Of a stretch of DNA of 64,000 bases, positions 1 through 64,000 are shown piece after piece. The first letter of the stretch is position 1, and each line of letters starts with the position of its first letter. The position numbers were made by a program, and so were the translations under genes. The stretch comes from an uncultured Acidimicrobiales bacterium (lineage in GTDB: Bacteria > Actinomycetota > Acidimicrobiia > Acidimicrobiales > CATQHL01). The notes under the pieces are model-generated. The model did no database searches. It saw only the letters and a list, made by a program, of their open reading frames with translations, and was not told where the DNA came from. The stretch is taken from positions 1,966,780 to 2,030,779 of the forward strand of contig CATQHL010000001.1 in the NCBI GenBank assembly GCA_958295925.1. The letters run 5' to 3'.

Positions 1-734
1 AGGGTGGTGTCGTTGCCGTGACCAGGCAGGACGATGGTGTCAGAGGGGTGGCGGGAGAACATCAGTTCGTCGATTGATCGGATGATTGTGGCGAAGTCGC
101 CCGTGGCGAACTCGCTGGGAGGCTCTTTGCCCTCTCGGCGCATGAATCCGTCCCTGGTGAGACCGGGGCCGCCCGGAAAGAGCGTGTCGCCGGTGAAGAT
201 CACTGGGGAACCCTCCACCTTGAAGCAGATCGAACCGTCGGTGTGGCCAGGGGTGATCGTGCTGTGCAGCCGGAGACGGCCGACCTCTATTACCGACTCG
301 TTTTCCAGTATCTGGTCGTACGACGGGAGCATGTGGGCGTCGGCTGAGGTTACGCCCACGTCGTAGCCGGCGTCTCGGAGCTCGGTCACGGCGCCGATGT
401 GGTCTGCGTGGCCATGGGTTTCGAGCACCGACCGCACGTTCAACTTGCGGCACAGATCCAGCAGGAGTTCGTGCTCGTTGGCGGCGTCGATAAGAACCGA
501 TTCGCCCGTTGAGCGGCAGCGGACGACGAACACGTTGTTGTCAAGATCGCCGACCACCACCCTGTGGATATCCATCTGCGTGTCGCGGTAATGCAGCGTG
601 GGGGCGACGCCGGCCACCTGCCTCTGCGCACCGGTCTGCGGCCAGCAGTAGTGCTCGATGCTTTCGAGTGCGCTGGCCTTTGAGTGGTCGTCGTTCGGGT
701 GTTCAGGGTTGTCGACGTTGGTGGTTTCGCTCAT
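1..734 (-). CDS. MBL-fold metallo-hydrolase (glyoxalase II-like), partial: 3' end lies beyond left window edge
   Basis: Manual minus-strand translation from ATG at 734: MSETTNVDNPEHPNDDHSKASALES...VVGDLDNNVFVVRC...LETHGHADHIGAVTELRDAGYDVG...TITPGHTDGSICFK...FTGDTLFPGGPG; HxHxDH and TGDTLF motifs. Absent from ORF track because its stop is outside the window. Confidence 0.88.
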   Translation of the reverse strand, partial: MSETTNVDNPEHPNDDHSKASALESIEHYCWPQTGAQRQVAGVAPTLHYRDTQMDIHRVVVGDLDNNVFVVRCRSTGESVLIDAANEHELLLDLCRKLNVRSVLETHGHADHIGAVTELRDAGYDVGVTSADAHMLPSYDQILENESVIEVGRLRLHSTITPGHTDGSICFKVEGSPVIFTGDTLFPGGPGLTRDGFMRREGKEPPSEFATGDFATIIRSIDELMFSRHPSDTIVLPGHGNDTT

Positions 735-1090
735 AGGGTTTCTCGTTTCTGCGTTGAGTTTCGCGGGATTCCAGCGGGGCTGATGATCTGTCGAGTCGTT
801 GAGCCTGTTCCTTGAGGTCACTAAAGCCAGCCCGCTCTTGACTCCCTGCTCAGCTTAATCCTTGTCCCTACACCAGATCACCCTCTCCTTGCCGTCACGT
901 AGCGACAAGACCGCTGGCCCGATGTCGTGGGAGTCTTTCAGCCAGACATAGCCTGCTGTCAAGTTCACCTGCTCAAGTCCTTGGAGTTGTTGTTGAATCG
1001 GTGGTTGGCTAAAGAAATCCAGGGCGGTTTGTGCGAGTATGGCAGCAACACGGCTATGCCTTGCCGCTCCCGTCGTAGGCTTTTGCACCA

Positions 1091-2149
1091 ATGCAGCGCC
1101 TGGGGATCGTTGGACTTCCAAATGCGGGGAAGTCGACGTTGTTCAACACCCTCTGCGACGGGGACTCCCCGGTCGCTCCTTTCCCGTTTTCAACCACGAG
1201 CACTCATCTTGGGGAGGCGAAGGTGGCCGACGAGAGACTCGATTTGCTCTCGGCGCTCAGCGGGTCTGCAACATCGACGCCGGCGATTGTGCAGTTTACC
1301 GACATTCGGGGGCTGGCTCCGGGTTCGGGCGGCGACGACGGCATGGGTGGGAGTTTCCTGGGTGGCGTTAGAGAAGCGGACGCACTGGTGCTGGTGCTCA
1401 GGGCTTTTGACGATCCGGCTGTGGAAGGCGTGGCCGATCCCCTTGAAGGGCTGTTGGCCCTGGAGATGGAGCTCAGCCTTGCCGACTCGGAAAGCCTGGA
1501 GCGCCAGCTGGCGAAGCGGAGACGCAGAGCCAAGGGCGAGGCAGTGCCTGCCGACGAGTTGGAGCGCATGGAGCGAGCGCTTGGCGTGCTCGATGGCGGC
1601 ACCCCGATTTGGCGCAGTTCCCTGACGCGGGAAGACCGCTGCATGCTCGGGAAGTGCTTTCTGTTGACGAACAAGCCCGTGGTCGTGGTGGTGAACACCG
1701 ACGCCGACGATCCCTCGTGCGGGGATTACTCGGAACTAGGCGCTCCAGGTGCGGTGCTCGGCGTCTGCGCAAAGCTTGAGGCAGAGCTAATGGGTCTGCC
1801 CGAGGGGGAGCGGACGGAATTTGCTGCGGAACTGGGTCTGGGGAAAGGGGCGCTTCGAAGGCTCGTCGGTGCTGCATACGATTTGTTGGGGCTGCAGACC
1901 TTTTTCACGACCGGCCCCAAGGAGACGAGGGCGTGGCCATTTCAGGCTGGGGCAACTGCAGTGGAGTGCGCGGGACTGATCCACACCGACTTCCAGCGTG
2001 GCTTTATTAGAGCCGACTGCGTGAGTTGGCAGGCACTGCTTGCGGAAGGCTCGGAGACCGCAGCGCGCCGCAACGGCAAGATCCGCTCAGAGGGGCGCAC
2101 ATACAGTGTCAAGGACGGCGACGTGATGGAAATCCGCTTCAACGTCTAG
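1091..2149 (+). CDS. ychF: YchF/Obg-like GTPase/ATPase with C-terminal TGS domain
   Basis: N-terminal GLPNAGKSTLFNTL P-loop, DIRGLAPG, C-terminal TGS-like GKIRSEGRTYSVKDGDVMEIRFNV. Confidence 0.9.
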   Translation: MQRLGIVGLPNAGKSTLFNTLCDGDSPVAPFPFSTTSTHLGEAKVADERLDLLSALSGSATSTPAIVQFTDIRGLAPGSGGDDGMGGSFLGGVREADALVLVLRAFDDPAVEGVADPLEGLLALEMELSLADSESLERQLAKRRRRAKGEAVPADELERMERALGVLDGGTPIWRSSLTREDRCMLGKCFLLTNKPVVVVVNTDADDPSCGDYSELGAPGAVLGVCAKLEAELMGLPEGERTEFAAELGLGKGALRRLVGAAYDLLGLQTFFTTGPKETRAWPFQAGATAVECAGLIHTDFQRGFIRADCVSWQALLAEGSETAARRNGKIRSEGRTYSVKDGDVMEIRFNV

Positions 2150-2172
2150 GTCGGCTGGGATGTTTGCCGCGC

Positions 2173-3369
2173 TCAAGCGGTCGCAGTAGAAGTCGGATGC
2201 GGGCCAGGGCGTCGGGGCCGCCCGGCACCCGGGAGGTAGTAGCAGCAGTTTGCCTGGCAATTGTCTGGCCAGGCGCCGGACGCTCCCAACCAGCGGGGTT
2301 GGCGATCCTCAATGCGCTCTAGGGCAAGCTCCACGATCATTTCCACGAAAGCTGGGTGGGTGCCGACAGTGGGGGAGCGGAGCAGGCGGAGCCCCACCGA
2401 GGCGGCGACGGCAGCGGCTTCGGTGTCAAGGTCGTGGATTACCTCCATGTGGTCGGATACGAAGCCGAGGGGGGTGAGCACCACGCTTCGCACTCCTGAT
2501 GTCGGCAGGCCGCGGAGATGATCGCACACGTCTGGTTCCAGCCACGGCGAGCGGTGATCTCCGCTGCGGCTCTGGTACACCAGATCCCAAGGCAATTCCT
2601 CTTCAGCGACGCGCCCGGCTATGAGGCCCGCGGCTTCACGAAGCTGCGCCTCGTATGGGGCGGCCGCCGCCATGTTCGAGGGGATGCTGTGGGCGGAGAA
2701 CACAAGGCGAGTTTGCGCTCCGACGGGGTGTTGAGCTTCGACGGGCCGACCTGCGTCGTCGGGGGGGTGCGCCCCGACGGGGTGTTGCGCCCCGTCGGGC
2801 CGACCTGCGTCGTCGGGGTGCGCCCCGTCGGGCCGAACAGCGCCGCTGGAAAGTTCTTGCAAGGCCCCAACCACGCCCTCGGTCATCGGTTCGATGAACC
2901 CAGGGTGATTGTTGAAAAGCCGCAGTTTGTGGATCGAAGGGGCGTCGGCTACTTGGGAGCAGGCCGCGGCGATGTCTTCCTGATACTGACGGCAGCCCGA
3001 GTATGAGCCGAAAGCCGAGGTCACGAACGCCAGGGCTCGGCGAACTCCGTCTCTTGCCATCTCCTCAACAGCCTCAACCAGGAAGGGGTGCCAGTTGCGG
3101 TTTCCCCAGTAGACGGGAAGGTCAAGCCCCGCCGCGCATAGCCGTTCACGCAGTTTTTCAACCAACTTGCGGTTCTGTCCGTTGATCGGGCTGCCACAGT
3201 GGGCGTAGTAGTGCTCAGCCACAGCCTGCAGCCGCTCAGCGGGCACGTTGCGTCCGCTGGTCACTCGGCGGAGGAACGGCATCACGTCTTCGGGGGATTC
3301 CGGCCCGCCGAAAGAGACGACCACAACGGCGTCGTAAGGGCACTTGGGAGAGTTAGGGGCGGCGCTCAT
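2173..3369 (-). CDS. hemH: Ferrochelatase (coproporphyrin/protoporphyrin), with low-complexity repeat insertion
   Basis: YDAVVVVSFGGPESPEDVMPFLRRV, GSPINGQNRKLVEKL, LVFSAHSIP, PLGFVSDHMEVIHDLD motifs; start taken at MSAAPNSPKCP. Confidence 0.9.
   Translation of the reverse strand: MSAAPNSPKCPYDAVVVVSFGGPESPEDVMPFLRRVTSGRNVPAERLQAVAEHYYAHCGSPINGQNRKLVEKLRERLCAAGLDLPVYWGNRNWHPFLVEAVEEMARDGVRRALAFVTSAFGSYSGCRQYQEDIAAACSQVADAPSIHKLRLFNNHPGFIEPMTEGVVGALQELSSGAVRPDGAHPDDAGRPDGAQHPVGAHPPDDAGRPVEAQHPVGAQTRLVFSAHSIPSNMAAAAPYEAQLREAAGLIAGRVAEEELPWDLVYQSRSGDHRSPWLEPDVCDHLRGLPTSGVRSVVLTPLGFVSDHMEVIHDLDTEAAAVAASVGLRLLRSPTVGTHPAFVEMIVELALERIEDRQPRWLGASGAWPDNCQANCCYYLPGAGRPRRPGPHPTSTATA
2714..2840. repeat. 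Degenerate tandem repeat (periods 54 and 51 bp, ~2.4 copies) inside ferrochelatase CDS
   Basis: TGCGCYCCGACGGGGTGTTG...GGGCCGACCTGCGTCGTCGGGG units starting at 2714, 2768, 2819; encodes HPVGAHPDDAGRPDGAQHPVGAHPPDDAGRPVEAQ. Confidence 0.9.
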
Positions 3370-3598
3370 TTCATTGCTGACGTGAGGCAATGCTACGATT
3401 TTGCTTGGGCATTTTGCCCGCATCATCCGAGAGCGCCGTCCGCACATCGTCTCAATGGAGAACGTGAACGCATCCGGACGACCCGCTCCATGTCGCCCTG
3501 ACGCCCTCGGAGTTGAACATGCGCCGTATCCGCTCGTCTAGCCCTGGCGGTTCCTGGAAGGAATGGCCTCCATCGCTCATCAGCGAATTGACTACGCG

Positions 3599-3640
3599 TT
3601 GGTTGAGCCGAGAAAGCCGATTATAGTATGAGACTCGGCT
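3599..3640 (+). promoter_or_regulatory. Candidate promoter with overlapping inverted repeat upstream of GHKL-nuclease gene
   Basis: TTGGTT (3599-3604) - 17 nt - TATAGT (3622-3627); inverted repeat AGCCGAG (3606-3612) / CTCGGCT (3634-3640) brackets the -10. Confidence 0.5.
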
Positions 3641-3710
3641 AAATACATTGGAAATGCAGTTCCAGTGTTACTTGCTCAACAGATAGGAAATTCAATCAAC
3701 GAGGCAATTT

Positions 3711-5777
3711 ATGGCAGAAGACAGCAAGTACAGGATGAACATCAGCCTGAACGTCCTTAATCATCTTGGTCTTAACCTCTACAGCAACACCTCGGCGGTG
3801 CTCGCCGAGGTGATCGCCAACGCTTGGGACGCCGACGCGTCAGAGGTGAGGGTGGATTTCGACAGCGATCAGCAGAAAATCACGATTTCCGACAACGGCA
3901 CGGGGATGGACAGGGACGCCGTCAACGACAAGTACCTGTGCGTTGGATACCAGAGACGCCAAGCCGAGGGCACGACAACGCGGGGAGGGCGAAAGCCGAT
4001 GGGGCGAAAGGGCATAGGCAAGCTGTCGCTGTTTTCCATAGCGGAAGGATTCTCCGTCTACTCCAGGATGGCAGGAGAGGATGGGGAGGCGTTCCGCCTT
4101 GATGCGGCGGAGATCAAGCAGGCAACCTCCTCGGAGGATCCTTCCTTGTCGAAGCCCTACAGGCCAGCAACGTTGCCGTTCTACGACAAAGTGGCGGACC
4201 ATGGCACGATCATTGAAATCTCCAGCTTGAAGAAAAATCTCACCGCTGCTTCGATAAAAGGTCTAAGAAAACAGGTTGCCCGAAGGTTCGGACTGGTTGC
4301 TGACCAACATCAGTTCAAGATTGTTGTCAACGGCGTAGTTGTCACACTCGCCGACCGCGACTACTTTCATAAGGCGCAGTTCTTGTATCGATACGGCGAC
4401 TACGACTATTCCAAACACTGCGTAAATCTCGACAAGAAAGATGATGGCGAATCCGAAAGTTTCAGGCGGTCAAACGAATTAAACGATAGCTGCGATCAGG
4501 GTGAGACAAAGGTATTGGATGATGAAGAACTTAGCGTCAGTGGATGGATAGCCGTAGCCCACAAGTCAAACGATCTTGACGATGGTCAAGACAACGAGGA
4601 CAATCTGAACAAGGTCACAATTGTTGTGCGCGGCAAAGTGGCTCAGGAAGACATACTTCACGAGTTTCGACTAGGCGGTATTATCACAAAATTTTTCTTC
4701 GGGGAGATACATGCGGACTTTCTAGACAGCGACAACTCTGCATATGGCGATTGTGCGACTTCAAGCAGGCAAAGAATCAAAGAGGACGACCCACGCTATC
4801 TTGCTCTCAAGGCGTTTCTAAACAAGGAGTTGCGCCACCTCTGGGTCAAGACCGACAAGCTGAAGGAAGCAAAAGGTCTGGCAGTGGCGCGAGAAATACA
4901 TCCCAACATCGGATTGTGGTTTAATGACCTAAACCCAGATCACAAGAATGCGGCAAATAGGCTCTTTGCGAGAATCAACAAGCTGCCACTCGACGACGAG
5001 GGGGAAAGACGCCGTTTGTTCATCAGCAGCATCCTCGCCTTTGAGAGCCTGAGTTTTCGCAACTTGTTGCACAGGCTCGACAACATCTCGGTGGAAAATC
5101 TGCCCGCGCTAAGAAAGGTCTTCCTTCAGCTGGACGACCTGGAGGCGAGCGCGTACTACTCCACCGTTAAGCAGAGGCTGGAGGTAATCGGGAAGTTAGC
5201 ACATTTTGCGGAAGAAAACGCTTTAGAAAGAGCAATCCAGGAACACTTGTATGATCACCTGTGGTTACTGGACCCGACGTGGGAACGAATTCCTCACACT
5301 GCTCGTATGGAGACTGCAATTCGTAAGATATTTGATTCGGATAGCGAGTCTATGTCAAATGAACGATTGGATATTTACTACGCAACTACGGCAGGTAAGC
5401 ACTTGATAATCGAGTTGAAGAGGCCAGATCGAGTTCTGAGGGCCGCGAAATTGGCTGATCAGATTGATAGATATCGCTCGAAAGCTGTAAGTGCTATTTA
5501 TTCGGCAGGAAAAGACAATCCACTTGAGTTTATTTGTGTCATAGGTAAGCCTCTACGAGACTGGAACGAGCTTGGTGGGAGGAAGAAAGCTGCTGAGATA
5601 TTAAGAGCAGTCGATGCCCGCGTGGTAACTTACGAAGAACTCATTGTGAATGCTCAGGAGCAATACAAGGAGTACATTGCCCGCTCGCAGGCTGTGGGCA
5701 GAATCTACGAACTGATTCAGAGCGTGGAGAAAGACGACCTTGCGAAGATGAGACCCGAGGTGGCCAACTCGCAATAG
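3711..5777 (+). CDS. GHKL (HSP90/MORC-like) ATPase with C-terminal PD-(D/E)XK/Shedu-like nuclease region; putative defence protein
   Basis: N-box EVIANAWDADA, DNGTGMD, GRKGIGKLSLF; C-terminal ERLDIYYATTAGKHLIIELKRPDRV resembling D...ExK nuclease core; ribosome-binding-like GAGG before ATG. Confidence 0.8.
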   Translation: MAEDSKYRMNISLNVLNHLGLNLYSNTSAVLAEVIANAWDADASEVRVDFDSDQQKITISDNGTGMDRDAVNDKYLCVGYQRRQAEGTTTRGGRKPMGRKGIGKLSLFSIAEGFSVYSRMAGEDGEAFRLDAAEIKQATSSEDPSLSKPYRPATLPFYDKVADHGTIIEISSLKKNLTAASIKGLRKQVARRFGLVADQHQFKIVVNGVVVTLADRDYFHKAQFLYRYGDYDYSKHCVNLDKKDDGESESFRRSNELNDSCDQGETKVLDDEELSVSGWIAVAHKSNDLDDGQDNEDNLNKVTIVVRGKVAQEDILHEFRLGGIITKFFFGEIHADFLDSDNSAYGDCATSSRQRIKEDDPRYLALKAFLNKELRHLWVKTDKLKEAKGLAVAREIHPNIGLWFNDLNPDHKNAANRLFARINKLPLDDEGERRRLFISSILAFESLSFRNLLHRLDNISVENLPALRKVFLQLDDLEASAYYSTVKQRLEVIGKLAHFAEENALERAIQEHLYDHLWLLDPTWERIPHTARMETAIRKIFDSDSESMSNERLDIYYATTAGKHLIIELKRPDRVLRAAKLADQIDRYRSKAVSAIYSAGKDNPLEFICVIGKPLRDWNELGGRKKAAEILRAVDARVVTYEELIVNAQEQYKEYIARSQAVGRIYELIQSVEKDDLAKMRPEVANSQ

Positions 5778-5829
5778 CGGCAGCCACAGTCACTGGCCCT
5801 CAAGGTCTCGGCTGCTGACGTTGCGTGGA

Positions 5830-5950
5830 GGTTGGGGCCTGCCAGAGAGTCGGTCCAAGCTGGAAGTCTGGGCCTGCTGGGGAGTCGGTCCAAGCTGGAG
5901 GTTGGGGCTAGCTGAAGAGTCGGCCCAAACTGGATGTCGGGGCCTATTTG
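5830..5950. repeat. 35-bp tandem repeat, ~3.5 copies
   Basis: GGTTGGGGCCTGCCAGAGAGTCGGTCCAAGCTGGA (5830-5864), variants at 5865-5899 and 5900-5934, partial at 5935; runs into the enoyl-CoA hydratase stop codon. Confidence 0.92.
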
Positions 5951-6636
5951 GGGGTGAAGCCGCCTAGGTCGCTCTCGCAATCGAAGCTGGCCAGCAGGGA
6001 GCCGTGCGTTCGAATGCGTGTGGCGGCAAAGGCGTCGCGGTCGAGGCTCTTGGCCAGCTCGGAGGCGGCGGTGCACGCCTCTTCGATGGTGTTTTCATAG
6101 GAGAGCCGATCTAGAAAGCCGGCCTCCACGGCGTCGAATGGAGAGAACATCCTGGACGTGTTGCAGGCGGCCACCAGGTGGCGCCGATTGAGCCTGAGTC
6201 GAGCCATCTCGATGGCGAAGGCTGGAAGCGGCAGCCCGATAGCAACCTCGTTCAGCCCGATGCGGAATTGGCCGGGCGTGCCGATGCGATCGTCGACGGC
6301 GAGCAGCAGCAGGGCTCCGCCGGCTATGGCGTGCCCGGTGCAGGCGGCCACGGTCAGCAGGGGAAAACTCAAGAGCCGCTTCAACAACTCCGTGCCCCGA
6401 TCGAGCAGTTCAGCCATCGCCTCGCCACCCTTACGCATCACGCCCAGGTCGAAGCCGGCGCAGAAAAATCCTGTCCGACCTGCCATAACGACCGCCGAGG
6501 CGTTCTCCTCGGCCTCATCCAGCGCGTCAATTAGCTGCTCGATGGCGTCAAAACCAAGGGCGTTGGCCTTGCCGTCGTCGAAGGTCAGAAGGGCCACGTC
6601 TTCGGTGATCTGAAGGTTTACAAGGGGCTTTCGCAT
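5944..6636 (-). CDS. Enoyl-CoA hydratase/isomerase family protein
   Basis: MRKPLVNLQITEDVALLTFDDGKANALG...GRTGFFCAGFDLGVM...AIAGGALLLLAVDDRI; AAGGA RBS upstream of ATG at 6636. Confidence 0.88.
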   Translation of the reverse strand: MRKPLVNLQITEDVALLTFDDGKANALGFDAIEQLIDALDEAEENASAVVMAGRTGFFCAGFDLGVMRKGGEAMAELLDRGTELLKRLLSFPLLTVAACTGHAIAGGALLLLAVDDRIGTPGQFRIGLNEVAIGLPLPAFAIEMARLRLNRRHLVAACNTSRMFSPFDAVEAGFLDRLSYENTIEEACTAASELAKSLDRDAFAATRIRTHGSLLASFDCESDLGGFTPK

Positions 6637-6927
6637 TCTGAGTCCTTGAGTGCTGCAGGCGGCTGATTTCGCAACGACGGTAACTGATTTATTCTTTCCC
6701 CCAGACGACGATTTCACGGGAGCGTGATGGCCCACAATTTCACGAGACCGTAAAGGCCCGTCCCAGTCTGAGCGCACACTCAAGTGCGAGCGCCGGGAAC
6801 GGCCTCGTCGCCCGCGAGTCCGCTTCCTCCCCCCGTATGCCGGAAAGCGCGTTTGCCGACAAGCCCATTTGCCGGAAAGCGACTGAAGGTGGGGAAATGC
6901 GTCACAGCCAGGTGGTAACCTTTGACC

Positions 6928-7575
6928 ATGACCACGACTCCCGTAGAAGCCCATCTGAAGCTGGAAGATGTGATGAAGGTGACCGACGCAGCGCGTGAGG
7001 TCATCCTCTCCAACCTCGACGAGGAGCCCGACGACGAGGCGCTGGGGCTGCGAGTGGCGGTGACGGGCACTGAGATGTCAGTGAACATGATCTTCGAGTA
7101 CGGCTACGACCTGTCGATTCAGTCGCTCGACTCGCTGGATGGAGGCGACCTGGTGGGCACGGTAGGTGAGCTGACGGTGATCATTCCCCAGGACTCCGTT
7201 GAGAAGCTCACAGGCGCCGAACTCGACGTGCCCAGCAACCCCTTGCAGGGGGGGCTGGTGATAAGGAACCCCAACCGCCCCGACATGGAGGGGAGCTTTG
7301 AGCTCTCTGAGGAAGACTCGACCACCGATCGGCTGGCGCAGTTGCTGAACAACCACGTCAACCCTTCATTGGCCGCCCACGGTGGGTATGTGGAACTGGT
7401 GAAGGTGGAGGACAGCAAGGCCTACCTGCTGATGGGCGGGGGATGTCAGGGCTGCGCGATGAGCGCCGCCACTCTTCACCAGGGGGTTGCCGCAATCGTC
7501 ATGCAGCACGTGCCCGAGATAGTCGACGTGATCGACGTGACAGACCACGCCGCAGGGGAGAACCCCTTCTACTAG
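6928..7575 (+). CDS. nfuA: NfuA-like Fe-S biogenesis protein (A-type-like N-terminus plus NifU C-terminal domain)
   Basis: HGGYVELVKVEDSKAYLLMGGGCQGCAMSAATL (CxxC NifU-type); N-terminal VTDAAREVILSNL; start preceded by TAACCT-N6-ATG. Confidence 0.82.
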   Translation: MTTTPVEAHLKLEDVMKVTDAAREVILSNLDEEPDDEALGLRVAVTGTEMSVNMIFEYGYDLSIQSLDSLDGGDLVGTVGELTVIIPQDSVEKLTGAELDVPSNPLQGGLVIRNPNRPDMEGSFELSEEDSTTDRLAQLLNNHVNPSLAAHGGYVELVKVEDSKAYLLMGGGCQGCAMSAATLHQGVAAIVMQHVPEIVDVIDVTDHAAGENPFY

Positions 7576-7633
7576 AACTCGTCGGCGCGACCCCCAGCGC
7601 TCGCCGACACTAGAACTCGTCGGCGCGACCCCC
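7571..7633. repeat. 25-bp direct repeat (period 38) spanning nfuA stop codon
   Basis: ACTAGAACTCGTCGGCGCGACCCCC at 7571-7595 and 7609-7633. Confidence 0.93.
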
Positions 7634-7661
7634 GGTGCTGCTGGCCCGGAGCGCTAGGCAG

Positions 7662-9581
7662 CTATCTGCGCAGAGCCTCCAGCGTCGAAGACGCCACACC
7701 TTGAGCGTCAAGCCCGCAGCCAGCCAGAATCTCGTCGGCCTTCCCATGCGGCAGATAGGCCGACGGCACGCCCAGGACGCGCACTGAGGGGCCGTCGCCC
7801 CCCCCGGCTCGGTCGCCCCCCTCGGCCATGCGGGACAGCGCGGCGGCTATGCCGGTGCCGGCGCCCCCCTCGCAGACGCCGTCCTCGATGGTCACCACCA
7901 GTCTGTGCGTCAAGGCGTCGGCCAGCATCTCCGCGGGCAGGGGCTTGACAACTCGCACGTCCCACACAGTTGCCTCCACCCCGTTGTCGTCGAGGAGGTC
8001 CGCAGCCCCCTCGGCGGCGTCCAGCATCTTGCCTACCGCCAGCAGGCACACGTCGACGCCGGAGCGCACCTTGCGCCCTTGCAGCCCCGTCCCGATCTCG
8101 TTCTCTGAAACCTGCCGCGCTGCAGTCTTCGGCCAGCGGATTGCCGCCGGGCCGTCCGTGATGCTCAGCGCCTCGGAAAGCATGGCCTGAAGTTCCTGAT
8201 ACGAGGAGGGCGCCATGATGGTCATCCCCGGCACCCTCGATAGCAGCGCAATGTCCCAGATGCCGTGGTGGGAGGGGCCGTCGTCGCCGGTGATGCCGGC
8301 TCGATCCAGGCAGAACACCACCGGCTGGCGGTGCAGCCCCACGTCGAGGTTCACCTGGTCGAAGGCGCGGGACAGGAACGTGGAGTAGACGGCGACCACG
8401 GGTCGCAGCCCGGCCATCGCCATTCCCGCAGCCGAGGCGACGGCGTGCTGCTCGGCGATGCCGACGTCGATGCAGCGGTCTCCGAAGCGTTCCATGAAAG
8501 GCAGCAGCCCGGTGCTGTCGGGCATCGCCGCTGTGATGGCCACCAGGTTGGGACGCTCCTCGGCCGCCTTGATCAGGGCTTCGCCGAACGCCTGCGTGTA
8601 GCTTCCGGGCTTGGAGTAGGAGGTGTCGTGCATGCGCTTGATGGGGTCCTGCTCGGCCGGGGGGTAGCCGCGCCCTTTCTCTGTCAGGACGTGCACCACC
8701 ACAGGCCCGCTCAACTGGGCGGCGTCCTTGAGGATGCGATCGAGGCTGCGGAGGTCGTGGCCATCGTAGGGGCCGGTATAGCGGATGCCCATGTCCTCGA
8801 AGAAACTGGGCTCATCCCAGAATTCCCTGAAAGCCGCCTTGGTGGCCTCCACCATCCTGTCCAGCTGCTCGCCGACCAGCGGTATCTCGGAAAGCAGACG
8901 CTCGATGCGCTCCATGCGGCGGATGCTTGCGGGGTTAATCCGCATCTTCGCCAGCCGTTCGCCTAGGCGTGAGACAGTGGGGGCGTAGGAGCGTCCGTTG
9001 TCGTTGTAAATGATGATTACGTCCGACTTCGAGTGCCCGATGTTGTTGAGGCCCTCGTACGCCATTCCCCCGGTGAGGGCGCCGTCGCCAACCACTGCCA
9101 CCACCCGTCGGCGGAGCAGGTGGGGGGCTTCGCCATCGTCGGCTTCGGCGCCGTCGACATTGCTGGAGGTGGCTTCGGCTTCGGCGTCGAACTTGAAGGC
9201 GGTTGCGAAGCCGTGGGCGTAGCTCAGAACAGTGGAGGCGTGGCTGTTTTCGATCCAGTCGTGCTCGGATTCCTCCCTCGACGGGTAGCCGGACAGGCCC
9301 CCAGGCTGCCGCAGCCGCTCGAAGCCCTTGGCTCTTCCGGTCACCACTTTGTGGACATAGGCCTGGTGGCCGGTGTCCCAGAGGATCACGTCGTCAGGGG
9401 ATCTGAAAACCCTGTGCAGGATGAGGGTTAGCTCAACCACGCCGAGGTTCGACCCGAGATGCCCGCCGTGAGTGGTTACGGCGTCCACCAGGAACTCGCG
9501 GATTTCCTCGGCAAGGCCTTCGAGTTGCTCGTAGTCCAACGAGCGCAGGTATTCGGGGGTTATGGAATGGTCTAGGAGCAT
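7662..9581 (-). CDS. dxs: 1-deoxy-D-xylulose-5-phosphate synthase
   Basis: THGGHLGSNLGVVELTLILHRVF, GDGALTGGMAYEGLNN, YNDNGRSYAPTVSRL, IAEQHAVASAAGMA, GDDGPSHHG. Confidence 0.95.
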   Translation of the reverse strand: MLLDHSITPEYLRSLDYEQLEGLAEEIREFLVDAVTTHGGHLGSNLGVVELTLILHRVFRSPDDVILWDTGHQAYVHKVVTGRAKGFERLRQPGGLSGYPSREESEHDWIENSHASTVLSYAHGFATAFKFDAEAEATSSNVDGAEADDGEAPHLLRRRVVAVVGDGALTGGMAYEGLNNIGHSKSDVIIIYNDNGRSYAPTVSRLGERLAKMRINPASIRRMERIERLLSEIPLVGEQLDRMVEATKAAFREFWDEPSFFEDMGIRYTGPYDGHDLRSLDRILKDAAQLSGPVVVHVLTEKGRGYPPAEQDPIKRMHDTSYSKPGSYTQAFGEALIKAAEERPNLVAITAAMPDSTGLLPFMERFGDRCIDVGIAEQHAVASAAGMAMAGLRPVVAVYSTFLSRAFDQVNLDVGLHRQPVVFCLDRAGITGDDGPSHHGIWDIALLSRVPGMTIMAPSSYQELQAMLSEALSITDGPAAIRWPKTAARQVSENEIGTGLQGRKVRSGVDVCLLAVGKMLDAAEGAADLLDDNGVEATVWDVRVVKPLPAEMLADALTHRLVVTIEDGVCEGGAGTGIAAALSRMAEGGDRAGGGDGPSVRVLGVPSAYLPHGKADEILAGCGLDAQGVASSTLEALRR

Positions 9582-9700
9582 TGGAAACCTGTGGACGGCG
9601 GCAACTTTGGCGGCAACCCTTCGTGGGGATAATTGGGAGCAGAAACGGGTGCCAAAAAAACGCTAGCCGATTTGAGGCAATTCTCGCATTAATTTCCCGT

Positions 9701-9810
9701 CGGGCCGCTCCGTCTCCCGTCCTCCGCCGCCCTGAGTGGGACGCCGGGCCGCTCCGTCTCCCGTCCCCCGCCGCTCCCCCGTCGCCCTGAGTGCGGCTGA
9801 CGGGCCGCCG
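9701..9810. repeat. Short GC-rich tandem repeat (periods ~44 and ~56 bp)
   Basis: CGGGCCGCTCCGTCTCCCGTC at 9701 and 9745; shorter CGGGCCGC at 9801; CCGCCGCCCTGAGTG recurs with variation. Confidence 0.75.
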
Positions 9811-9840
9811 CCTGGGGCCGCCCCCGCCTAGGATTGAGTC

Positions 9841-11280
9841 GTGAGCGCCACCCCGCCCCCCAGCACCCCCTCGCAGGCCGTCGAGCCGCTAGTTGACGAG
9901 AGGCTGATTTCACGGACGCTGAAGGCCGCCCTGCGGGGCGGCGGCGACTTTGCGGAGGTCTTCGTTGAGGACAAGCGGTCTTCATCAGCCTCCCTCGACG
10001 ACGGCAAGGTGGAGGAACTGGTTACAGGAAGGCGGCGGGGCGCTGGAATCAGGGTGGTGGCAGGAGCCTCCACCGGCTTCGCCCACACAGCCGACCTCTC
10101 GCCCTCAGGGCTTGCCGCAGCCGCCGAGATCGCCGCAGCGGCGGCGCGGGCCGATGGCGGGCAGGGTTCGACGGAGAGCCCGCGGCGGGGTTCCAGGGAG
10201 CCGATCAACGAGGTGATCATCCCCCCCGGCCGGGTGAGCGGTGGACGGAAGGTGGATCTGCTCAAGCTCGCAGACGAGACGGCGAGGGCGGAAGGGGGCG
10301 CCATCCGTCAAGTGGCGTGCGGCTACGGGGACAGCCGCCGCCGGATCATGGTGGCTGACAGCGAAGGACTCCTGGCCACCGACGAGCAGGTGAAGACGTT
10401 CTTTGGCGTCTCTTGCGTTGCGCTTGGCGATGGCGGGATGCAGACGGGCAGGGAGACCAGTGGCCGCACGGTGGGATTTGAGCTCTTCGATGACGTGGAC
10501 GTGGCCGACCTCGCCCGAGCCGCCGCCCGCCGGGCCCTCACAAAGCTGGCCGCACATCCGGCTCCAAGCGGATCCATGCCCGTCGTGATCGGGCCTGGCG
10601 GCGGTGGGGTGCTGTTCCACGAGGCCTGCGGACACGGCCTGGAGGCTGACCTGGTTAACAAGGGCGCCTCCGTGTTCGCCGGGCGCGTCGGCGAACAGGT
10701 TGCCAACGCCGGGGTGACCCTCATCGACGACGGCACGATGTCCCCCGAGTGGGGCTGCTACGCCATCGACGACGAAGGGCGCCCCGCTCAGCGCAACGTG
10801 TTGATAGCCGACGGCGTGCTGCAGGGCTACATGCTGGATCGCCTGAGGGCTCGTCGGGCCGGCAGGGCAGGCACCGGAAACGGGCGCCGCGAGAGCTACC
10901 GTCATCTGCCGATGGTGAGGATGACCAACACCTTCATAGACAACGGCGATGCCAGGAGCGAGGACATCCTGGCCGACACCCCTCGGGGTATCTACGTGGC
11001 GCACCTGGGCGGCGGACAGGTGAACACAGCCACAGGGGATTTCGTTTTCGGGATGACCGAGGCGTACCTCATAGAGGACGGACGTCTCACAGCCCCGATC
11101 AGGGAGGGAAACCTCATCGGCAACGGCCCTCAGGTGCTAATGGAAATCGACGCCATCGGCAACGACTTCGCAATGGGCTCCCCAGGCACTTGTGGCAAGG
11201 ACGGGCAGGGCGTCCCTGTGGGCGACGGAACCCCGACCTTGAGGGTGGCCCGCCTCACCGTGGGCGGGACGGCCGACTGA
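9841..11280 (+). CDS. tldD: TldD-like metalloprotease subunit
   Basis: GGGGVLFHEACGHGLEADLVNKGASVFAGRVGEQVANAGVTLIDDGTM; GTG start preceded by TAGGAT-N6. Confidence 0.9.
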   Translation: MSATPPPSTPSQAVEPLVDERLISRTLKAALRGGGDFAEVFVEDKRSSSASLDDGKVEELVTGRRRGAGIRVVAGASTGFAHTADLSPSGLAAAAEIAAAAARADGGQGSTESPRRGSREPINEVIIPPGRVSGGRKVDLLKLADETARAEGGAIRQVACGYGDSRRRIMVADSEGLLATDEQVKTFFGVSCVALGDGGMQTGRETSGRTVGFELFDDVDVADLARAAARRALTKLAAHPAPSGSMPVVIGPGGGGVLFHEACGHGLEADLVNKGASVFAGRVGEQVANAGVTLIDDGTMSPEWGCYAIDDEGRPAQRNVLIADGVLQGYMLDRLRARRAGRAGTGNGRRESYRHLPMVRMTNTFIDNGDARSEDILADTPRGIYVAHLGGGQVNTATGDFVFGMTEAYLIEDGRLTAPIREGNLIGNGPQVLMEIDAIGNDFAMGSPGTCGKDGQGVPVGDGTPTLRVARLTVGGTAD

Positions 11281-11336
11281 GCGGCTTAGCCAGGGCGGAG
11301 CGTTTGTTCGGGACGACAGCCTCCGATCTCCTCGCC

Positions 11337-12659
11337 ATGGGCGACGAGATCTGCTCGCAGGCGCGGGCGGGCGAGCAGATAGAGGCGGTGCTGGCCTACT
11401 CCAGCGACACCGAGGTGCGCGCCTGGGAGGGGGAGGTGGAGTCCTTCTCCTCGGCCACATCATTCGGGGTAGGTGTCAGGGTGATCTCCTCGCAGCGTCA
11501 GGGGTTTGCCTACGCAGGCAGTTGGGAGCCGGAAGTGATAGCCGAGACGCTGGACGCGGCCCGCGCCAACTCCGCTTTCGGCACCCCCGATGAGCACCTG
11601 GCGCTCGCCGAACCCGACGGGGTGGATCCCGTTGAGCTCGACCTTTACAGGGAGGAGCTTGCGGGGGTGACTCCCGAACGCAAGATCGACTTGGCGCTGG
11701 CGCTGGAGCGCTCGGTGCGCTCGGCGGACAGCCGGATCGTGGGGGTGGAGTCGGCTGACTACGTGGACTCCCTGTCTGCCGGAGCGGTGGTCAACACCAG
11801 CGGCGTTCGTTCCTTCGGGCGCGACAGCACGTGTTACCTGATGGCCTATGCGCTGGCCTCGGACGAATCGGAGACGCAGACCGGCTTCGGCTACAGCGTG
11901 GGCCGCTCGCTGGAAGATCTCGATGAAGGCAAGGCGGCCGCCGACTGCGTGGAGCGGGCGCTTCGGCTGCTGGGGGCGGGCAAGCCGGTCAGCGGTCGCA
12001 CGACCGTCGTGTTCGACCCCTGGGTGGCTGCGCAGTTCCTGGGGATAATCGGCGGCACGCTTTCGGGGGAGGCCCTGCTGAAAGGGCGTTCGCTGTTCGC
12101 CGACAGGGTGGGCGAACAGGTGGCGGCTGCGGGGTTCACGCTTACCGACGATCCCACCAACCCTCTGGCGTTCGGCGCCTCATCCTCCGACGGGGAAGGG
12201 CTGGCCGCCCGTCGCAACGACCTCATTTGCGACGGGGAGCTGCAGAAGTTTCTGCACAACAGCTACACGGCCCGCCGTCTGAACACGGTCTCCACGGCAT
12301 CGGCTGTGCGCGGCTACTCGAGTACCCCTGGAGTGGGCTGCGTTGCGTTGGCGCCTTCGCCGGGAAGCCGCAGCGCGGCCGATCTGATCGCAGAGCTGGA
12401 GGACGGGGTTCTGGTTCAGGGCGTGAGCGGCCTGCACTCGGGCGTCAACCCCGTAAGCGGGGACTTCTCGACCGGCGCCGAGGGGCTGCGCATCCGTGAC
12501 GGCGAGCTGGCCGAGCCGATCAGGGAGTTCACGATTGCCTCCACCCTTCAGAGGATGCTGCTGGACATAGCAGAAGTGGGAAACGATCTGGAGTGGCTGC
12601 CGATGTCGTCCGCCGGGGTGACGCTGGTGGTGGACGGCGTGATGATTTCAGGGGAGTAG
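11337..12659 (+). CDS. pmbA: TldE/PmbA-like protein
   Basis: YSSDTEVRAWEGEVESFSSATSFGVGVRVI, GKPVSGRTTVVFDPWVAAQFLG; true start probably 11337 or slightly upstream, not ORF-track 10749. Confidence 0.85.
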   Translation: MGDEICSQARAGEQIEAVLAYSSDTEVRAWEGEVESFSSATSFGVGVRVISSQRQGFAYAGSWEPEVIAETLDAARANSAFGTPDEHLALAEPDGVDPVELDLYREELAGVTPERKIDLALALERSVRSADSRIVGVESADYVDSLSAGAVVNTSGVRSFGRDSTCYLMAYALASDESETQTGFGYSVGRSLEDLDEGKAAADCVERALRLLGAGKPVSGRTTVVFDPWVAAQFLGIIGGTLSGEALLKGRSLFADRVGEQVAAAGFTLTDDPTNPLAFGASSSDGEGLAARRNDLICDGELQKFLHNSYTARRLNTVSTASAVRGYSSTPGVGCVALAPSPGSRSAADLIAELEDGVLVQGVSGLHSGVNPVSGDFSTGAEGLRIRDGELAEPIREFTIASTLQRMLLDIAEVGNDLEWLPMSSAGVTLVVDGVMISGE

Positions 12660-12668
12660 GCGCGCAGG

Positions 12669-13586
12669 GTGACGGGCCTGTTCGCCCTCGGTGCGGCGAC
12701 GGCCCTTGCAACCGCCTCGAGCGGCGAACTCTGGTCGGCTCCGAGGGGAATCGTGTTGGGCGTCGTCCAGGGTCTCACGGAGTTCTTGCCTGTCTCCTCG
12801 AGCGGGCATCTTCAGATTGTCACCTGGCTTGCGGGCTGGGAGGCGCTCTTCGACGACGCCGGGGTGTGGACGGCCTTCGAGGTTGCCCTGCACTTCGGCA
12901 CGTTCGTGGGTGCAGTCGCCTTCTTCTGGCGCGATGCGGGGGGGCTGACGGCAGGGGCGTTGGCATCACTGGCTGGGAGGCGAAGCGAGAGGGGCAGGTT
13001 CGCCTGGCAGCTTGTCCTGGCCACGGTGCCGGTCGGGCTTGTGGGGGTGTTCGCCGATTCGTGGCTGGTGCGCTCAGAGCGCGTCTGGGTGACGGCCTGT
13101 GCGCTGATCGTCTTCGGGGCGGCTCTCTGGGTGGCCGATCGGCGGGCGGCGGACGACAGGGGGACGGGATCGTTCTCCTGGGCGGACGCAGTCTGGCTGG
13201 GTCTGGCGCAGGTGCTGGCGCTTGCGCCCGGGGTGTCGCGCTCTGGGGTGGTGATGACCGCAGGGAGGATGCGGGGGCTCTCGCGGGCATCCGCCGCTAA
13301 GACGGCTTTGCTTTTGAGCTTGCCGGTGATCGCGGGAGCAGCCGTCTACAAGCTGATCGACCTGGGAGGATTCTCAGGCATCCCGGAAGAGGCGCGCCAG
13401 GCGTTCGTCTGGGGTGTTCTGGCTTCGGCGGTCTCCGGCTGGGCGGCAGTCGGGCTGCTTATGCGGCTCACCCGCCGCATCGGCTTCGGGCCGTTCGCCC
13501 TGTACCGGCTGGGTCTGGGTGTGGCGGTTCTTTGCCTGGTGGGAGTTTCGTTCAGGGGCGCTGGCTGGGGCTGGGGCTGGGGCTAG
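12669..13586 (+). CDS. uppP: Undecaprenyl-diphosphatase (BacA/UppP family)
   Basis: GIVLGVVQGLTEFLPVSSSGHLQIV, APGVSRSGVVMTAGRMRGLSRASAAKTALLLSLPVI. Confidence 0.92.
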   Translation: MTGLFALGAATALATASSGELWSAPRGIVLGVVQGLTEFLPVSSSGHLQIVTWLAGWEALFDDAGVWTAFEVALHFGTFVGAVAFFWRDAGGLTAGALASLAGRRSERGRFAWQLVLATVPVGLVGVFADSWLVRSERVWVTACALIVFGAALWVADRRAADDRGTGSFSWADAVWLGLAQVLALAPGVSRSGVVMTAGRMRGLSRASAAKTALLLSLPVIAGAAVYKLIDLGGFSGIPEEARQAFVWGVLASAVSGWAAVGLLMRLTRRIGFGPFALYRLGLGVAVLCLVGVSFRGAGWGWGWG

Positions 13587-13588
13587 GG

Positions 13589-14248
13589 CTAGGGCCGCCG
13601 CGCCGCCAGCGCCGCCAGCGTGAGCGTGCCGTTTTGCTTCGGAACGACGGCGGCTGCTGCTTCCTGCGGGCTGACGGCCACGGTCACCGATTCGGCGTCC
13701 ACCTCCACCACCCACGCCTCGGCGGCCACGCTCACAGCGTGAGCTGCGCCTTCCAGCCCATTTGCATCGAGGTTGCTGCTTGCGAAGATCCGAACCCGAT
13801 CCCCGGTCGAGACGGGGGGAATCTCGGCGGTCTTCGGGAATGAGAGGGCGGCGGTTCCCGGGGGAATCCGCCCCGACAGCCCCCGGCCGCCCTTGAGCCG
13901 GGCGGTCAGCACCTCCTCGCCTGGGTAGATCGCCACGGCGGCCATGTCGTCTTCATCCAGATTGTCGGCAATCCCGTCTGGCAGGACCTTCGCCGGTCGC
14001 AGCTCCCAGGCCACCGCGTCCTCCTCGAAGGTCTCCCCGGGCAGGATGAGTCGCTGCGCCACGGGCACCTCGATGAGGCGCTCAGGATCTGCGTCGGGGT
14101 CGACGTCCTCGCCGAGGTTCGACAGGACGACGGTCGCAGCAATCAGCAGCACCAGGATCGACCAGAAGACGATCGGCCTTCGGAGCAACTTGACAAGCGG
14201 CGAGGGTTTCCAGCCGGGGATGCCCCGGCGGGCCATGAAGGCGGGCAT
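13589..14248 (-). CDS. SAF-domain membrane protein (CpaB/RcpC-like)
   Basis: N-terminal TM, IEVPVAQRLILPGETFEEDAVAWELRPAKVLPDGI...GEEVLTARLKGGRGLSGRIPPGTAALSFPKT; AAGGAGA RBS. Confidence 0.65.
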   Translation of the reverse strand: MPAFMARRGIPGWKPSPLVKLLRRPIVFWSILVLLIAATVVLSNLGEDVDPDADPERLIEVPVAQRLILPGETFEEDAVAWELRPAKVLPDGIADNLDEDDMAAVAIYPGEEVLTARLKGGRGLSGRIPPGTAALSFPKTAEIPPVSTGDRVRIFASSNLDANGLEGAAHAVSVAAEAWVVEVDAESVTVAVSPQEAAAAVVPKQNGTLTLAALAARRP

Positions 14249-14424
14249 TGACTTTCTCCTTCTCGAGGGGTTGGTTCCGCGGGGAAAGGCGGAGAGAGGG
14301 GGGAAGTCGCCTCAGAGTCTAGGGGAGTCGCCGAGTCTTTGTCTAGGGGAGGGGTAGAGGCTTTCCGCCCCCGCTGCCGAGCTTTCCGCCACCGGCTCGA
14401 GGGCGGGCGGACGCCTCGGCTGCC

Positions 14425-15258
14425 TCAGGCGGGATTCTTGACAGACGGCCCGCTGTGGTGGGCGCAGCAGCCTGCGGCGTTCGCCGGCAAATTCCCAACG
14501 AGCCGCACCAGGAGTTTCTTCACGTTCCCGATGTTCTGATTGAAGGTCTCCAGCACCATCTCGAATGTCACCGGCTCGGACTCCGGGCCGGAGCCAGGAG
14601 CGGAGACGCCTGCGTCGTAGTCGGTCACCAGGGCGATGCCGACGAAGCACATCCCAAGCTCCCTGGCCAGGGCCGCTTCGGGCATTTGAGTCATGTTGAT
14701 CACAGATCCCCCTGCCCGCGTGAACTCCCTCGACTCGGCCTTGGTTGAAAAACGCGGGCCTTGGATCACCACGACCGTCCCGCTGCCATGAACGGTGATC
14801 CCCTCGTCCTCCGCAGCCTCTGTCGCTACTGCGCGCAGCTGCGGGCAGTAGGGATCGGCGAAGGTGGCGTGGAACGATCCCGGGCCGTCGTAGAAGGTCT
14901 GCCGTCGCCCCCAGGTGCGGTCGATGATCTGATCGCAGACAACGAAGTCGCCAGGGGCTATGTGCGGCTGCAGGGAACCGCAGGTGAAAGTGGAGACGAG
15001 CGTGGACACCCCCTCGAGCGCCAGCACTCTGAAGTTCGCCAAGTAGGGGACCTTGTGGGCCGGATAGATGTGCCCATCCCCGTGGCGGGACAGGAAGGCC
15101 ACCCTCCTGCCGGAAAAGGTTCCTGTTCGCAGATCGGAGGACGGTGGGCCGTAGGGCGTCTCGTGCGGCGCAGCCCGAAGGTCGTCAGCGAGTGCGTAGA
15201 ACCCGCTTCCCCCGATGATGCCGATGTGCGGACTGCTGTCGGCGCTCAAGGTGCTCAT
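14425..15258 (-). CDS. mtnP: S-methyl-5'-thioadenosine phosphorylase / purine nucleoside phosphorylase
   Basis: IGIIGGSGFYAL, FLSRHGDGHIYPAHKVPYLANFRVL, GPRFSTKAESREFTRAGGSVINMTQMPEAALARELG. Confidence 0.92.
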   Translation of the reverse strand: MSTLSADSSPHIGIIGGSGFYALADDLRAAPHETPYGPPSSDLRTGTFSGRRVAFLSRHGDGHIYPAHKVPYLANFRVLALEGVSTLVSTFTCGSLQPHIAPGDFVVCDQIIDRTWGRRQTFYDGPGSFHATFADPYCPQLRAVATEAAEDEGITVHGSGTVVVIQGPRFSTKAESREFTRAGGSVINMTQMPEAALARELGMCFVGIALVTDYDAGVSAPGSGPESEPVTFEMVLETFNQNIGNVKKLLVRLVGNLPANAAGCCAHHSGPSVKNPA

Positions 15259-15267
15259 GGCTGGTCT

Positions 15268-15693
15268 TCAGCCGGAACCGGAGCCGCCTGCAGGGGTTTT
15301 CGCCTTCCCTGGCGTGTCTCCGCCTCCTGGCGCGCCGGCGCTGGAGCCGTCGCCGCCGCCATTTCCCGAAGAGGCCGACGAGGAGTCGGAAGCGCCCGTG
15401 GCGACTTTGTCGCCGCCCCTTTGTCCCTTGCCGTTTGCTCCCTTGCCGTTGGTGGAGGCGGCCGCCTTCCCCGCAGCGGCGCGGCTGTCTGTCTTGTAGA
15501 AGCCGGATCCCTTGAAGGTGATGGAGGGGGCGAAGAACACCTTCGACACCTTTCCGAGCCCAGGGGCCTGACATCCAGACGGGCTGTATGAAGAGTCGGG
15601 CTCCGGGCACAGCATGAGGCTCTCCTCGGTGATCGACTGGCGGACGTCGAAGCGGACTCCGCAGGTTTGGCATCGGTATTCGTAGGTTGGCAT
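15268..15693 (-). CDS. FmdB-family zinc ribbon protein
   Basis: MPTYEYRCQTCGVRFDVRQSI...FKGSGFYKTDSR followed by low-complexity tail. Confidence 0.85.
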   Translation of the reverse strand: MPTYEYRCQTCGVRFDVRQSITEESLMLCPEPDSSYSPSGCQAPGLGKVSKVFFAPSITFKGSGFYKTDSRAAAGKAAASTNGKGANGKGQRGGDKVATGASDSSSASSGNGGGDGSSAGAPGGGDTPGKAKTPAGGSGSG

Positions 15694-15888
15694 CGGCTCT
15701 ACAGGGTTGAGGGCGGGCTACGAAAGAACTCAGACAGGCTACCAGTCCTGCATACCCGTTCAGCGTTCTTGAGGCACATCCCGAGGGGTTATCAGCCGTG
15801 CCTTTGCGCTGTGCGAAGGGGCCGCCGCCGACGGGCACCGCCGCCGGTAGGGGAGAGAATTCGCGACACAGCATCTAGTATGTTGCCC

Positions 15889-16539
15889 GTGAGTCCGTGG
15901 TGGTGGCTGCTGCTCATTCCCGCGTATTTCCTGGGGACGTTCCCCACGGCACACATCGTCGGGCGCGTAGTAGGGCGCAACCCTTCCAAAGAAGGCTCCA
16001 AGAACCCGGGTGCCACGAACATGTACCGGCTCGCAGGACGCGTGCCGGCTGCCTTCGTGCTGATCGGCGACATTCTCAAGGGGGTTGCGCCGACGCTGAT
16101 CGCATTGCAGCTGGCTTCCCGCAACGTGGCGGTGGTCTGTGCCGCGCTGGCAGTGGTGGGCCACATCTTCCCCGTCACACGGCTCTTTCGGGGCGGCAAG
16201 GGCGTGGCGGCCTACGGAGGATGTTCGCTGGTGCTCTGGCCCTACACAGCGCTGGCTGCGATAGCGGTCTGGCTCGTGTTTACGAAATGGTCGGGCCGTC
16301 CTTCGGTGGGGTCGTTGATCGCCGTGCCCCTTCTGCCGGTCGGGGTTGCCGTGGAGTACGCCATGGACTGGAATCAAGTTGCCTGGTGGGAGATACTCGT
16401 CTGGTTCTGCGTGGCGGGCATTGTGACTTGGATGCACCGGACGAACATCAAGCGCCTGATCAACCGTGAGGAAGAGAGGATGCAGAACGTCTTCACCAGG
16501 GTGGAGGCTAAGCCCCTGCCGTCCGTCTCGAAGTCCTAG
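15889..16539 (+). CDS. plsY: Glycerol-3-phosphate acyltransferase PlsY
   Basis: YFLGTFPTAHIVGR...GSKNPGATNMYRLAG...FRGGKGVAAYGG; GTG start at 15889 preceded by TAGTAT-N7 (in-frame ATG at 15880 alternative). Confidence 0.88.
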   Translation: MSPWWWLLLIPAYFLGTFPTAHIVGRVVGRNPSKEGSKNPGATNMYRLAGRVPAAFVLIGDILKGVAPTLIALQLASRNVAVVCAALAVVGHIFPVTRLFRGGKGVAAYGGCSLVLWPYTALAAIAVWLVFTKWSGRPSVGSLIAVPLLPVGVAVEYAMDWNQVAWWEILVWFCVAGIVTWMHRTNIKRLINREEERMQNVFTRVEAKPLPSVSKS

Positions 16540-16635
16540 GTGAGGTTGGCTCCCCCCGGACAGGGCTTCTTTCCCTCCCCTGAACTCGACGCGGCGCTGT
16601 CACAGTCGTAGCCCCTGGAACAGAGCCGCTCCACT

Positions 16636-17838
16636 GTGATACCTCTTGATCAGGCTCAGGAGGCGGTGCTGAGCCGCTGCAGGCGGCTAGGGGCGGTGAG
16701 GCTGCCCACAGGCGAGGCGCGGATGCTCGTGAGCGCCGAGCGGGTGGCAGCGGCGGAGCAGGTGCCGGCCTTCGACAACTCAGCGATGGACGGCTACGCC
16801 GTTCGAGCCGAGGACACCAGCCCCGCGCCCGCCCGTCTGCGAATATTGGGCACGTTGGCGGCGGGCGATTTTCCTCGAGAGGCGCTGAGTGCGGGCGGGG
16901 CTATGAGAATCATGACAGGCGCAGCGCTCCCCCCGGGCGCCGACGCCGTGGTGATGGTGGAGCGAACCCGGGAATCTCCCGACGGGGAGTGGGTGACATT
17001 GGATGTGAGCGTGCCGGCGGGCAACCACATTCGACGGGCTGGCGAAGATATGCAGCCTGGTCAGGTGGTCTTCGAGTCGGGCTGCCTCCTGCGCCCAGCC
17101 CACCTTGGAACCCTTGCCGGACTGGGGGTTGCCACGGTGTCCGCCACGAGACGCGCCCGCGTGGGGGTGATGTCCACCGGCGACGAGTTGGTGGCAGGGC
17201 CGGCAGCCCTGGCTCCCGGGCAGATCCGGGACTCCAACCGACTCTCCCTGCTCTCCCTGGTGGCTGAGAGTGGGGCCGAACCAGTGGATCTGGGGCTGGC
17301 TCGTGACGACGCCGAGGAGATCCGGGAGATGATCACGCGTGGATCGCAGACCTGTGACGCAGTAATCACCTCGGGCGGGGTGAGCATGGGCAGTTTCGAC
17401 CTCGTAAAGAGCGTGCTCGACGAGATGGGCGCAATGTCCTGGATGCAGGTTGCCATAAGGCCAGCCAAGCCGCTGGCTTTCGGCCTGGTGGACGACGTGC
17501 CTGTCTTCGGGCTGCCCGGCAACACTGTCTCGTGCATGGTCTCCTTCGAGCTCTTCGCCCGCCCGGCGCTGATGAAGATGATGGGCCGCCAGTCGCTTCA
17601 TCGCCAGCGGCTCGCGGCGCTGGCCTGCGAGCCGCTGCGGCGCTGGCCCGACGGCAAGACTCACTTCGCCCGCGTCGTCTGGCGCTACGTCGACGGGGTG
17701 TACGAGGTGCGCTCCGCAGGAGGGCAGGGTTCGCATCAGCTCTCCGCCATGGCCGCCGCCAACGGCCTGGCAGTGCTACCCGACGGCGACGGCGTGGACA
17801 CAGGGGAGCCGGTTGAACTGATCTGCCTGGGCGAGTGA
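16636..17838 (+). CDS. moeA: Molybdopterin molybdotransferase MoeA / gephyrin-like (possible Glp)
   Basis: PAFDNSAMDGYAVRAED, MTGAALPPGADAVVMVE, GVMSTGDELV, DSNRLSL, TSGGVSMGSFDLVK, GLPGNTVSCMVSFELF. Confidence 0.9.
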   Translation: MIPLDQAQEAVLSRCRRLGAVRLPTGEARMLVSAERVAAAEQVPAFDNSAMDGYAVRAEDTSPAPARLRILGTLAAGDFPREALSAGGAMRIMTGAALPPGADAVVMVERTRESPDGEWVTLDVSVPAGNHIRRAGEDMQPGQVVFESGCLLRPAHLGTLAGLGVATVSATRRARVGVMSTGDELVAGPAALAPGQIRDSNRLSLLSLVAESGAEPVDLGLARDDAEEIREMITRGSQTCDAVITSGGVSMGSFDLVKSVLDEMGAMSWMQVAIRPAKPLAFGLVDDVPVFGLPGNTVSCMVSFELFARPALMKMMGRQSLHRQRLAALACEPLRRWPDGKTHFARVVWRYVDGVYEVRSAGGQGSHQLSAMAAANGLAVLPDGDGVDTGEPVELICLGE

Positions 17839-17957
17839 GGGCGGGCGGCGATCTTGGCGGCCGAGACGCGGCTGGGCGATCTTGGCAGGCGAGGGCGGGC
17901 GCCGAGACCGGGGGCGGGCGACCTTTGCGGGTGGCACGCTGCGATAGCCTGTAGGGG

Positions 17958-18941
17958 ATGGTCGAAGAACTCGTAGACGGATTCGGGCGTGTCCATCGCG
18001 ACCTGCGTATTTCCGTCACCGACCGGTGCAACTTCCGCTGTGTCTACTGCATGCCGGCAGAAGGTCTGCGCTGGCTGCCCCGCTCTGAGATACTCAGCTT
18101 CGAGGAGATCCACCGCGTGGCCCGGCTGCTTGTGGACCGCTTCGGCGTCGAATCCATCCGTCTGACTGGCGGTGAGCCCACCGTGCGGGCGCACCTGGCC
18201 GAGCTTGTCTCCATGCTCGCCACTCTCGACGTCGACCTGGCCTTGACCACCAACGGCGCCACCCTCGGCCTGCTCGCCGACGACTTGGCGAGCGCCGGGC
18301 TGCGGCGGGTGAACATCTCCCTGGACTCCCTGCGCCCGGATCGCTTCAGGGAAATGACGCTGCGCGACGGCCTGCACAGGGTTCTCGACGGCATTGTCGC
18401 TGCCAAGGAGGCGGGGCTTTCCCCCGTGAAGGTGAACGTGGTGGTGATGCGGGGGGTCAACGAGGACGAGGTGCTGGACTTCGCAGCCTTCGGGCGTTCG
18501 GAGGGCGTGGAGGTTCGATTCATCGAGTTCATGCCGCTCGACGCTGAAGGTGGCTGGACTGGCGAGTCGGTCGTGAGCCAGGATGAAATAATTGAACGCA
18601 TCGAGTCGGCCTATCCGATTGAGCCGCTGGCTTCGGGATCGGCGCCCGCCAGCCGGTTCCGCTACCTCGACGGCGGGGGCGTAATAGGCGTGGTGGCCAG
18701 CGTGACCAGGTCGTTCTGCGGCAGCTGCGACCGGATACGCATGACTGCCGACGGAAAGTTCCGCAACTGCCTTTTTGCCCACGAGGAGCACGACCTGCGC
18801 GGCCCGCTTCGTAGCGGCGCGGACGACGAGGCCCTCGCCGAGATCATCCGCTCAGGGGTGCGGGAGAAGGGGCCAGGCCACAGCATCGGCAAGGTGAACT
18901 TCGTGCGCCCCGCCCGCTCGATGTCGCAGATAGGGGGCTGA
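17958..18941 (+). CDS. moaA: GTP 3',8-cyclase MoaA (radical SAM)
   Basis: DLRISVTDRCNFRCVYCMP, RLTGGEPTVR, SFCGSCDRIRMTADGKFRNCLF; TAGCCT-N7-ATG. Confidence 0.95.
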   Translation: MVEELVDGFGRVHRDLRISVTDRCNFRCVYCMPAEGLRWLPRSEILSFEEIHRVARLLVDRFGVESIRLTGGEPTVRAHLAELVSMLATLDVDLALTTNGATLGLLADDLASAGLRRVNISLDSLRPDRFREMTLRDGLHRVLDGIVAAKEAGLSPVKVNVVVMRGVNEDEVLDFAAFGRSEGVEVRFIEFMPLDAEGGWTGESVVSQDEIIERIESAYPIEPLASGSAPASRFRYLDGGGVIGVVASVTRSFCGSCDRIRMTADGKFRNCLFAHEEHDLRGPLRSGADDEALAEIIRSGVREKGPGHSIGKVNFVRPARSMSQIGG

Positions 18942-18996
18942 GCCCCAATCGGGGTTCCGCCGTTGACCTCAGATCTCGGCATGGGCGTTCAGCGTC

Positions 18997-19488
18997 GTGT
19001 CAAGCAGCGAATTCACGCATAGCGAATTCACGCACCTGGACGGCTCCGGCCGGGCTCGCATGGTGGACGTCTCCGCCAAACAGCCCACGCTTCGTCGCGC
19101 CACTGCGCGGGCCAGGATTGCGATGAGCGAAGACACCGCCGCTGCTGTGGCGGAGGGCAGCACCCGCAAAGGAGACGTGCTCGCAGTGGCGCGGGTGGCG
19201 GGTATAAGCGCTGCCAAGCGCACCTCCGAGCTGATTCCACTTTGCCACCACGTGACCCTGAGTTCGGTATCGGTGAGCTTTCGGCTCGCAGCCGATCACG
19301 TGGTGGTTGAGGCGACGGCGGAGACGGTGGACCGGACCGGCGTGGAGATGGAGGCCCTAACCGCCTGCGCCGCGTCGGCGCTGACCATCTATGACATGTG
19401 CAAGTCGTTGGATCGTTCAATGGTTATCGGCGAACTCTGTCTATGGGAGAAGACCGGCGGGCGATCCGGGACGTACGAGCGCGGTTAG
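18997..19488 (+). CDS. moaC: Cyclic pyranopterin monophosphate synthase MoaC
   Basis: RMVDVSAKQPTLRRATARARI, KGDVLAVARVAGISAAKRTSELIPLCHH, GVEMEALTACAASALTIYDMCKSLDRSM. Confidence 0.93.
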   Translation: MSSSEFTHSEFTHLDGSGRARMVDVSAKQPTLRRATARARIAMSEDTAAAVAEGSTRKGDVLAVARVAGISAAKRTSELIPLCHHVTLSSVSVSFRLAADHVVVEATAETVDRTGVEMEALTACAASALTIYDMCKSLDRSMVIGELCLWEKTGGRSGTYERG

Positions 19489-19638
19489 ACCGGCGCGCAA
19501 TCGTCAACTATGTGCGCTTGTTGTGGATAATTCAGCTTCCAAGTTGAGCTGATTGTTGATTGTCCAGGAATTCCACCATCCGGCAGGCTGTGGATGCTGT
19601 AATGGATCGCAAGGAACAAACCTGCCAAGTGAGGTGCC

Positions 19639-20208
19639 TTGCCAGCTCTTACCTTCATTGTCATCATTGCCTTATGGCTTGCGGCTCTTGCGCCGAGCCT
19701 GCATAGAAGGGTGTCGCGGCGACGGAGCGCTCTGGGTGGGGCGAATGTTGGGGCGTTGATGTCAGCCAAGGTAATCCCAATGCCAGGGTTGGGCAGCCGT
19801 TTTTACGGTGACGACGGCCTGCTGGTTGGCATGGACACATCGCTGGCACTGCAGCGGGAATGGTCGCGCCGTCGAAGGCGAAAAGTGGTCGTCTCCCTCA
19901 GCGTGCTTGTGGCAGCCTCCCTGCCGGTCGCCATTTTTATCCCGATTTTCTGGGCTCTTCTGATGCACGTCATCGCTGATGTAATGCTGGCGACATACGT
20001 GGTATTGCTGGTTAGGCGGAAGCGCCGAACCAGCCGGCAGGTAAGCGTGACCGCCGTTCGGGTTCCTTCACGGATTGTTCAGCCGGAACGGACTCGGCTG
20101 GCGGTGGCTGCGGGAGGAAGCAGTCACCCCGAACAACTACGAACCTGGGAGCATCAACGAGCGAGGGAGCGGGTTCGCCTGGCAGCCTGGGCAGGCGAAA
20201 GGGTGTAG
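19639..20208 (+). CDS. Small basic two-segment membrane protein; candidate GlpR/SepX-like divisome protein
   Basis: MPALTFIVIIALWLAALAPSLHRRVSRRR...QREWSRRRRRKVVVSLSVLVAASLPVAIFIPIFWALLMHVIADVMLATYVVLLVRRKRRTSR; located after moeA-moaA-moaC. Confidence 0.55.
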   Translation: MPALTFIVIIALWLAALAPSLHRRVSRRRSALGGANVGALMSAKVIPMPGLGSRFYGDDGLLVGMDTSLALQREWSRRRRRKVVVSLSVLVAASLPVAIFIPIFWALLMHVIADVMLATYVVLLVRRKRRTSRQVSVTAVRVPSRIVQPERTRLAVAAGGSSHPEQLRTWEHQRARERVRLAAWAGERV

Positions 20209-20279
20209 CCCGGAAATCCTTCCGATTACCACAACCCGAATAACCTCCCCCCGGGAATTGCGGTACGATGCTGCTGCGC

Positions 20280-20353
20280 GGGGGTGTAGCTCAGTCGGCT
20301 AGAGCGCTTCGTTCGCAACGAAGAGGTCGGCGGTTCGAGTCCGCTCACCTCCA
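20280..20353 (+). tRNA. tRNA-Ala (anticodon CGC)
   Basis: GGGGGTG/CACCTCC acceptor, GCTC..GAGC D-stem, CTTCG-TTCGCAA-CGAAG anticodon arm, GGCGG-TTCGAGT-CCGCT T arm. Confidence 0.95.
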
Positions 20354-20395
20354 CAGCCATTCCGCAGCGTCGCCTTCGATTGTGCGGGATTCCCT

Positions 20396-21361
20396 TCAGC
20401 CGCCAGCCTGGTAATGCCGGTGGCTGGTGCTGATCTTTCGCACCGTGCCCGACTTTGAGCGCATCACCAGCGACTGCGTGGTGGCGCCCCAGGTGTGGAA
20501 CCGGACGCCGTCAAGCAGGTCGCCGTTCGTGACGCCAGTGGCAGCAAAAAAGCAGTTGTCTCCAGCCACGAGGTCTTCGTTTCCGAGCACGGCGTCCAAG
20601 TCGTAGCCTGCAGCCTCAGCAGCCTCCTGCTCTTTCTTGTTGCGAGGCCAGAGTTTTCCCTGGATCTCGCCGCCCAGGCACTTCAGGGCAGCCGCCGCTA
20701 TCACCCCCTCAGGCGTGCCGCCTATGCCGAAGAGGATGTCCGAGCCCGACTCCGGCCAGGCAGTCGATATCGCCCCGGCCACGTCGCCGTCGGGGATGAG
20801 CTGCACACTTGCCCCGGCCGATCTGATTTCCCCGATGAGGTCGTTGTGCCGGTCTCGCAGCAGAACCACCGCTGTCAGCTCCGACACCTTCCTGCCTTTG
20901 GCCTTGGCAACCTGGTGCAGGTTCTCGGTGGGGGAGGCTTCGATGTCAATCGCACCGACGCAGTCGGGCCCTACGGCTATCTTGCTCATGTATACGCAGC
21001 CGCCGGGGTCGAACATCGTCCCTCGGGCTGATGCAGCGATCACCGAAAGGGCGTTTCCGCGTCCCAGCGACGCCAGCGTTGTTCCGTCTACGGGATCTAC
21101 GGCCACGTCGCATAGCGGGAAGGAGCCGTCGCCCACCCGTTCACCGTTGAAAAGCATCGGCGCCTGGTCTTTCTCACCCTCCCCGATCACCACCGTCCCG
21201 TCCATTCTTGTTGTTTCAAGGGTGGAGCGCATGGCGTCAACGGCGGCCTTGTCCACGTTGACCTTGTCGCCCCTGCCCGTCCAGGGGGCCGCTCCGATGG
21301 CGGCAGCCTCGGTGACGCGCACCAACTCCAGCGTCAAACTGCGATCTGGTTGCTCCTTCAC
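20396..21361 (-). CDS. glpX: Class II fructose-1,6-bisphosphatase GlpX
   Basis: VTEAAAIGAAPWTGRGDKVNVDKAAVDAMR, VVIGEGEKDQAPML, DVAVDPVDGTTLASLGRGNALSVIA, GIGGTPEGVIAAAALKCLGGEIQGKL; GTG start with TAGTGT-N7. Confidence 0.93.
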   Translation of the reverse strand: MKEQPDRSLTLELVRVTEAAAIGAAPWTGRGDKVNVDKAAVDAMRSTLETTRMDGTVVIGEGEKDQAPMLFNGERVGDGSFPLCDVAVDPVDGTTLASLGRGNALSVIAASARGTMFDPGGCVYMSKIAVGPDCVGAIDIEASPTENLHQVAKAKGRKVSELTAVVLLRDRHNDLIGEIRSAGASVQLIPDGDVAGAISTAWPESGSDILFGIGGTPEGVIAAAALKCLGGEIQGKLWPRNKKEQEAAEAAGYDLDAVLGNEDLVAGDNCFFAATGVTNGDLLDGVRFHTWGATTQSLVMRSKSGTVRKISTSHRHYQAGG

Positions 21362-21488
21362 GCCGTCAACACTAACCAGCAAGGGCGGGGTGGTTCTGTC
21401 TCAAAGGGCGGCGTTTGGAATAATCTGCCTAGCTAGCCGGATGAATTGAATCGGCGTCCCGCCAACTAGTCGAAAAGAGAAGCAAAGA

Positions 21489-22322
21489 ATGGTATTCGGC
21501 AAATCCCATCAGAGTTCCACCGCAGATGAGGTCTGGTGTTTTCAGTGCGGAGCCGGATACGCGGCGGCCGTGGCGGAGTGCCCCGAGTGCGGTGTTGCCA
21601 CTGTCAATAAGCCACCCGCCGATCCTTCGCAGGTTGGAGACCCTGAGTTTGGGCAGATTGAATACGACTTCCACTCCTACTCTGCCGAGTTTCGCTCAAC
21701 CCTCGAGGGATTCCTGCTGCGCGCCGAGATTCATCACGCCTGGCACGGGGCAACCCTCATCGTGGGCGAGCGGGACGAAGGGAGAGTTGACGAGCTCGTT
21801 GCCGACGTGGAAGGCTCGCTGCGACCTGCTCTGGCCGAAGGCACCGAGTCGGTGGCCTACGAAATCAGCGGCTGGAACGACGAGCAGATAGGCAGGCTCA
21901 CCGATGCCCTGGAAAGCGCCAAGATCTCGTACGGGTTCGACGCCGACGGCGACCTGGAGGTAGCTGCCGGCGACGAGGATCGGGTGGAAGCCCTGCTTGA
22001 CGAGATGGAGGAGACGGGCGACTCCCTTGAGTTCGGCCCGGGGCTCGACGGGGTTGACCCCCACGACGTGCTATCAAGGCTGTTCGCGGCCTCCGACCGC
22101 CTAGCTCGCAACCCGCGCGACAGGAGAGGGCTCAAAGACCTGGGACGGTACGGGGAGGATATTTTCATGCTGGCGCTTCCTTTCGGGTTCGAGGCGAGCG
22201 CGTGGCGCCTCCTGCTCGATCAGGCGGGCAACCTCGCCGGGGCCGTGGCGGGCGAGGCCACCGGGGATGAGATATCCCGCATCGCAGATGAAATGCGGAA
22301 AGCGTTTCGGCAATACGTCTGA
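21489..22322 (+). CDS. Zinc-ribbon protein with two DUF2007-like repeats; function unknown
   Basis: CFQCGAGYAAAVAECPECGV ribbon; two repeats of -hxxhLxxAxIxYxxxxxxLxVxxxDExRVxxLhxxhE-. Confidence 0.6.
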   Translation: MVFGKSHQSSTADEVWCFQCGAGYAAAVAECPECGVATVNKPPADPSQVGDPEFGQIEYDFHSYSAEFRSTLEGFLLRAEIHHAWHGATLIVGERDEGRVDELVADVEGSLRPALAEGTESVAYEISGWNDEQIGRLTDALESAKISYGFDADGDLEVAAGDEDRVEALLDEMEETGDSLEFGPGLDGVDPHDVLSRLFAASDRLARNPRDRRGLKDLGRYGEDIFMLALPFGFEASAWRLLLDQAGNLAGAVAGEATGDEISRIADEMRKAFRQYV

Positions 22323-22454
22323 AGGGGTTGCGAGCAGGCGAGAGGATACCCCTCATCGGTTTTGCGGGCGTGATTTTTAGGTGTTTGGCGGTTGTGAGCC
22401 GATGGCGGGCGTCGTCTGATAATCGTTGGCCACCTCGCCGATAGGTAGGGGAAC

Positions 22455-23171
22455 TTGGACGGAACCGACCTGGCAAAGCTGGAGGTCTACCACTCCCGGC
22501 CGGTGGCCCCCACGCGGCGAGTGGCTCTGGGCAGCTGCCGGTTGCCGATGGAAGCCCCAAATCAGGCCGGGGCGCTGCTGCTAGGAGCGGTGGTGGGGAC
22601 GTACGTCCAGCGATGCGCCTCGGAACTGCGGGTGGACCTTGAGATTCTCATCGGCGAGGTCGGACGTGCTCAGCGCATCCGCCAACCTCGCCTGCGCCAC
22701 AGGTTTCAGGAGGATCTCATCGGTCTCACCCGCAGCACGCACTGGCTCCGGCTTACCGACGGGGGCCCGAGGCTGGATTCGGTGGATCGGGGAGGCACCC
22801 CCGAGCAGCACATATTGGGGGCCGTCTATGCCGCCGGTGCGCGCCCTTCTGCTATCAGGGCGGTCAGTTGCGCCCTTGCCTTTACCGGCGGAGGCGGCGA
22901 GGAGATGCTGGACTTTATCCGCCGGTCGCTTCGAGGCGGCCTGGGCAGCCCGGGCGGCGATGGCTGCGAGATGAAGTCCGCTGCCAACCTCTGGGCGCTG
23001 GAGGTCTTGGGCTTCCACCCCCAATTGGGCATCGCCCCCCGGCACGTGGACGTTCAACGCAGTTTCCGTCGGCTCGTGGCGTCGGCGCACCCCGACAGCG
23101 GCGGGGAAGGCAGTGAAGCCGCCGCCCGCATCAGCGACCTCATGGAAGCCCGCCGCATTCTGCTCCGATAG
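22455..23171 (+). CDS. Hypothetical protein with C-terminal J-domain-like segment
   Basis: C-terminus VDVQRSFRRLVASAHPDSGGEGSEAAARISDLMEARRILLR with HPD; start codon TTG uncertain. Confidence 0.6.
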   Translation: MDGTDLAKLEVYHSRPVAPTRRVALGSCRLPMEAPNQAGALLLGAVVGTYVQRCASELRVDLEILIGEVGRAQRIRQPRLRHRFQEDLIGLTRSTHWLRLTDGGPRLDSVDRGGTPEQHILGAVYAAGARPSAIRAVSCALAFTGGGGEEMLDFIRRSLRGGLGSPGGDGCEMKSAANLWALEVLGFHPQLGIAPRHVDVQRSFRRLVASAHPDSGGEGSEAAARISDLMEARRILLR

Positions 23172-23191
23172 GGCTTCGCTAGCTGGGGGTA

Positions 23192-23797
23192 ATGAACGCC
23201 GGGGGGTTGTTGCTGTTCCCTGGGGCCGGCGGAGACGCCTCCCATCACGTTTTTGCGGCTCTGCGGGAGGGACTGGCCCCGCTGCCCACGAGAAGCGTGG
23301 ACTATCCGCATCGACAGGCGGGACGAAGGGGCCCGCCTGGGCGTGCGGAGAGGCTGGTCCCGTTCGTGATCGAACAGGCCGAGGTTATGAGCGTCGAGAT
23401 GGGCATCGCCCCTGAACGGCTCGTGCTGGGCGGGCGCTCCTTTGGCGGGAGGCTCTGTTCAATCGCCGTGGCGCAGGGGCTGGAGGCGGGTGGCCTGCTG
23501 CTGCTGAGCTACCCGCTGCATCGGCCCGGGCGACCGGGGAATCTGCGCGTCGATCACTTCCCCCTCCTCGAGGTGCCGTGCCTGTTCGTGTCGGGAGACA
23601 GAGACCCGTTCGGCAGTCCCCAGGAGTTTGCCTCGGAAACCTCCGTCATCTCAGGCGAGGTGAGCGCAGCCTGGCTGCCGGGCGCCGGTCACGACCCAAG
23701 GGAGGACAAGGACCCTCAGATTGTGGCCGCCGTGCGTGGTTGGCTCATGCCTGCTGCGGGGCAGGGGGGAGGTCGCCCGGGCTGTCTTCGGGGTTGA
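23192..23797 (+). CDS. Alpha/beta-hydrolase (KANL3/Tex30-like dienelactone hydrolase fold)
   Basis: LLLFPGAGGDASHHVF, LGGRSFGGRLCSIAVAQGL, PCLFVSGDRDPFGSP, LPGAGHDPRED. Confidence 0.75.
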   Translation: MNAGGLLLFPGAGGDASHHVFAALREGLAPLPTRSVDYPHRQAGRRGPPGRAERLVPFVIEQAEVMSVEMGIAPERLVLGGRSFGGRLCSIAVAQGLEAGGLLLLSYPLHRPGRPGNLRVDHFPLLEVPCLFVSGDRDPFGSPQEFASETSVISGEVSAAWLPGAGHDPREDKDPQIVAAVRGWLMPAAGQGGGRPGCLRG

Positions 23798-25436
23798 GGG
23801 CTTCGAGTTCCTTTTTGGCGGTCTCGGGGTAGAAGGCAAGAACGAGCACGGCCACCGCCACAGGCGCGATGGACAGCAGGCCGAACACCTGGCCGAACCC
23901 TCCGAGCGGAACCGTCAGGTTGCCAACGATCTGCAGGCCCACGACCGATCCCGCAACTCCCAAGAGGTTCAGTTCGCCGTTGGAGCGCGCCCGCAGGCCG
24001 GTGCTGAAAAGCTCGCTGCCGTAGGTGCCCAACACCGGCACCAGCGCACCTGCAGCGAGCCCGGCCAGCACTCCCCAGAGCCACATGGGCCAGCCGGTCT
24101 GGATGAATCGCATGGTCACGCAGACAGGGCTCGCCAGCAGGCAGACGACGGCGATCACCCGCCTGCCCCTCAGGTCGGAGAGCTTTCCGGCGGCCAGCAT
24201 TCCCAGGCCGGCCGGTGCGTAGGTTGCGAGCTGGTAGACGGTGATGTCACTGGCGGAAAAGAGCCTCTCCTCCCTGAGGAACTCGTTCAGGAACTGCGAA
24301 GCAGGGGCGGCGAAACACGCCGAGAGAAGCGAGCTTGCCCCCAGCAGCACTAGACGCCTTCGTCGCCGGGGGCTGGCGTCGTTGGCGCTAAAGGCGTCGC
24401 CCGCGCTGACGGCGACTTTCCCGTGAGAGCCCACCTCGGTTGCCTTGTCGGAGTCGTTGACGTCCTCGGCGACGTCGTCGCCCAACCTGAGATACCGCCG
24501 AGTCTCCGGGAGGCGCTTGAAACTCCAGTAGACCACCAGCAGGCCCAGCGACGCAAGCAGATACAGGATGCGCCAGCCCCGCAGCCCAAGGTCGGCCAGA
24601 GGCAGTGCCCACAGCACCATCCCCGAGCCCAGGCCGGCGCCCATTCCCAGCACCGAGACCGCGTACCCCCGAACCCCACGGGGCACTTCCTCGGCGGCCA
24701 TCACCGCTATCAGCAGCAAGGATGCCGTGGCGAGGCCGCGAGCCACCGTCTGGGTGGTCCCGAACGACCAGACCCCGACCGACGCAGCACCGGCCACCGC
24801 TGCCAGGCACGCCCCCCCGGCGCAGGCGATCAGAAGCGAACGCCTGCCTCGCCGGTCGGCCAGCCACACCGCCCCCAGCGCCAGGATCGATCCGAGCCTG
24901 ACGGCGGAGAGCACGTTTCCCTGCATGGAGACCCGTTGGGTGTCCGCTCCGCCGACCAACTCGTCGGTGGCGAAGCTGATGGATTGGCTGAGCAGAGCCC
25001 CGACGTATCCGGCCACCACGGCAAGAAGACACAAGATCCCCAGACTGCCGGCGGAGCGGGGATCAAGGCGCTCGGCAGGCGCCCACCATGGCAGGCCGCC
25101 GCCGCCTCCCGCCCGTCGCAGCCTGCGACGAACCAGCGGGTTAAGCAGGGGGGCCCAGAACGGAATCGACAGCCGAAAGCGGATCTTCGTGTCCACCTTG
25201 TAGGCACCGTCCGAGATCTCGGTGTACTCCACCTCGCGTTGGTAGCTGGCGAAAGGCCCCTCGGCCACGGAGAAGACGGCAGTGCCGTGATTTGGTTGTT
25301 CGCCTGGAAACTCCTCGATCTCCACCTGGCGTTCGAGGAGGATGTCGTCGATGGGCTTCAGGTGGGCGTGGAGTTCAGATGATCCGCACTCCTGCGTGTA
25401 GGCCAGCCGATGTCCAATTCCCCAGGAGATGGGCAT
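23745..25436 (-). CDS. MFS transporter with N-terminal SRPBCC-like soluble domain
   Basis: N-term ~110 aa soluble domain; LADRRGRRSLLI, EVPRGVRGYAVSVLG, GKLSDLRGRRVIAVVCLLASPV MFS motifs. Confidence 0.75.
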   Translation of the reverse strand: MPISWGIGHRLAYTQECGSSELHAHLKPIDDILLERQVEIEEFPGEQPNHGTAVFSVAEGPFASYQREVEYTEISDGAYKVDTKIRFRLSIPFWAPLLNPLVRRRLRRAGGGGGLPWWAPAERLDPRSAGSLGILCLLAVVAGYVGALLSQSISFATDELVGGADTQRVSMQGNVLSAVRLGSILALGAVWLADRRGRRSLLIACAGGACLAAVAGAASVGVWSFGTTQTVARGLATASLLLIAVMAAEEVPRGVRGYAVSVLGMGAGLGSGMVLWALPLADLGLRGWRILYLLASLGLLVVYWSFKRLPETRRYLRLGDDVAEDVNDSDKATEVGSHGKVAVSAGDAFSANDASPRRRRRLVLLGASSLLSACFAAPASQFLNEFLREERLFSASDITVYQLATYAPAGLGMLAAGKLSDLRGRRVIAVVCLLASPVCVTMRFIQTGWPMWLWGVLAGLAAGALVPVLGTYGSELFSTGLRARSNGELNLLGVAGSVVGLQIVGNLTVPLGGFGQVFGLLSIAPVAVAVLVLAFYPETAKKELEALNPEDSPGDLPPAPQQA

Positions 25437-25451
25437 CCTAAAATCCTACTT

Positions 25452-26765
25452 ATGGGTAACGGAGAGCCTTTGAAGCATCAGGTCGCGGGGGAGAGGGTCA
25501 TCCGTGTTCGACCCTCCCGTCCCCTCAGCGGGGAAGTGATAATAGGGGGCGCCAAGAACAGCGTGCTTAAGCTGCTGGCAGCCACCACGCTGTCGGAGGG
25601 CAGCTGCGTGATTCGGGGAGTTCCGCGCATTTCCGACGTCCACACCATGCTGGAGCTTCTCGAAGGGTTCGGCAGCAGGACCTCGTTCGCCAATGACGTA
25701 GTTGAGGTCGTCACACCCGAGACGCTGACTCCGCACGCCCCTTACGAGCTGGTTTCCAGCATGCGAGCCTCATTTTCAGTGCTGGGGCCTCTCCTGGCCC
25801 GCTGCGGCGAGGCTGTGGTGGCCTTCCCGGGCGGCGACGACTTCGGCACCCGGCCCATCGACATGCACATAGAGGCCCTGCAGCGGATGGGGGCCGACAT
25901 AGAGATCAGCCACGGCTACGTTCACGCCCGGGCTCCGGTGCTTAAGGGCGCGAGCGTCACCCTCGCCTGGCCGAGCGTGGGGGCCACCGAGAACATAATG
26001 ATGGCGGCAACCCTCGCCAAGGGGGAGACCGTGATCGAGAACGCCGCCCGCGAGCCTGAGATCGTAGACCTGGCGGCGTTCCTGAACCGGATGGGGGCGC
26101 ACGTGCTGGGCGCAGGCGGCCAGACAATCAGGGTGGAGGGCGTGAGCGGGCTTGTCCCGGTGGAGCACACCCCGATTCCAGATCGGGTTGAGACGGCGGT
26201 CTTCCTGGCCGCACTCGGGGCCGCCGGCGGGGAGATCACCCTGTCGGGTGCGCAGCCTTCGCACCTGAGGATGCTCTGCGACAAGCTGGGCGAGATGGAC
26301 TTGCGGACCTCGACCACCCGCAACGGGTTGTGGGCGATGTCGCCGAACCGGCTGCGATCAACCGACATGGTGACGCTTCCATACCCTGGCGTGGCCACCG
26401 ACTACCAGCCGCTGCTGGTGGCCTTGCTCTCCTTGGCTGACGGAGTGGGGCTGGTTACCGAGAACGTGTTTCCCAACCGCTTCGGCTATGTGGGGGAGTT
26501 GCTGCGGATGGGGGCCGACATTCGGGTGGAGGGGAGATGCGCCATCGTTCGGGGCCGGGAGCGGCTCTCGGGGGCGACAGTGAGGGCCACCGACATCCGC
26601 GCCGGGGCGGCTCTGGTGGTGGCGGGACTGGGGGCCGAGGGGGAGACGCATGTGCGCGACACGCGCCACATTTTGCGAGGCTTCGACGGCCTTGTGGAGA
26701 AGTTGGCCGCCCTGGGCGCCGACGTGGCCTGGGCGGAGTGGAGTCAGCCCACGGTTGTCAGCTGA
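25452..26765 (+). CDS. murA: UDP-N-acetylglucosamine 1-carboxyvinyltransferase
   Basis: LSGEVIIGGAKNSVLKLLAATTLSEGSCVIRGVPRISDVHTMLELLEGFG, ATDYQPLLVALLSLADGVGLVTENVFPNRF; TAAAAT-N7-ATG. Confidence 0.93.
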   Translation: MGNGEPLKHQVAGERVIRVRPSRPLSGEVIIGGAKNSVLKLLAATTLSEGSCVIRGVPRISDVHTMLELLEGFGSRTSFANDVVEVVTPETLTPHAPYELVSSMRASFSVLGPLLARCGEAVVAFPGGDDFGTRPIDMHIEALQRMGADIEISHGYVHARAPVLKGASVTLAWPSVGATENIMMAATLAKGETVIENAAREPEIVDLAAFLNRMGAHVLGAGGQTIRVEGVSGLVPVEHTPIPDRVETAVFLAALGAAGGEITLSGAQPSHLRMLCDKLGEMDLRTSTTRNGLWAMSPNRLRSTDMVTLPYPGVATDYQPLLVALLSLADGVGLVTENVFPNRFGYVGELLRMGADIRVEGRCAIVRGRERLSGATVRATDIRAGAALVVAGLGAEGETHVRDTRHILRGFDGLVEKLAALGADVAWAEWSQPTVVS

Positions 26766-26947
26766 TCCGCCCGTCGGCAGAAGGACACCAGTTCATCCTT
26801 CTCAGACTGAACGGACTCGGCGACCTTCTCCTTGTTCATCTTCCGTTTGGCGACGGCAATGAGGCCGATGATGGCGACAATCGGGCCGACGATCATAAGG
26901 ATCTCGTCCCAGCCGCCTTGATGAGCGAGCACTTGGGCCACAGACAT
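26744..26947 (-). CDS. Small single-TM protein, function unknown
   Basis: MSVAQVLAHQGGWDEILMIVGPIVAIIGLIAVAKRKMNKEKVAESVQSEKDE; good RBS context (GGAGGAGAAATGTCT on minus strand). Confidence 0.6.
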   Translation of the reverse strand: MSVAQVLAHQGGWDEILMIVGPIVAIIGLIAVAKRKMNKEKVAESVQSEKDELVSFCRRADQLTTVG

Positions 26948-27060
26948 TTCTCCTCCAAGCCTGCGAAGGTATTCAATGGCAGGATAGCAGCGACGGCGCG
27001 GCGCTGCCTAAGGGCAAGGCCCCACAGAGGCGCTTTGACGACGGCTGTAGCGTGGGTCGG

Positions 27061-27972
27061 GTGAGCCTCGCTTCTCCAGGCCAGGGGGTCTGCTACCGGC
27101 ATCCCGACAGGCCCACCGGAGTGCGCTGCCAGCGCTGCGACCGGTATGTCTGCGTCGCTTGCCAGTCCATGGCCTCGGTGGGCTGTCACTGCCCGGAGTG
27201 CGTGGTGCGCAGTTTGTCGGGCCGCTCCTCGCTGCGTCAGCGAAGATCCCCCGGGCTTGGCCGGACGACGCGGGGGAAGCCCGTTCTCACCGGTGCGCTG
27301 GTGGTTTCCAACATCGTGCTCTTTTTGGTGAACCTGGTGGAGAGCGGTTCGATCTGGTCGGTTCAGGTGACGTGGAGGGACTTGAGCTACGGAATCGGGA
27401 TCTGGGCGAAGGGTGCAACCTGGGGGCAGGCCATCGACGTGGGAGGCGAGTGGTGGAGGCTTGTTTCCGGCGCCTTCCTGCACGCAAACATCCTCCATGT
27501 GGGTTTCAACGTGTTGCTGCTATGGCTGCTTGGCCGAGAGCTGGAAGGTCTGATGGGGCCGTTCAGGTTCGGTCTGGTCTACTTCGCCGCTTTGATGGCA
27601 GGGGCGTTCGGAGCTGTCTTGCATTACCCCAACACCCCCACTGTGGGGGCTTCGGGCGGCGTCTTTGGGCTAATGGGGGCGGCTATCGCCGTCCAGCGGG
27701 CCTCCGGGGGTCGTATCCGAGATTCCGGCATTCTCGGGCTGCTGATTTTGAACCTCATCACCACGTTCACCATCTCAAACATCTCTATCGGGGGGCATAT
27801 CGGCGGGCTCGTGGGCGGTGGTCTGGCCGCCTGGGTGATCTGTCGAGGTTCCCAGTTTGCGAGCCGTAGTTCGCTGGCTCTGCGGGCGATCTTCGTTGTG
27901 GCCCTCATAGTGGGGCTGGCGTTCGCCGGGCTGTGGGCGTCTTCCACTTGGATGGACCCTGTAATCGGGTAA
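27061..27972 (+). CDS. Rhomboid family intramembrane serine protease with N-terminal B-box-like zinc region
   Basis: CYRHPDRPTGVRCQRCDRYVCVACQ, HANILHVGFNVLLLWLLGRELE, GASGGVFGLMGA, GGHIGGLVGG; TAGCGT-N7-GTG. Confidence 0.9.
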   Translation: MSLASPGQGVCYRHPDRPTGVRCQRCDRYVCVACQSMASVGCHCPECVVRSLSGRSSLRQRRSPGLGRTTRGKPVLTGALVVSNIVLFLVNLVESGSIWSVQVTWRDLSYGIGIWAKGATWGQAIDVGGEWWRLVSGAFLHANILHVGFNVLLLWLLGRELEGLMGPFRFGLVYFAALMAGAFGAVLHYPNTPTVGASGGVFGLMGAAIAVQRASGGRIRDSGILGLLILNLITTFTISNISIGGHIGGLVGGGLAAWVICRGSQFASRSSLALRAIFVVALIVGLAFAGLWASSTWMDPVIG

Positions 27973-28086
27973 ACATCGGGGTGCCCGGTGCTGTCCAGCG
28001 CGTTATCGGGTGAGATCCTGAGTCGTCGCACCCGAGGCGACAGCGAGTTGTTCAGTCAAGGCCCTAGTCGCTGCTCAATGCCCCAA

Positions 28087-28122
28087 GTCGCTGCTCCGGT
28101 CTCAGTCGCTGCTCCGGTCTCA
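28087..28122. repeat. 18-bp tandem repeat, 2 perfect copies plus partial flanks
   Basis: GTCGCTGCTCCGGTCTCA at 28087-28104 and 28105-28122. Confidence 0.9.
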
Positions 28123-28575
28123 GTCGCCGCTTTCCAGGCTTTCCTTGAACGCTTCGAGGTTTCGCCGCCAGATCCTGCCCAAGGTCGCCCGGGCAACCGC
28201 TGCTCCAGGCCGACCGGCCCAGCGGGGGAAGTGCAGCTCCTCGCACCAGCTGAACATCGTCCCTCCACCAGCCGCATGGGCGATCTCGAAGCGACCTTGC
28301 CCGCTCACACGTCCTTTGTGGCGCACTCCGATGGCTTCGAACTCCTTCCACTCCGTTATCTCCATGGTGTCGCTGAGCGTGAAGACGCCCACCTTCGTCC
28401 GGCACACGAATCGGGTGCCGACCCCCCGTCGCTGCCCGCCCTCGAAACGAATCCAGACTGCGTCGCTCATCCAGTCGACGTGCGATGCGATGTCCGCCAG
28501 CGACTCCCAGACACGGCCTGGCGTGGCGTCGATGTGGGTTTGCACGGCCACGTTGGTTGCACGCCCTTCAGCCAC
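28120..28575 (-). CDS. SRPBCC (polyketide cyclase-like) family protein
   Basis: VQTHIDATPGRVWESLADIASHVDWMSDAVWIRFEGGQRRGVGTRFVCRTKVGVFTLSDTMEITEWKEFEAIGVRHKG. Confidence 0.8.
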   Translation of the reverse strand: MAEGRATNVAVQTHIDATPGRVWESLADIASHVDWMSDAVWIRFEGGQRRGVGTRFVCRTKVGVFTLSDTMEITEWKEFEAIGVRHKGRVSGQGRFEIAHAAGGGTMFSWCEELHFPRWAGRPGAAVARATLGRIWRRNLEAFKESLESGD

Positions 28576-28693
28576 ACCTCAAGCCCTAGCCTGAAAGGGT
28601 GTTGTTTCCACCTTCGCCCTTCACTGAGCCTCAGGCGCTCAAGCCCGGTCGCGGCTTCCCCAAGGCTCGAATCGCCCCTGATTCCCTGGCCTG

Positions 28694-29863
28694 ATGAGCG
28701 TCGCCTATTTTGACCACGCCGCCTCCACCCCCGTGAGGGATGAGGTGCTCGAGGCGATGATGCCGTTCTTCCGCGACTGCTACGCCAACCCCACTGGCGC
28801 CCACCGCATGGCTCGCGATTCCAGGCGAGCCATCGACGAGGCGCGGGACGTGCTTGCTGCGGGGCTGGCGACTGAGCCCACGGGAATAGTCTTCTGCGGC
28901 AGCGGAACCGAGGCCGACAACCTGGCCATCTTCGGGGCCGCCGCAGCGGGGGGCGGACGTGTGGTCTGCTCCGCCGCCGAGCATCACGCCGTGCTGCGCC
29001 CGGTCGAGCGCCTCGGCGGCAGCGTGGTGGAGACGGACAGCAACGGGGTGATCGACACGGGCGCCCTGCGGGACGCGCTGGGAGAAGACGTGGCGCTGGT
29101 CTCGGTGATGATGGCCAACAACGAGACGGGGGTGATTTCCCCGCTCGACGAGATAGCCGAGGTCGTGCGCACCCACGCACCGCAGGCGCTGTTCCACACC
29201 GACGCAGTGCAGGGGTTCCCGTGGCTGGACGTTGCCGAGGCGGCCCGCCTTGTCGACCTCATCTCGCTGAGCGCGCACAAGTTCGGCGGCCCTAAGGGGG
29301 TCGGGGTGCTCGCCGTGAGGGGGGGTGCACGATTGCGGGCGCAGATCATCGGAGGCGGGCAGGAGATGGGGCTGCGCAGCGGCACCCAGAACACGGCGGG
29401 CATAGTCGGCATGGGAAAGGCGGCTGAGATCGTGCTGGCCGAGCGGGATTCGGCAGTGGAGCGTGTGAGGGTCTTGCGCGACCAATTGGCTGACGGCCTC
29501 GCTGCGACTGTGCCGGGGGTGGTGGAGACGGCGGTGACGCCATCGAGTGGCGGCTGCACCGACCGCTCCGCAAAGGTCGCAGGCTCCTGTCATCTTTGCT
29601 TCGAAGGGGTTGAGAGCGAGGAGATGCTCTTCCTGATCGAGAGAGAGGGCGTCTACGCCTCGGCCGCCTCCTCGTGCGCCAGCGGCGCAGAGGACCCCTC
29701 GCACACCCTCGCGGCGATGGGCTGGCCACGCGCCCTGGCCAGGGGATCGCTTCGGCTCTCGCTTGGCTACCCGACCACCTTGGCAGATGTCGACAGGGTG
29801 CTCGCGACGCTGCCCGAGGCCGTTGCACAGCTTCGGCGGGCGGCCGGCCAGGCGGCGGCCTGA
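28694..29863 (+). CDS. Cysteine desulfurase (NifS/IscS family)
   Basis: MSVAYFDHAASTPVRDEVLEAMMPFF, FCGSGTEADNLAI, VSVMMANNETGVISP, FHTDAVQG, SLSAHKFGGPKGVGVL, GGGQEMGLRSGTQN. Confidence 0.93.
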   Translation: MSVAYFDHAASTPVRDEVLEAMMPFFRDCYANPTGAHRMARDSRRAIDEARDVLAAGLATEPTGIVFCGSGTEADNLAIFGAAAAGGGRVVCSAAEHHAVLRPVERLGGSVVETDSNGVIDTGALRDALGEDVALVSVMMANNETGVISPLDEIAEVVRTHAPQALFHTDAVQGFPWLDVAEAARLVDLISLSAHKFGGPKGVGVLAVRGGARLRAQIIGGGQEMGLRSGTQNTAGIVGMGKAAEIVLAERDSAVERVRVLRDQLADGLAATVPGVVETAVTPSSGGCTDRSAKVAGSCHLCFEGVESEEMLFLIEREGVYASAASSCASGAEDPSHTLAAMGWPRALARGSLRLSLGYPTTLADVDRVLATLPEAVAQLRRAAGQAAA

Positions 29864-29881
29864 CTTCGCAGCGGGGCTGAG

Positions 29882-30904
29882 ATGCGAATTCTGGCGGCGA
29901 TGTCTGGCGGCGTCGACTCATCGGTCGCCGCCGCCCTGCTGGCCGAGGAAGGACACGAGGTAGTGGGGGTGACGATGAAACTCTGGGGCGGTCCTTCGGA
30001 TGTCGGCTGCTGCTCCGTCGCCGACGTCCACGACGCCCGTCGGGTGGCTGACACCCTTGGAATCGAGCACCACGTCTTCAACTTCGGCGAGGACTTCAAC
30101 GACAGGGTCGTGAATCGGTACGCGGACGCCCACGCAGTCGGTCGTACCCCCAACCCGTGCATTGAATGCAACCGTCACATCAAGTTCGACAGGCTGCTGC
30201 TGCGGGCCGCGGCGTTGGGGTTCGACGCAGTGGCCACAGGACACCACGCCCGCATCGTGACCCGCAGCGACGGATCGCTCAGGGTGGCACGTGGGGCGGA
30301 TTTGGCAAAAGACCAGTCCTACGTGCTCTACATGCTGGGCGCAGCCGAATTGGGAAGCCTGAAGTTTCCGGTGGGGGTGCTCACCAAGACGGAAGTGCGA
30401 GCCATGGCAGGGCGGATGGGGCTGCGCACGGCCTGCAAGCCCGACAGCATGGGAGTCTGCTTCATCAAGCGAGGGACGCGCCCGGGGTTCCTGGCCGAGC
30501 GCCTTGGGCTCACCCCGGCTGAGGTGGTTGACACGTCGGGAAGGAGACTGGGGGAAGTCGCTGCGTTGGAGCTTCTCACGGTGGGTCAGCGCAGGGGACT
30601 GGGCATCGGGGGGCTCTCCGCCCCCGCGTACGTGGTGGACATAGACCGTGCCTCGGCCACTGTGACGGTGGGGGATCGCCCCGACCTGTTGACGACCACC
30701 CAGAGGGTGGCCTGCCTGGAGTGGGCGGGGGAGGTGGCGAGCGGGCCGATTGATGTCCAGACCAGCGCCCACGGCGAGCCGCGTCGGGGCAACGTCGACG
30801 GGGAAGTGGTCATCTGGGGCGAGCCGCAGCCTCGTGTGGCCCCCGGCCAGAGCATGGTGTTCTACGACGGCGACTGCGTTCTTGGCGGGGGAGTGGCCGC
30901 CTAG
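29882..30904 (+). CDS. mnmA: tRNA-specific 2-thiouridylase MnmA
   Basis: AMSGGVDSSVAAALL, GRTPNPCIECNRHIKFDRLL, ATGHHARI, KDQSYVLYML, SMGVCFI, GQRRGLGIGG. Confidence 0.95.
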   Translation: MRILAAMSGGVDSSVAAALLAEEGHEVVGVTMKLWGGPSDVGCCSVADVHDARRVADTLGIEHHVFNFGEDFNDRVVNRYADAHAVGRTPNPCIECNRHIKFDRLLLRAAALGFDAVATGHHARIVTRSDGSLRVARGADLAKDQSYVLYMLGAAELGSLKFPVGVLTKTEVRAMAGRMGLRTACKPDSMGVCFIKRGTRPGFLAERLGLTPAEVVDTSGRRLGEVAALELLTVGQRRGLGIGGLSAPAYVVDIDRASATVTVGDRPDLLTTTQRVACLEWAGEVASGPIDVQTSAHGEPRRGNVDGEVVIWGEPQPRVAPGQSMVFYDGDCVLGGGVAA

Positions 30905-30975
30905 CCATCGTCATTGCCGTCGCCAGGCGGCGGGGGAGTGGCCCCTCCTGGCGCGCCGTCATTGCCGTTGCCGAC
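30884..30975. repeat. 45-bp imperfect tandem repeat spanning mnmA stop codon
   Basis: GGCGGGGGAGTGGCC...CGTCATTGCCGTYGCC units at 30884 and 30929. Confidence 0.85.
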
Positions 30976-31005
30976 GGAAGCAGGCCGCCGCCGGTCCCAC
31001 TCTGA

Positions 31006-31971
31006 TCAGCCCAACGGAATCCTGCGCTCAGCGGCGATGTCGAGGGCGAGACGGGCTTGCGTTGGCGCCAGCAGCAACGATTCTGTCGCCTGGGCAGGGT
31101 CGCGTCCACGCATCTTCATCTGTAAGCCTTCGGTGAGGCGCAACTCCAGCACCAACCCGGCGGCTCCGGCGCTGAGGTCGGTGGCGGGTGGGTCGTCGGG
31201 GCCGCGCACGGCAGGCGCCGGGCCGAAGGAGGCAATCTGCGAGCGCCGAAAGAGCGTGGGCGCCTTGGCGGCGAAGCCGTCGTGGAGCACGATCCCCGCA
31301 GGCACGAACACCAGCCAGCGTCGTGCCAGGGCGAGCATGCTCCGCATTCCCAGAAAGGCGGGCGGCAGACCCAGCCCCAGCAGCAGCGGCCCGGCGAGAT
31401 TCCCCCCGGCCGCCCAGAGCAGCGGCCCGGCGGTCAGCCCCCCCAGCGTCACCGCCCAGGTGACCGGCAGCCCCAGCAGCAGCACCCCGGCAGGCGGGCG
31501 CAGCGGAAGGCGGCGTTCGTCGCCGTAGCTCATGGCGTCGATGAAGCGCCTGCCCAGCAGCGGCAGAGCGGACAAGACGCAGATCGCCGAGGCGCTCGCC
31601 GCCCCCAGTATCGTCGCTGCCCGCCCCGCGCCCAGAGCCGGTTCAACGCCTACGGCCAGGGAATCCGGCGAAGGGGCGGCCGACATCGCCCAGCAGCACG
31701 CAGCAAGGGCGGCGGGAGCCAGGAAGCGGATGGCGGTGAGCGAGGAGGCAGAGGGGATCAGCAGCGCCACCAGCCCCAGCGCCCAGCCCGCCCAAACCCC
31801 GGCTGCGGACGTGCGCGCAAATGCAGTGGAGGTCGCTGCCAGCGCGTCGCCGATGACGCCCCCGGCGCTCCACGGCAGGCTGAACCACAGCCCCCTCAGA
31901 CACCAGATTAAAGCTCGCTCGCCCACCCCCCAAGCTTGCAACGAATCCCCCGGCTTTCGCTCCTGCCCCAT
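31006..31971 (-). CDS. Polytopic membrane protein, unknown function (divergent from ligA)
   Basis: Multiple hydrophobic segments (ALIWCLRGLWFSLPWSAGGVIGDALA, WAGWALGLVALLIPSASSLTAIRFLAPAALAACCWAM); start at MGQERKPGDS. Confidence 0.65.
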   Translation of the reverse strand: MGQERKPGDSLQAWGVGERALIWCLRGLWFSLPWSAGGVIGDALAATSTAFARTSAAGVWAGWALGLVALLIPSASSLTAIRFLAPAALAACCWAMSAAPSPDSLAVGVEPALGAGRAATILGAASASAICVLSALPLLGRRFIDAMSYGDERRLPLRPPAGVLLLGLPVTWAVTLGGLTAGPLLWAAGGNLAGPLLLGLGLPPAFLGMRSMLALARRWLVFVPAGIVLHDGFAAKAPTLFRRSQIASFGPAPAVRGPDDPPATDLSAGAAGLVLELRLTEGLQMKMRGRDPAQATESLLLAPTQARLALDIAAERRIPLG

Positions 31972-31990
31972 TCCGCAGGGGTGCCGCTGA

Positions 31991-34609
<2,619 letters not shown>

Positions 34610-34642
34610 GCCGCCGAGCAGTCCGGTTAGCGTAACTGGAGA

Positions 34643-34727
34643 GCCCGGGTGGCGGAATCGGCAGACGCTGAGGGCTTAAACCCCTCTGCCCGACCAGGGC
34701 GTATGGGTTCAAATCCCATCCCGGGCA
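34643..34727 (+). tRNA. tRNA-Leu (anticodon UAA)
   Basis: GCCCGGG/CCCGGGC acceptor, GAGGG-CTTAAAC-CCCTC anticodon arm, long variable arm, ATGGG-TTCAAAT-CCCAT T arm. Confidence 0.95.
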
Positions 34728-34847
34728 CCGATGCTCTCCATTCTTCCGCAGTAAGGCCCTGAGTCGTTCCTGGAGTGGAGACTTGACAGCATTCGATTCG
34801 AGCCCAGGATTAGCCGGCGGGGTCGGGGAAAGTCGCAGGATTGCGTT

Positions 34848-35807
34848 TTGCAGAGTCTGAGAAGGGCCGGATTGTTGAGCACTGGGTTGCTCGGCGCATC
34901 GGCGGTGCTGGCGGTGGCGCTTTCCTGTTCATCCGGCGCCGATCCCCCCGGCACGGGCTCCGCCCCCGAAGCCCTCTCGCAGCCGGACGCCGCTGCTTCC
35001 GAAGAACAGGGGGCTTTCTCCCTGGGAGCCGATCCCCCGGAGGCGGGCGCACCGGGTGCCGAGCAGAACGCCGAGCCTCAAACGGCGCTGGGGCGCCTGC
35101 GGGCTCGCTACTTTCCGAAGTGGTCTTCCGAGCTGGACTGGGCGTTCCCTCCCGAGGTGTGCAAGAGCGCCTGGGAACTCGACGCCATCGCAGCACCGAC
35201 AGACTACGTCGATTCGCAGGTGCTGGGCGACGCCCACAAGGCTGCCGCCTTGGCGGTGATGCGGTACGAACTTCTCACCTCCCGCGCATTGTTCGAGCCG
35301 AGCGTGCTTTCGCAGGTCTGCGTCGCGACGGTCGCCCTGCCTCCCGCCCGCACGACGAACCTGGAGGTGCTGGCGTCCTACATTGATCGTGAAAGCCGCC
35401 GCGCCGAAACCCCAAATCACCCCGAGGCGGTCGAGATAATCGCCGAAGCGCCGGCTGCAGTCCTGGCCGTCGCATGCGTGAAGCCCGGCTACGCCACAGT
35501 CCTGTCAGCCGATGGCGAGGTGTTGGAGCAGCCTCAGGCGCCTGCCCGTCTGCAGACATACATGCTGGCGCTGGCCTCAGGTCAGGAGGATCAAGTCGCA
35601 GACGTCACCCTGCGCGTCTCCCGCCTGTTCCACCGTCCCGCCGACAGCTGCGAGGAACTCCTAGAATGGGTAGGGGAATGGCGGCTGCAGGTGGAGGCGT
35701 GGATCGCCGAAGGCCAGTTGTGGTACGCCACCGATGTCAGGATCACCGAAGAAGGGCTATGCACGAACGAGCGCAGGGCCGAGGACTGCCCGCGAAACTG
35801 GACATGA
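34848..35807 (+). CDS. Secreted lipoprotein, unknown function
   Basis: Signal peptide with lipobox-like LAVALSCSSG; stop TGA overlaps next ATG (ATGA); TTG start inferred. Confidence 0.65.
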   Translation: MQSLRRAGLLSTGLLGASAVLAVALSCSSGADPPGTGSAPEALSQPDAAASEEQGAFSLGADPPEAGAPGAEQNAEPQTALGRLRARYFPKWSSELDWAFPPEVCKSAWELDAIAAPTDYVDSQVLGDAHKAAALAVMRYELLTSRALFEPSVLSQVCVATVALPPARTTNLEVLASYIDRESRRAETPNHPEAVEIIAEAPAAVLAVACVKPGYATVLSADGEVLEQPQAPARLQTYMLALASGQEDQVADVTLRVSRLFHRPADSCEELLEWVGEWRLQVEAWIAEGQLWYATDVRITEEGLCTNERRAEDCPRNWT

Positions 35808-38053
35808 GGAAAATCAGGCTCAACGACAACCAGGGGAGACCATCTAGCAGATTTCGCAGGCGGAGCCGCCTGATAACGGCCGCCTGCGTGTTGCTGATTA
35901 CGCTGGTGGCGGCCCCGTTGCCACCCGAAGCCCTGCCAGGGCCGCTCAAAGGCCTGGCAGCGCCCTCACCGGTTCAGGCTCAGGACGATCCAGACGACGA
36001 TGACGACGAACCGGATTACACCACAGGCACCCCGGGTTCCTGTCCGACCACTCCCGTCGGCTGGATAACGAAGACCGAGACCTGCGAATTGAACATTCCC
36101 GTCCCTTGCCCGACGGGCTATCCGAACCTTTCCCTGTCGTTTCCCTCCTACTGCTACACGGAAGCCGCAGGTACGGGATCTAAACCTCCGGAATGCTCCA
36201 ACCCCGGCGTAAGCAATGCGGTGGTCATCTCAGTTGACAGCGAGACTTGCCGAATACATGTATTGCGTACCTGTTCGACGGGAATCTTCTTCCGCCAGCG
36301 CTGGACGGAAGGCATCAACTGGGACGCAGACAACGACGGCGAAGTCGACTCCCAATACGACGCCAATGACGACGATCAAGTCGACGACGAGCACAACCTC
36401 TGGAGGTGCAAGGCGATTCAACGCCGTACATGGACCTGCCCGGACGGCTACCTGGCAAGCAACGAGTTCAACTCGTGTTATCGCCCCGCAAGCCAAGCAC
36501 TTGCAGGGAGGACGTCCCATCCGGCTTGCGACACCGTTAGCGGAGCCCCCACTTTCGCTGTTCTCGAATGCGGGAGTTACGCAGGCGACGATTACGACGA
36601 TTCCAGATTGTGCTCGAGCGTTTCAGGCGACTTCACGGCTGTAACAGGAGGGGCTGCGGCTCTCTACTGGTGCTCGTTTGACTCCGCAAAGCTGAGCGTG
36701 GATTGTAATAGGGCAACCACACCGAGCGGAGTCGACTGTGCTGCCAAGACTGCGTACTGCTTGATGCGGGCGAGCCGGACAGGGGGCTGCGACGTGATAA
36801 AGAGGAATCTGACCTGCGCCGGCCTTCAGGCGGCGTACATCGACGCCAGCGACAAGGTAATAGCCGGGCAGAATGCCACCAGCAACGGATGCACGCCTTG
36901 CCTGGTGTTGCCCTTTTCGAGCGTTTCTTCGGACTGTCCTGTGGAAATAGCCGGCCAACCTTCATATGCCACGGCGTACCTAAAAGACTTCATATCCCAA
37001 ACCAGAGCTCTTGGAAGAGACTTGCTGCGAGGTTCCGCTAGGTGTCAGCATCCTCCTCCGGGTCGTCTAGAGGTGCGCTCGGTTCACCAATCAAAACTAC
37101 CGGTGGTGAATACAGATATGATCTTCGATTTCGAAGATATTATAGCGTTTTCTTATGCAGAGCCCGATGAAGTCAATCCAATTATCAGGCTTGCCAGGAC
37201 TCAAGGAGGGACACAGACATCCTGGAAGTATGCAGGGGAGTGCATTGTTGATTGGCCCCCCGCATTCTTCATAAAAGTTGAGGAACTCTGGCCGGGTGAG
37301 AGCGCCGATCACAGAACGAGAATCACCAGATTGTTCGGGGCGGACGCACTGGACTGGTGGAATAATCTGACGACTGAGGAACAAACCAGGTTGACAACAG
37401 CGCGCGGCACTCTCTACTCGGCAGAACATGATTGCCATCATACGATGCCAATCTGGTGCAAATGGAGGCCGAAGAAGGCAGGCTATTACAGTATTACAGG
37501 TGTGACGATTGTACCGGCTGAATCAAAATCGTTTGCTTTGAGAGACACTGCTACCGGCAATCAGGTAAATATTTATTCAGAATCGAACGATCTCTGGGAA
37601 GCAACATTCCCGATAACACGGGAACAGGCGGAAACTGCGAAAGATGTGTGCGACATTAGACTTGAAGATGGCAGGAATATTAAGCTTCCTAGTTCATTCA
37701 TCAACGCAAATCATGAGGTAGTGAGTAGATATTACGCCGGTATCTTCGAGATTCATGTGGTTCAATTTACCGACTACCAGGGCAACCAGGCTGAAGTTCA
37801 TTATTTTGCCGGACACAATCAGATAACGAAGATAATAGATTCCAATGGAAACACATTCAAGGCAGACTACAATAGATCTACTAGCGACGAGTACAGAGTG
37901 GCTCTTCTCATAGGGAGTTTTTCCTCAGAACTAGCCAACTCCCCTGTGACTTGTGGTGCAGCGGACTGGCGTGACGGGCTTTATGTCACTACCGAGCCTG
38001 TTGGTGTTCAAGTCAACGAAATAAGCGTTCTTACCCGAAGTCCTACTAATTGA
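35804..38053 (+). CDS. Large secreted Cys-rich protein with DxDxDG-like acidic motif; unknown function
   Basis: Signal-like N-term RRSRLITAACVLLITLVAAPLPPEALP; repeated Cys motifs; WDADNDGEVDSQYDANDDDQVDD; ATG at 35804 overlaps upstream stop. Confidence 0.75.
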   Translation: MRKIRLNDNQGRPSSRFRRRSRLITAACVLLITLVAAPLPPEALPGPLKGLAAPSPVQAQDDPDDDDDEPDYTTGTPGSCPTTPVGWITKTETCELNIPVPCPTGYPNLSLSFPSYCYTEAAGTGSKPPECSNPGVSNAVVISVDSETCRIHVLRTCSTGIFFRQRWTEGINWDADNDGEVDSQYDANDDDQVDDEHNLWRCKAIQRRTWTCPDGYLASNEFNSCYRPASQALAGRTSHPACDTVSGAPTFAVLECGSYAGDDYDDSRLCSSVSGDFTAVTGGAAALYWCSFDSAKLSVDCNRATTPSGVDCAAKTAYCLMRASRTGGCDVIKRNLTCAGLQAAYIDASDKVIAGQNATSNGCTPCLVLPFSSVSSDCPVEIAGQPSYATAYLKDFISQTRALGRDLLRGSARCQHPPPGRLEVRSVHQSKLPVVNTDMIFDFEDIIAFSYAEPDEVNPIIRLARTQGGTQTSWKYAGECIVDWPPAFFIKVEELWPGESADHRTRITRLFGADALDWWNNLTTEEQTRLTTARGTLYSAEHDCHHTMPIWCKWRPKKAGYYSITGVTIVPAESKSFALRDTATGNQVNIYSESNDLWEATFPITREQAETAKDVCDIRLEDGRNIKLPSSFINANHEVVSRYYAGIFEIHVVQFTDYQGNQAEVHYFAGHNQITKIIDSNGNTFKADYNRSTSDEYRVALLIGSFSSELANSPVTCGAADWRDGLYVTTEPVGVQVNEISVLTRSPTN

Positions 38054-38138
38054 AGCTGCTCAAGTCCTGTTCGAAACCGATCGCAATACGTGCTACAACC
38101 TCGAAACGCGTTACAACCTCTAGCCCCTGATTGTCGCT

Positions 38139-38900
38139 TCAGCCCACGCCGAATCTGACGGCGGCCTCCATTGAGTCGAATCTGCGCAGGATGTCGTTTT
38201 GCAGAAATTGAAGGTCGGGGTTGCTCGGATGACGAGGCCGAGGCAGGTTGACGGGAATGTCGTCGAAAATCACGCCGCCGGGACGCATCATTATGATCCG
38301 GTCGGCGAGTTCCACCGCCTCGTTTACGTCGTGCGTCACAAGCAGGGCGGTCTTGCGGGTCTGCGACCAGATCTTTTGCAGGTAGTCGCGCAGGGAGCGC
38401 CCCGTAAGGGCGTCGAGGTGGCTGAAGGGCTCATCCATGAGCAGGATGTCGGGGTTCACAAGGAATGCCCGGGCGATGTTGACGCGCTGCTGCATTCCGC
38501 CTGAGAGCTGGGAAGGGTAGAGGTCGGCCACGTCGCCCAGCCCCACCATCGACAGATAGAACTCCGCTTCGCGCCGAGATCTGTCGGACTTGCGGTCCTG
38601 CACGAAAATCATGTTGTTGACCACCGTGCGCCAGGGCAGCAGGCGCGGTTCCTGGAACACGTAGCTGATGTGTGCCGGTACGCCGTCCTGGACGGAGCGG
38701 ACCGAGCCGGAGGTGGGCTGCTCCACGCCGGCCACGATGTTCAGCAACGTCGTCTTGCCACACCCCGACGGCCCCAGCACGGCTACGAGCACGTTGCCCG
38801 TAATCGACAGGTTCAGCCCGCCGAGCGCCTGCACCTGGTTGGGTTGATTTGCGGTTGGAGGAAATACCTTTGTGAGGTTTTCAATGAGTACCGTGGCCAT
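38139..38900 (-). CDS. ABC transporter ATP-binding protein (SsuB/TauB-like)
   Basis: [88 protein letters not shown]. Confidence 0.92.
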
Positions 38901-39847
38901 CAGTCCTGTCTTTTTCTGAGTCGTTTGCCTGAATTGTTTGTAGAGGCGTTGCTGTCGTCGTCGGTTTCTGCGAAGGTGAGCATCGGGGGCTCGTTCCAGC
39001 GGAAGGCGCGTCGCTCCACCGGGCGCAGCAAGAATCGGTCGAGAATCATGATCAACAGGATGAACAGCAGAATCCAGGTGGTGAAGCCCGGGTAGTCCTG
39101 AAAGTTGTACAGAGTCCGTGCTCGCCAACCAACACCCGAAGTGGCGCCGAACCACTCCACAATTATCAAGCTGTTCCAGCCGGCCATGAACGCCAAGCGA
39201 GTGCCTGTGATGGCGCTGGGAAGGGTTCCGCCCAGTATCAGGTGCTGGGTGCGTCGTAATAGGGGCACCCTGTAGGACGCACACATCTCGATGAGAGACC
39301 TGTCGATGTTGCGCACACCCGCGCTCACGCTGACGGCCACGAAGGGAGCCGCAGTCAGCACCACTGCCAGAATCGGCCCCTCCGAGGTGAGTCCGAACCA
39401 CAGAGTGGAGAGAAAAGCCCAAACCACCGACGGCAAAGCCAGTAAAACCAAGGTGGTGTCGTTCAGCAGCCCTCGTGCGTAGGTGGAAGTGCCAATCAGG
39501 ATTCCCAGCGCGAATCCGATGGGGACGCCGATCGCCATGCCGATGGCGTAGCGCATGAAACTGTTTCCAATCGGGCTCCAGAACAGGCCCTTGAAAGTCC
39601 CCCCATGCGTCCCTTCGGAGATCTCGATGATTAAAAAGCGGATCACCTCGGCGATGTTCGGGACTCGAATGTTGGTCAGAGCGACGAGCTGCCAGACGAT
39701 GATGATGATGGCGATGGCCAGCAGCCTCAAGAACCACGGACGGCTGAACAGGCCGCCCGGCTTTGCGGTCTGCGTCTTTTGAACCGAGCGTGCAGCGGTG
39801 TCGGTCAAGCTGTCGGGGAGGTGGGGCAGGCTGCTGAAGTCGGTCAT
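38900..39847 (-). CDS. ABC transporter permease (SsuC/TauC-like)
   Basis: Six-TM permease with EMCASYRVPLLRRTQHLILGGTLPSAITGTRLAFMAGWNSLIIVEWFGATSGVGW. Confidence 0.9.
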   Translation of the reverse strand: MTDFSSLPHLPDSLTDTAARSVQKTQTAKPGGLFSRPWFLRLLAIAIIIIVWQLVALTNIRVPNIAEVIRFLIIEISEGTHGGTFKGLFWSPIGNSFMRYAIGMAIGVPIGFALGILIGTSTYARGLLNDTTLVLLALPSVVWAFLSTLWFGLTSEGPILAVVLTAAPFVAVSVSAGVRNIDRSLIEMCASYRVPLLRRTQHLILGGTLPSAITGTRLAFMAGWNSLIIVEWFGATSGVGWRARTLYNFQDYPGFTTWILLFILLIMILDRFLLRPVERRAFRWNEPPMLTFAETDDDSNASTNNSGKRLRKRQD

Positions 39848-40689
39848 CTGGTCGCGGAGGGCTCAGCCGAACGCCAGTGGGACGCCCAGCGGTCTATTTG
39901 GCGCAATACGAGGTGTTCGAAGATCAGCATCAGTGCCACGAAGATGACAGTCCAGGCCAGCATCGCCTGCGTGTCGTAGCGCTCGAAGCTGGAGCGGATC
40001 TGGAATCCAACCCCCTGCGAAGAGGCGAAAATCTCGCTGAGAAGCTCCATTCTCCAAGCCACCGCAAAAGCCAGTCGAGCTCCGCTCAGCAAGGAGAGCA
40101 GGGAAGAGGGAAGCAGCACGTCGCGAGCGATCTGCTTTCGGGTACGACCGAAAGCCTCGCTCATAACGATCAGCCTGCGGTCGACCCCGGCGATTCCCTG
40201 CGCCACGTTCAAGGTGATGTACGGAATCGACACCAGCATCGTGGTCAGCACGGGGCCTATGGGAGATATCCCGAACAGAACCAGAGCCAGCACTGCGTAG
40301 CCAATCGTTGGAATGCTCACGATCAGCTGGAGAAAGCCTTGAAGAAGGTTTCTCCACCAGTCGCTGTAGGCGATCAGCAGACCGAGCACGCTTGAGATCA
40401 CGAGCGCCAGCAAGAATCCGCCGAGCAGCCTTAGGACGCTGTTCCCCAGGTCGGAACCGAAACCTGGGGTGGCAATGATCCTGCCCGCCCTCTGCAGAAC
40501 GAGATGCAAGGAGGGAAGGCGGGGGTCTCTGAAGACGATGTCGGAGAGGATGTACCAGATGCCGATGAAAGCACCCCAACCCAACAAGATGCTTGTGCGT
40601 GTTACCCAGCGCCGCCTGATGGAGCGGCGTATTTCGCGGTCGGAAAGCTGAGCGACGCTGTCGGGCGTGACTATGGACAAATCGCTCAT
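39844..40689 (-). CDS. ABC transporter permease (SsuC/TauC-like), second subunit
   Basis: ALVLFGISPIGPVLTTMLVSIPYITLNVAQGIAGVDRRLIVMSEAFGRTRKQIARDVLLPSSLLSLLSGARLAFAVAWRMELLSEIF. Confidence 0.9.
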   Translation of the reverse strand: MSDLSIVTPDSVAQLSDREIRRSIRRRWVTRTSILLGWGAFIGIWYILSDIVFRDPRLPSLHLVLQRAGRIIATPGFGSDLGNSVLRLLGGFLLALVISSVLGLLIAYSDWWRNLLQGFLQLIVSIPTIGYAVLALVLFGISPIGPVLTTMLVSIPYITLNVAQGIAGVDRRLIVMSEAFGRTRKQIARDVLLPSSLLSLLSGARLAFAVAWRMELLSEIFASSQGVGFQIRSSFERYDTQAMLAWTVIFVALMLIFEHLVLRQIDRWASHWRSAEPSATR

Positions 40690-40694
40690 CGGGA

Positions 40695-41876
40695 CTACTC
40701 CCCGCTACCCGAGAGGCGGTCGGTGAGGCGACCCAGGTCGCCGGACGTGTCGCCTTCACCTGAGCCGGGTATGAGGATGCTTTCCAGCAGCGATATCTCA
40801 TTGGCGAAGGAAAGGTCGAAGACGGGTTCCCCGGTTTCAGCATCGATGATTCCGGCCGTTCTTGCCAGGTTGAAGACTTGGGAATTGGTTTCTGCGTCGT
40901 CATTCCCCACGTAGACCGAGGGGGCGACCCAGTCGTGTTCGTCCACGTACGTGATCATCCAGGCGATCTCCTCGGGGGTGTCACTGGAGAAGTGGTGCGG
41001 ATAGTCTGCGATGATTTGGGCCTTGTTGATCTTCCATTCCTGAAGCGCCTTTTCCCACAGGGAGAGCAGAAAGTCCACCGATCGCTGGTTTTCCTCGAAC
41101 CAGGTCTGGTCCACCACGAAAGCGTCAGCAATCGGCAATTGAACAGTCGAACCCCCGGCAATCTCGTCTGCATAGATCTCGGCGGCCGATCTTCCGTCGT
41201 ATAAGGGCTTCAGATCGCCTGAAGCGACAAAGGAGGCGCTTGAATCCGGGAGGCAGATGCAGGCGTCCACCCCGCCGCGCACTACTTCGTCTGCGATGCT
41301 GGCGGCTTCCACCACTACAAGATCGAAGTCCCTTCCTCCTATCCGAAAGTCGAGGTCGTAGAGGTTCCGGGCGATAATCCCCCAGAGAAGGGTGGACTTG
41401 ACCGGGCTGTAGACGGCAATCCTCTTGCCACCCAGGTCGGAGAGCGAACGTGCCTGGGAGTGACGACTGACGGCCAGGAAGCTTCGGTCGAAGGTGTTCT
41501 TGCCTATGACTACGGCCTTTCGGCCGGACTGCTGCACGATCTCGGGCACATCCATGGCGTTGATCATCACCACGTCGGCGTGACCGCCGGCGAATGCCCC
41601 GAACTGGTCGAACAGGGAGTTCTCGTTAATTCTGACGTTCCAGGACTGCTCCCTTTCGGCTCGCAGGCCACTGTCTTTGAGCCAGTCCCAGAGCGGGTCT
41701 GGAGGTATGGCAAGGTTGATGACGCTTGGCTCGGCCTGCCCGGTCGAAGACGTGGGAGCGCCCGCGCCGCTGTTGTTACCCAGGGCGCTCTGCCCTCCGC
41801 CGCCACAACCCACCGCTGTTCCCAGGACTGCGACTAGAGCCAGAAGGGGGAGACCCGACCTGGAGCGCCTAGCCAC
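40695..41876 (-). CDS. ABC substrate-binding lipoprotein (NMT1/SsuA/TauA-like)
   Basis: VAVLGTAVGCGGGGQ lipobox; KRIAVYSPVKSTLLWGIIARNL, FVVDQTWFEENQRSVDFLLSLWEKALQEW. Confidence 0.85.
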   Translation of the reverse strand: MARRSRSGLPLLALVAVLGTAVGCGGGGQSALGNNSGAGAPTSSTGQAEPSVINLAIPPDPLWDWLKDSGLRAEREQSWNVRINENSLFDQFGAFAGGHADVVMINAMDVPEIVQQSGRKAVVIGKNTFDRSFLAVSRHSQARSLSDLGGKRIAVYSPVKSTLLWGIIARNLYDLDFRIGGRDFDLVVVEAASIADEVVRGGVDACICLPDSSASFVASGDLKPLYDGRSAAEIYADEIAGGSTVQLPIADAFVVDQTWFEENQRSVDFLLSLWEKALQEWKINKAQIIADYPHHFSSDTPEEIAWMITYVDEHDWVAPSVYVGNDDAETNSQVFNLARTAGIIDAETGEPVFDLSFANEISLLESILIPGSGEGDTSGDLGRLTDRLSGSGE

Positions 41877-43482
41877 CAGAGGAACCTTCCACTCCTCGAT
41901 TCTCGATGTCGTCGGTCGCCGCTGTCACGTCTACCCACTCGGTCCCTTCCACTGGGCGCAGGCATCCCCAGGGGTTGAGCGCGCAAGTCGGGTCGGCTCT
42001 GAGAGCGCGCAACGTCCTTGCGCCGTTCCTGTCATCTGGGCTGAATCCGAGCGTGAGTCCATGTCTTGTCGTCATGCTGGTCTGTTCCAGGGCTGCGACG
42101 AAAGATTCCTGGGTGAGACTCACACCCGCCTTTGCCACTGCACCAAAAACCATGTCAAGCACGTCGCACGTAGACATCATCACCACCCAGGCGTCAGTAT
42201 GGTGCCGGTAGCCGAATGGGGCCATGTCCAAGGTGTTGCGCAGGGAGTGGCACCCCAAGTCTGAGCCGTCGAGAGGATCGCCCGGAGCGCGCCAGGAACT
42301 GGCCTGCCACAGGTTCTGGGCCTGGCGATCTGGCGCGTTCGAGAGAATAAGGCTTGCCGTCTGGATGTCATTTCCGATCCAAGTAGGAAGCCAGTCGATC
42401 AGTTCGGCCTGGACCATTAAGCGACGGGTGGTTGCCCAGCCACCCGTGGACGCTACTGCGGTTATCCCTTCAGATTGAAGTTGCGCAGCGACACCGGAGT
42501 AGTACTGGTCCAACTGTGTGAGGATTGCTTCTGCCTCAGCAGGTATGGGATCGCTGCGCTCACCCCTTTCGATCTGCCTCTTCCATTCCTCCAAAACCAC
42601 GAGTTCAAGTTCTTCAAACCCACTTTGAATGGGTACAAAGGAAACGAGATTCAGCCCTAGCCGCTCCGCTGCGGCTTTGGCGGTCTCGATAGCCAAGTTT
42701 GCTGTGGCCTCAGAGATCGCAGCTGCCCGAATTGCCTCCTCCGAGTCGTCAGCAGGCTGATCTGGGGCGATGTACAGGAGTGCAAGTCGATCATTACTGT
42801 CGATCCCCCCTATTTTCTTCGTCACTTCAAGGCTGCTCGCCAGCTGGTACTCCGTCGAGCCGCGGTCGTCGAAGACCTGCGGGCTCGCGCTTTCGAACTG
42901 CCAGTGCTCGAGCGAGGAGTTGATGGTGAACGTGGGGACTCTCCCGGCCAGGGTCAGACACCCGAATGTGACGTCAGACATCCGAAGGGAAAGCAGAATC
43001 AGCGGCTTTTTCTGAGGAAGTTCGGTGCAGATCCTGGTGAGGTCGGCAGCTGTCTCCTCGGGGTCGGTGATCCGGTAGATGTTTATGTCTGTCTCGAAGC
43101 AGTGACCGTTTACGCCGCCGAGTCGGTTGATTTCGTTGACGTAAGCGTTGAGCATGTGGTGGGGCGGCTCGATGTCGAGAGTTTGCAGGCCGAGTTCCGC
43201 AAGCCTGGAGAGGTCCGGACCTATCCAGGCGATCTTGAACGGTTCGGACGCGGACATGTCGCCGCTCATACAGTTGCCGCCACCAAGAGGAATTCCGCCC
43301 GCGGCTAAAATTCCTTGGCCTGTCCTGGAGTCTTCCAGCGTGCCGATTCCTGCCAGATCGCTGCCGTCGGCGATGCCGCTTGCAGTGGTTGACGGGGTGG
43401 CCCCCCCGCCGCAGGCGCCAGCAAACAGTGCGGTCAGGCACAGCAATGCCGGTAGGAAGACATTCCTGCGCGTTCTCATCAT
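41869..43482 (-). CDS. Periplasmic-binding-protein type 1 (branched-chain amino acid/Leu-binding-like) lipoprotein
   Basis: LCLTALFAGACGGG lipobox; PFKIAWIGPDLSRLAELGLQTLD, NEINRLGGVNGHCFETDI, TAVASTGGWATTRRLMVQAELIDWLPTWIGNDIQ. Confidence 0.75.
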   Translation of the reverse strand: MMRTRRNVFLPALLCLTALFAGACGGGATPSTTASGIADGSDLAGIGTLEDSRTGQGILAAGGIPLGGGNCMSGDMSASEPFKIAWIGPDLSRLAELGLQTLDIEPPHHMLNAYVNEINRLGGVNGHCFETDINIYRITDPEETAADLTRICTELPQKKPLILLSLRMSDVTFGCLTLAGRVPTFTINSSLEHWQFESASPQVFDDRGSTEYQLASSLEVTKKIGGIDSNDRLALLYIAPDQPADDSEEAIRAAAISEATANLAIETAKAAAERLGLNLVSFVPIQSGFEELELVVLEEWKRQIERGERSDPIPAEAEAILTQLDQYYSGVAAQLQSEGITAVASTGGWATTRRLMVQAELIDWLPTWIGNDIQTASLILSNAPDRQAQNLWQASSWRAPGDPLDGSDLGCHSLRNTLDMAPFGYRHHTDAWVVMMSTCDVLDMVFGAVAKAGVSLTQESFVAALEQTSMTTRHGLTLGFSPDDRNGARTLRALRADPTCALNPWGCLRPVEGTEWVDVTAATDDIENRGVEGSSGG

Positions 43483-43543
43483 TTGGTGCCTGAACGAATT
43501 TGGTGGAAAAAATTAGTCACAAATGTCATGGGGAAATAGGTGT

Positions 43544-46500
43544 CTAGAAACCTCGTGGGCGGGGGGTCTGATCGGTTGCGCCCCCCATAAGGGTCCGGAC
43601 CACGTCGGGCGACCTGGTCTGGGCGGCCAGCATGGTGAACGCAATGGGCTGCACCACGGCGCGTGAGGTGGCGTCGATGTGGATTCGCCAAGGCCAGCGG
43701 GCTGCTGCCGAGGATGTAGCGCCGACCACCGCAAGATTCGATCCCGGTGTCACGGCAATTTGCCCGGCGCGCTGTATCAGCACGTCGTGGCCCGGGCCCA
43801 CCGCCAGGACGTCGATCTCGGCTTGGTTCCTGGAAGGCTCCTGCAACGAAGCAGACACCAGAAGGTGCTCTAATTGGGGAGAGTCGAAGGTGGTGGAAAT
43901 CACCCTCTCCCATCCAGGCCCGGTGGGGGTTTCAACTCCGACGGTGACGACTCGGACACTGTCGGCCATCGGAGATGAGCCGAGGGCTTCCACGATGGCG
44001 GAGAGCAGGCGGGTGGACGTGGAGTCGGGGCCTGCTATTGCCAGGCAGCCGATCTCCTCAAAGTTCAGAAGCAACGGTCCTTCCACCGTGTCGCCGACCG
44101 GAATGAGGGCGGGACACAGCGAAGGCCCCTGACCAATGGCGTCGAGGTGTTCGAGCGTCACCCCTTTGGCCAGTTCCAGCACGTAGCCCCCTGAGGCGGC
44201 CTCCCAATAGTCCGGCGCTTCGGCGGGCTCGTCGAGCAGCACCTCAAAGCCGTAGGTTCCCACTCGTACGGCAACCACCTTCGGCTTTCTCTTTAGCTGC
44301 GCCACCGTCACCGCGCGCAGGTGGCGCATGGCTGCTTCGATGAGCCGAAGCGAATCCATGCGGGCGCTCTGCTTGAGGGACTCTTCGAGCGGGTCGAGAT
44401 CTTTTTCTGCTGCGCTTCCCCTGCGACGGCGAATGCGGGCGAGCTGCCAGAGCAGCATTGCGTCGCCGATGGCGGTTCCGGCGAGGCTGCGACGGGAGGC
44501 GATGATACTTTCGTCGGAGAGCCGAGCCGACGGATCGGCGCCGGTCATCGACGGCATGAACTGCGGCATCGCAGGAGCGGGCATTTCCGGGGTTTCCTCG
44601 AGAGGTGGAGGCGCGGGCGGCACCGGCGGAGGAGGTTCGTAGGAGGCGGGGATCGGTTCAGAGGGCGTGGCAGGAGCGGGGGTCAGCGTCGGTGGGAAAA
44701 CCTCCATCTGCGGTGGTGGGGGTTCGGAGGGGGCAGGCGTCTGGAGAGGGGGTGCTTCGAAGTGGGTCGCGGGAGGAGTGGGCGGTTCGAAAGCGTGGGC
44801 CGGGGAATCTGGCGGGGCGGCGTGCGGAGGGGTTTCTGGAGGCGGGGGTGGCTCGTAGGCGGTGGGCGCTGTCGTGGCAGGTGGTGCGACGACATGGGGC
44901 GCGGCAGGTGTTTCGGCGGCGGTTCCAGTGGTCTGATCCGCGTAGGCGGCTGCCTCCTCGGGCCTTGGTGGGGCGGCTGTGGGTGGTTCGTAGGCGGGTG
45001 GGGCCGACGGCGTTGGGGCAGATGTGGTTGGCCTCGATTCGGCGTGAGCAGGGGGTATGTCAGATGGGGGAGGTTCGGTGGCAGGGGGCGGTGGTTCGTA
45101 GGCGGGTGGCGTTGTCGGTTCGGGGTAGGCGGGTGTTTCGGCGGGTTGCGGAGGTTCGGGGTAGGTAGGTGGTGGTTCGTAGGCGGGTTGCGGCGGTTCG
45201 CTGGCGGGTGGCGTCGTCGGTTCGGGGGCTAGGGGTGGTGGTTCGTAGGCGACCGTCGGTGGCGGTTCGTATGCGGGTGGCGCTGGTTCGTAAGCGGGTG
45301 GCGCTGGTTCGGGGTAGGCGGGTGGTGGTTCGTAGGCGGGTTGCGGCGGTTCGCTGGCGGGTGGCGTCGTCGGTTCGGGGGCTAGGGGTGGTGGTTCGTA
45401 GGCGGCCGTCGGTGGTGGTTCGTATGCGGGTGGCGTCGTCGGTTCGGGGTGGGCGGGTGTTTCGGCGGGTTGCGCCGGTTCGGGGTAGGCAGTGTGTTCG
45501 GGTTGCGCCGGTTCGGGTTGCGCCGGTTCGTGTGCGGTCGTCGCCTCCTGCGTCGCTGGGGCATGCACATCGGGAGCCGAGGCGGGAGGAGTTTCGATTC
45601 GCCCGCTGCCCAGGCCTGTGAGTGCCTCCACAGCGGGTATCTCGGCCGCCTCCAGCTCTGAGCCGTGCGTCAGCCCCCTCCAGAAAGGGACCACCTCCGC
45701 AGGGCTGGGATCTCTTCCCCACGCTGCATAAAGGAACCGCTCGGCCAGGGTCCAGAGGTAGACCGGATCGGGCTTGCCCCAGGGCATTGGATCGCCCGGA
45801 AGCATGAGGGCGCATCCCTGAGGTATCAGGTCGTCGGCACCCAGCCCGGCAATTCCCGGGTAGGCGGCGTTGAGGGTGCGCACTTCTTCCCATCGGGACG
45901 GGGAGTTCAGGAATTGGGCAGCAACGCTCCGCAGGGTGTCTTCAGATCGGGAGATGTAGTAGGCGCGCACGGGGACGACCTCGGGCATCTCCGGTGAGCG
46001 GGCTCTCGGCGCTTCGGGTTCTGCTGCGGCTGCGGCCTGGCCTGGTGGCTGGGGTTCGGGTGGCGCGTGTTGCGGGATCGGCTGTTCGGGTCCGGCTGCG
46101 CCGATGGCCTGGCTTGGTGGCTGGGGTTCGGGTGGCGCGTGTTGCGGGTCTGGCTGCGCCTGTGCTTCTTCCGACGCTTCCGGGGCTATAGCTTCCGGGG
46201 CTGTAGGAGGCGCCCCTATGTGGATCGGTTGTGATACTTCCGCTGCCTGGGGGGGTCCGTCAGGCAAGGGCGCCCCGGCGTACTGGGTGGTCGGGGGAAC
46301 ATGCTGAGGGGCAGGGGCAACAGGTTCGGGGGATGGTTGGTAACTCTCCGAGCCGACCTGGGAAGGCGGCACTTCGGACGCGTCCGTCTCTTCGTCCGTC
46401 TCTTCGGTTGTGTAGTCGGGAAACATAACCTGGGGCTGGTAGTTGCTGAACGACTCCTCAAAAAGGGGAGCGCTCTGTCGGTACCAGGGAACGTCGCCTT

Positions 46501-46927
46501 CATCAATTTCAGTCGCTGCTACTTGTGCGACAGGGGCTTCCTGCGTTGCAGCGAGCCTTTTCCTGTTGCGCTTTTCAAGTTCACGCCTGGCTTTTGCCTG
46601 GCGGCCACCCCTTTTCAACCGCATCACGAGAAGGACTCCGAGGGCAAACAGCCAAACGACGGCAAGGACGGCAGAGACGACGTCGACGATGACTGCAGCC
46701 GGGAGCGTGCCTTCTGCAATGCGTGCTCTGGCATCCGCCCATTCCGAAGGCAGGGCCAACTCGGGCTGGCCGAGTACAAAGTATGCGACAATCGGCATCG
46801 CGACGACAAAAAGCAGCGCCGTGACATTGCCGAGAACTCGGGGTTTGGCCGCCTGGCCGGTTGTTTTAATGGTTTGCGTGCGATTATGTTCAGCGTCTTT
46901 CTTGTTTCCCTTGAAGGATCTCGCCAT
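43544..46927 (-). CDS. Large membrane-anchored, Pro-rich protein with LysM-like segment, Tad-locus associated
   Basis: Two N-terminal TMs; YYISRSEDTLRSVAAQFLNSPSRWEEVRTLNAAYPGI...DDLIPQGCALMLPGD (LysM-like); long YEPPP/PEPTTPPA tracts; globular C-terminus. Confidence 0.75.
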   Translation of the reverse strand: MARSFKGNKKDAEHNRTQTIKTTGQAAKPRVLGNVTALLFVVAMPIVAYFVLGQPELALPSEWADARARIAEGTLPAAVIVDVVSAVLAVVWLFALGVLLVMRLKRGGRQAKARRELEKRNRKRLAATQEAPVAQVAATEIDEGDVPWYRQSAPLFEESFSNYQPQVMFPDYTTEETDEETDASEVPPSQVGSESYQPSPEPVAPAPQHVPPTTQYAGAPLPDGPPQAAEVSQPIHIGAPPTAPEAIAPEASEEAQAQPDPQHAPPEPQPPSQAIGAAGPEQPIPQHAPPEPQPPGQAAAAAEPEAPRARSPEMPEVVPVRAYYISRSEDTLRSVAAQFLNSPSRWEEVRTLNAAYPGIAGLGADDLIPQGCALMLPGDPMPWGKPDPVYLWTLAERFLYAAWGRDPSPAEVVPFWRGLTHGSELEAAEIPAVEALTGLGSGRIETPPASAPDVHAPATQEATTAHEPAQPEPAQPEHTAYPEPAQPAETPAHPEPTTPPAYEPPPTAAYEPPPLAPEPTTPPASEPPQPAYEPPPAYPEPAPPAYEPAPPAYEPPPTVAYEPPPLAPEPTTPPASEPPQPAYEPPPTYPEPPQPAETPAYPEPTTPPAYEPPPPATEPPPSDIPPAHAESRPTTSAPTPSAPPAYEPPTAAPPRPEEAAAYADQTTGTAAETPAAPHVVAPPATTAPTAYEPPPPPETPPHAAPPDSPAHAFEPPTPPATHFEAPPLQTPAPSEPPPPQMEVFPPTLTPAPATPSEPIPASYEPPPPVPPAPPPLEETPEMPAPAMPQFMPSMTGADPSARLSDESIIASRRSLAGTAIGDAMLLWQLARIRRRRGSAAEKDLDPLEESLKQSARMDSLRLIEAAMRHLRAVTVAQLKRKPKVVAVRVGTYGFEVLLDEPAEAPDYWEAASGGYVLELAKGVTLEHLDAIGQGPSLCPALIPVGDTVEGPLLLNFEEIGCLAIAGPDSTSTRLLSAIVEALGSSPMADSVRVVTVGVETPTGPGWERVISTTFDSPQLEHLLVSASLQEPSRNQAEIDVLAVGPGHDVLIQRAGQIAVTPGSNLAVVGATSSAAARWPWRIHIDATSRAVVQPIAFTMLAAQTRSPDVVRTLMGGATDQTPRPRGF
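45168..45404. repeat. 84-bp perfect direct repeat at 153-bp offset inside Pro-rich region
   Basis: GGTGGTGGTTCGTAGGCGGGTTGCGGCGGTTCGCTGGCGGGTGGCGTCGTCGGTTCGGGGGCTAGGGGTGGTGGTTCGTAGGCG at 45168-45251 and 45321-45404. Confidence 0.93.
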
Positions 46928-47144
46928 GAAGCCGTAATCCTATCTTTCGGGAGCGTGAGATATTTATTCTGAGCGTTGATTTATCGGGGCAAAGTATGGA
47001 TACGCTTCAAGCGCCCATTCTATTGTTGAATTGAGGAAATCAGACCGGGAATCCGTCAAGATTTGACGGATTCTCTTGTTGTTGTCAGCGGCGGTTCTCG
47101 TCTTCGGTCGTGTCGGAAGCAGATGCTTAGCGACGGGCGGGGAA

Positions 47145-47711
47145 TCAGTTGCTCGCAAAGATGGGGCACTCGCCGAGATGCTTGATGTTCTGTTCCTGTT
47201 CACCGTCGGGGCGGATGAGGACGGCTTCGGCCGAGCCTCTGGCGATTATCGGCCGACGAGGCACAGCCGCCGCCAGAATTGATCGCATTATGTATCCGGA
47301 CACCACCGTGACCTCAACGAGGGAGCCAACGCATTCCACGCTTGCTACAAGTATCTTCTCTCCGTAAACGAGAGGTGTCTGCTCCATTCGATTCTCAGCC
47401 GCGCTCGTAGCGTCCACAAGTGAGCCGCCGCTGGCGATGGTGATCGCCGCCACCCTGGCTGCTTCGCTTGCGGCGTGATGGGCGTCTTGGCGTGCCGCAA
47501 TGATTCTGGGTGCGTCGTAGGCAATGCTGCCGAGAAGCATCAAGGCGACTGCGATGAGAGCGACAAATGGGGCAAAGACGCCGCGATCGTCGAGCGCAGG
47601 GGCGCATGTCAAGCTTTGCCTGGCAGGCGCCGGACGGGTTTCGTGAGCGGCGGTGGTGAATCTGCCGCCGAACCACCTGACGGCGGCGAATCTGCCCTTT
47701 GCCGGTTTCAT
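47145..47711 (-). CDS. TadE/TadG-like pseudopilin/helper protein
   Basis: DDRGVFAPFVALIAVALMLLGSIAYDAPRIIAARQDAHHAASEAARVAAITI. Confidence 0.7.
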   Translation of the reverse strand: MKPAKGRFAAVRWFGGRFTTAAHETRPAPARQSLTCAPALDDRGVFAPFVALIAVALMLLGSIAYDAPRIIAARQDAHHAASEAARVAAITIASGGSLVDATSAAENRMEQTPLVYGEKILVASVECVGSLVEVTVVSGYIMRSILAAAVPRRPIIARGSAEAVLIRPDGEQEQNIKHLGECPIFASN

Positions 47712-48331
47712 GTGCGGGAGCGGAAGGGTTCGATTGTTGCGCTTCCCACCAGCAGCCGTTCTGCGTTGAAGAAGGGGACCCCAAATCCGCCCAGAACCTT
47801 CGGGGGGATTTCGCATCTCAGGAAGACATAGACCGTTCCTGCCGGCGGGACGGGGTTATTGGCTTCGGGGTCCACCTCCAACCCCGCTGTGTTGAGGAAG
47901 ACGACTTCTGCATCTTCTACGAGATCGTTGTTGCAGTAAATGCGGTTAAAGGTGTTTGCGTCGACGGCTGCTTCAAGGCCTGCATCTACTACGGCGAGTG
48001 CGCCGTTGGCTCCTTGGATGTCGAGACAACACAAAGAGGCTGTACGGGCGACGCGGTTGGCGGTGGCTTGCAGCGATTGTTCGATGCGGACGGAGTCGGA
48101 CATGGCCGACAGGAGGACGATCAGCATCATCAGGGCGGGGAACAAAATCGCCATACCGATGGCGGCGCCCGAGCCCTTCTCGTCGCCCCTTGGAAGTGGT
48201 CGTCTAAGAGGCGACTTGAACACGGCGTGTCGCCGATGGGCACTGGTTCTGCGTTGCCGGGACCGACTCAGCATTGCCACGGGGAGGTGTTGGTGAGTTC
48301 TGTTGAAGTCAGGTTGTCGAGTGGCCCGCAA
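47708..48331 (-). CDS. TadE/TadF-like pseudopilin
   Basis: DEKGSGAAIGMAILFPALMMLIVLLSAMSDSVRIEQSLQATANRVARTASL. Confidence 0.7.
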   Translation of the reverse strand: MRATRQPDFNRTHQHLPVAMLSRSRQRRTSAHRRHAVFKSPLRRPLPRGDEKGSGAAIGMAILFPALMMLIVLLSAMSDSVRIEQSLQATANRVARTASLCCLDIQGANGALAVVDAGLEAAVDANTFNRIYCNNDLVEDAEVVFLNTAGLEVDPEANNPVPPAGTVYVFLRCEIPPKVLGGFGVPFFNAERLLVGSATIEPFRSRT

Positions 48332-48756
48332 GCCAGAGCCGTCAACCCCACCTCCCCAAGGATGGGGGAGATGGTGCCAGCGAACACCACCGCCTGCACG
48401 ACTCCCCGCCCTCCCTCCACGATGATCGCGGGCGGGCGCGTTTCCCGAACTGTGCTATGAGAGACGGTGAGGGAGATGCGCGCCGCAAGAATCCCCTCGG
48501 CCTCGCGGGTGCCCGGTGTTGCTTCCTGCGCGGCGATCACGGCTGCGTCGGCCGCCGACTGAATTGCCGTGCGGGCCATGGCAATAACTATCAGGTGCAC
48601 ACCGATTAGCACCGTGAACATTACGCCGAGGTAAAGCATCGCCACCGGGATGGCTTCGCCGCGGTTGTCACGGCTTGCGGCTGACGCCTTTTGCCTGAAC
48701 GATCGGCTTAGAGCAGGTAAAGCTCCGTTCCTACGCAAACGTAAAGGGGACACCAA
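48268..48756 (-). CDS. TadE-like pseudopilin
   Basis: NRGEAIPVAMLYLGVMFTVLIGVHLIVIAMARTAIQSAADAAVIAAQEATPG. Confidence 0.75.
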   Translation of the reverse strand: MVSPLRLRRNGALPALSRSFRQKASAASRDNRGEAIPVAMLYLGVMFTVLIGVHLIVIAMARTAIQSAADAAVIAAQEATPGTREAEGILAARISLTVSHSTVRETRPPAIIVEGGRGVVQAVVFAGTISPILGEVGLTALACGPLDNLTSTELTNTSPWQC

Positions 48757-48777
48757 GCAATCAACGAACCAACGTTG

Positions 48778-49260
48778 TTAGGTGCAGTTGCCGCGCCTCC
48801 AATTGTGGTTGCCTGCTTTACAGTTCGCTTCCGATGTATAGGAACTAGCCGAACTAGCAGAGCAAGTGCCCGGGGTGCCAGCAGTCCAAGTGTGTTGGGC
48901 GGCTGTACAAGTGGCTTGATCGGTGTAAGTGGAAGGCCGCGGCCCTGCCGCCGCGGCTGCTCCGCAGGATGAACCACTCCAGCTGAACCCTGCTGCTGTG
49001 CAAAGTGGTTCAGAAGTGTAGTCGGAAGCATCTGACGTGATGTCCGTACGTTGGATTTCGGATACTGCCTGGTTGCCTCTTGAGACCAGCACTGCAGCTA
49101 TTGCGCCCGCTATTGCTATGAGCACGACCAGAATGATGACGGTCTGGAGGGCAATGCCGCGTATGTCTATCGACGAACGCGATGAGCGACGCTTCCAAGC
49201 AAGGAAATCCGCAAGCAGTAGAAGCAGAACACCAGCGGTGAGATAAATCACTGTGAGCAT
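48778..49260 (-). CDS. Flp-pilin-like two-TM protein with three Cys/Trp C-terminal repeats
   Basis: DIRGIALQTVIILVVLIAIAGAIAAVLVSRGN; repeats YTSEPLCTAAGFSWSGSSC / YTDQATCTAAQHTWTAGTPGTC / YTSEANCKAGNHNWRRGNC. Confidence 0.7.
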   Translation of the reverse strand: MLTVIYLTAGVLLLLLADFLAWKRRSSRSSIDIRGIALQTVIILVVLIAIAGAIAAVLVSRGNQAVSEIQRTDITSDASDYTSEPLCTAAGFSWSGSSCGAAAAAGPRPSTYTDQATCTAAQHTWTAGTPGTCSASSASSYTSEANCKAGNHNWRRGNCT

Positions 49261-49338
49261 TTCTTTTCCTTGTTAGAAACCGATGTTGTCTAAGAGTTGA
49301 CTGTCATCAATTCGTGTGCACTTAACTCAGTTGCAGAA

Positions 49339-49650
49339 TTATGCGCAAGAGCCCGGGGTTCCAGCAGTCCAGGTCTTTCCTGCCGCCTCACAAAGTTCCT
49401 TTGACTTCAACTGAGTGGCGTCGATCTCAACATCTATGCGGTCGGCTTCGGTAACCGCCGTGTTGCCGCGAGTGACTAGAACTGCGGCTATTGCGCCGGC
49501 GATCGCAATGAGCACCACGAGGATGATCACGGTCTGCAGGGCAATGCCGCGCACGTCTGCCACCAGGTTCGGCACACGCTTTCTTAGAGCAAAAAAAGCC
49601 GCCAGGGTAAGAATCGGAACCCCGACAGAGATCAAAATTACTGCAAACAC
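49339..49650 (-). CDS. Flp-pilin-like two-TM protein with one Cys/Trp C-terminal motif
   Basis: DVRGIALQTVIILVVLIAIAGAIAAVLVTRGN...LCEAAGKTWTAGTPGSCA. Confidence 0.7.
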   Translation of the reverse strand: MFAVILISVGVPILTLAAFFALRKRVPNLVADVRGIALQTVIILVVLIAIAGAIAAVLVTRGNTAVTEADRIDVEIDATQLKSKELCEAAGKTWTAGTPGSCA

Positions 49651-49822
49651 TTTCCACCTCCGTAGCTAGAAGTTCTCGCCAGTGCAAATTCCAATTTAGT
49701 TTAGATATTTTCAGGCGATGGCCCCATTATAGGCGAGCGACGTGCCAAATGCAACATTTTGGGGAGATTGCCGATAAGGCTTTTGGGCAGGGATTGCCTA
49801 CAGGCGGAGCGTGCCGCCCGGC

Positions 49823-50698
49823 CTAGAGGCCGGAGACTGTGGCCGACTCCAAGATCTGCGACATGGGCGGGTAGCCCATGAGCACCATGAAGCCTCCGCC
49901 TATGAGGGCGAGGGGCGCCCCCATCTTTTCCCCTGAGGAGGCTGCGGCTGCGTCGGCCTCAAAAAGCGCCTTGGATCGGGCGGCGTCCACCTGGGAGAGG
50001 ATCGTCTGGCGCGACTCCGCACCGGTGGTGCCGGCCAGCTCCAGCGATGCGCAGAACGGGTCGAGGAAGCGCAGTCGGCGGGCTGCGGCCATCTTTCGCA
50101 GCCCCACCCAAGGCGGTTCGCTGCGGGCGGCAGCCGCCCGCAGCGAGTCCCGTATGGTCACAAACACTGGCTGATCGCTGTAGGAGGCGGCAGTGAAGAG
50201 GGCCGCAAAGGTGTCGGAGCCGGCCGTAACCAGTTGGCTGGCCAGCTCCAGCCAACTCTCTGATACCTGCTGGAAGTAGGCCCGCTCGTTCTCGGCCGCA
50301 GTGCGCAGCATGGAGTCGGGCAGCCACCATCCAAGCAGGCAGCCCACCCCGCCGGCTGCGACCAGAATAAGGGGCGAAAGCCCGTAGCCCAGGGCGCCCG
50401 CAAACAGGCCACCCCCGACGGTCAGGACCAGACCAGAGGCAAGGCCGGCGATCTTGATCATTGCGTGGGTCTCCACGCTGCGACCCACCATCAGGAGGTC
50501 TTGAATCAAATAGGTCTTGTCGGCGAGCTCGCTGCGCATCATCGCCTTGAAACTCCGCAGCGGGCGGGTTCGCTGATCGGCTGACGCCCCGGGAAGTCCT
50601 GGAACATCAGGTGCGACAGGCCTTTGCCTAAACGCCAGGACGATCAGCAACAACCCCAGGCCTGCGCTTATCGAGAGAGCTATTACTGCAGGGTTCAC
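49823..50698 (-). CDS. tadC: Type II/IV secretion F-domain protein TadC
   Basis: ESWLELASQLVTAGSDTFAALFTAAS...RRLRFLDPFCASLELAGTTGAESRQTILSQVDAARSKALFEADAAAASSGEKMGAPLALIGGGFMVLMGYPPM; GTG start overlapping upstream gene stop. Confidence 0.85.
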   Translation of the reverse strand: MNPAVIALSISAGLGLLLIVLAFRQRPVAPDVPGLPGASADQRTRPLRSFKAMMRSELADKTYLIQDLLMVGRSVETHAMIKIAGLASGLVLTVGGGLFAGALGYGLSPLILVAAGGVGCLLGWWLPDSMLRTAAENERAYFQQVSESWLELASQLVTAGSDTFAALFTAASYSDQPVFVTIRDSLRAAAARSEPPWVGLRKMAAARRLRFLDPFCASLELAGTTGAESRQTILSQVDAARSKALFEADAAAASSGEKMGAPLALIGGGFMVLMGYPPMSQILESATVSGL

Positions 50699-51591
50699 GA
50701 GTCGGTGACCTTTTTCCTGTCGGCTTCGTCTTCCTCGATGGCAAGCAGGCGAATTGGCACCTCGGTGCCTGCCAGCTTTAGCACCCAGAAGATGCTGCCG
50801 ACCATCAGGGCGCCTACGCCCAGCAGCACCGCCTGCCCCACGCTGGTGCCGAAGGGGTCGAAGAAACCCCGATTGAAGACAGCCAGCAGCACCACCGCAA
50901 GAAGCGTGACGCCCAAAATGGAGACCACCTGCGTCCACGCCCTGCTGTTGGCCACCTCGTTGCGGCGCCTCAGGTCGACTTCGCCACGCATGCGGCGTGC
51001 GGTGCTGTCGAACGCCTCGGAGACGCGCGCGCCTGAATCCCAGGCGATTCGCAGGCCGAGCACCAGGCGGTCAGCGTGCGGGGAGCGCATCTCCCTGGCG
51101 AACCAGTCCAGCGCAGGGGTGAGGCCGGTTGTGCGGGCGATGGTGGACATCTGAATTACCTGAGCGCGGAGCAGGCTGGGCGAGTTCTCGGCCGAGAGCG
51201 TCACGGCCTCGTATAGCGAGCCGCTTGAACTAACCAGATCGCGGATCTGCTCGGCCCACTGGGAGTAGGCCTCGATCTCTTCGATTGCCTGTTTGCGAAT
51301 TTTCGGCGCCTTGACGATTTTCGGCCCGGCCCACCCGGCGCCCAGTGCCAGGATGACCGCTGCGTACCACCCCGTCACGAACCAGGCGCCGGCTGCCAGC
51401 GCCAGGCCGAGCATGACTTGAAGGATGTTTCCGGCGATGGCTGCCTGCGCGTCGGCTTTAGCGCCTTTGGCCTTGAACTTCTTGAGCCGCTTCTGCTTTT
51501 CCGCCTTCTCGGGCTTTTTCGTGAAGCTGACAACGACTGCCAGCACCCCCAGGCCCGCCAGCAGGCCAAACAGCAGTGAGAGGGCTACCAA
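50695..51591 (-). CDS. tadB: Type II/IV secretion F-domain protein TadB
   Basis: EAYSQWAEQIRDLVSSSGSLYEAVTLSAENSPSLLRAQVIQ...LVLGLRIAWDSGARVSEAFDSTARRMRGEVDLRRRNEVANSRAWTQV. Confidence 0.88.
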   Translation of the reverse strand: MVALSLLFGLLAGLGVLAVVVSFTKKPEKAEKQKRLKKFKAKGAKADAQAAIAGNILQVMLGLALAAGAWFVTGWYAAVILALGAGWAGPKIVKAPKIRKQAIEEIEAYSQWAEQIRDLVSSSGSLYEAVTLSAENSPSLLRAQVIQMSTIARTTGLTPALDWFAREMRSPHADRLVLGLRIAWDSGARVSEAFDSTARRMRGEVDLRRRNEVANSRAWTQVVSILGVTLLAVVLLAVFNRGFFDPFGTSVGQAVLLGVGALMVGSIFWVLKLAGTEVPIRLLAIEEDEADRKKVTDS

Positions 51592-51645
51592 GGTGCGGGG
51601 GAGACGACAGGCCTCAGTTGTGCCGGGCCAAGAACGACTGCCTGC

Positions 51646-53145
51646 TCAGAGCCCGGATACGCGCCTGGCCGGAGACTGGTGGTAGTCGACCTGAGGCTGA
51701 TCGCCCGCGTCGGGGGCAAGGGCAGGGTAGACCCCCTGACGGGGCGCGCTCGTCGCATACGCCGGGGGAGACGGAGCGTACTGCGGCTGTGGCGGCGGGG
51801 CAGGCGCCCTTTCCTGGGAGCCGTTGCCACTCGGCGCGAAGAGAGGCTCGCCGAGCACCGCGGGGTCGAAGTCGGATTCCCGCAGCCGTGCAAGCACCTC
51901 CCCGTCTTCCTTGAAAGGACGGGCGTAGACTGCCACGCCGTTCGGCCCCGGTGCGAACACCTCCGACGTGACGACCTTGCCGTCGCTGTACCCGGTGATC
52001 TCCCGGATGGAGGTAATGGCTCGCCGGCCGTCGGGCAGTTTCTTGATGTAGACAAGCAGATGCAGCACCTCCGCGATTTCGCGCATCACCGAGTCGGGGG
52101 TCGGGGCGTCGGGCGAGCGCTGGGCGTAGATGAGGATTTTGTTGATGGCCGCACGGGTGCTGCCTGCGTGGATGGTGCCCAGTGAGCCGTCGTTGCCTAT
52201 GCCCATCGCCTGCAGGAGCTGCATCACCTCGCCGCCGCGCACCTCGCCCACAATCACGCGGTCGGGCGACATCCTCAGTGCGGCCTTGGCAAGGTCGTAC
52301 ATGGAAATCTCGCCCTTTCCCTCGGTGTTGGAGGTGCGGGTTTCGAGCGCCAGCGTGCGCTCGTGCAGCCCTGAGGATTGCAGGTGCAGCTCGAGCGTGT
52401 CTTCGATGGTCACCAGGAACTCGTGCTGTGGAACCTCTGAGAGCAGGGATCGCAGAAGCGTCGTCTTGCCGGACCCCGTTCCGCCTACCACAAGCAGGTT
52501 CGCGGGGTTGGGGGGGTGAATGGCTGCCCTCAGGGCGTATCTGATTTGAGGTGTGAGCGTTCCAGCCCGCTCAAGTATTTCGAGCGACGACTGAAGCATG
52601 CGGTGGCGGCGGATGACCAAGGAGGTCTGCTCGGCGACGGAGGTTATGGCAAAGAGCCGATGCCCGGACTCGAGCCGCAGGTCGAGGATGGGGGCGGAAG
52701 TATCGAAGCGGCGGGAGGTGTGCCCGGCGGTGGAGGCCAGGTGACGGATCATCATCACCAACTCCTCCTCGCTGTTCGCCACCGGCGGGCCTGGGATGCG
52801 CTGCCCGTTTGCCAGCGACAGGATCACCTTGTCATGGCCCAGCACGTGGATGTTCTCCACGTCGGGCCGGTCGAGCAGAGGAGACAGGGAGCCACCGCCC
52901 ATCAGCCCGCGAACGCTTGAGAAGAAATCCCTTCGCTCGCTTTCGTTTAGCGACGCCTCCCCTGCAATGAGGGCGGACATGGCGTGCTCTTGGAGGATGC
53001 CCTTGGCGATTTCCGTGAGGTGGTTGTCGATGGCCTCGCGGGAGAGTTTCTGGCGCTCGAGGTCGAGGTACTGCTCGAGCAGCGACTCGTGAAACCGCTT
53101 GAAGAGGGTCAGCCCAGCACTATTGCTCGAACTAGTGTCTGTCAT
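51646..53145 (-). CDS. tadA: Type II/IV secretion ATPase TadA/CpaF
   Basis: LLVVGGTGSGKTTLLRSLLSEVPQHEFLVTIEDTLEL, MSPDRVIVGEVRGGEVMQLLQAMGIGNDGSLGTIHAGSTRAAINKI. Confidence 0.95.
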   Translation of the reverse strand: MTDTSSSNSAGLTLFKRFHESLLEQYLDLERQKLSREAIDNHLTEIAKGILQEHAMSALIAGEASLNESERRDFFSSVRGLMGGGSLSPLLDRPDVENIHVLGHDKVILSLANGQRIPGPPVANSEEELVMMIRHLASTAGHTSRRFDTSAPILDLRLESGHRLFAITSVAEQTSLVIRRHRMLQSSLEILERAGTLTPQIRYALRAAIHPPNPANLLVVGGTGSGKTTLLRSLLSEVPQHEFLVTIEDTLELHLQSSGLHERTLALETRTSNTEGKGEISMYDLAKAALRMSPDRVIVGEVRGGEVMQLLQAMGIGNDGSLGTIHAGSTRAAINKILIYAQRSPDAPTPDSVMREIAEVLHLLVYIKKLPDGRRAITSIREITGYSDGKVVTSEVFAPGPNGVAVYARPFKEDGEVLARLRESDFDPAVLGEPLFAPSGNGSQERAPAPPPQPQYAPSPPAYATSAPRQGVYPALAPDAGDQPQVDYHQSPARRVSGL

Positions 53146-53320
53146 TGTATGGTACTCCGTTGTATCCGTCGGTGTGGCAGGGTGAAGGGGGCAGTTGGTA
53201 ATTCCGCGCGCTTGGAAGCACCGATGCCACCAAATGCTATCAGAGGGAGCATCAAATTCGCCTTAATCCCTCTGCATAATTCCTCTGTTGTTCAGGGATG
53301 CCTTTACTCTTGGTTGTGAG

Positions 53321-55018
53321 TCAGGAAACCCCTCTGCGGTTTGAGGTTTCACCGCGCTGTCTGCTCTGGCTGTAGAGCCGCGCGGCCACGTCTCTGAAGG
53401 AACCTGTCTGTTCTAAGTCCTCAAGGGAGGGAAATTGCGGCGGGGGCGCTTCAGGTGGAGTCGCCTGAGGCGGCGTGTGGGGCGCCGGCGCTGTGGGGCG
53501 GTGGGACTCAGTCGCATCAGGGTGCTGGTGGGCGGGTGGTTGCAGCGGCGGATGCGTTTGAAGTTGACCAGGGGGCTGGTAGGCGGGAGGCGGCTGGTAG
53601 GTAGGCGGTTCCTGGGGTGCGTGGGGCGGGACGGCCATGGGCGGGGGCTGGTAGGAAGCAGGTTGTTCGTGCGTCGTTGACGCAGGGGGTGCGGGGTGAG
53701 GGGGGACTGGCGGTATTGGCGGCTGGTAGGCCGGCGGTGGTTGAAAGGCGGGAGGGGGCTGGTAGGCGGGAGGCGGCTGGTAGGTTGGCGGCTCCTGGGG
53801 TGCGTGGGGCGGGACGGCCATGGGCGGGGGCTGGTAGGCGCTTGGCGGCTGGTAGGCGGGCGGTTCCTGGGGTGCGTGAGGCGTTGCGGAAGCGGGAGGC
53901 TGATAGGCGACCGCTGGTTCCAGGGGGGCTGCCGGCGGCGGAGGTGCGGCCGGGGCTGCCGGCGGCGGAGGTGTCGCCAGGGGAGGCGTGTAGGCGGTGG
54001 TCTCATGGACTTGTGTCTGGGCGGGATCGTGATAATCCTGAAGCGGCTGGCTTGGGGGAGCAGAGGCAGCGACGGTCACCGGAGCCTGCCCCGGGCTGCC
54101 ATGTGGCGCCGCGACGGAGGCTGGGAATGCAACAGGCTCCTGGGCGGGGGCGCCAGGGCTCTGGGGGGCTTGTGCCTGCGGGGCGGGATCTGGCTCTTGC
54201 TGTATAGCTTCGACCGTTTCGTCGGCTTCGCCCGGGATTCCCTTGGCTGTGGGTTTCGGGGTGGCGGCTCTGCGGGGGAAGGCCTCAGGATCTGGGACTG
54301 CAATGGGCAGCAGACTCTTGGCGACGAGCTCGAGGTGTTTTCTCCACTGCTTGTGTTTGCGCTTCGGCTTGCCGAGCAGGAAAGAGAGGTCGCTTGAGAC
54401 TTCCGGGGAGTTTTCCAAGGAACCGCACAAGGAAAGCCCGCAACTCGACTGCCACTCGTCGTCCCCCCACTCGGAATCGCCGATGGTCACGACATAGCCG
54501 GGAACCGCTCCGTTGCCGTCTTCCGATCGGAGAATCCTCTTCAGGTGCTCAAGGCTTGAAAGAGACCCGACCGATTCGGAACGGGCGACCACCAGCACCC
54601 CCGCCGCGTTGTCGATCAGCTTGTGTGTGGCGGTGTTGGCGGTGATTCGGCCGGCGTCGACGATCACCGCCATGCCGTTTTCCGCGATGGTGCGAAGTTC
54701 GGTGGCCCAGTCCCCGAACTTCTCCACAATTCCCTGGGTGCCGACGGAACTCGCCGGGCTGGGCATTACGTGCAGGTTGGAGAACAGAATGTCCTGTGAG
54801 TGGTCGATGAGTTCGGACTTGTTCACCTGGGCGCCGGCCGCAATGAACGACGCCGTCCCGGGGGTGAATTGGATTCCCAATTGACGGCTCAGCGAACCCC
54901 CGGCGGGATCGGCCTCGAGCACCAGCACCTCCTGGCCGATTGAGGCCCAGTGCGCCGCAACGTGGATAGCGGTGGTTGACGCACCCGGCGAGCCCTGGAC
55001 GCTGTAGACGATCAGCAT
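53321..55018 (-). CDS. CpaE/TadZ-like MinD-family ATPase with long Pro-rich C-terminal tail
   Basis: IVYSVQGSPGASTTAIHVAAHWASIGQEVLVLEADPAGGSLS; tail of PPTYQPPPAYQPP repeats. Confidence 0.8.
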   Translation of the reverse strand: MLIVYSVQGSPGASTTAIHVAAHWASIGQEVLVLEADPAGGSLSRQLGIQFTPGTASFIAAGAQVNKSELIDHSQDILFSNLHVMPSPASSVGTQGIVEKFGDWATELRTIAENGMAVIVDAGRITANTATHKLIDNAAGVLVVARSESVGSLSSLEHLKRILRSEDGNGAVPGYVVTIGDSEWGDDEWQSSCGLSLCGSLENSPEVSSDLSFLLGKPKRKHKQWRKHLELVAKSLLPIAVPDPEAFPRRAATPKPTAKGIPGEADETVEAIQQEPDPAPQAQAPQSPGAPAQEPVAFPASVAAPHGSPGQAPVTVAASAPPSQPLQDYHDPAQTQVHETTAYTPPLATPPPPAAPAAPPPPAAPLEPAVAYQPPASATPHAPQEPPAYQPPSAYQPPPMAVPPHAPQEPPTYQPPPAYQPPPAFQPPPAYQPPIPPVPPHPAPPASTTHEQPASYQPPPMAVPPHAPQEPPTYQPPPAYQPPGQLQTHPPLQPPAHQHPDATESHRPTAPAPHTPPQATPPEAPPPQFPSLEDLEQTGSFRDVAARLYSQSRQRGETSNRRGVS

Positions 55019-55055
55019 TGCTGCGTCATCAGTTCAAACAGTCTCATTGATTTGG

Positions 55056-55853
55056 TCACGGTGCTTGGTCCTGAACAGGCTCAATGCCCGATCCTTCCTC
55101 TCCGAGGGGTTCGAATTCAAGTGGGACGGGAATAGCCACGTCTCCATAAAGGCCTCTAAGCGTCTCTTCCTGTACGTTTGTTCCCAATTTCCAGATCTTG
55201 CGGGAGGCGGTGCTCGTGAAAGTGTCGGCAATTTCTTGAATATTCCTGGCCTCCTGTGGAGAGACATTATAGAAGACATTGTTGCCTTGCACTAAATCCA
55301 GCCTTAGCACTCCTATCAAACTCGTGGCGGTGAGGCCCAAATCGGTTTCCAACGATCCGAACAGGGCGATGGTATCTCCGGTGTTGATTGTTCCAAATGG
55401 TGCTTCGCTGGCAGGGATGGTGACCTGCAGCAATACTTTGTCCGCTTCTTCCTCACCCGACAGAGGGGGGGTTTCGAACATTCCGAAGGAGATGATCGAA
55501 CCGGCGGGAATGGTGCCCGAAGCCCATCTTCCGATCAGCACAGGGAGTTGGTTGACCGTCATGTACGAGGCGTCTCCAGGGCTGGCCTGCACGACGGTGA
55601 AGTCCGAAGCTGAAACGATGGTCCATCGCTCGATGTTTCGAGCGGTTACGAGCACCTGCTGGCGCTGATCGAGGGACTGAAGGATAAACCAGAAGGCGAA
55701 CACTGAGCCTGCGATGAGAAGGATGCCGATGAGCAGCAGCCCGACCCTTACGTTGCTTTTCTTCTGCCCTGTGGCGCCGGGAATGGTGATTTCCCGCTGC
55801 TGGGGCTTGGGGATTGTGGGAGCTCCCCGACCGGTGGTGGGAATATTGGACAT
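55056..55853 (-). CDS. cpaB: SAF-domain CpaB/RcpC-like pilus assembly protein
   Basis: N-terminal TM then VLVTARNIERWTIVSASDFTVVQASPGDASYMTVNQLPVLIGRWASGTIPAGSIIS. Confidence 0.75.
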   Translation of the reverse strand: MSNIPTTGRGAPTIPKPQQREITIPGATGQKKSNVRVGLLLIGILLIAGSVFAFWFILQSLDQRQQVLVTARNIERWTIVSASDFTVVQASPGDASYMTVNQLPVLIGRWASGTIPAGSIISFGMFETPPLSGEEEADKVLLQVTIPASEAPFGTINTGDTIALFGSLETDLGLTATSLIGVLRLDLVQGNNVFYNVSPQEARNIQEIADTFTSTASRKIWKLGTNVQEETLRGLYGDVAIPVPLEFEPLGEEGSGIEPVQDQAP

Positions 55854-55857
55854 CTTG

Positions 55858-55980
55858 CTATTCGGAAGGCTTTCTGCGGGTGGGCGCGTAGGGCGGCTCG
55901 ATGGGCCTGGTAATGGGCTGAACTTTCCCGGAAGGCGAGAACCTGGCTGCGAGAACCGGGTAAATCTCTGCGCGAAACAT
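55858..55980 (-). CDS. Small protein (~40 aa), unknown
   Basis: MFRAEIYPVLAARFSPSGKVQPITRPIEPPYAPTRRKPSE immediately upstream of cpaB-like gene; coding status uncertain. Confidence 0.35.
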   Translation of the reverse strand: MFRAEIYPVLAARFSPSGKVQPITRPIEPPYAPTRRKPSE

Positions 55981-56045
55981 GCTTACTGCAGCAAGTTTAG
56001 CGGAGACTCCAGACAACTCGCATCTTCCGCCGGGCGTCGGGATTC

Positions 56046-56606
56046 GTGCTTGCTGGGCACAGCGGCTGGCCCGGGTGTCGCGAGAGGCAAACTGGAAGCC
56101 CTGCGTGGAGCCTCGAAGTGACGTCCGCCGCACTTGTGTTTACCGCAGTGGGGGTCTGGGGCGGGGCGGCGGTGTGGCTTTCAATCATCGACTTTCGGAC
56201 TCGGACCCTCCCGCCAAAGATCATCTGGGTCGCCGCCTTGATTGTGTGGGCCCTTCTTTCCTCTGCGTCGCTAGTGGAATCCGACTCAACTGGTCTCGTA
56301 GGCATCGTGATGGGAGGACTCATCTGCGGCGCGCCCCTTGCGGCGCTGCACTTTGTGAAGTTTGAGTGGATGGGTTTTGGCGACGTCCGCCTCGCAGCGC
56401 TGAACGGCCTGGTCTGCGGCTGGTGGGGCTGGAGGGTGGCGCTCTTTGGGCTGGCCACCGGATTTGTGGCGGCTCTGCCGATAGCGGTCTGGACGATTAT
56501 CCGAGAGGGGACGCGTGTTAGCAAGCCGCTAGGCCCTTTCCTCGTTATAGGGGCGGGCGCAACAATTATCCGGGCGACCTTGGAGCATGGCCCGATTCCG
56601 TTTTAG
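56046..56606 (+). CDS. A24-family prepilin peptidase-like protein (TadV/CpaA)
   Basis: SIIDFRTRTLPPKIIWVAALIVWALL...FVKFEWMGFGDVRLAALNGLVCGWWGWRVALFGLATGFV (GxGD-type motif GFGD); true start may be downstream (~56120). Confidence 0.8.
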   Translation: MLAGHSGWPGCRERQTGSPAWSLEVTSAALVFTAVGVWGGAAVWLSIIDFRTRTLPPKIIWVAALIVWALLSSASLVESDSTGLVGIVMGGLICGAPLAALHFVKFEWMGFGDVRLAALNGLVCGWWGWRVALFGLATGFVAALPIAVWTIIREGTRVSKPLGPFLVIGAGATIIRATLEHGPIPF

Positions 56607-56672
56607 CAGCAGGATTACTGGAACCGAGGTGCGTGATGCGGGGATGTGCGTGATGCGAGGGCAGAGGCGGTG

Positions 56673-58100
56673 TTATGCGGCGGCCCGCGCCCGCGCAAGC
56701 CAGTCGTCGACAACGCTGCGGTTGTCGGCGATCCATTCTGCGGCGTGGTTGCGCACGTCCTCTTCGGTGTTCTCGCCTTCGTCGTAGCGAACGTTCTGCA
56801 ATGCGATGTCGATTACGTCGAAAGTGACGAGCTCGAAGAGCTTGGCCGCCGCCGGATTGGCCGCGAGGAAGTCGTTGTTGGCGACCACGACAATGTCTGC
56901 GGGTGAAAAGCCCATGTCGCACGGCTGCGTGGGACACTGCTCCCGGGGCAGGGCAGCAGATCCCTGCTGATTGAGTGGAGCGCGTGGGACGGTCAGCCAA
57001 TACGAATCCCGACCTGGGATGAGTTCGGTGATGTACCCGCTGGGCGTCCAGGTGAAGGCCAAAACCGGCTCGCCACGCTCAAGCCTGGCGATCTGCTCGT
57101 CCCACAACGCGTCGTAGTCGCTCGAGGCCTGAACCAGGACGTCGCGCCAGTTGTTAATGTCGAGAATCTCCTCTATAACGGTTCGACACCCCCAGCCGTC
57201 ATCGCAGCCCGCAATTTCAGCTATGCCGTCGCCATCGGAATCCCACGGAGCCGGGTTGGCGGCGATGTCGGCCATTGACCGGATTCCAAACTCGTCGGCG
57301 GTCTTGATGTCAACGAGGAAGCCCTGCAGCCCGCCTGACTTCATTTCCTGGCCCACGATGCTGACGAAGTCGCCCGGAACCCGCTCTCCGGGCATGTCGT
57401 CGAGCAGGAGTTCCGAGTACAGATACTGTTCGTGGGTGGGGAACCAGCCGTTTGCCCAGAAGTCGTACTCGCCCTGGGCGAGCAGGGGGTAGAATTCAGT
57501 TGGAGGCAGTGTTGTGCTCTCGTCCAACTCGTTGACGGTGTAGCCGAGCTCTTCGAGCAGGGAGCGGAATATGCCCGCCTGCATGTAACCGGTTGACCAG
57601 TTTGCGCGAGCCATTACCACGTTCACGCCCTCGCCTGGCCGCCCGGTCACGGCGGAGAGTGCGGCCTGGTCACCAGCGGACTGCTCGCCGGCGCCGGGAG
57701 ATTGATCGATCGTGGAGGCGACGCGGCCCATCGCCAGCGCCGAGGCTGCGATTCTTGTCGGATCGTTTTCGTAGAGCGCCTGGGCCAGATCACCCAGCGC
57801 CGAGGAGAGCGTCGCAAGCGACGACCGCATGTCCTGGATTTGCAGTTCCAGCGTCCGGTTCACATCCTGGGCGTTCTGTGCGGTAAGAAGCGCAACGGAA
57901 GCCCTGTCTGCGGCGACGTCGGCAGAGATGGCCCCGCCTGTTTCGGCGAAGCAGGCACCTGCCAAAAGGGCGGGCAGCAGGAGGATCGCCGCTCGACGCC
58001 TGAGGAAGCCCTTCCCTTGGCCGCAATGTCTGCTGAGAGCTTTGGACTTGTCGTTAGGACTTGCTGTCAAGGGATTCCTTTCGAGATTCGAATTGCGCAC
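56673..58100 (-). CDS. Glycine betaine/proline-type (OpuAC) ABC substrate-binding lipoprotein
   Basis: LLLPALLAGACFAETGG lipobox; VNVVMARANWSTGYMQAGIFRSLLEELGYTV, YDFWANGWFPTHEQYL, PVLAFTWTPSGYI. Confidence 0.85.
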   Translation of the reverse strand: MRNSNLERNPLTASPNDKSKALSRHCGQGKGFLRRRAAILLLPALLAGACFAETGGAISADVAADRASVALLTAQNAQDVNRTLELQIQDMRSSLATLSSALGDLAQALYENDPTRIAASALAMGRVASTIDQSPGAGEQSAGDQAALSAVTGRPGEGVNVVMARANWSTGYMQAGIFRSLLEELGYTVNELDESTTLPPTEFYPLLAQGEYDFWANGWFPTHEQYLYSELLLDDMPGERVPGDFVSIVGQEMKSGGLQGFLVDIKTADEFGIRSMADIAANPAPWDSDGDGIAEIAGCDDGWGCRTVIEEILDINNWRDVLVQASSDYDALWDEQIARLERGEPVLAFTWTPSGYITELIPGRDSYWLTVPRAPLNQQGSAALPREQCPTQPCDMGFSPADIVVVANNDFLAANPAAAKLFELVTFDVIDIALQNVRYDEGENTEEDVRNHAAEWIADNRSVVDDWLARARAAA

Positions 58101-58176
58101 GTTACCGCAATCGTCGTTATATGTAAGACGCCATTGTAGTTAGGTTCCGACTCCCGCAAGTTGGCGAACTCCCACG

Positions 58177-58280
58177 ATTTGGGTGTTCGCAGGCTGAGTT
58201 CGCTGGGATTCCCCGCCATCGGTTACACGCCCGGCACGACGGCCAGCAATTTGGGTGTTCGCAGGCTGAGTTCGCTGGGA
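58177..58280. repeat. 32-bp direct repeat (period 72)
   Basis: ATTTGGGTGTTCGCAGGCTGAGTTCGCTGGGA at 58177-58208 and 58249-58280. Confidence 0.95.
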
Positions 58281-58351
58281 AGGTGCTTTGTGAGGCATTT
58301 ATTTTAGCTTTGGAGAGGCGATGCGGCTTGGGGTGATGAGTCCTGAGGCTT

Positions 58352-60076
58352 TCAGGGGCTGGGTGTCAGCCGGGAATGTGCGTCTTGAATTGAGATGGCA
58401 ATGCTCTCTGCGGAGCCCTCTGCCGGCAGGCTGACGGTGGTTCCCGTAGCCCGTGATGTGAACTCGATCATCCCTGAGGCAAGGCTTCTGGGGCCAATGG
58501 TGGCCCGGAAGGGGATGCCCACAAGCTCGATGTCGCTGAACTTCACGCCAGCCCGCAGGTTCCGATCGTCCAGCAAAACGTCGACGCGGCCTCGGCGAAG
58601 CCTGCCGTAGAGATCCTCGGCAGTGGCGGACACCGAGTCTTCCGCCGTCAGGGAGACGACCGCTACTTCATACGGCGCCACGGAGACCGGCCAGGACAGG
58701 CCGCGCTCGTCGTGGTGAGTCTCTGCGACGGCTGCCATCGCGCGCCCGATGCCGATTCCGTAGCTGCCCATGGTGGGCGTAACGTGAACGCCGCTCTCGT
58801 CCATGACCGTTACGCCGAAAGCCTCGGCGTAACGCCTCCCCAGCTTGAAAATGTGCCCGGTCTCGATGCATCGGATCACTTCCAATGCCCCGTCGCACCG
58901 GGCGCAGGGCTCCCCGGGGCGCACTTGCCGGAAATCGCCCCAGTAATCCACCTTGATGTCTCTCTCCAGGTCGACCCCGCGCAGGTGCCAGTCGTCCTCG
59001 TTGGCGCCGGTCACGAGCCCTCGCCGCCCACGCAGGGCTGTATCGGCGAGTATGGGCAAGTCGTCCACCCCCACCGCCCCGAGGCTTCCAGGGGATGCCC
59101 CCAGGGCGTCTCGGCACTCTTCGGCGCTGGCCGGGCGGACGGCGCCTGCGCCCCGGTCGTCGAGCAGTTTCGAGAGGTTGAGTTCGTGATCCCCCCGTAC
59201 CAGCACGAGCGTGAGATCTTCGTTGATGAAGTGCAGGAGGGTCTTAATCTGGCGATTGGCGGGGGCGTCGGGGAACGCCTCTGCGAGAGCTGCGATGGTT
59301 CGGATTCCCGGGGTCTTGAAGCGTCGCAGGGGTTCCGAAAGGTCGTCTTGGGGCTGCTTGACGGCCGACACAGCACGCTCCACGTTGGCCGCGTAGCGGC
59401 ATTTGGCGCAGGTGGCGATGTCATCCTCCCCGGCGGGGGAGGGAACCATGAACTCCACGCTGTCACTGCCCCCCATGGCACCCGAGCTGGCTTCAACTGC
59501 TACAGCGGGCAACCCCAGGCGCTGAAAGATGCGCGTGTAGGCCAGGTGATGGAGGTCGAATGCCCGATCTAGGCCGACGTCGGTGAGGTCTATGGTGTAG
59601 GAGTCCTTCATGGCGAACTCCCGCACGCGCAGCAAGCCGCTTTTTGGTCTTGGCTCGTCGCGGAATTTGGTCTGAATCTGGTACCAGATCTGGGGAAGGT
59701 CGCGGTAGGAGCGGATCTCCCCCGCCAACAGGGCCACCACTTCCTCATGTGTCATCCCCAGGGCGTGGAGTGTGCCTCGCCGGTCTGAGAGCCTGAACAT
59801 CTCCTCGCCCATGGCCTGCCAGCGTCCGCTGCGCTCCCACACCCAGGCAGGGTGCAGAGCCGGCAGCAGCATCTCCTGGCCGCCGATGGCGTCCATCTCC
59901 TCCCTCACGACGTCGGCAACCTTCTCGTGCACCCGCCACCCCAGCGGCAGGAGTGAGTAGTGACCGGCGTGGAGCTGTCGGATGAATCCGCCGCGCAGCA
60001 AGAGCTGATGACTGATTACCGCGGCGTCGGCGGGCGCCTCGCGCAGCGTCGGTGCGAACAGATTGGACCAGCGCAT
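58352..60076 (-). CDS. proS: Proline--tRNA ligase
   Basis: MRWSNLFAPTLREAPADAAVISHQLLLRGGFIRQLHAGHYSLLPLGWRVHEKV, LPALHPAWVWERSGRW, QTKFRDEPRPKSGLLRVREFAMKDSYTID, GSYGIGIGRAMAAVAETHHDERGLSWP; RBS GGGAGGG before ATG. Confidence 0.96.
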   Translation of the reverse strand: MRWSNLFAPTLREAPADAAVISHQLLLRGGFIRQLHAGHYSLLPLGWRVHEKVADVVREEMDAIGGQEMLLPALHPAWVWERSGRWQAMGEEMFRLSDRRGTLHALGMTHEEVVALLAGEIRSYRDLPQIWYQIQTKFRDEPRPKSGLLRVREFAMKDSYTIDLTDVGLDRAFDLHHLAYTRIFQRLGLPAVAVEASSGAMGGSDSVEFMVPSPAGEDDIATCAKCRYAANVERAVSAVKQPQDDLSEPLRRFKTPGIRTIAALAEAFPDAPANRQIKTLLHFINEDLTLVLVRGDHELNLSKLLDDRGAGAVRPASAEECRDALGASPGSLGAVGVDDLPILADTALRGRRGLVTGANEDDWHLRGVDLERDIKVDYWGDFRQVRPGEPCARCDGALEVIRCIETGHIFKLGRRYAEAFGVTVMDESGVHVTPTMGSYGIGIGRAMAAVAETHHDERGLSWPVSVAPYEVAVVSLTAEDSVSATAEDLYGRLRRGRVDVLLDDRNLRAGVKFSDIELVGIPFRATIGPRSLASGMIEFTSRATGTTVSLPAEGSAESIAISIQDAHSRLTPSP

Positions 60077-60379
60077 TTCCCTCCCTCTTTCGGTGAGGGA
60101 GGATACTCCCAATGTCTTAATAAGGCTAGGAACGGGCGGAAGGGTGGATCGGTTGCCTGTGGCTCTCGTATTCGAGGAGGTTGCAGGGGCAGGCAACCTT
60201 CCTGCTGCAGATGGCGGTCCTTGGCAGACACAAGCATTTCCCCGGAAAGTGTCGTATTGTTCTGCAGGTGATGCCGGCACGAGACGGGATGGCTCCGAAA
60301 GGTTGCCGTTGTTTGAATCCGGTGCGGGCGTCTGATGTCGTCAGAGACAAGCAGAATGACAAGTGAAAGGAGCGCATCA

Positions 60380-61702
60380 ATGACGATTTACAGAGGAAAG
60401 CGGAAACTAGGACTCTTCGGGGCATTATTTCTTGTAGTTGCACTCCTAGCGGCGTCGTGTGGCAGCGATACCACTACCACTTCGGATTCCACTACCACCA
60501 CGAGAGCGCCCTCAACCACTCAAGCCGCTCCCGAGCCTGAGCCTGCAGAGGAGGTCACGCTGGAGTTCTGGTCCTGGAACAACGAAGGCGCTTATCCATT
60601 AGTGCACGAGATGGCGGAGGCGCGCTTCGAGGCCGACCACCCGACCGTGGACGTCGTCCGTAATTACACGCCGTTCGCGGACTACATGACCAACTTACGC
60701 TCGGTCCTGGCCGCCGGCGCCCCTCCCGACATCGCTCAGGTTCCCTGGACGGGCGAGTACACCGACCTGGTAGCCAATGGGCAACTGGCTTCGCTTGAAG
60801 GCGAATTCGACGTGGGTTTCCCGGACTTCTTTGAACCGATCGCTTCAATTGCCAGCGTTGACGGCATCCCGTATGCCATCCCGTTGGACGTCAACTCCTT
60901 GCAGATCGCCTACAACAAGGACATCTTTGAGGAATTGGGTGCGTCACAGCCAATGTCGTCCGCTGAATTGATAGGGATAGTCGAGGCTCTCGAAGAGGAG
61001 GGCTACTTCGGGATTGCCGTAGGCACGCAAGACCGCTGGGCAGGCGGAGACCTGTTCTTCAACCAACTGGCGTACACCGACCCGACGAACACCCTTATTG
61101 TCCGCGCCGATGCTGGCGAGGCGCCCTGGGATTCCCCAGAGTTCCGTGTCGCCGCCGACTACCTGAACATGCTGATCGAAGCTGGGGTATTCGCGCCAGG
61201 GGCCAACTCCATGGGGGCGTTCGTGGGTGCGCTCGAGCTATTTGTGTCGGGGCAGGCGGCAATGTTCTTCCCGGTCGGAAACTTCATCACCGGTGGCATC
61301 GCCGAACAGGTCGGCGACAGCTTCGAATGGAGCGTTTTCCCGTTCCCGTCTCCGATGGGATCAGACGATCCTCGCGCGGTTGGCGGCGTAGCCGAGATGT
61401 TCTCGGTGACTGCAGACGCTGCGAACCCCGATCTTGCCGTTGAGTTCCTCCGCTACCTCACCGACGCGGAAGGCGCCGTTTCGCTGGTTGAAAATGACTT
61501 CATCCCGTCGTGGGAAGTCGAGATGCCTTCCAGTGTGAGCGCCTTGTACATGGACTTGGTTGCGGCGCAGGCCACTGTGCGCAACCGCACCGTGTACACC
61601 ACGCCCGTATACGACGCCATCCTTAACGGGGTGCAAGGGCTGCTCGACGGATCAGTCACGCCGGAGGAGATGATTGCTGGGATGGTGGAGGCTGCCCCCT
61701 AG
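60380..61702 (+). CDS. Extracellular solute-binding lipoprotein, sugar ABC transporter
   Basis: LVVALLAASCGSD lipobox, Thr-rich linker, VTLEFWSWNNEGAYPLVHEMAEARFEADHPTVDVV, IPLDVNSLQIAYNKDIFEELG; AAAGGAG RBS. Confidence 0.92.
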   Translation: MTIYRGKRKLGLFGALFLVVALLAASCGSDTTTTSDSTTTTRAPSTTQAAPEPEPAEEVTLEFWSWNNEGAYPLVHEMAEARFEADHPTVDVVRNYTPFADYMTNLRSVLAAGAPPDIAQVPWTGEYTDLVANGQLASLEGEFDVGFPDFFEPIASIASVDGIPYAIPLDVNSLQIAYNKDIFEELGASQPMSSAELIGIVEALEEEGYFGIAVGTQDRWAGGDLFFNQLAYTDPTNTLIVRADAGEAPWDSPEFRVAADYLNMLIEAGVFAPGANSMGAFVGALELFVSGQAAMFFPVGNFITGGIAEQVGDSFEWSVFPFPSPMGSDDPRAVGGVAEMFSVTADAANPDLAVEFLRYLTDAEGAVSLVENDFIPSWEVEMPSSVSALYMDLVAAQATVRNRTVYTTPVYDAILNGVQGLLDGSVTPEEMIAGMVEAAP

Positions 61703-61757
61703 TTTGACCTGAGCCAGACCGGCCAACAGCTGCGCGGGGGCCTATGTAGGTGAGCGC

Positions 61758-62744
61758 TTGGCCAGGTCGGCGGATGGCGAAATGAGGGCGGACACGAGTC
61801 TCACAGCCGTTGCGCCCGCGGCATCCGATCGGAAACCCCGTCGCCGCGACCTTCTCCGCGCGGAGCGGCGGCGGGGTGGCAACTTCGCCTCGGGGCTGGG
61901 GGTGGCGATGGTGTTCCCCAGCCTCGCCGTGTTCCTGGGCCTCATCGCCGTGCCCGTGGTTGTGGTGGCGCTGGTCTCCCTCTCGGAGTGGGCTGGGTTC
62001 GAGTTGGGCGATCTTTCCTGGATCGGGCTGGAGAATTACCGCTCCCTCGTCGACGACGGGGTCTTTTGGGGGGCGTTGGTCAACACCCTCCTGTTCACCG
62101 GCCTCACCACGCTCTTTCTGAACATCCTGGGGTTCGGGTTTGCCCTGCTGATCTCAACGCGGGTGCGCGGCACCGGGCTTCTGCGAGCGGTGGTGTTCCT
62201 GCCGGCGCTGCTTCCGCCCGTGCTGGTGGGCCTGATGTGGCGGCGGGTGCTGGACGGCTTCGGCTTCGTGAACCAGATATTGCAGAACCTGGGCATCACC
62301 GACGAGCCGATTTTCTTCCTGGGGGAGCGGGGTTACGTGCTCTGGCTGATCATCGGGGTTACCATCTGGCAGTTCGCCGGCTTCGACATGATCCTGTACT
62401 ACGCCGGGCTGCAGAGCATCGACCGTTCCATGCTTGAAGCGGCGGCACTCGACGGGGCGCGCACGTTCAGGACGATTACACGTGTGGTGATTCCGTCGCT
62501 CTACCACATCGTGGGCGTCGTGGCGCTGCTTAACATCATCGGCGGGCTCAAGATTTTCGACGTGGTTTTCGTGATGACCCGGGGCGGCCCCAATCGCAGC
62601 TCTGAAGTGCTTGCCACGTACATGCTCGAAAAGGGCTTCCGTCACAGCATCATGGGCCAGGCTTCGGCCATCGCCGTCGTCATCGTCGTCCTCGCTGTGG
62701 TGTTCAGCCTGATCAGACTGAGGATCTCCAGGCGACTTGTTTGA
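61758..62744 (+). CDS. Sugar ABC transporter permease (MalF/UgpA-like)
   Basis: DMILYYAGLQSIDRSMLEAAALDGARTFRTITRVVIPSLYHIVGVVALLNIIGGLKIFDVVFVMTRGGPNRSSEVLATYML. Confidence 0.92.
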   Translation: MARSADGEMRADTSLTAVAPAASDRKPRRRDLLRAERRRGGNFASGLGVAMVFPSLAVFLGLIAVPVVVVALVSLSEWAGFELGDLSWIGLENYRSLVDDGVFWGALVNTLLFTGLTTLFLNILGFGFALLISTRVRGTGLLRAVVFLPALLPPVLVGLMWRRVLDGFGFVNQILQNLGITDEPIFFLGERGYVLWLIIGVTIWQFAGFDMILYYAGLQSIDRSMLEAAALDGARTFRTITRVVIPSLYHIVGVVALLNIIGGLKIFDVVFVMTRGGPNRSSEVLATYMLEKGFRHSIMGQASAIAVVIVVLAVVFSLIRLRISRRLV

Positions 62745-63567
62745 TATTCGCTCCCCGTGGGCCAAGTCGTCCCTGTCGCTTCTGGCGGTGGGGATTGCGG
62801 TGGTGGTTCTGCTGCCGATCGCCTGGATCGGGGCGCTTTCACTGAAGACGGGGCGAGAGGTATACAAGCAGTCGTTCCTGCCGGATCAATGGACACCCGG
62901 TAACTATGTGGAAGCGTGGCGGGAGTTTGGTTTGGGCGGGTACTTCGTAAACAGCGTCTTCGTGACCGCCCTCTCGGTGGCGCTTACGGTCTTGGTGGGG
63001 TTGCTGGCTGCGCACGCCTTCACCTGGCTTAAGTTCCCGGGCTCGGAGTGGGTGTTCACGGCGCTGCTGCTTGGGATCATGATCCCACCAGCCGCGCTGG
63101 TGCTGCCCCTTCTCATCGAAGCCCGCCAACTTGGCCTCTACGACGAGCTCTACGGCCTGAGCCTGGTGTACGTAGCGTTCGGGCTGCCCATCTCCATACT
63201 GGTGTTTCGAGGATTCTTTCAAGGGCTGCCGGGCGATCTCGTGGAATCAGCGCGCCTCGACGGGGCGCGGGAGTGGAAGATTCTCTGGAGAGTGGTCGTG
63301 CCGATGGCGCGCCCAGCCATCGTGACGGTGACCATTCTTCTGATGCTCGCCAACTGGAACGACTTCATACTGGCGTTGGTGCTGCTGCGCGACTCCGACA
63401 CATACACGCTGCCGGTGGGAATCAGCCAGTTCATCGGTCAGTACAGAACGCCGCACGAACTGATCGCAGCGGCCTCCCTCATCGGTTCGGTGCCCGTTTT
63501 TCTGCTCTACCTGATACTGGAACGGCGCTTTCAGCAGGGTGTTGCGCAGGGGGCGCTGAAGGGGTGA
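62737..63567 (+). CDS. Sugar ABC transporter permease (MalG/UgpE-like)
   Basis: FRGFFQGLPGDLVESARLDGAREWKILWRVVVPMARPAIVTVTILLMLANWNDFILALVLL; TTG start overlaps upstream gene. Confidence 0.92.
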   Translation: MFDIRSPWAKSSLSLLAVGIAVVVLLPIAWIGALSLKTGREVYKQSFLPDQWTPGNYVEAWREFGLGGYFVNSVFVTALSVALTVLVGLLAAHAFTWLKFPGSEWVFTALLLGIMIPPAALVLPLLIEARQLGLYDELYGLSLVYVAFGLPISILVFRGFFQGLPGDLVESARLDGAREWKILWRVVVPMARPAIVTVTILLMLANWNDFILALVLLRDSDTYTLPVGISQFIGQYRTPHELIAAASLIGSVPVFLLYLILERRFQQGVAQGALKG

Positions 63568-63645
63568 GGACACCTGTCAAGAACGCCAAGCCCGAACGTG
63601 AATGTACAGAGGCATAGTCCCAACACTGAAGCAAAGGAGTCAGAC

Positions 63646-64000
63646 ATGAGTAAGGAGTCACACATGAATACGAGTGCAGCATCTGACGCCGCTGACGCGG
63701 CGGCAAGACCGCTCGCCGGAAAAGTTGCGGTGGTCACAGGGGCAGGCAGCGGCATCGGGCGCGGCAGCGCCGTCGCCCTGGCCGGCGCCGGCGCCTCGGT
63801 GGTGGCGAACGACGTGAATGCCCCCTGGGCGCAGGAGACCGTTGACCTGATCGTCGCCTCGGGCGGGGCAGCCCTGGCCGACGGGGGCGACGTCTCCAAT
63901 TCTTCCGACGTGAAGGCGCTGGTTGGAAAGGCGGTGGACGCCTACGGCGGGCTCGACGTCATGCACGCCAATGCCGGGGTGGAGCGCTACGTCTCGCTCG
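63646..64000 (+). CDS. SDR-family oxidoreductase, partial (continues past right window edge)
   Basis: LAGKVAVVTGAGSGIGRGSAVALAGAGASVVANDVN...GGLDVMHANAGVERYVSL; no stop before window end, so absent from ORF track. Confidence 0.9.
   Translation, partial: MSKESHMNTSAASDAADAAARPLAGKVAVVTGAGSGIGRGSAVALAGAGASVVANDVNAPWAQETVDLIVASGGAALADGGDVSNSSDVKALVGKAVDAYGGLDVMHANAGVERYVSL

Follow-up and report, generated by a model that had tools for sequence, protein, structure and literature searches.

A BbrUII/HgiDII-type restriction endonuclease gene of chimeric make-up beside a methyltransferase pseudogene in an uncultured Acidimicrobiales bacterium

Among the housekeeping genes of an uncultured Acidimicrobiales bacterium lies an intact open reading frame for a GHKL ATPase joined to a nuclease-like region, and no intact methyltransferase ORF lies next to it in the window (the whole stretch of 64,000 nucleotides analysed here). 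Is this a single-gene defence effector by origin, as the sequence-only reading of the locus had proposed, or what is left of a larger system, and if the latter, how does the host live with it?

The nuclease and its family

The ORF (3711-5777, plus strand, 688 aa) starts with ATG and has no internal stops. The gene and the element preceding it are arranged as follows, relatives being denoted here and below by locus (L) numbers.

3701..3704, plus strand: Shine-Dalgarno-like GAGG, 6 nt before the nuclease ATG, sequence ACGAGGCAATTTATGG
3711..4895, plus strand: N-terminal part of the nuclease gene, residues 1-395, GHKL ATPase and S5/transducer domain, belonging to the L038 branch
4911..5777, plus strand: C-terminal part of the nuclease gene, residues ~400-688, helical linker and PD-(D/E)XK domain, belonging to the L029/L050/Cenarchaeum branch

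The ATPase domain is recognised by Pfam (HATPase_c_3; score 64.8 bits, cut-off 25). The GHKL motifs quoted in the sequence-only reading are present, and E33, N37, D61, G63, G65, G101, G103 and K104 are invariant among 86 aligned family members; in the same alignment E506, E534, D554 and E568-x-K570 of the nuclease domain are invariant or nearly so. Of the 88 alignment columns in which the other members reach a conservation of 95% or more, the protein retains 87, including E33, N37, D61, K104, E506, D554, E568 and K570. In a full-length AlphaFold model (pLDDT 86) the ATPase and transducer region is matched by TRAP1/Hsp90 and MORC2 (Foldseek). Modelling of residues 420-688 (pLDDT 84), a check suggested along with the original proposal of a Shedu-like PD-(D/E)XK core, gave a confident C-terminal alpha/beta domain, in which residues ~141-240 of the fragment have a pLDDT near or above 90. 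Its top PDB match is the Bacillus cereus Shedu nuclease (8ti9/8ti8; Foldseek probability 0.97, E 1.7e-3), with low TM-scores of 0.22-0.35 of the query, and Cap4 ranks lower. The Pfam Shedu profile (SduA_C) matches residues 505-577 with 17.1 bits, below its cut-off of 27, and is matched at E<=0.01 by two of eight family members. The predicted nuclease domain appears to resemble Shedu most, though its Shedu Pfam score is below the cut-off, and the proposal is borne out to that extent.

In the earlier label of MORC/GHKL the first half is imprecise. A scan for the MORC-specific GhXhhpXXRhl motif found no copy of it in the focal protein and none among 86 members of the family, and the name paraMORC3 is thus to be preferred: all features of that group (GHKL, S5 and a restriction-endonuclease fold with E-D-ExK, without the MORC motif) are present (Iyer, Abhiman and Aravind 2008, PMC2292703). 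The NCBIfam equivalog for the BbrUII/HgiDII restriction enzyme (NF050001) is matched with 693.8 bits (cut-off 550) over residues 7-671, that is, profile positions 1-658 of 659, and PADLOC assigns the protein to REase_II (E 3e-89). The HgiDII and BbrUII nucleases cut GTCGAC, and the biochemically characterised members of the family are site-specific Type II enzymes. The methyltransferase M.HgiDII methylates GTCGAC (PMC5867850).

Relatives of this nuclease usually come with such a partner. In 64 of the 79 nearest genome loci the nuclease gene has an m5C methyltransferase no more than 500 nt away, and 54 of these 64 give a strong match to the partner methyltransferase profile; 13 loci have none adjacent, eight of which come from a single Cenarchaeum sp. 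genome, and two are cut by contig ends. The methyltransferase also adjoins the nuclease gene in five of the six plasmid relatives that were inspected, as well as in a P2-like phage relative, whose nuclease gene is named ParaMORC3 in the phage record, and it stands directly upstream in all six nearest N-terminal relatives. The family assignment, this neighbourhood of homologues and the methyltransferase remains described below led us to reject the natively solitary effector of the sequence-only reading.

The uncultured Cenarchaeum sp. genome (G041, OY282369.1) holds eight nuclease paralogues (L040, L043, L053, L054, L065, L067, L078 and L080), only one of which has an intact HgiDII-type methyltransferase within 5 kb; other methyltransferase relatives in this genome are weak, partial or contain stops. 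No methyltransferase wreck was detected next to the nuclease in the other solitary relatives (the Cenarchaeum copies, L052, L072 and L099). The nucleases of L050, L075, L076, L084, L097, L098, L105 and L107 are paired with methyltransferases outside the HgiDII-type clade, which suggests partner exchange in this restriction-modification (R-M) family.

An acquired cassette with a decayed methyltransferase

The nuclease gene is AT-richer than its surroundings, as had been noticed from the sequence, with 50.7% GC against 63.3% for the window and a GC3 of 0.60 against 0.73-0.84 in two neighbours. Its flanks encode housekeeping functions (YchF, hemH, crotonase, NfuA-like, dxs, TldD-like). The order YchF, hemH, a conserved gene of ~1.1 kb, crotonase, NfuA-like, dxs, TldD-like is found without the cassette in five genomes of the same family, and a sixth related genome has YchF, hemH, NfuA-like and dxs in that order. 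In the window the slot of the ~1.1 kb gene is occupied by the nuclease and the methyltransferase wreck. Low GC and the cassette-free gene order of related genomes support horizontal acquisition of an R-M cassette into a housekeeping block, in agreement with the earlier suggestion; vertical inheritance as a housekeeping gene was rejected, the gene being absent from this position in the related genomes. The gene between hemH and crotonase (~300 aa) is 74-86% conserved in L120-L125, is missing at window positions 3372-5944, and has only partial matches elsewhere in the focal genome.

Directly upstream of the nuclease, a tblastn search that took methyltransferases from the closest relatives as queries found three collinear fragments at 3401-3718, which the sequence-only reading had overlooked, as it had the composite make-up of the nuclease itself.

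3401..3466, plus strand: pseudogene fragment 1, LLGHFARIIRERRPHIVSMENV, with motif VI 'ENV', corresponding to residues 145-166 of the enzyme of the L038 relative
3468..3584, plus strand: pseudogene fragment 2, residues 245-283, in a different reading frame, with ~78 residues deleted before it
3587..3718, plus strand: pseudogene fragment 3, residues 341-384, with motif X 'IGNAVPV' and ~57 residues deleted before it

Fragment 1 is 55-64% identical over 22 aa (E 0.006 with the L038 methyltransferase, 5.8e-4 with that of L044), fragment 2 is 56% identical over 39 aa (E 1.5e-10) and fragment 3 is 55% identical over 44 aa (E 3.7e-8). The 5' part of the gene is lost, with nothing left before residue ~145; two internal deletions remove about 234 and 171 nt, and an in-frame TGA interrupts fragment 3 at 3629-3631. 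Fragment 3 overlaps the start of the nuclease gene, and the same overlap is seen in intact operons. In their similarity to other methyltransferases the remaining pieces roughly equal intact clade members, and they retain 21 of 23 conserved columns. As the fragments are no more substituted than their intact relatives, the loss is recent, and the intactness of the nuclease alone is then no proof of selection.

Two branches in one nuclease

Comparison along the protein points to a double ancestry. Up to residue ~380 the focal protein is nearer the L038 group than the L029/L050 group in nearly every window of the alignment, and from residue ~400 the relation reverses sharply; over residues 441-500, for example, identity is 28-38% to the L038 group and 60-70% to the L029/L050 group. 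A tree of residues 7-390 places the protein with the L038 group (100/100), and grouping it there with L029 and Cenarchaeum is rejected by the AU test (127 lnL units). The tree of residues 405-676 joins it to L029/L050 and Cenarchaeum (100/97); placement with the L038 group is 17.6 lnL units worse (AU p=0.038), a test that is only moderately strong because the L038 group is long-branched in this part. The junction is located near the end of the transducer region. By these comparisons the nuclease is a chimera of two family branches, residues 1 to ~395 deriving from one and residues from ~405 on from the other. The closest methyltransferase to the pseudogene is that of L038 (55.8% over 104 positions), which ties the wreck to the N-terminal part and indicates another source for the C-terminal part.

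A draft mis-join or error as the source of the wreck or of the mosaic is very improbable, even for a draft genome of three contigs (94% complete, 2.9% contamination), as the lesions are large deletions and a stop, not single-base frameshifts, and as the genes on either side of the cassette follow, in the 2.55 Mb contig, the order seen in related genomes, which makes a join between genomes at the mosaic junction unlikely.

Host protection and the fate of the cassette

The explanation that we favour, and to which we give an even chance of being right, is that a Type II R-M cassette was acquired, its methyltransferase recently decayed, and the host DNA is shielded by an unlinked methyltransferase. 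The nuclease would be the restriction endonuclease of a BbrUII/HgiDII-type (paraMORC3) cassette whose linked m5C methyltransferase decayed to a pseudogene while the chimeric nuclease ORF stayed intact. ATP binding would close the GHKL dimer around DNA; judging by the family and by VcSduA, such a clamp step is most likely. The clamped dimer would then license cleavage of unmethylated invading DNA by the C-terminal PD-(D/E)XK domain, at GTCGAC as in characterised members or, after the domain swap, at a related site. ATP-gated cleavage of this kind is plausible by analogy with VcSduA, whose mutants support it (PMC12137116). The host would survive because an unlinked methyltransferase covers the nuclease's sites.

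Avoidance of the site does not seem to offer self-protection. In 170 kb of the genome GTCGAC occurs 59 times against 75 expected, within the range of other palindromes, and as the site is not avoided, an active enzyme of this specificity would need protection. The 3.2 Mb genome carries a large methyltransferase load: five m5C methyltransferases, plus about 19 places that score above the N6_N4_Mtase cut-off. The m5C enzymes are 21-37% identical to the partner methyltransferases, which are 43-55% identical among themselves, so none is orthologous to the lost enzyme; a methyltransferase of the cognate clade was not found elsewhere in the genome, which at 94% completeness makes the absence less than absolute. 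The focal gene accordingly belongs to the class of solitary restriction genes described by Ershova et al., as a full-length restriction gene with a corrupted methyltransferase adjacent and no orthologous methyltransferase found elsewhere.

The best candidate for an unlinked protector that we can propose is the m5C methyltransferase at 17.2-18.4 kb of contig C1 of the focal genome (G000), within locus L016. With the methyltransferase adjacent to the L050 nuclease it shares 55% identity over 387 aa, a stretch that takes in the recognition region, and the two are sisters in the tree (support 100); the L050 nuclease in turn has the highest identity to the C-terminal part of the focal protein (56%). 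Against this assignment, the enzyme sits in an M-Vsr-GHKL cluster of its own, and with five m5C and about 19 N4/N6 methyltransferase matches in the genome, protection is plausible but cannot be assigned to any one of them. That cluster (G000:C1:17193-21400; L016:9161-13416) encodes the m5C methyltransferase, a Vsr endonuclease and an 808-aa protein with an N-terminal GHKL domain and a histidine-kinase-like C-terminal domain. A 28% match at C1:19265, considered as a second nuclease copy, is this GHKL protein and was dismissed. Another resident enzyme, L020 (G000:C2:1591145-1592173), was likewise rejected as cognate methyltransferase, as it forms a long branch outside the whole partner clade with at most 37% identity to the tested partners. 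Its m5C methyltransferase frame has 395 codons and no ATG, GTG or TTG before motif I; either it uses an unusual start codon or the gene is damaged.

Either another enzyme shields the genome, then, or the nuclease is switched off or used differently. That the locus is a silent relic we regard as unlikely, though deserving of serious weight: loss of the 5' part of the methyltransferase would have removed the promoter, the nuclease would be unexpressed or an inactive chimera, and the ORF would be intact merely because the loss is recent. The little-changed pseudogene fragments fit such recent decay, a promoter scan found no sigma-70-like site upstream of the ORF, and non-expression is a standard explanation for solitary restriction enzymes (PMC3488263). 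The scan is weak evidence in a little-known taxon, and the Shine-Dalgarno-like element and the complete set of catalytic residues speak against a relic. The methyltransferase (~1152 nt) has at least four lesions and the nuclease (2064 nt, 1.8 times as long) none where about seven would be expected, giving a Poisson P of about 8e-4 if lesions are independent and rates equal; the count leans against a freely decaying nuclease, though one complex rearrangement could explain several of the lesions.

An improbable alternative is a Shedu-like stand-alone nuclease, so tightly gated and independent of a methyltransferase that loss of the partner was harmless. The protein falls within the methyltransferase-paired equivalog, its nearest N-terminal relatives are all paired, its Shedu Pfam score is sub-threshold and the family members of known biochemistry are site-specific Type II enzymes, all of which argue against it. 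In its favour are the Shedu match of the predicted nuclease domain, the 13 of 79 members without an adjacent methyltransferase (eight from the Cenarchaeum sp. genome), the solitary paraMORC3 genes already noted in 2008 (PMC2292703), and the example of VcSduA. This GHKL-type Shedu protein of Vibrio cholerae WASA-1, whose antiphage activity was demonstrated in 2025, is laid out in the same way and restricts phage in single-gene form, for which it requires both an ATPase and a nuclease residue, E27A and K557A each abolishing restriction (PMC12137116). We rate as similarly improbable that the domain exchange altered specificity or gating, so that the methyltransferase became useless and rotted, with an unrelated resident methyltransferase or the nuclease's own ATP gate now giving protection.

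To return to the decayed cassette with an unlinked protector, the locus is not a new system; it belongs to a known restriction-enzyme family and has the paraMORC3 architecture described in 2008. With BbrUII/HgiDII it shares the full-length match and domain order, and the nuclease start that overlaps the end of an upstream m5C methyltransferase frame; it differs in that this frame is a pseudogene, so that an adjacent functional methyltransferase is missing, and in the two-branch nuclease. Compared with other stand-alone paraMORC3 members, its solitary state has a visible cause, the decay of the linked methyltransferase. VcSduA likewise combines GHKL ATPase and Shedu-like nuclease in one protein at a single-gene locus, but it has a recognised DUF4263 and acts without a methyltransferase, whereas the focal protein falls below the SduA_C cut-off and stems from an R-M pair. 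Ershova et al. (2012) counted 11 Type II solitary restriction genes beside corrupted methyltransferases in 1040 genomes; those methyltransferases were frameshifted, truncated or prematurely stopped, some possibly through sequencing errors (PMC3488263), whereas the present methyltransferase has lost most of its length by deletion and stands beside a mosaic nuclease. Solitary genes are believed to arise only in small part through the decay of whole systems (PMC4176335). What is new about the locus is the extent of the wreck, the two-branch origin of the nuclease and a candidate for an unlinked protector.

Should the nuclease prove silent, this would be an ordinary R-M cassette in the process of decay. 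If the domain exchange did change specificity or gating, the locus would show a Type II R-M pair caught in the course of becoming a single-gene, Shedu-like defence nuclease. With a methyltransferase wreck still visible beside an intact recombinant nuclease, the locus offers a testable case of the passage from an R-M pair to single-gene defence and connects the BbrUII/HgiDII restriction enzymes with the GHKL-Shedu antiphage proteins.
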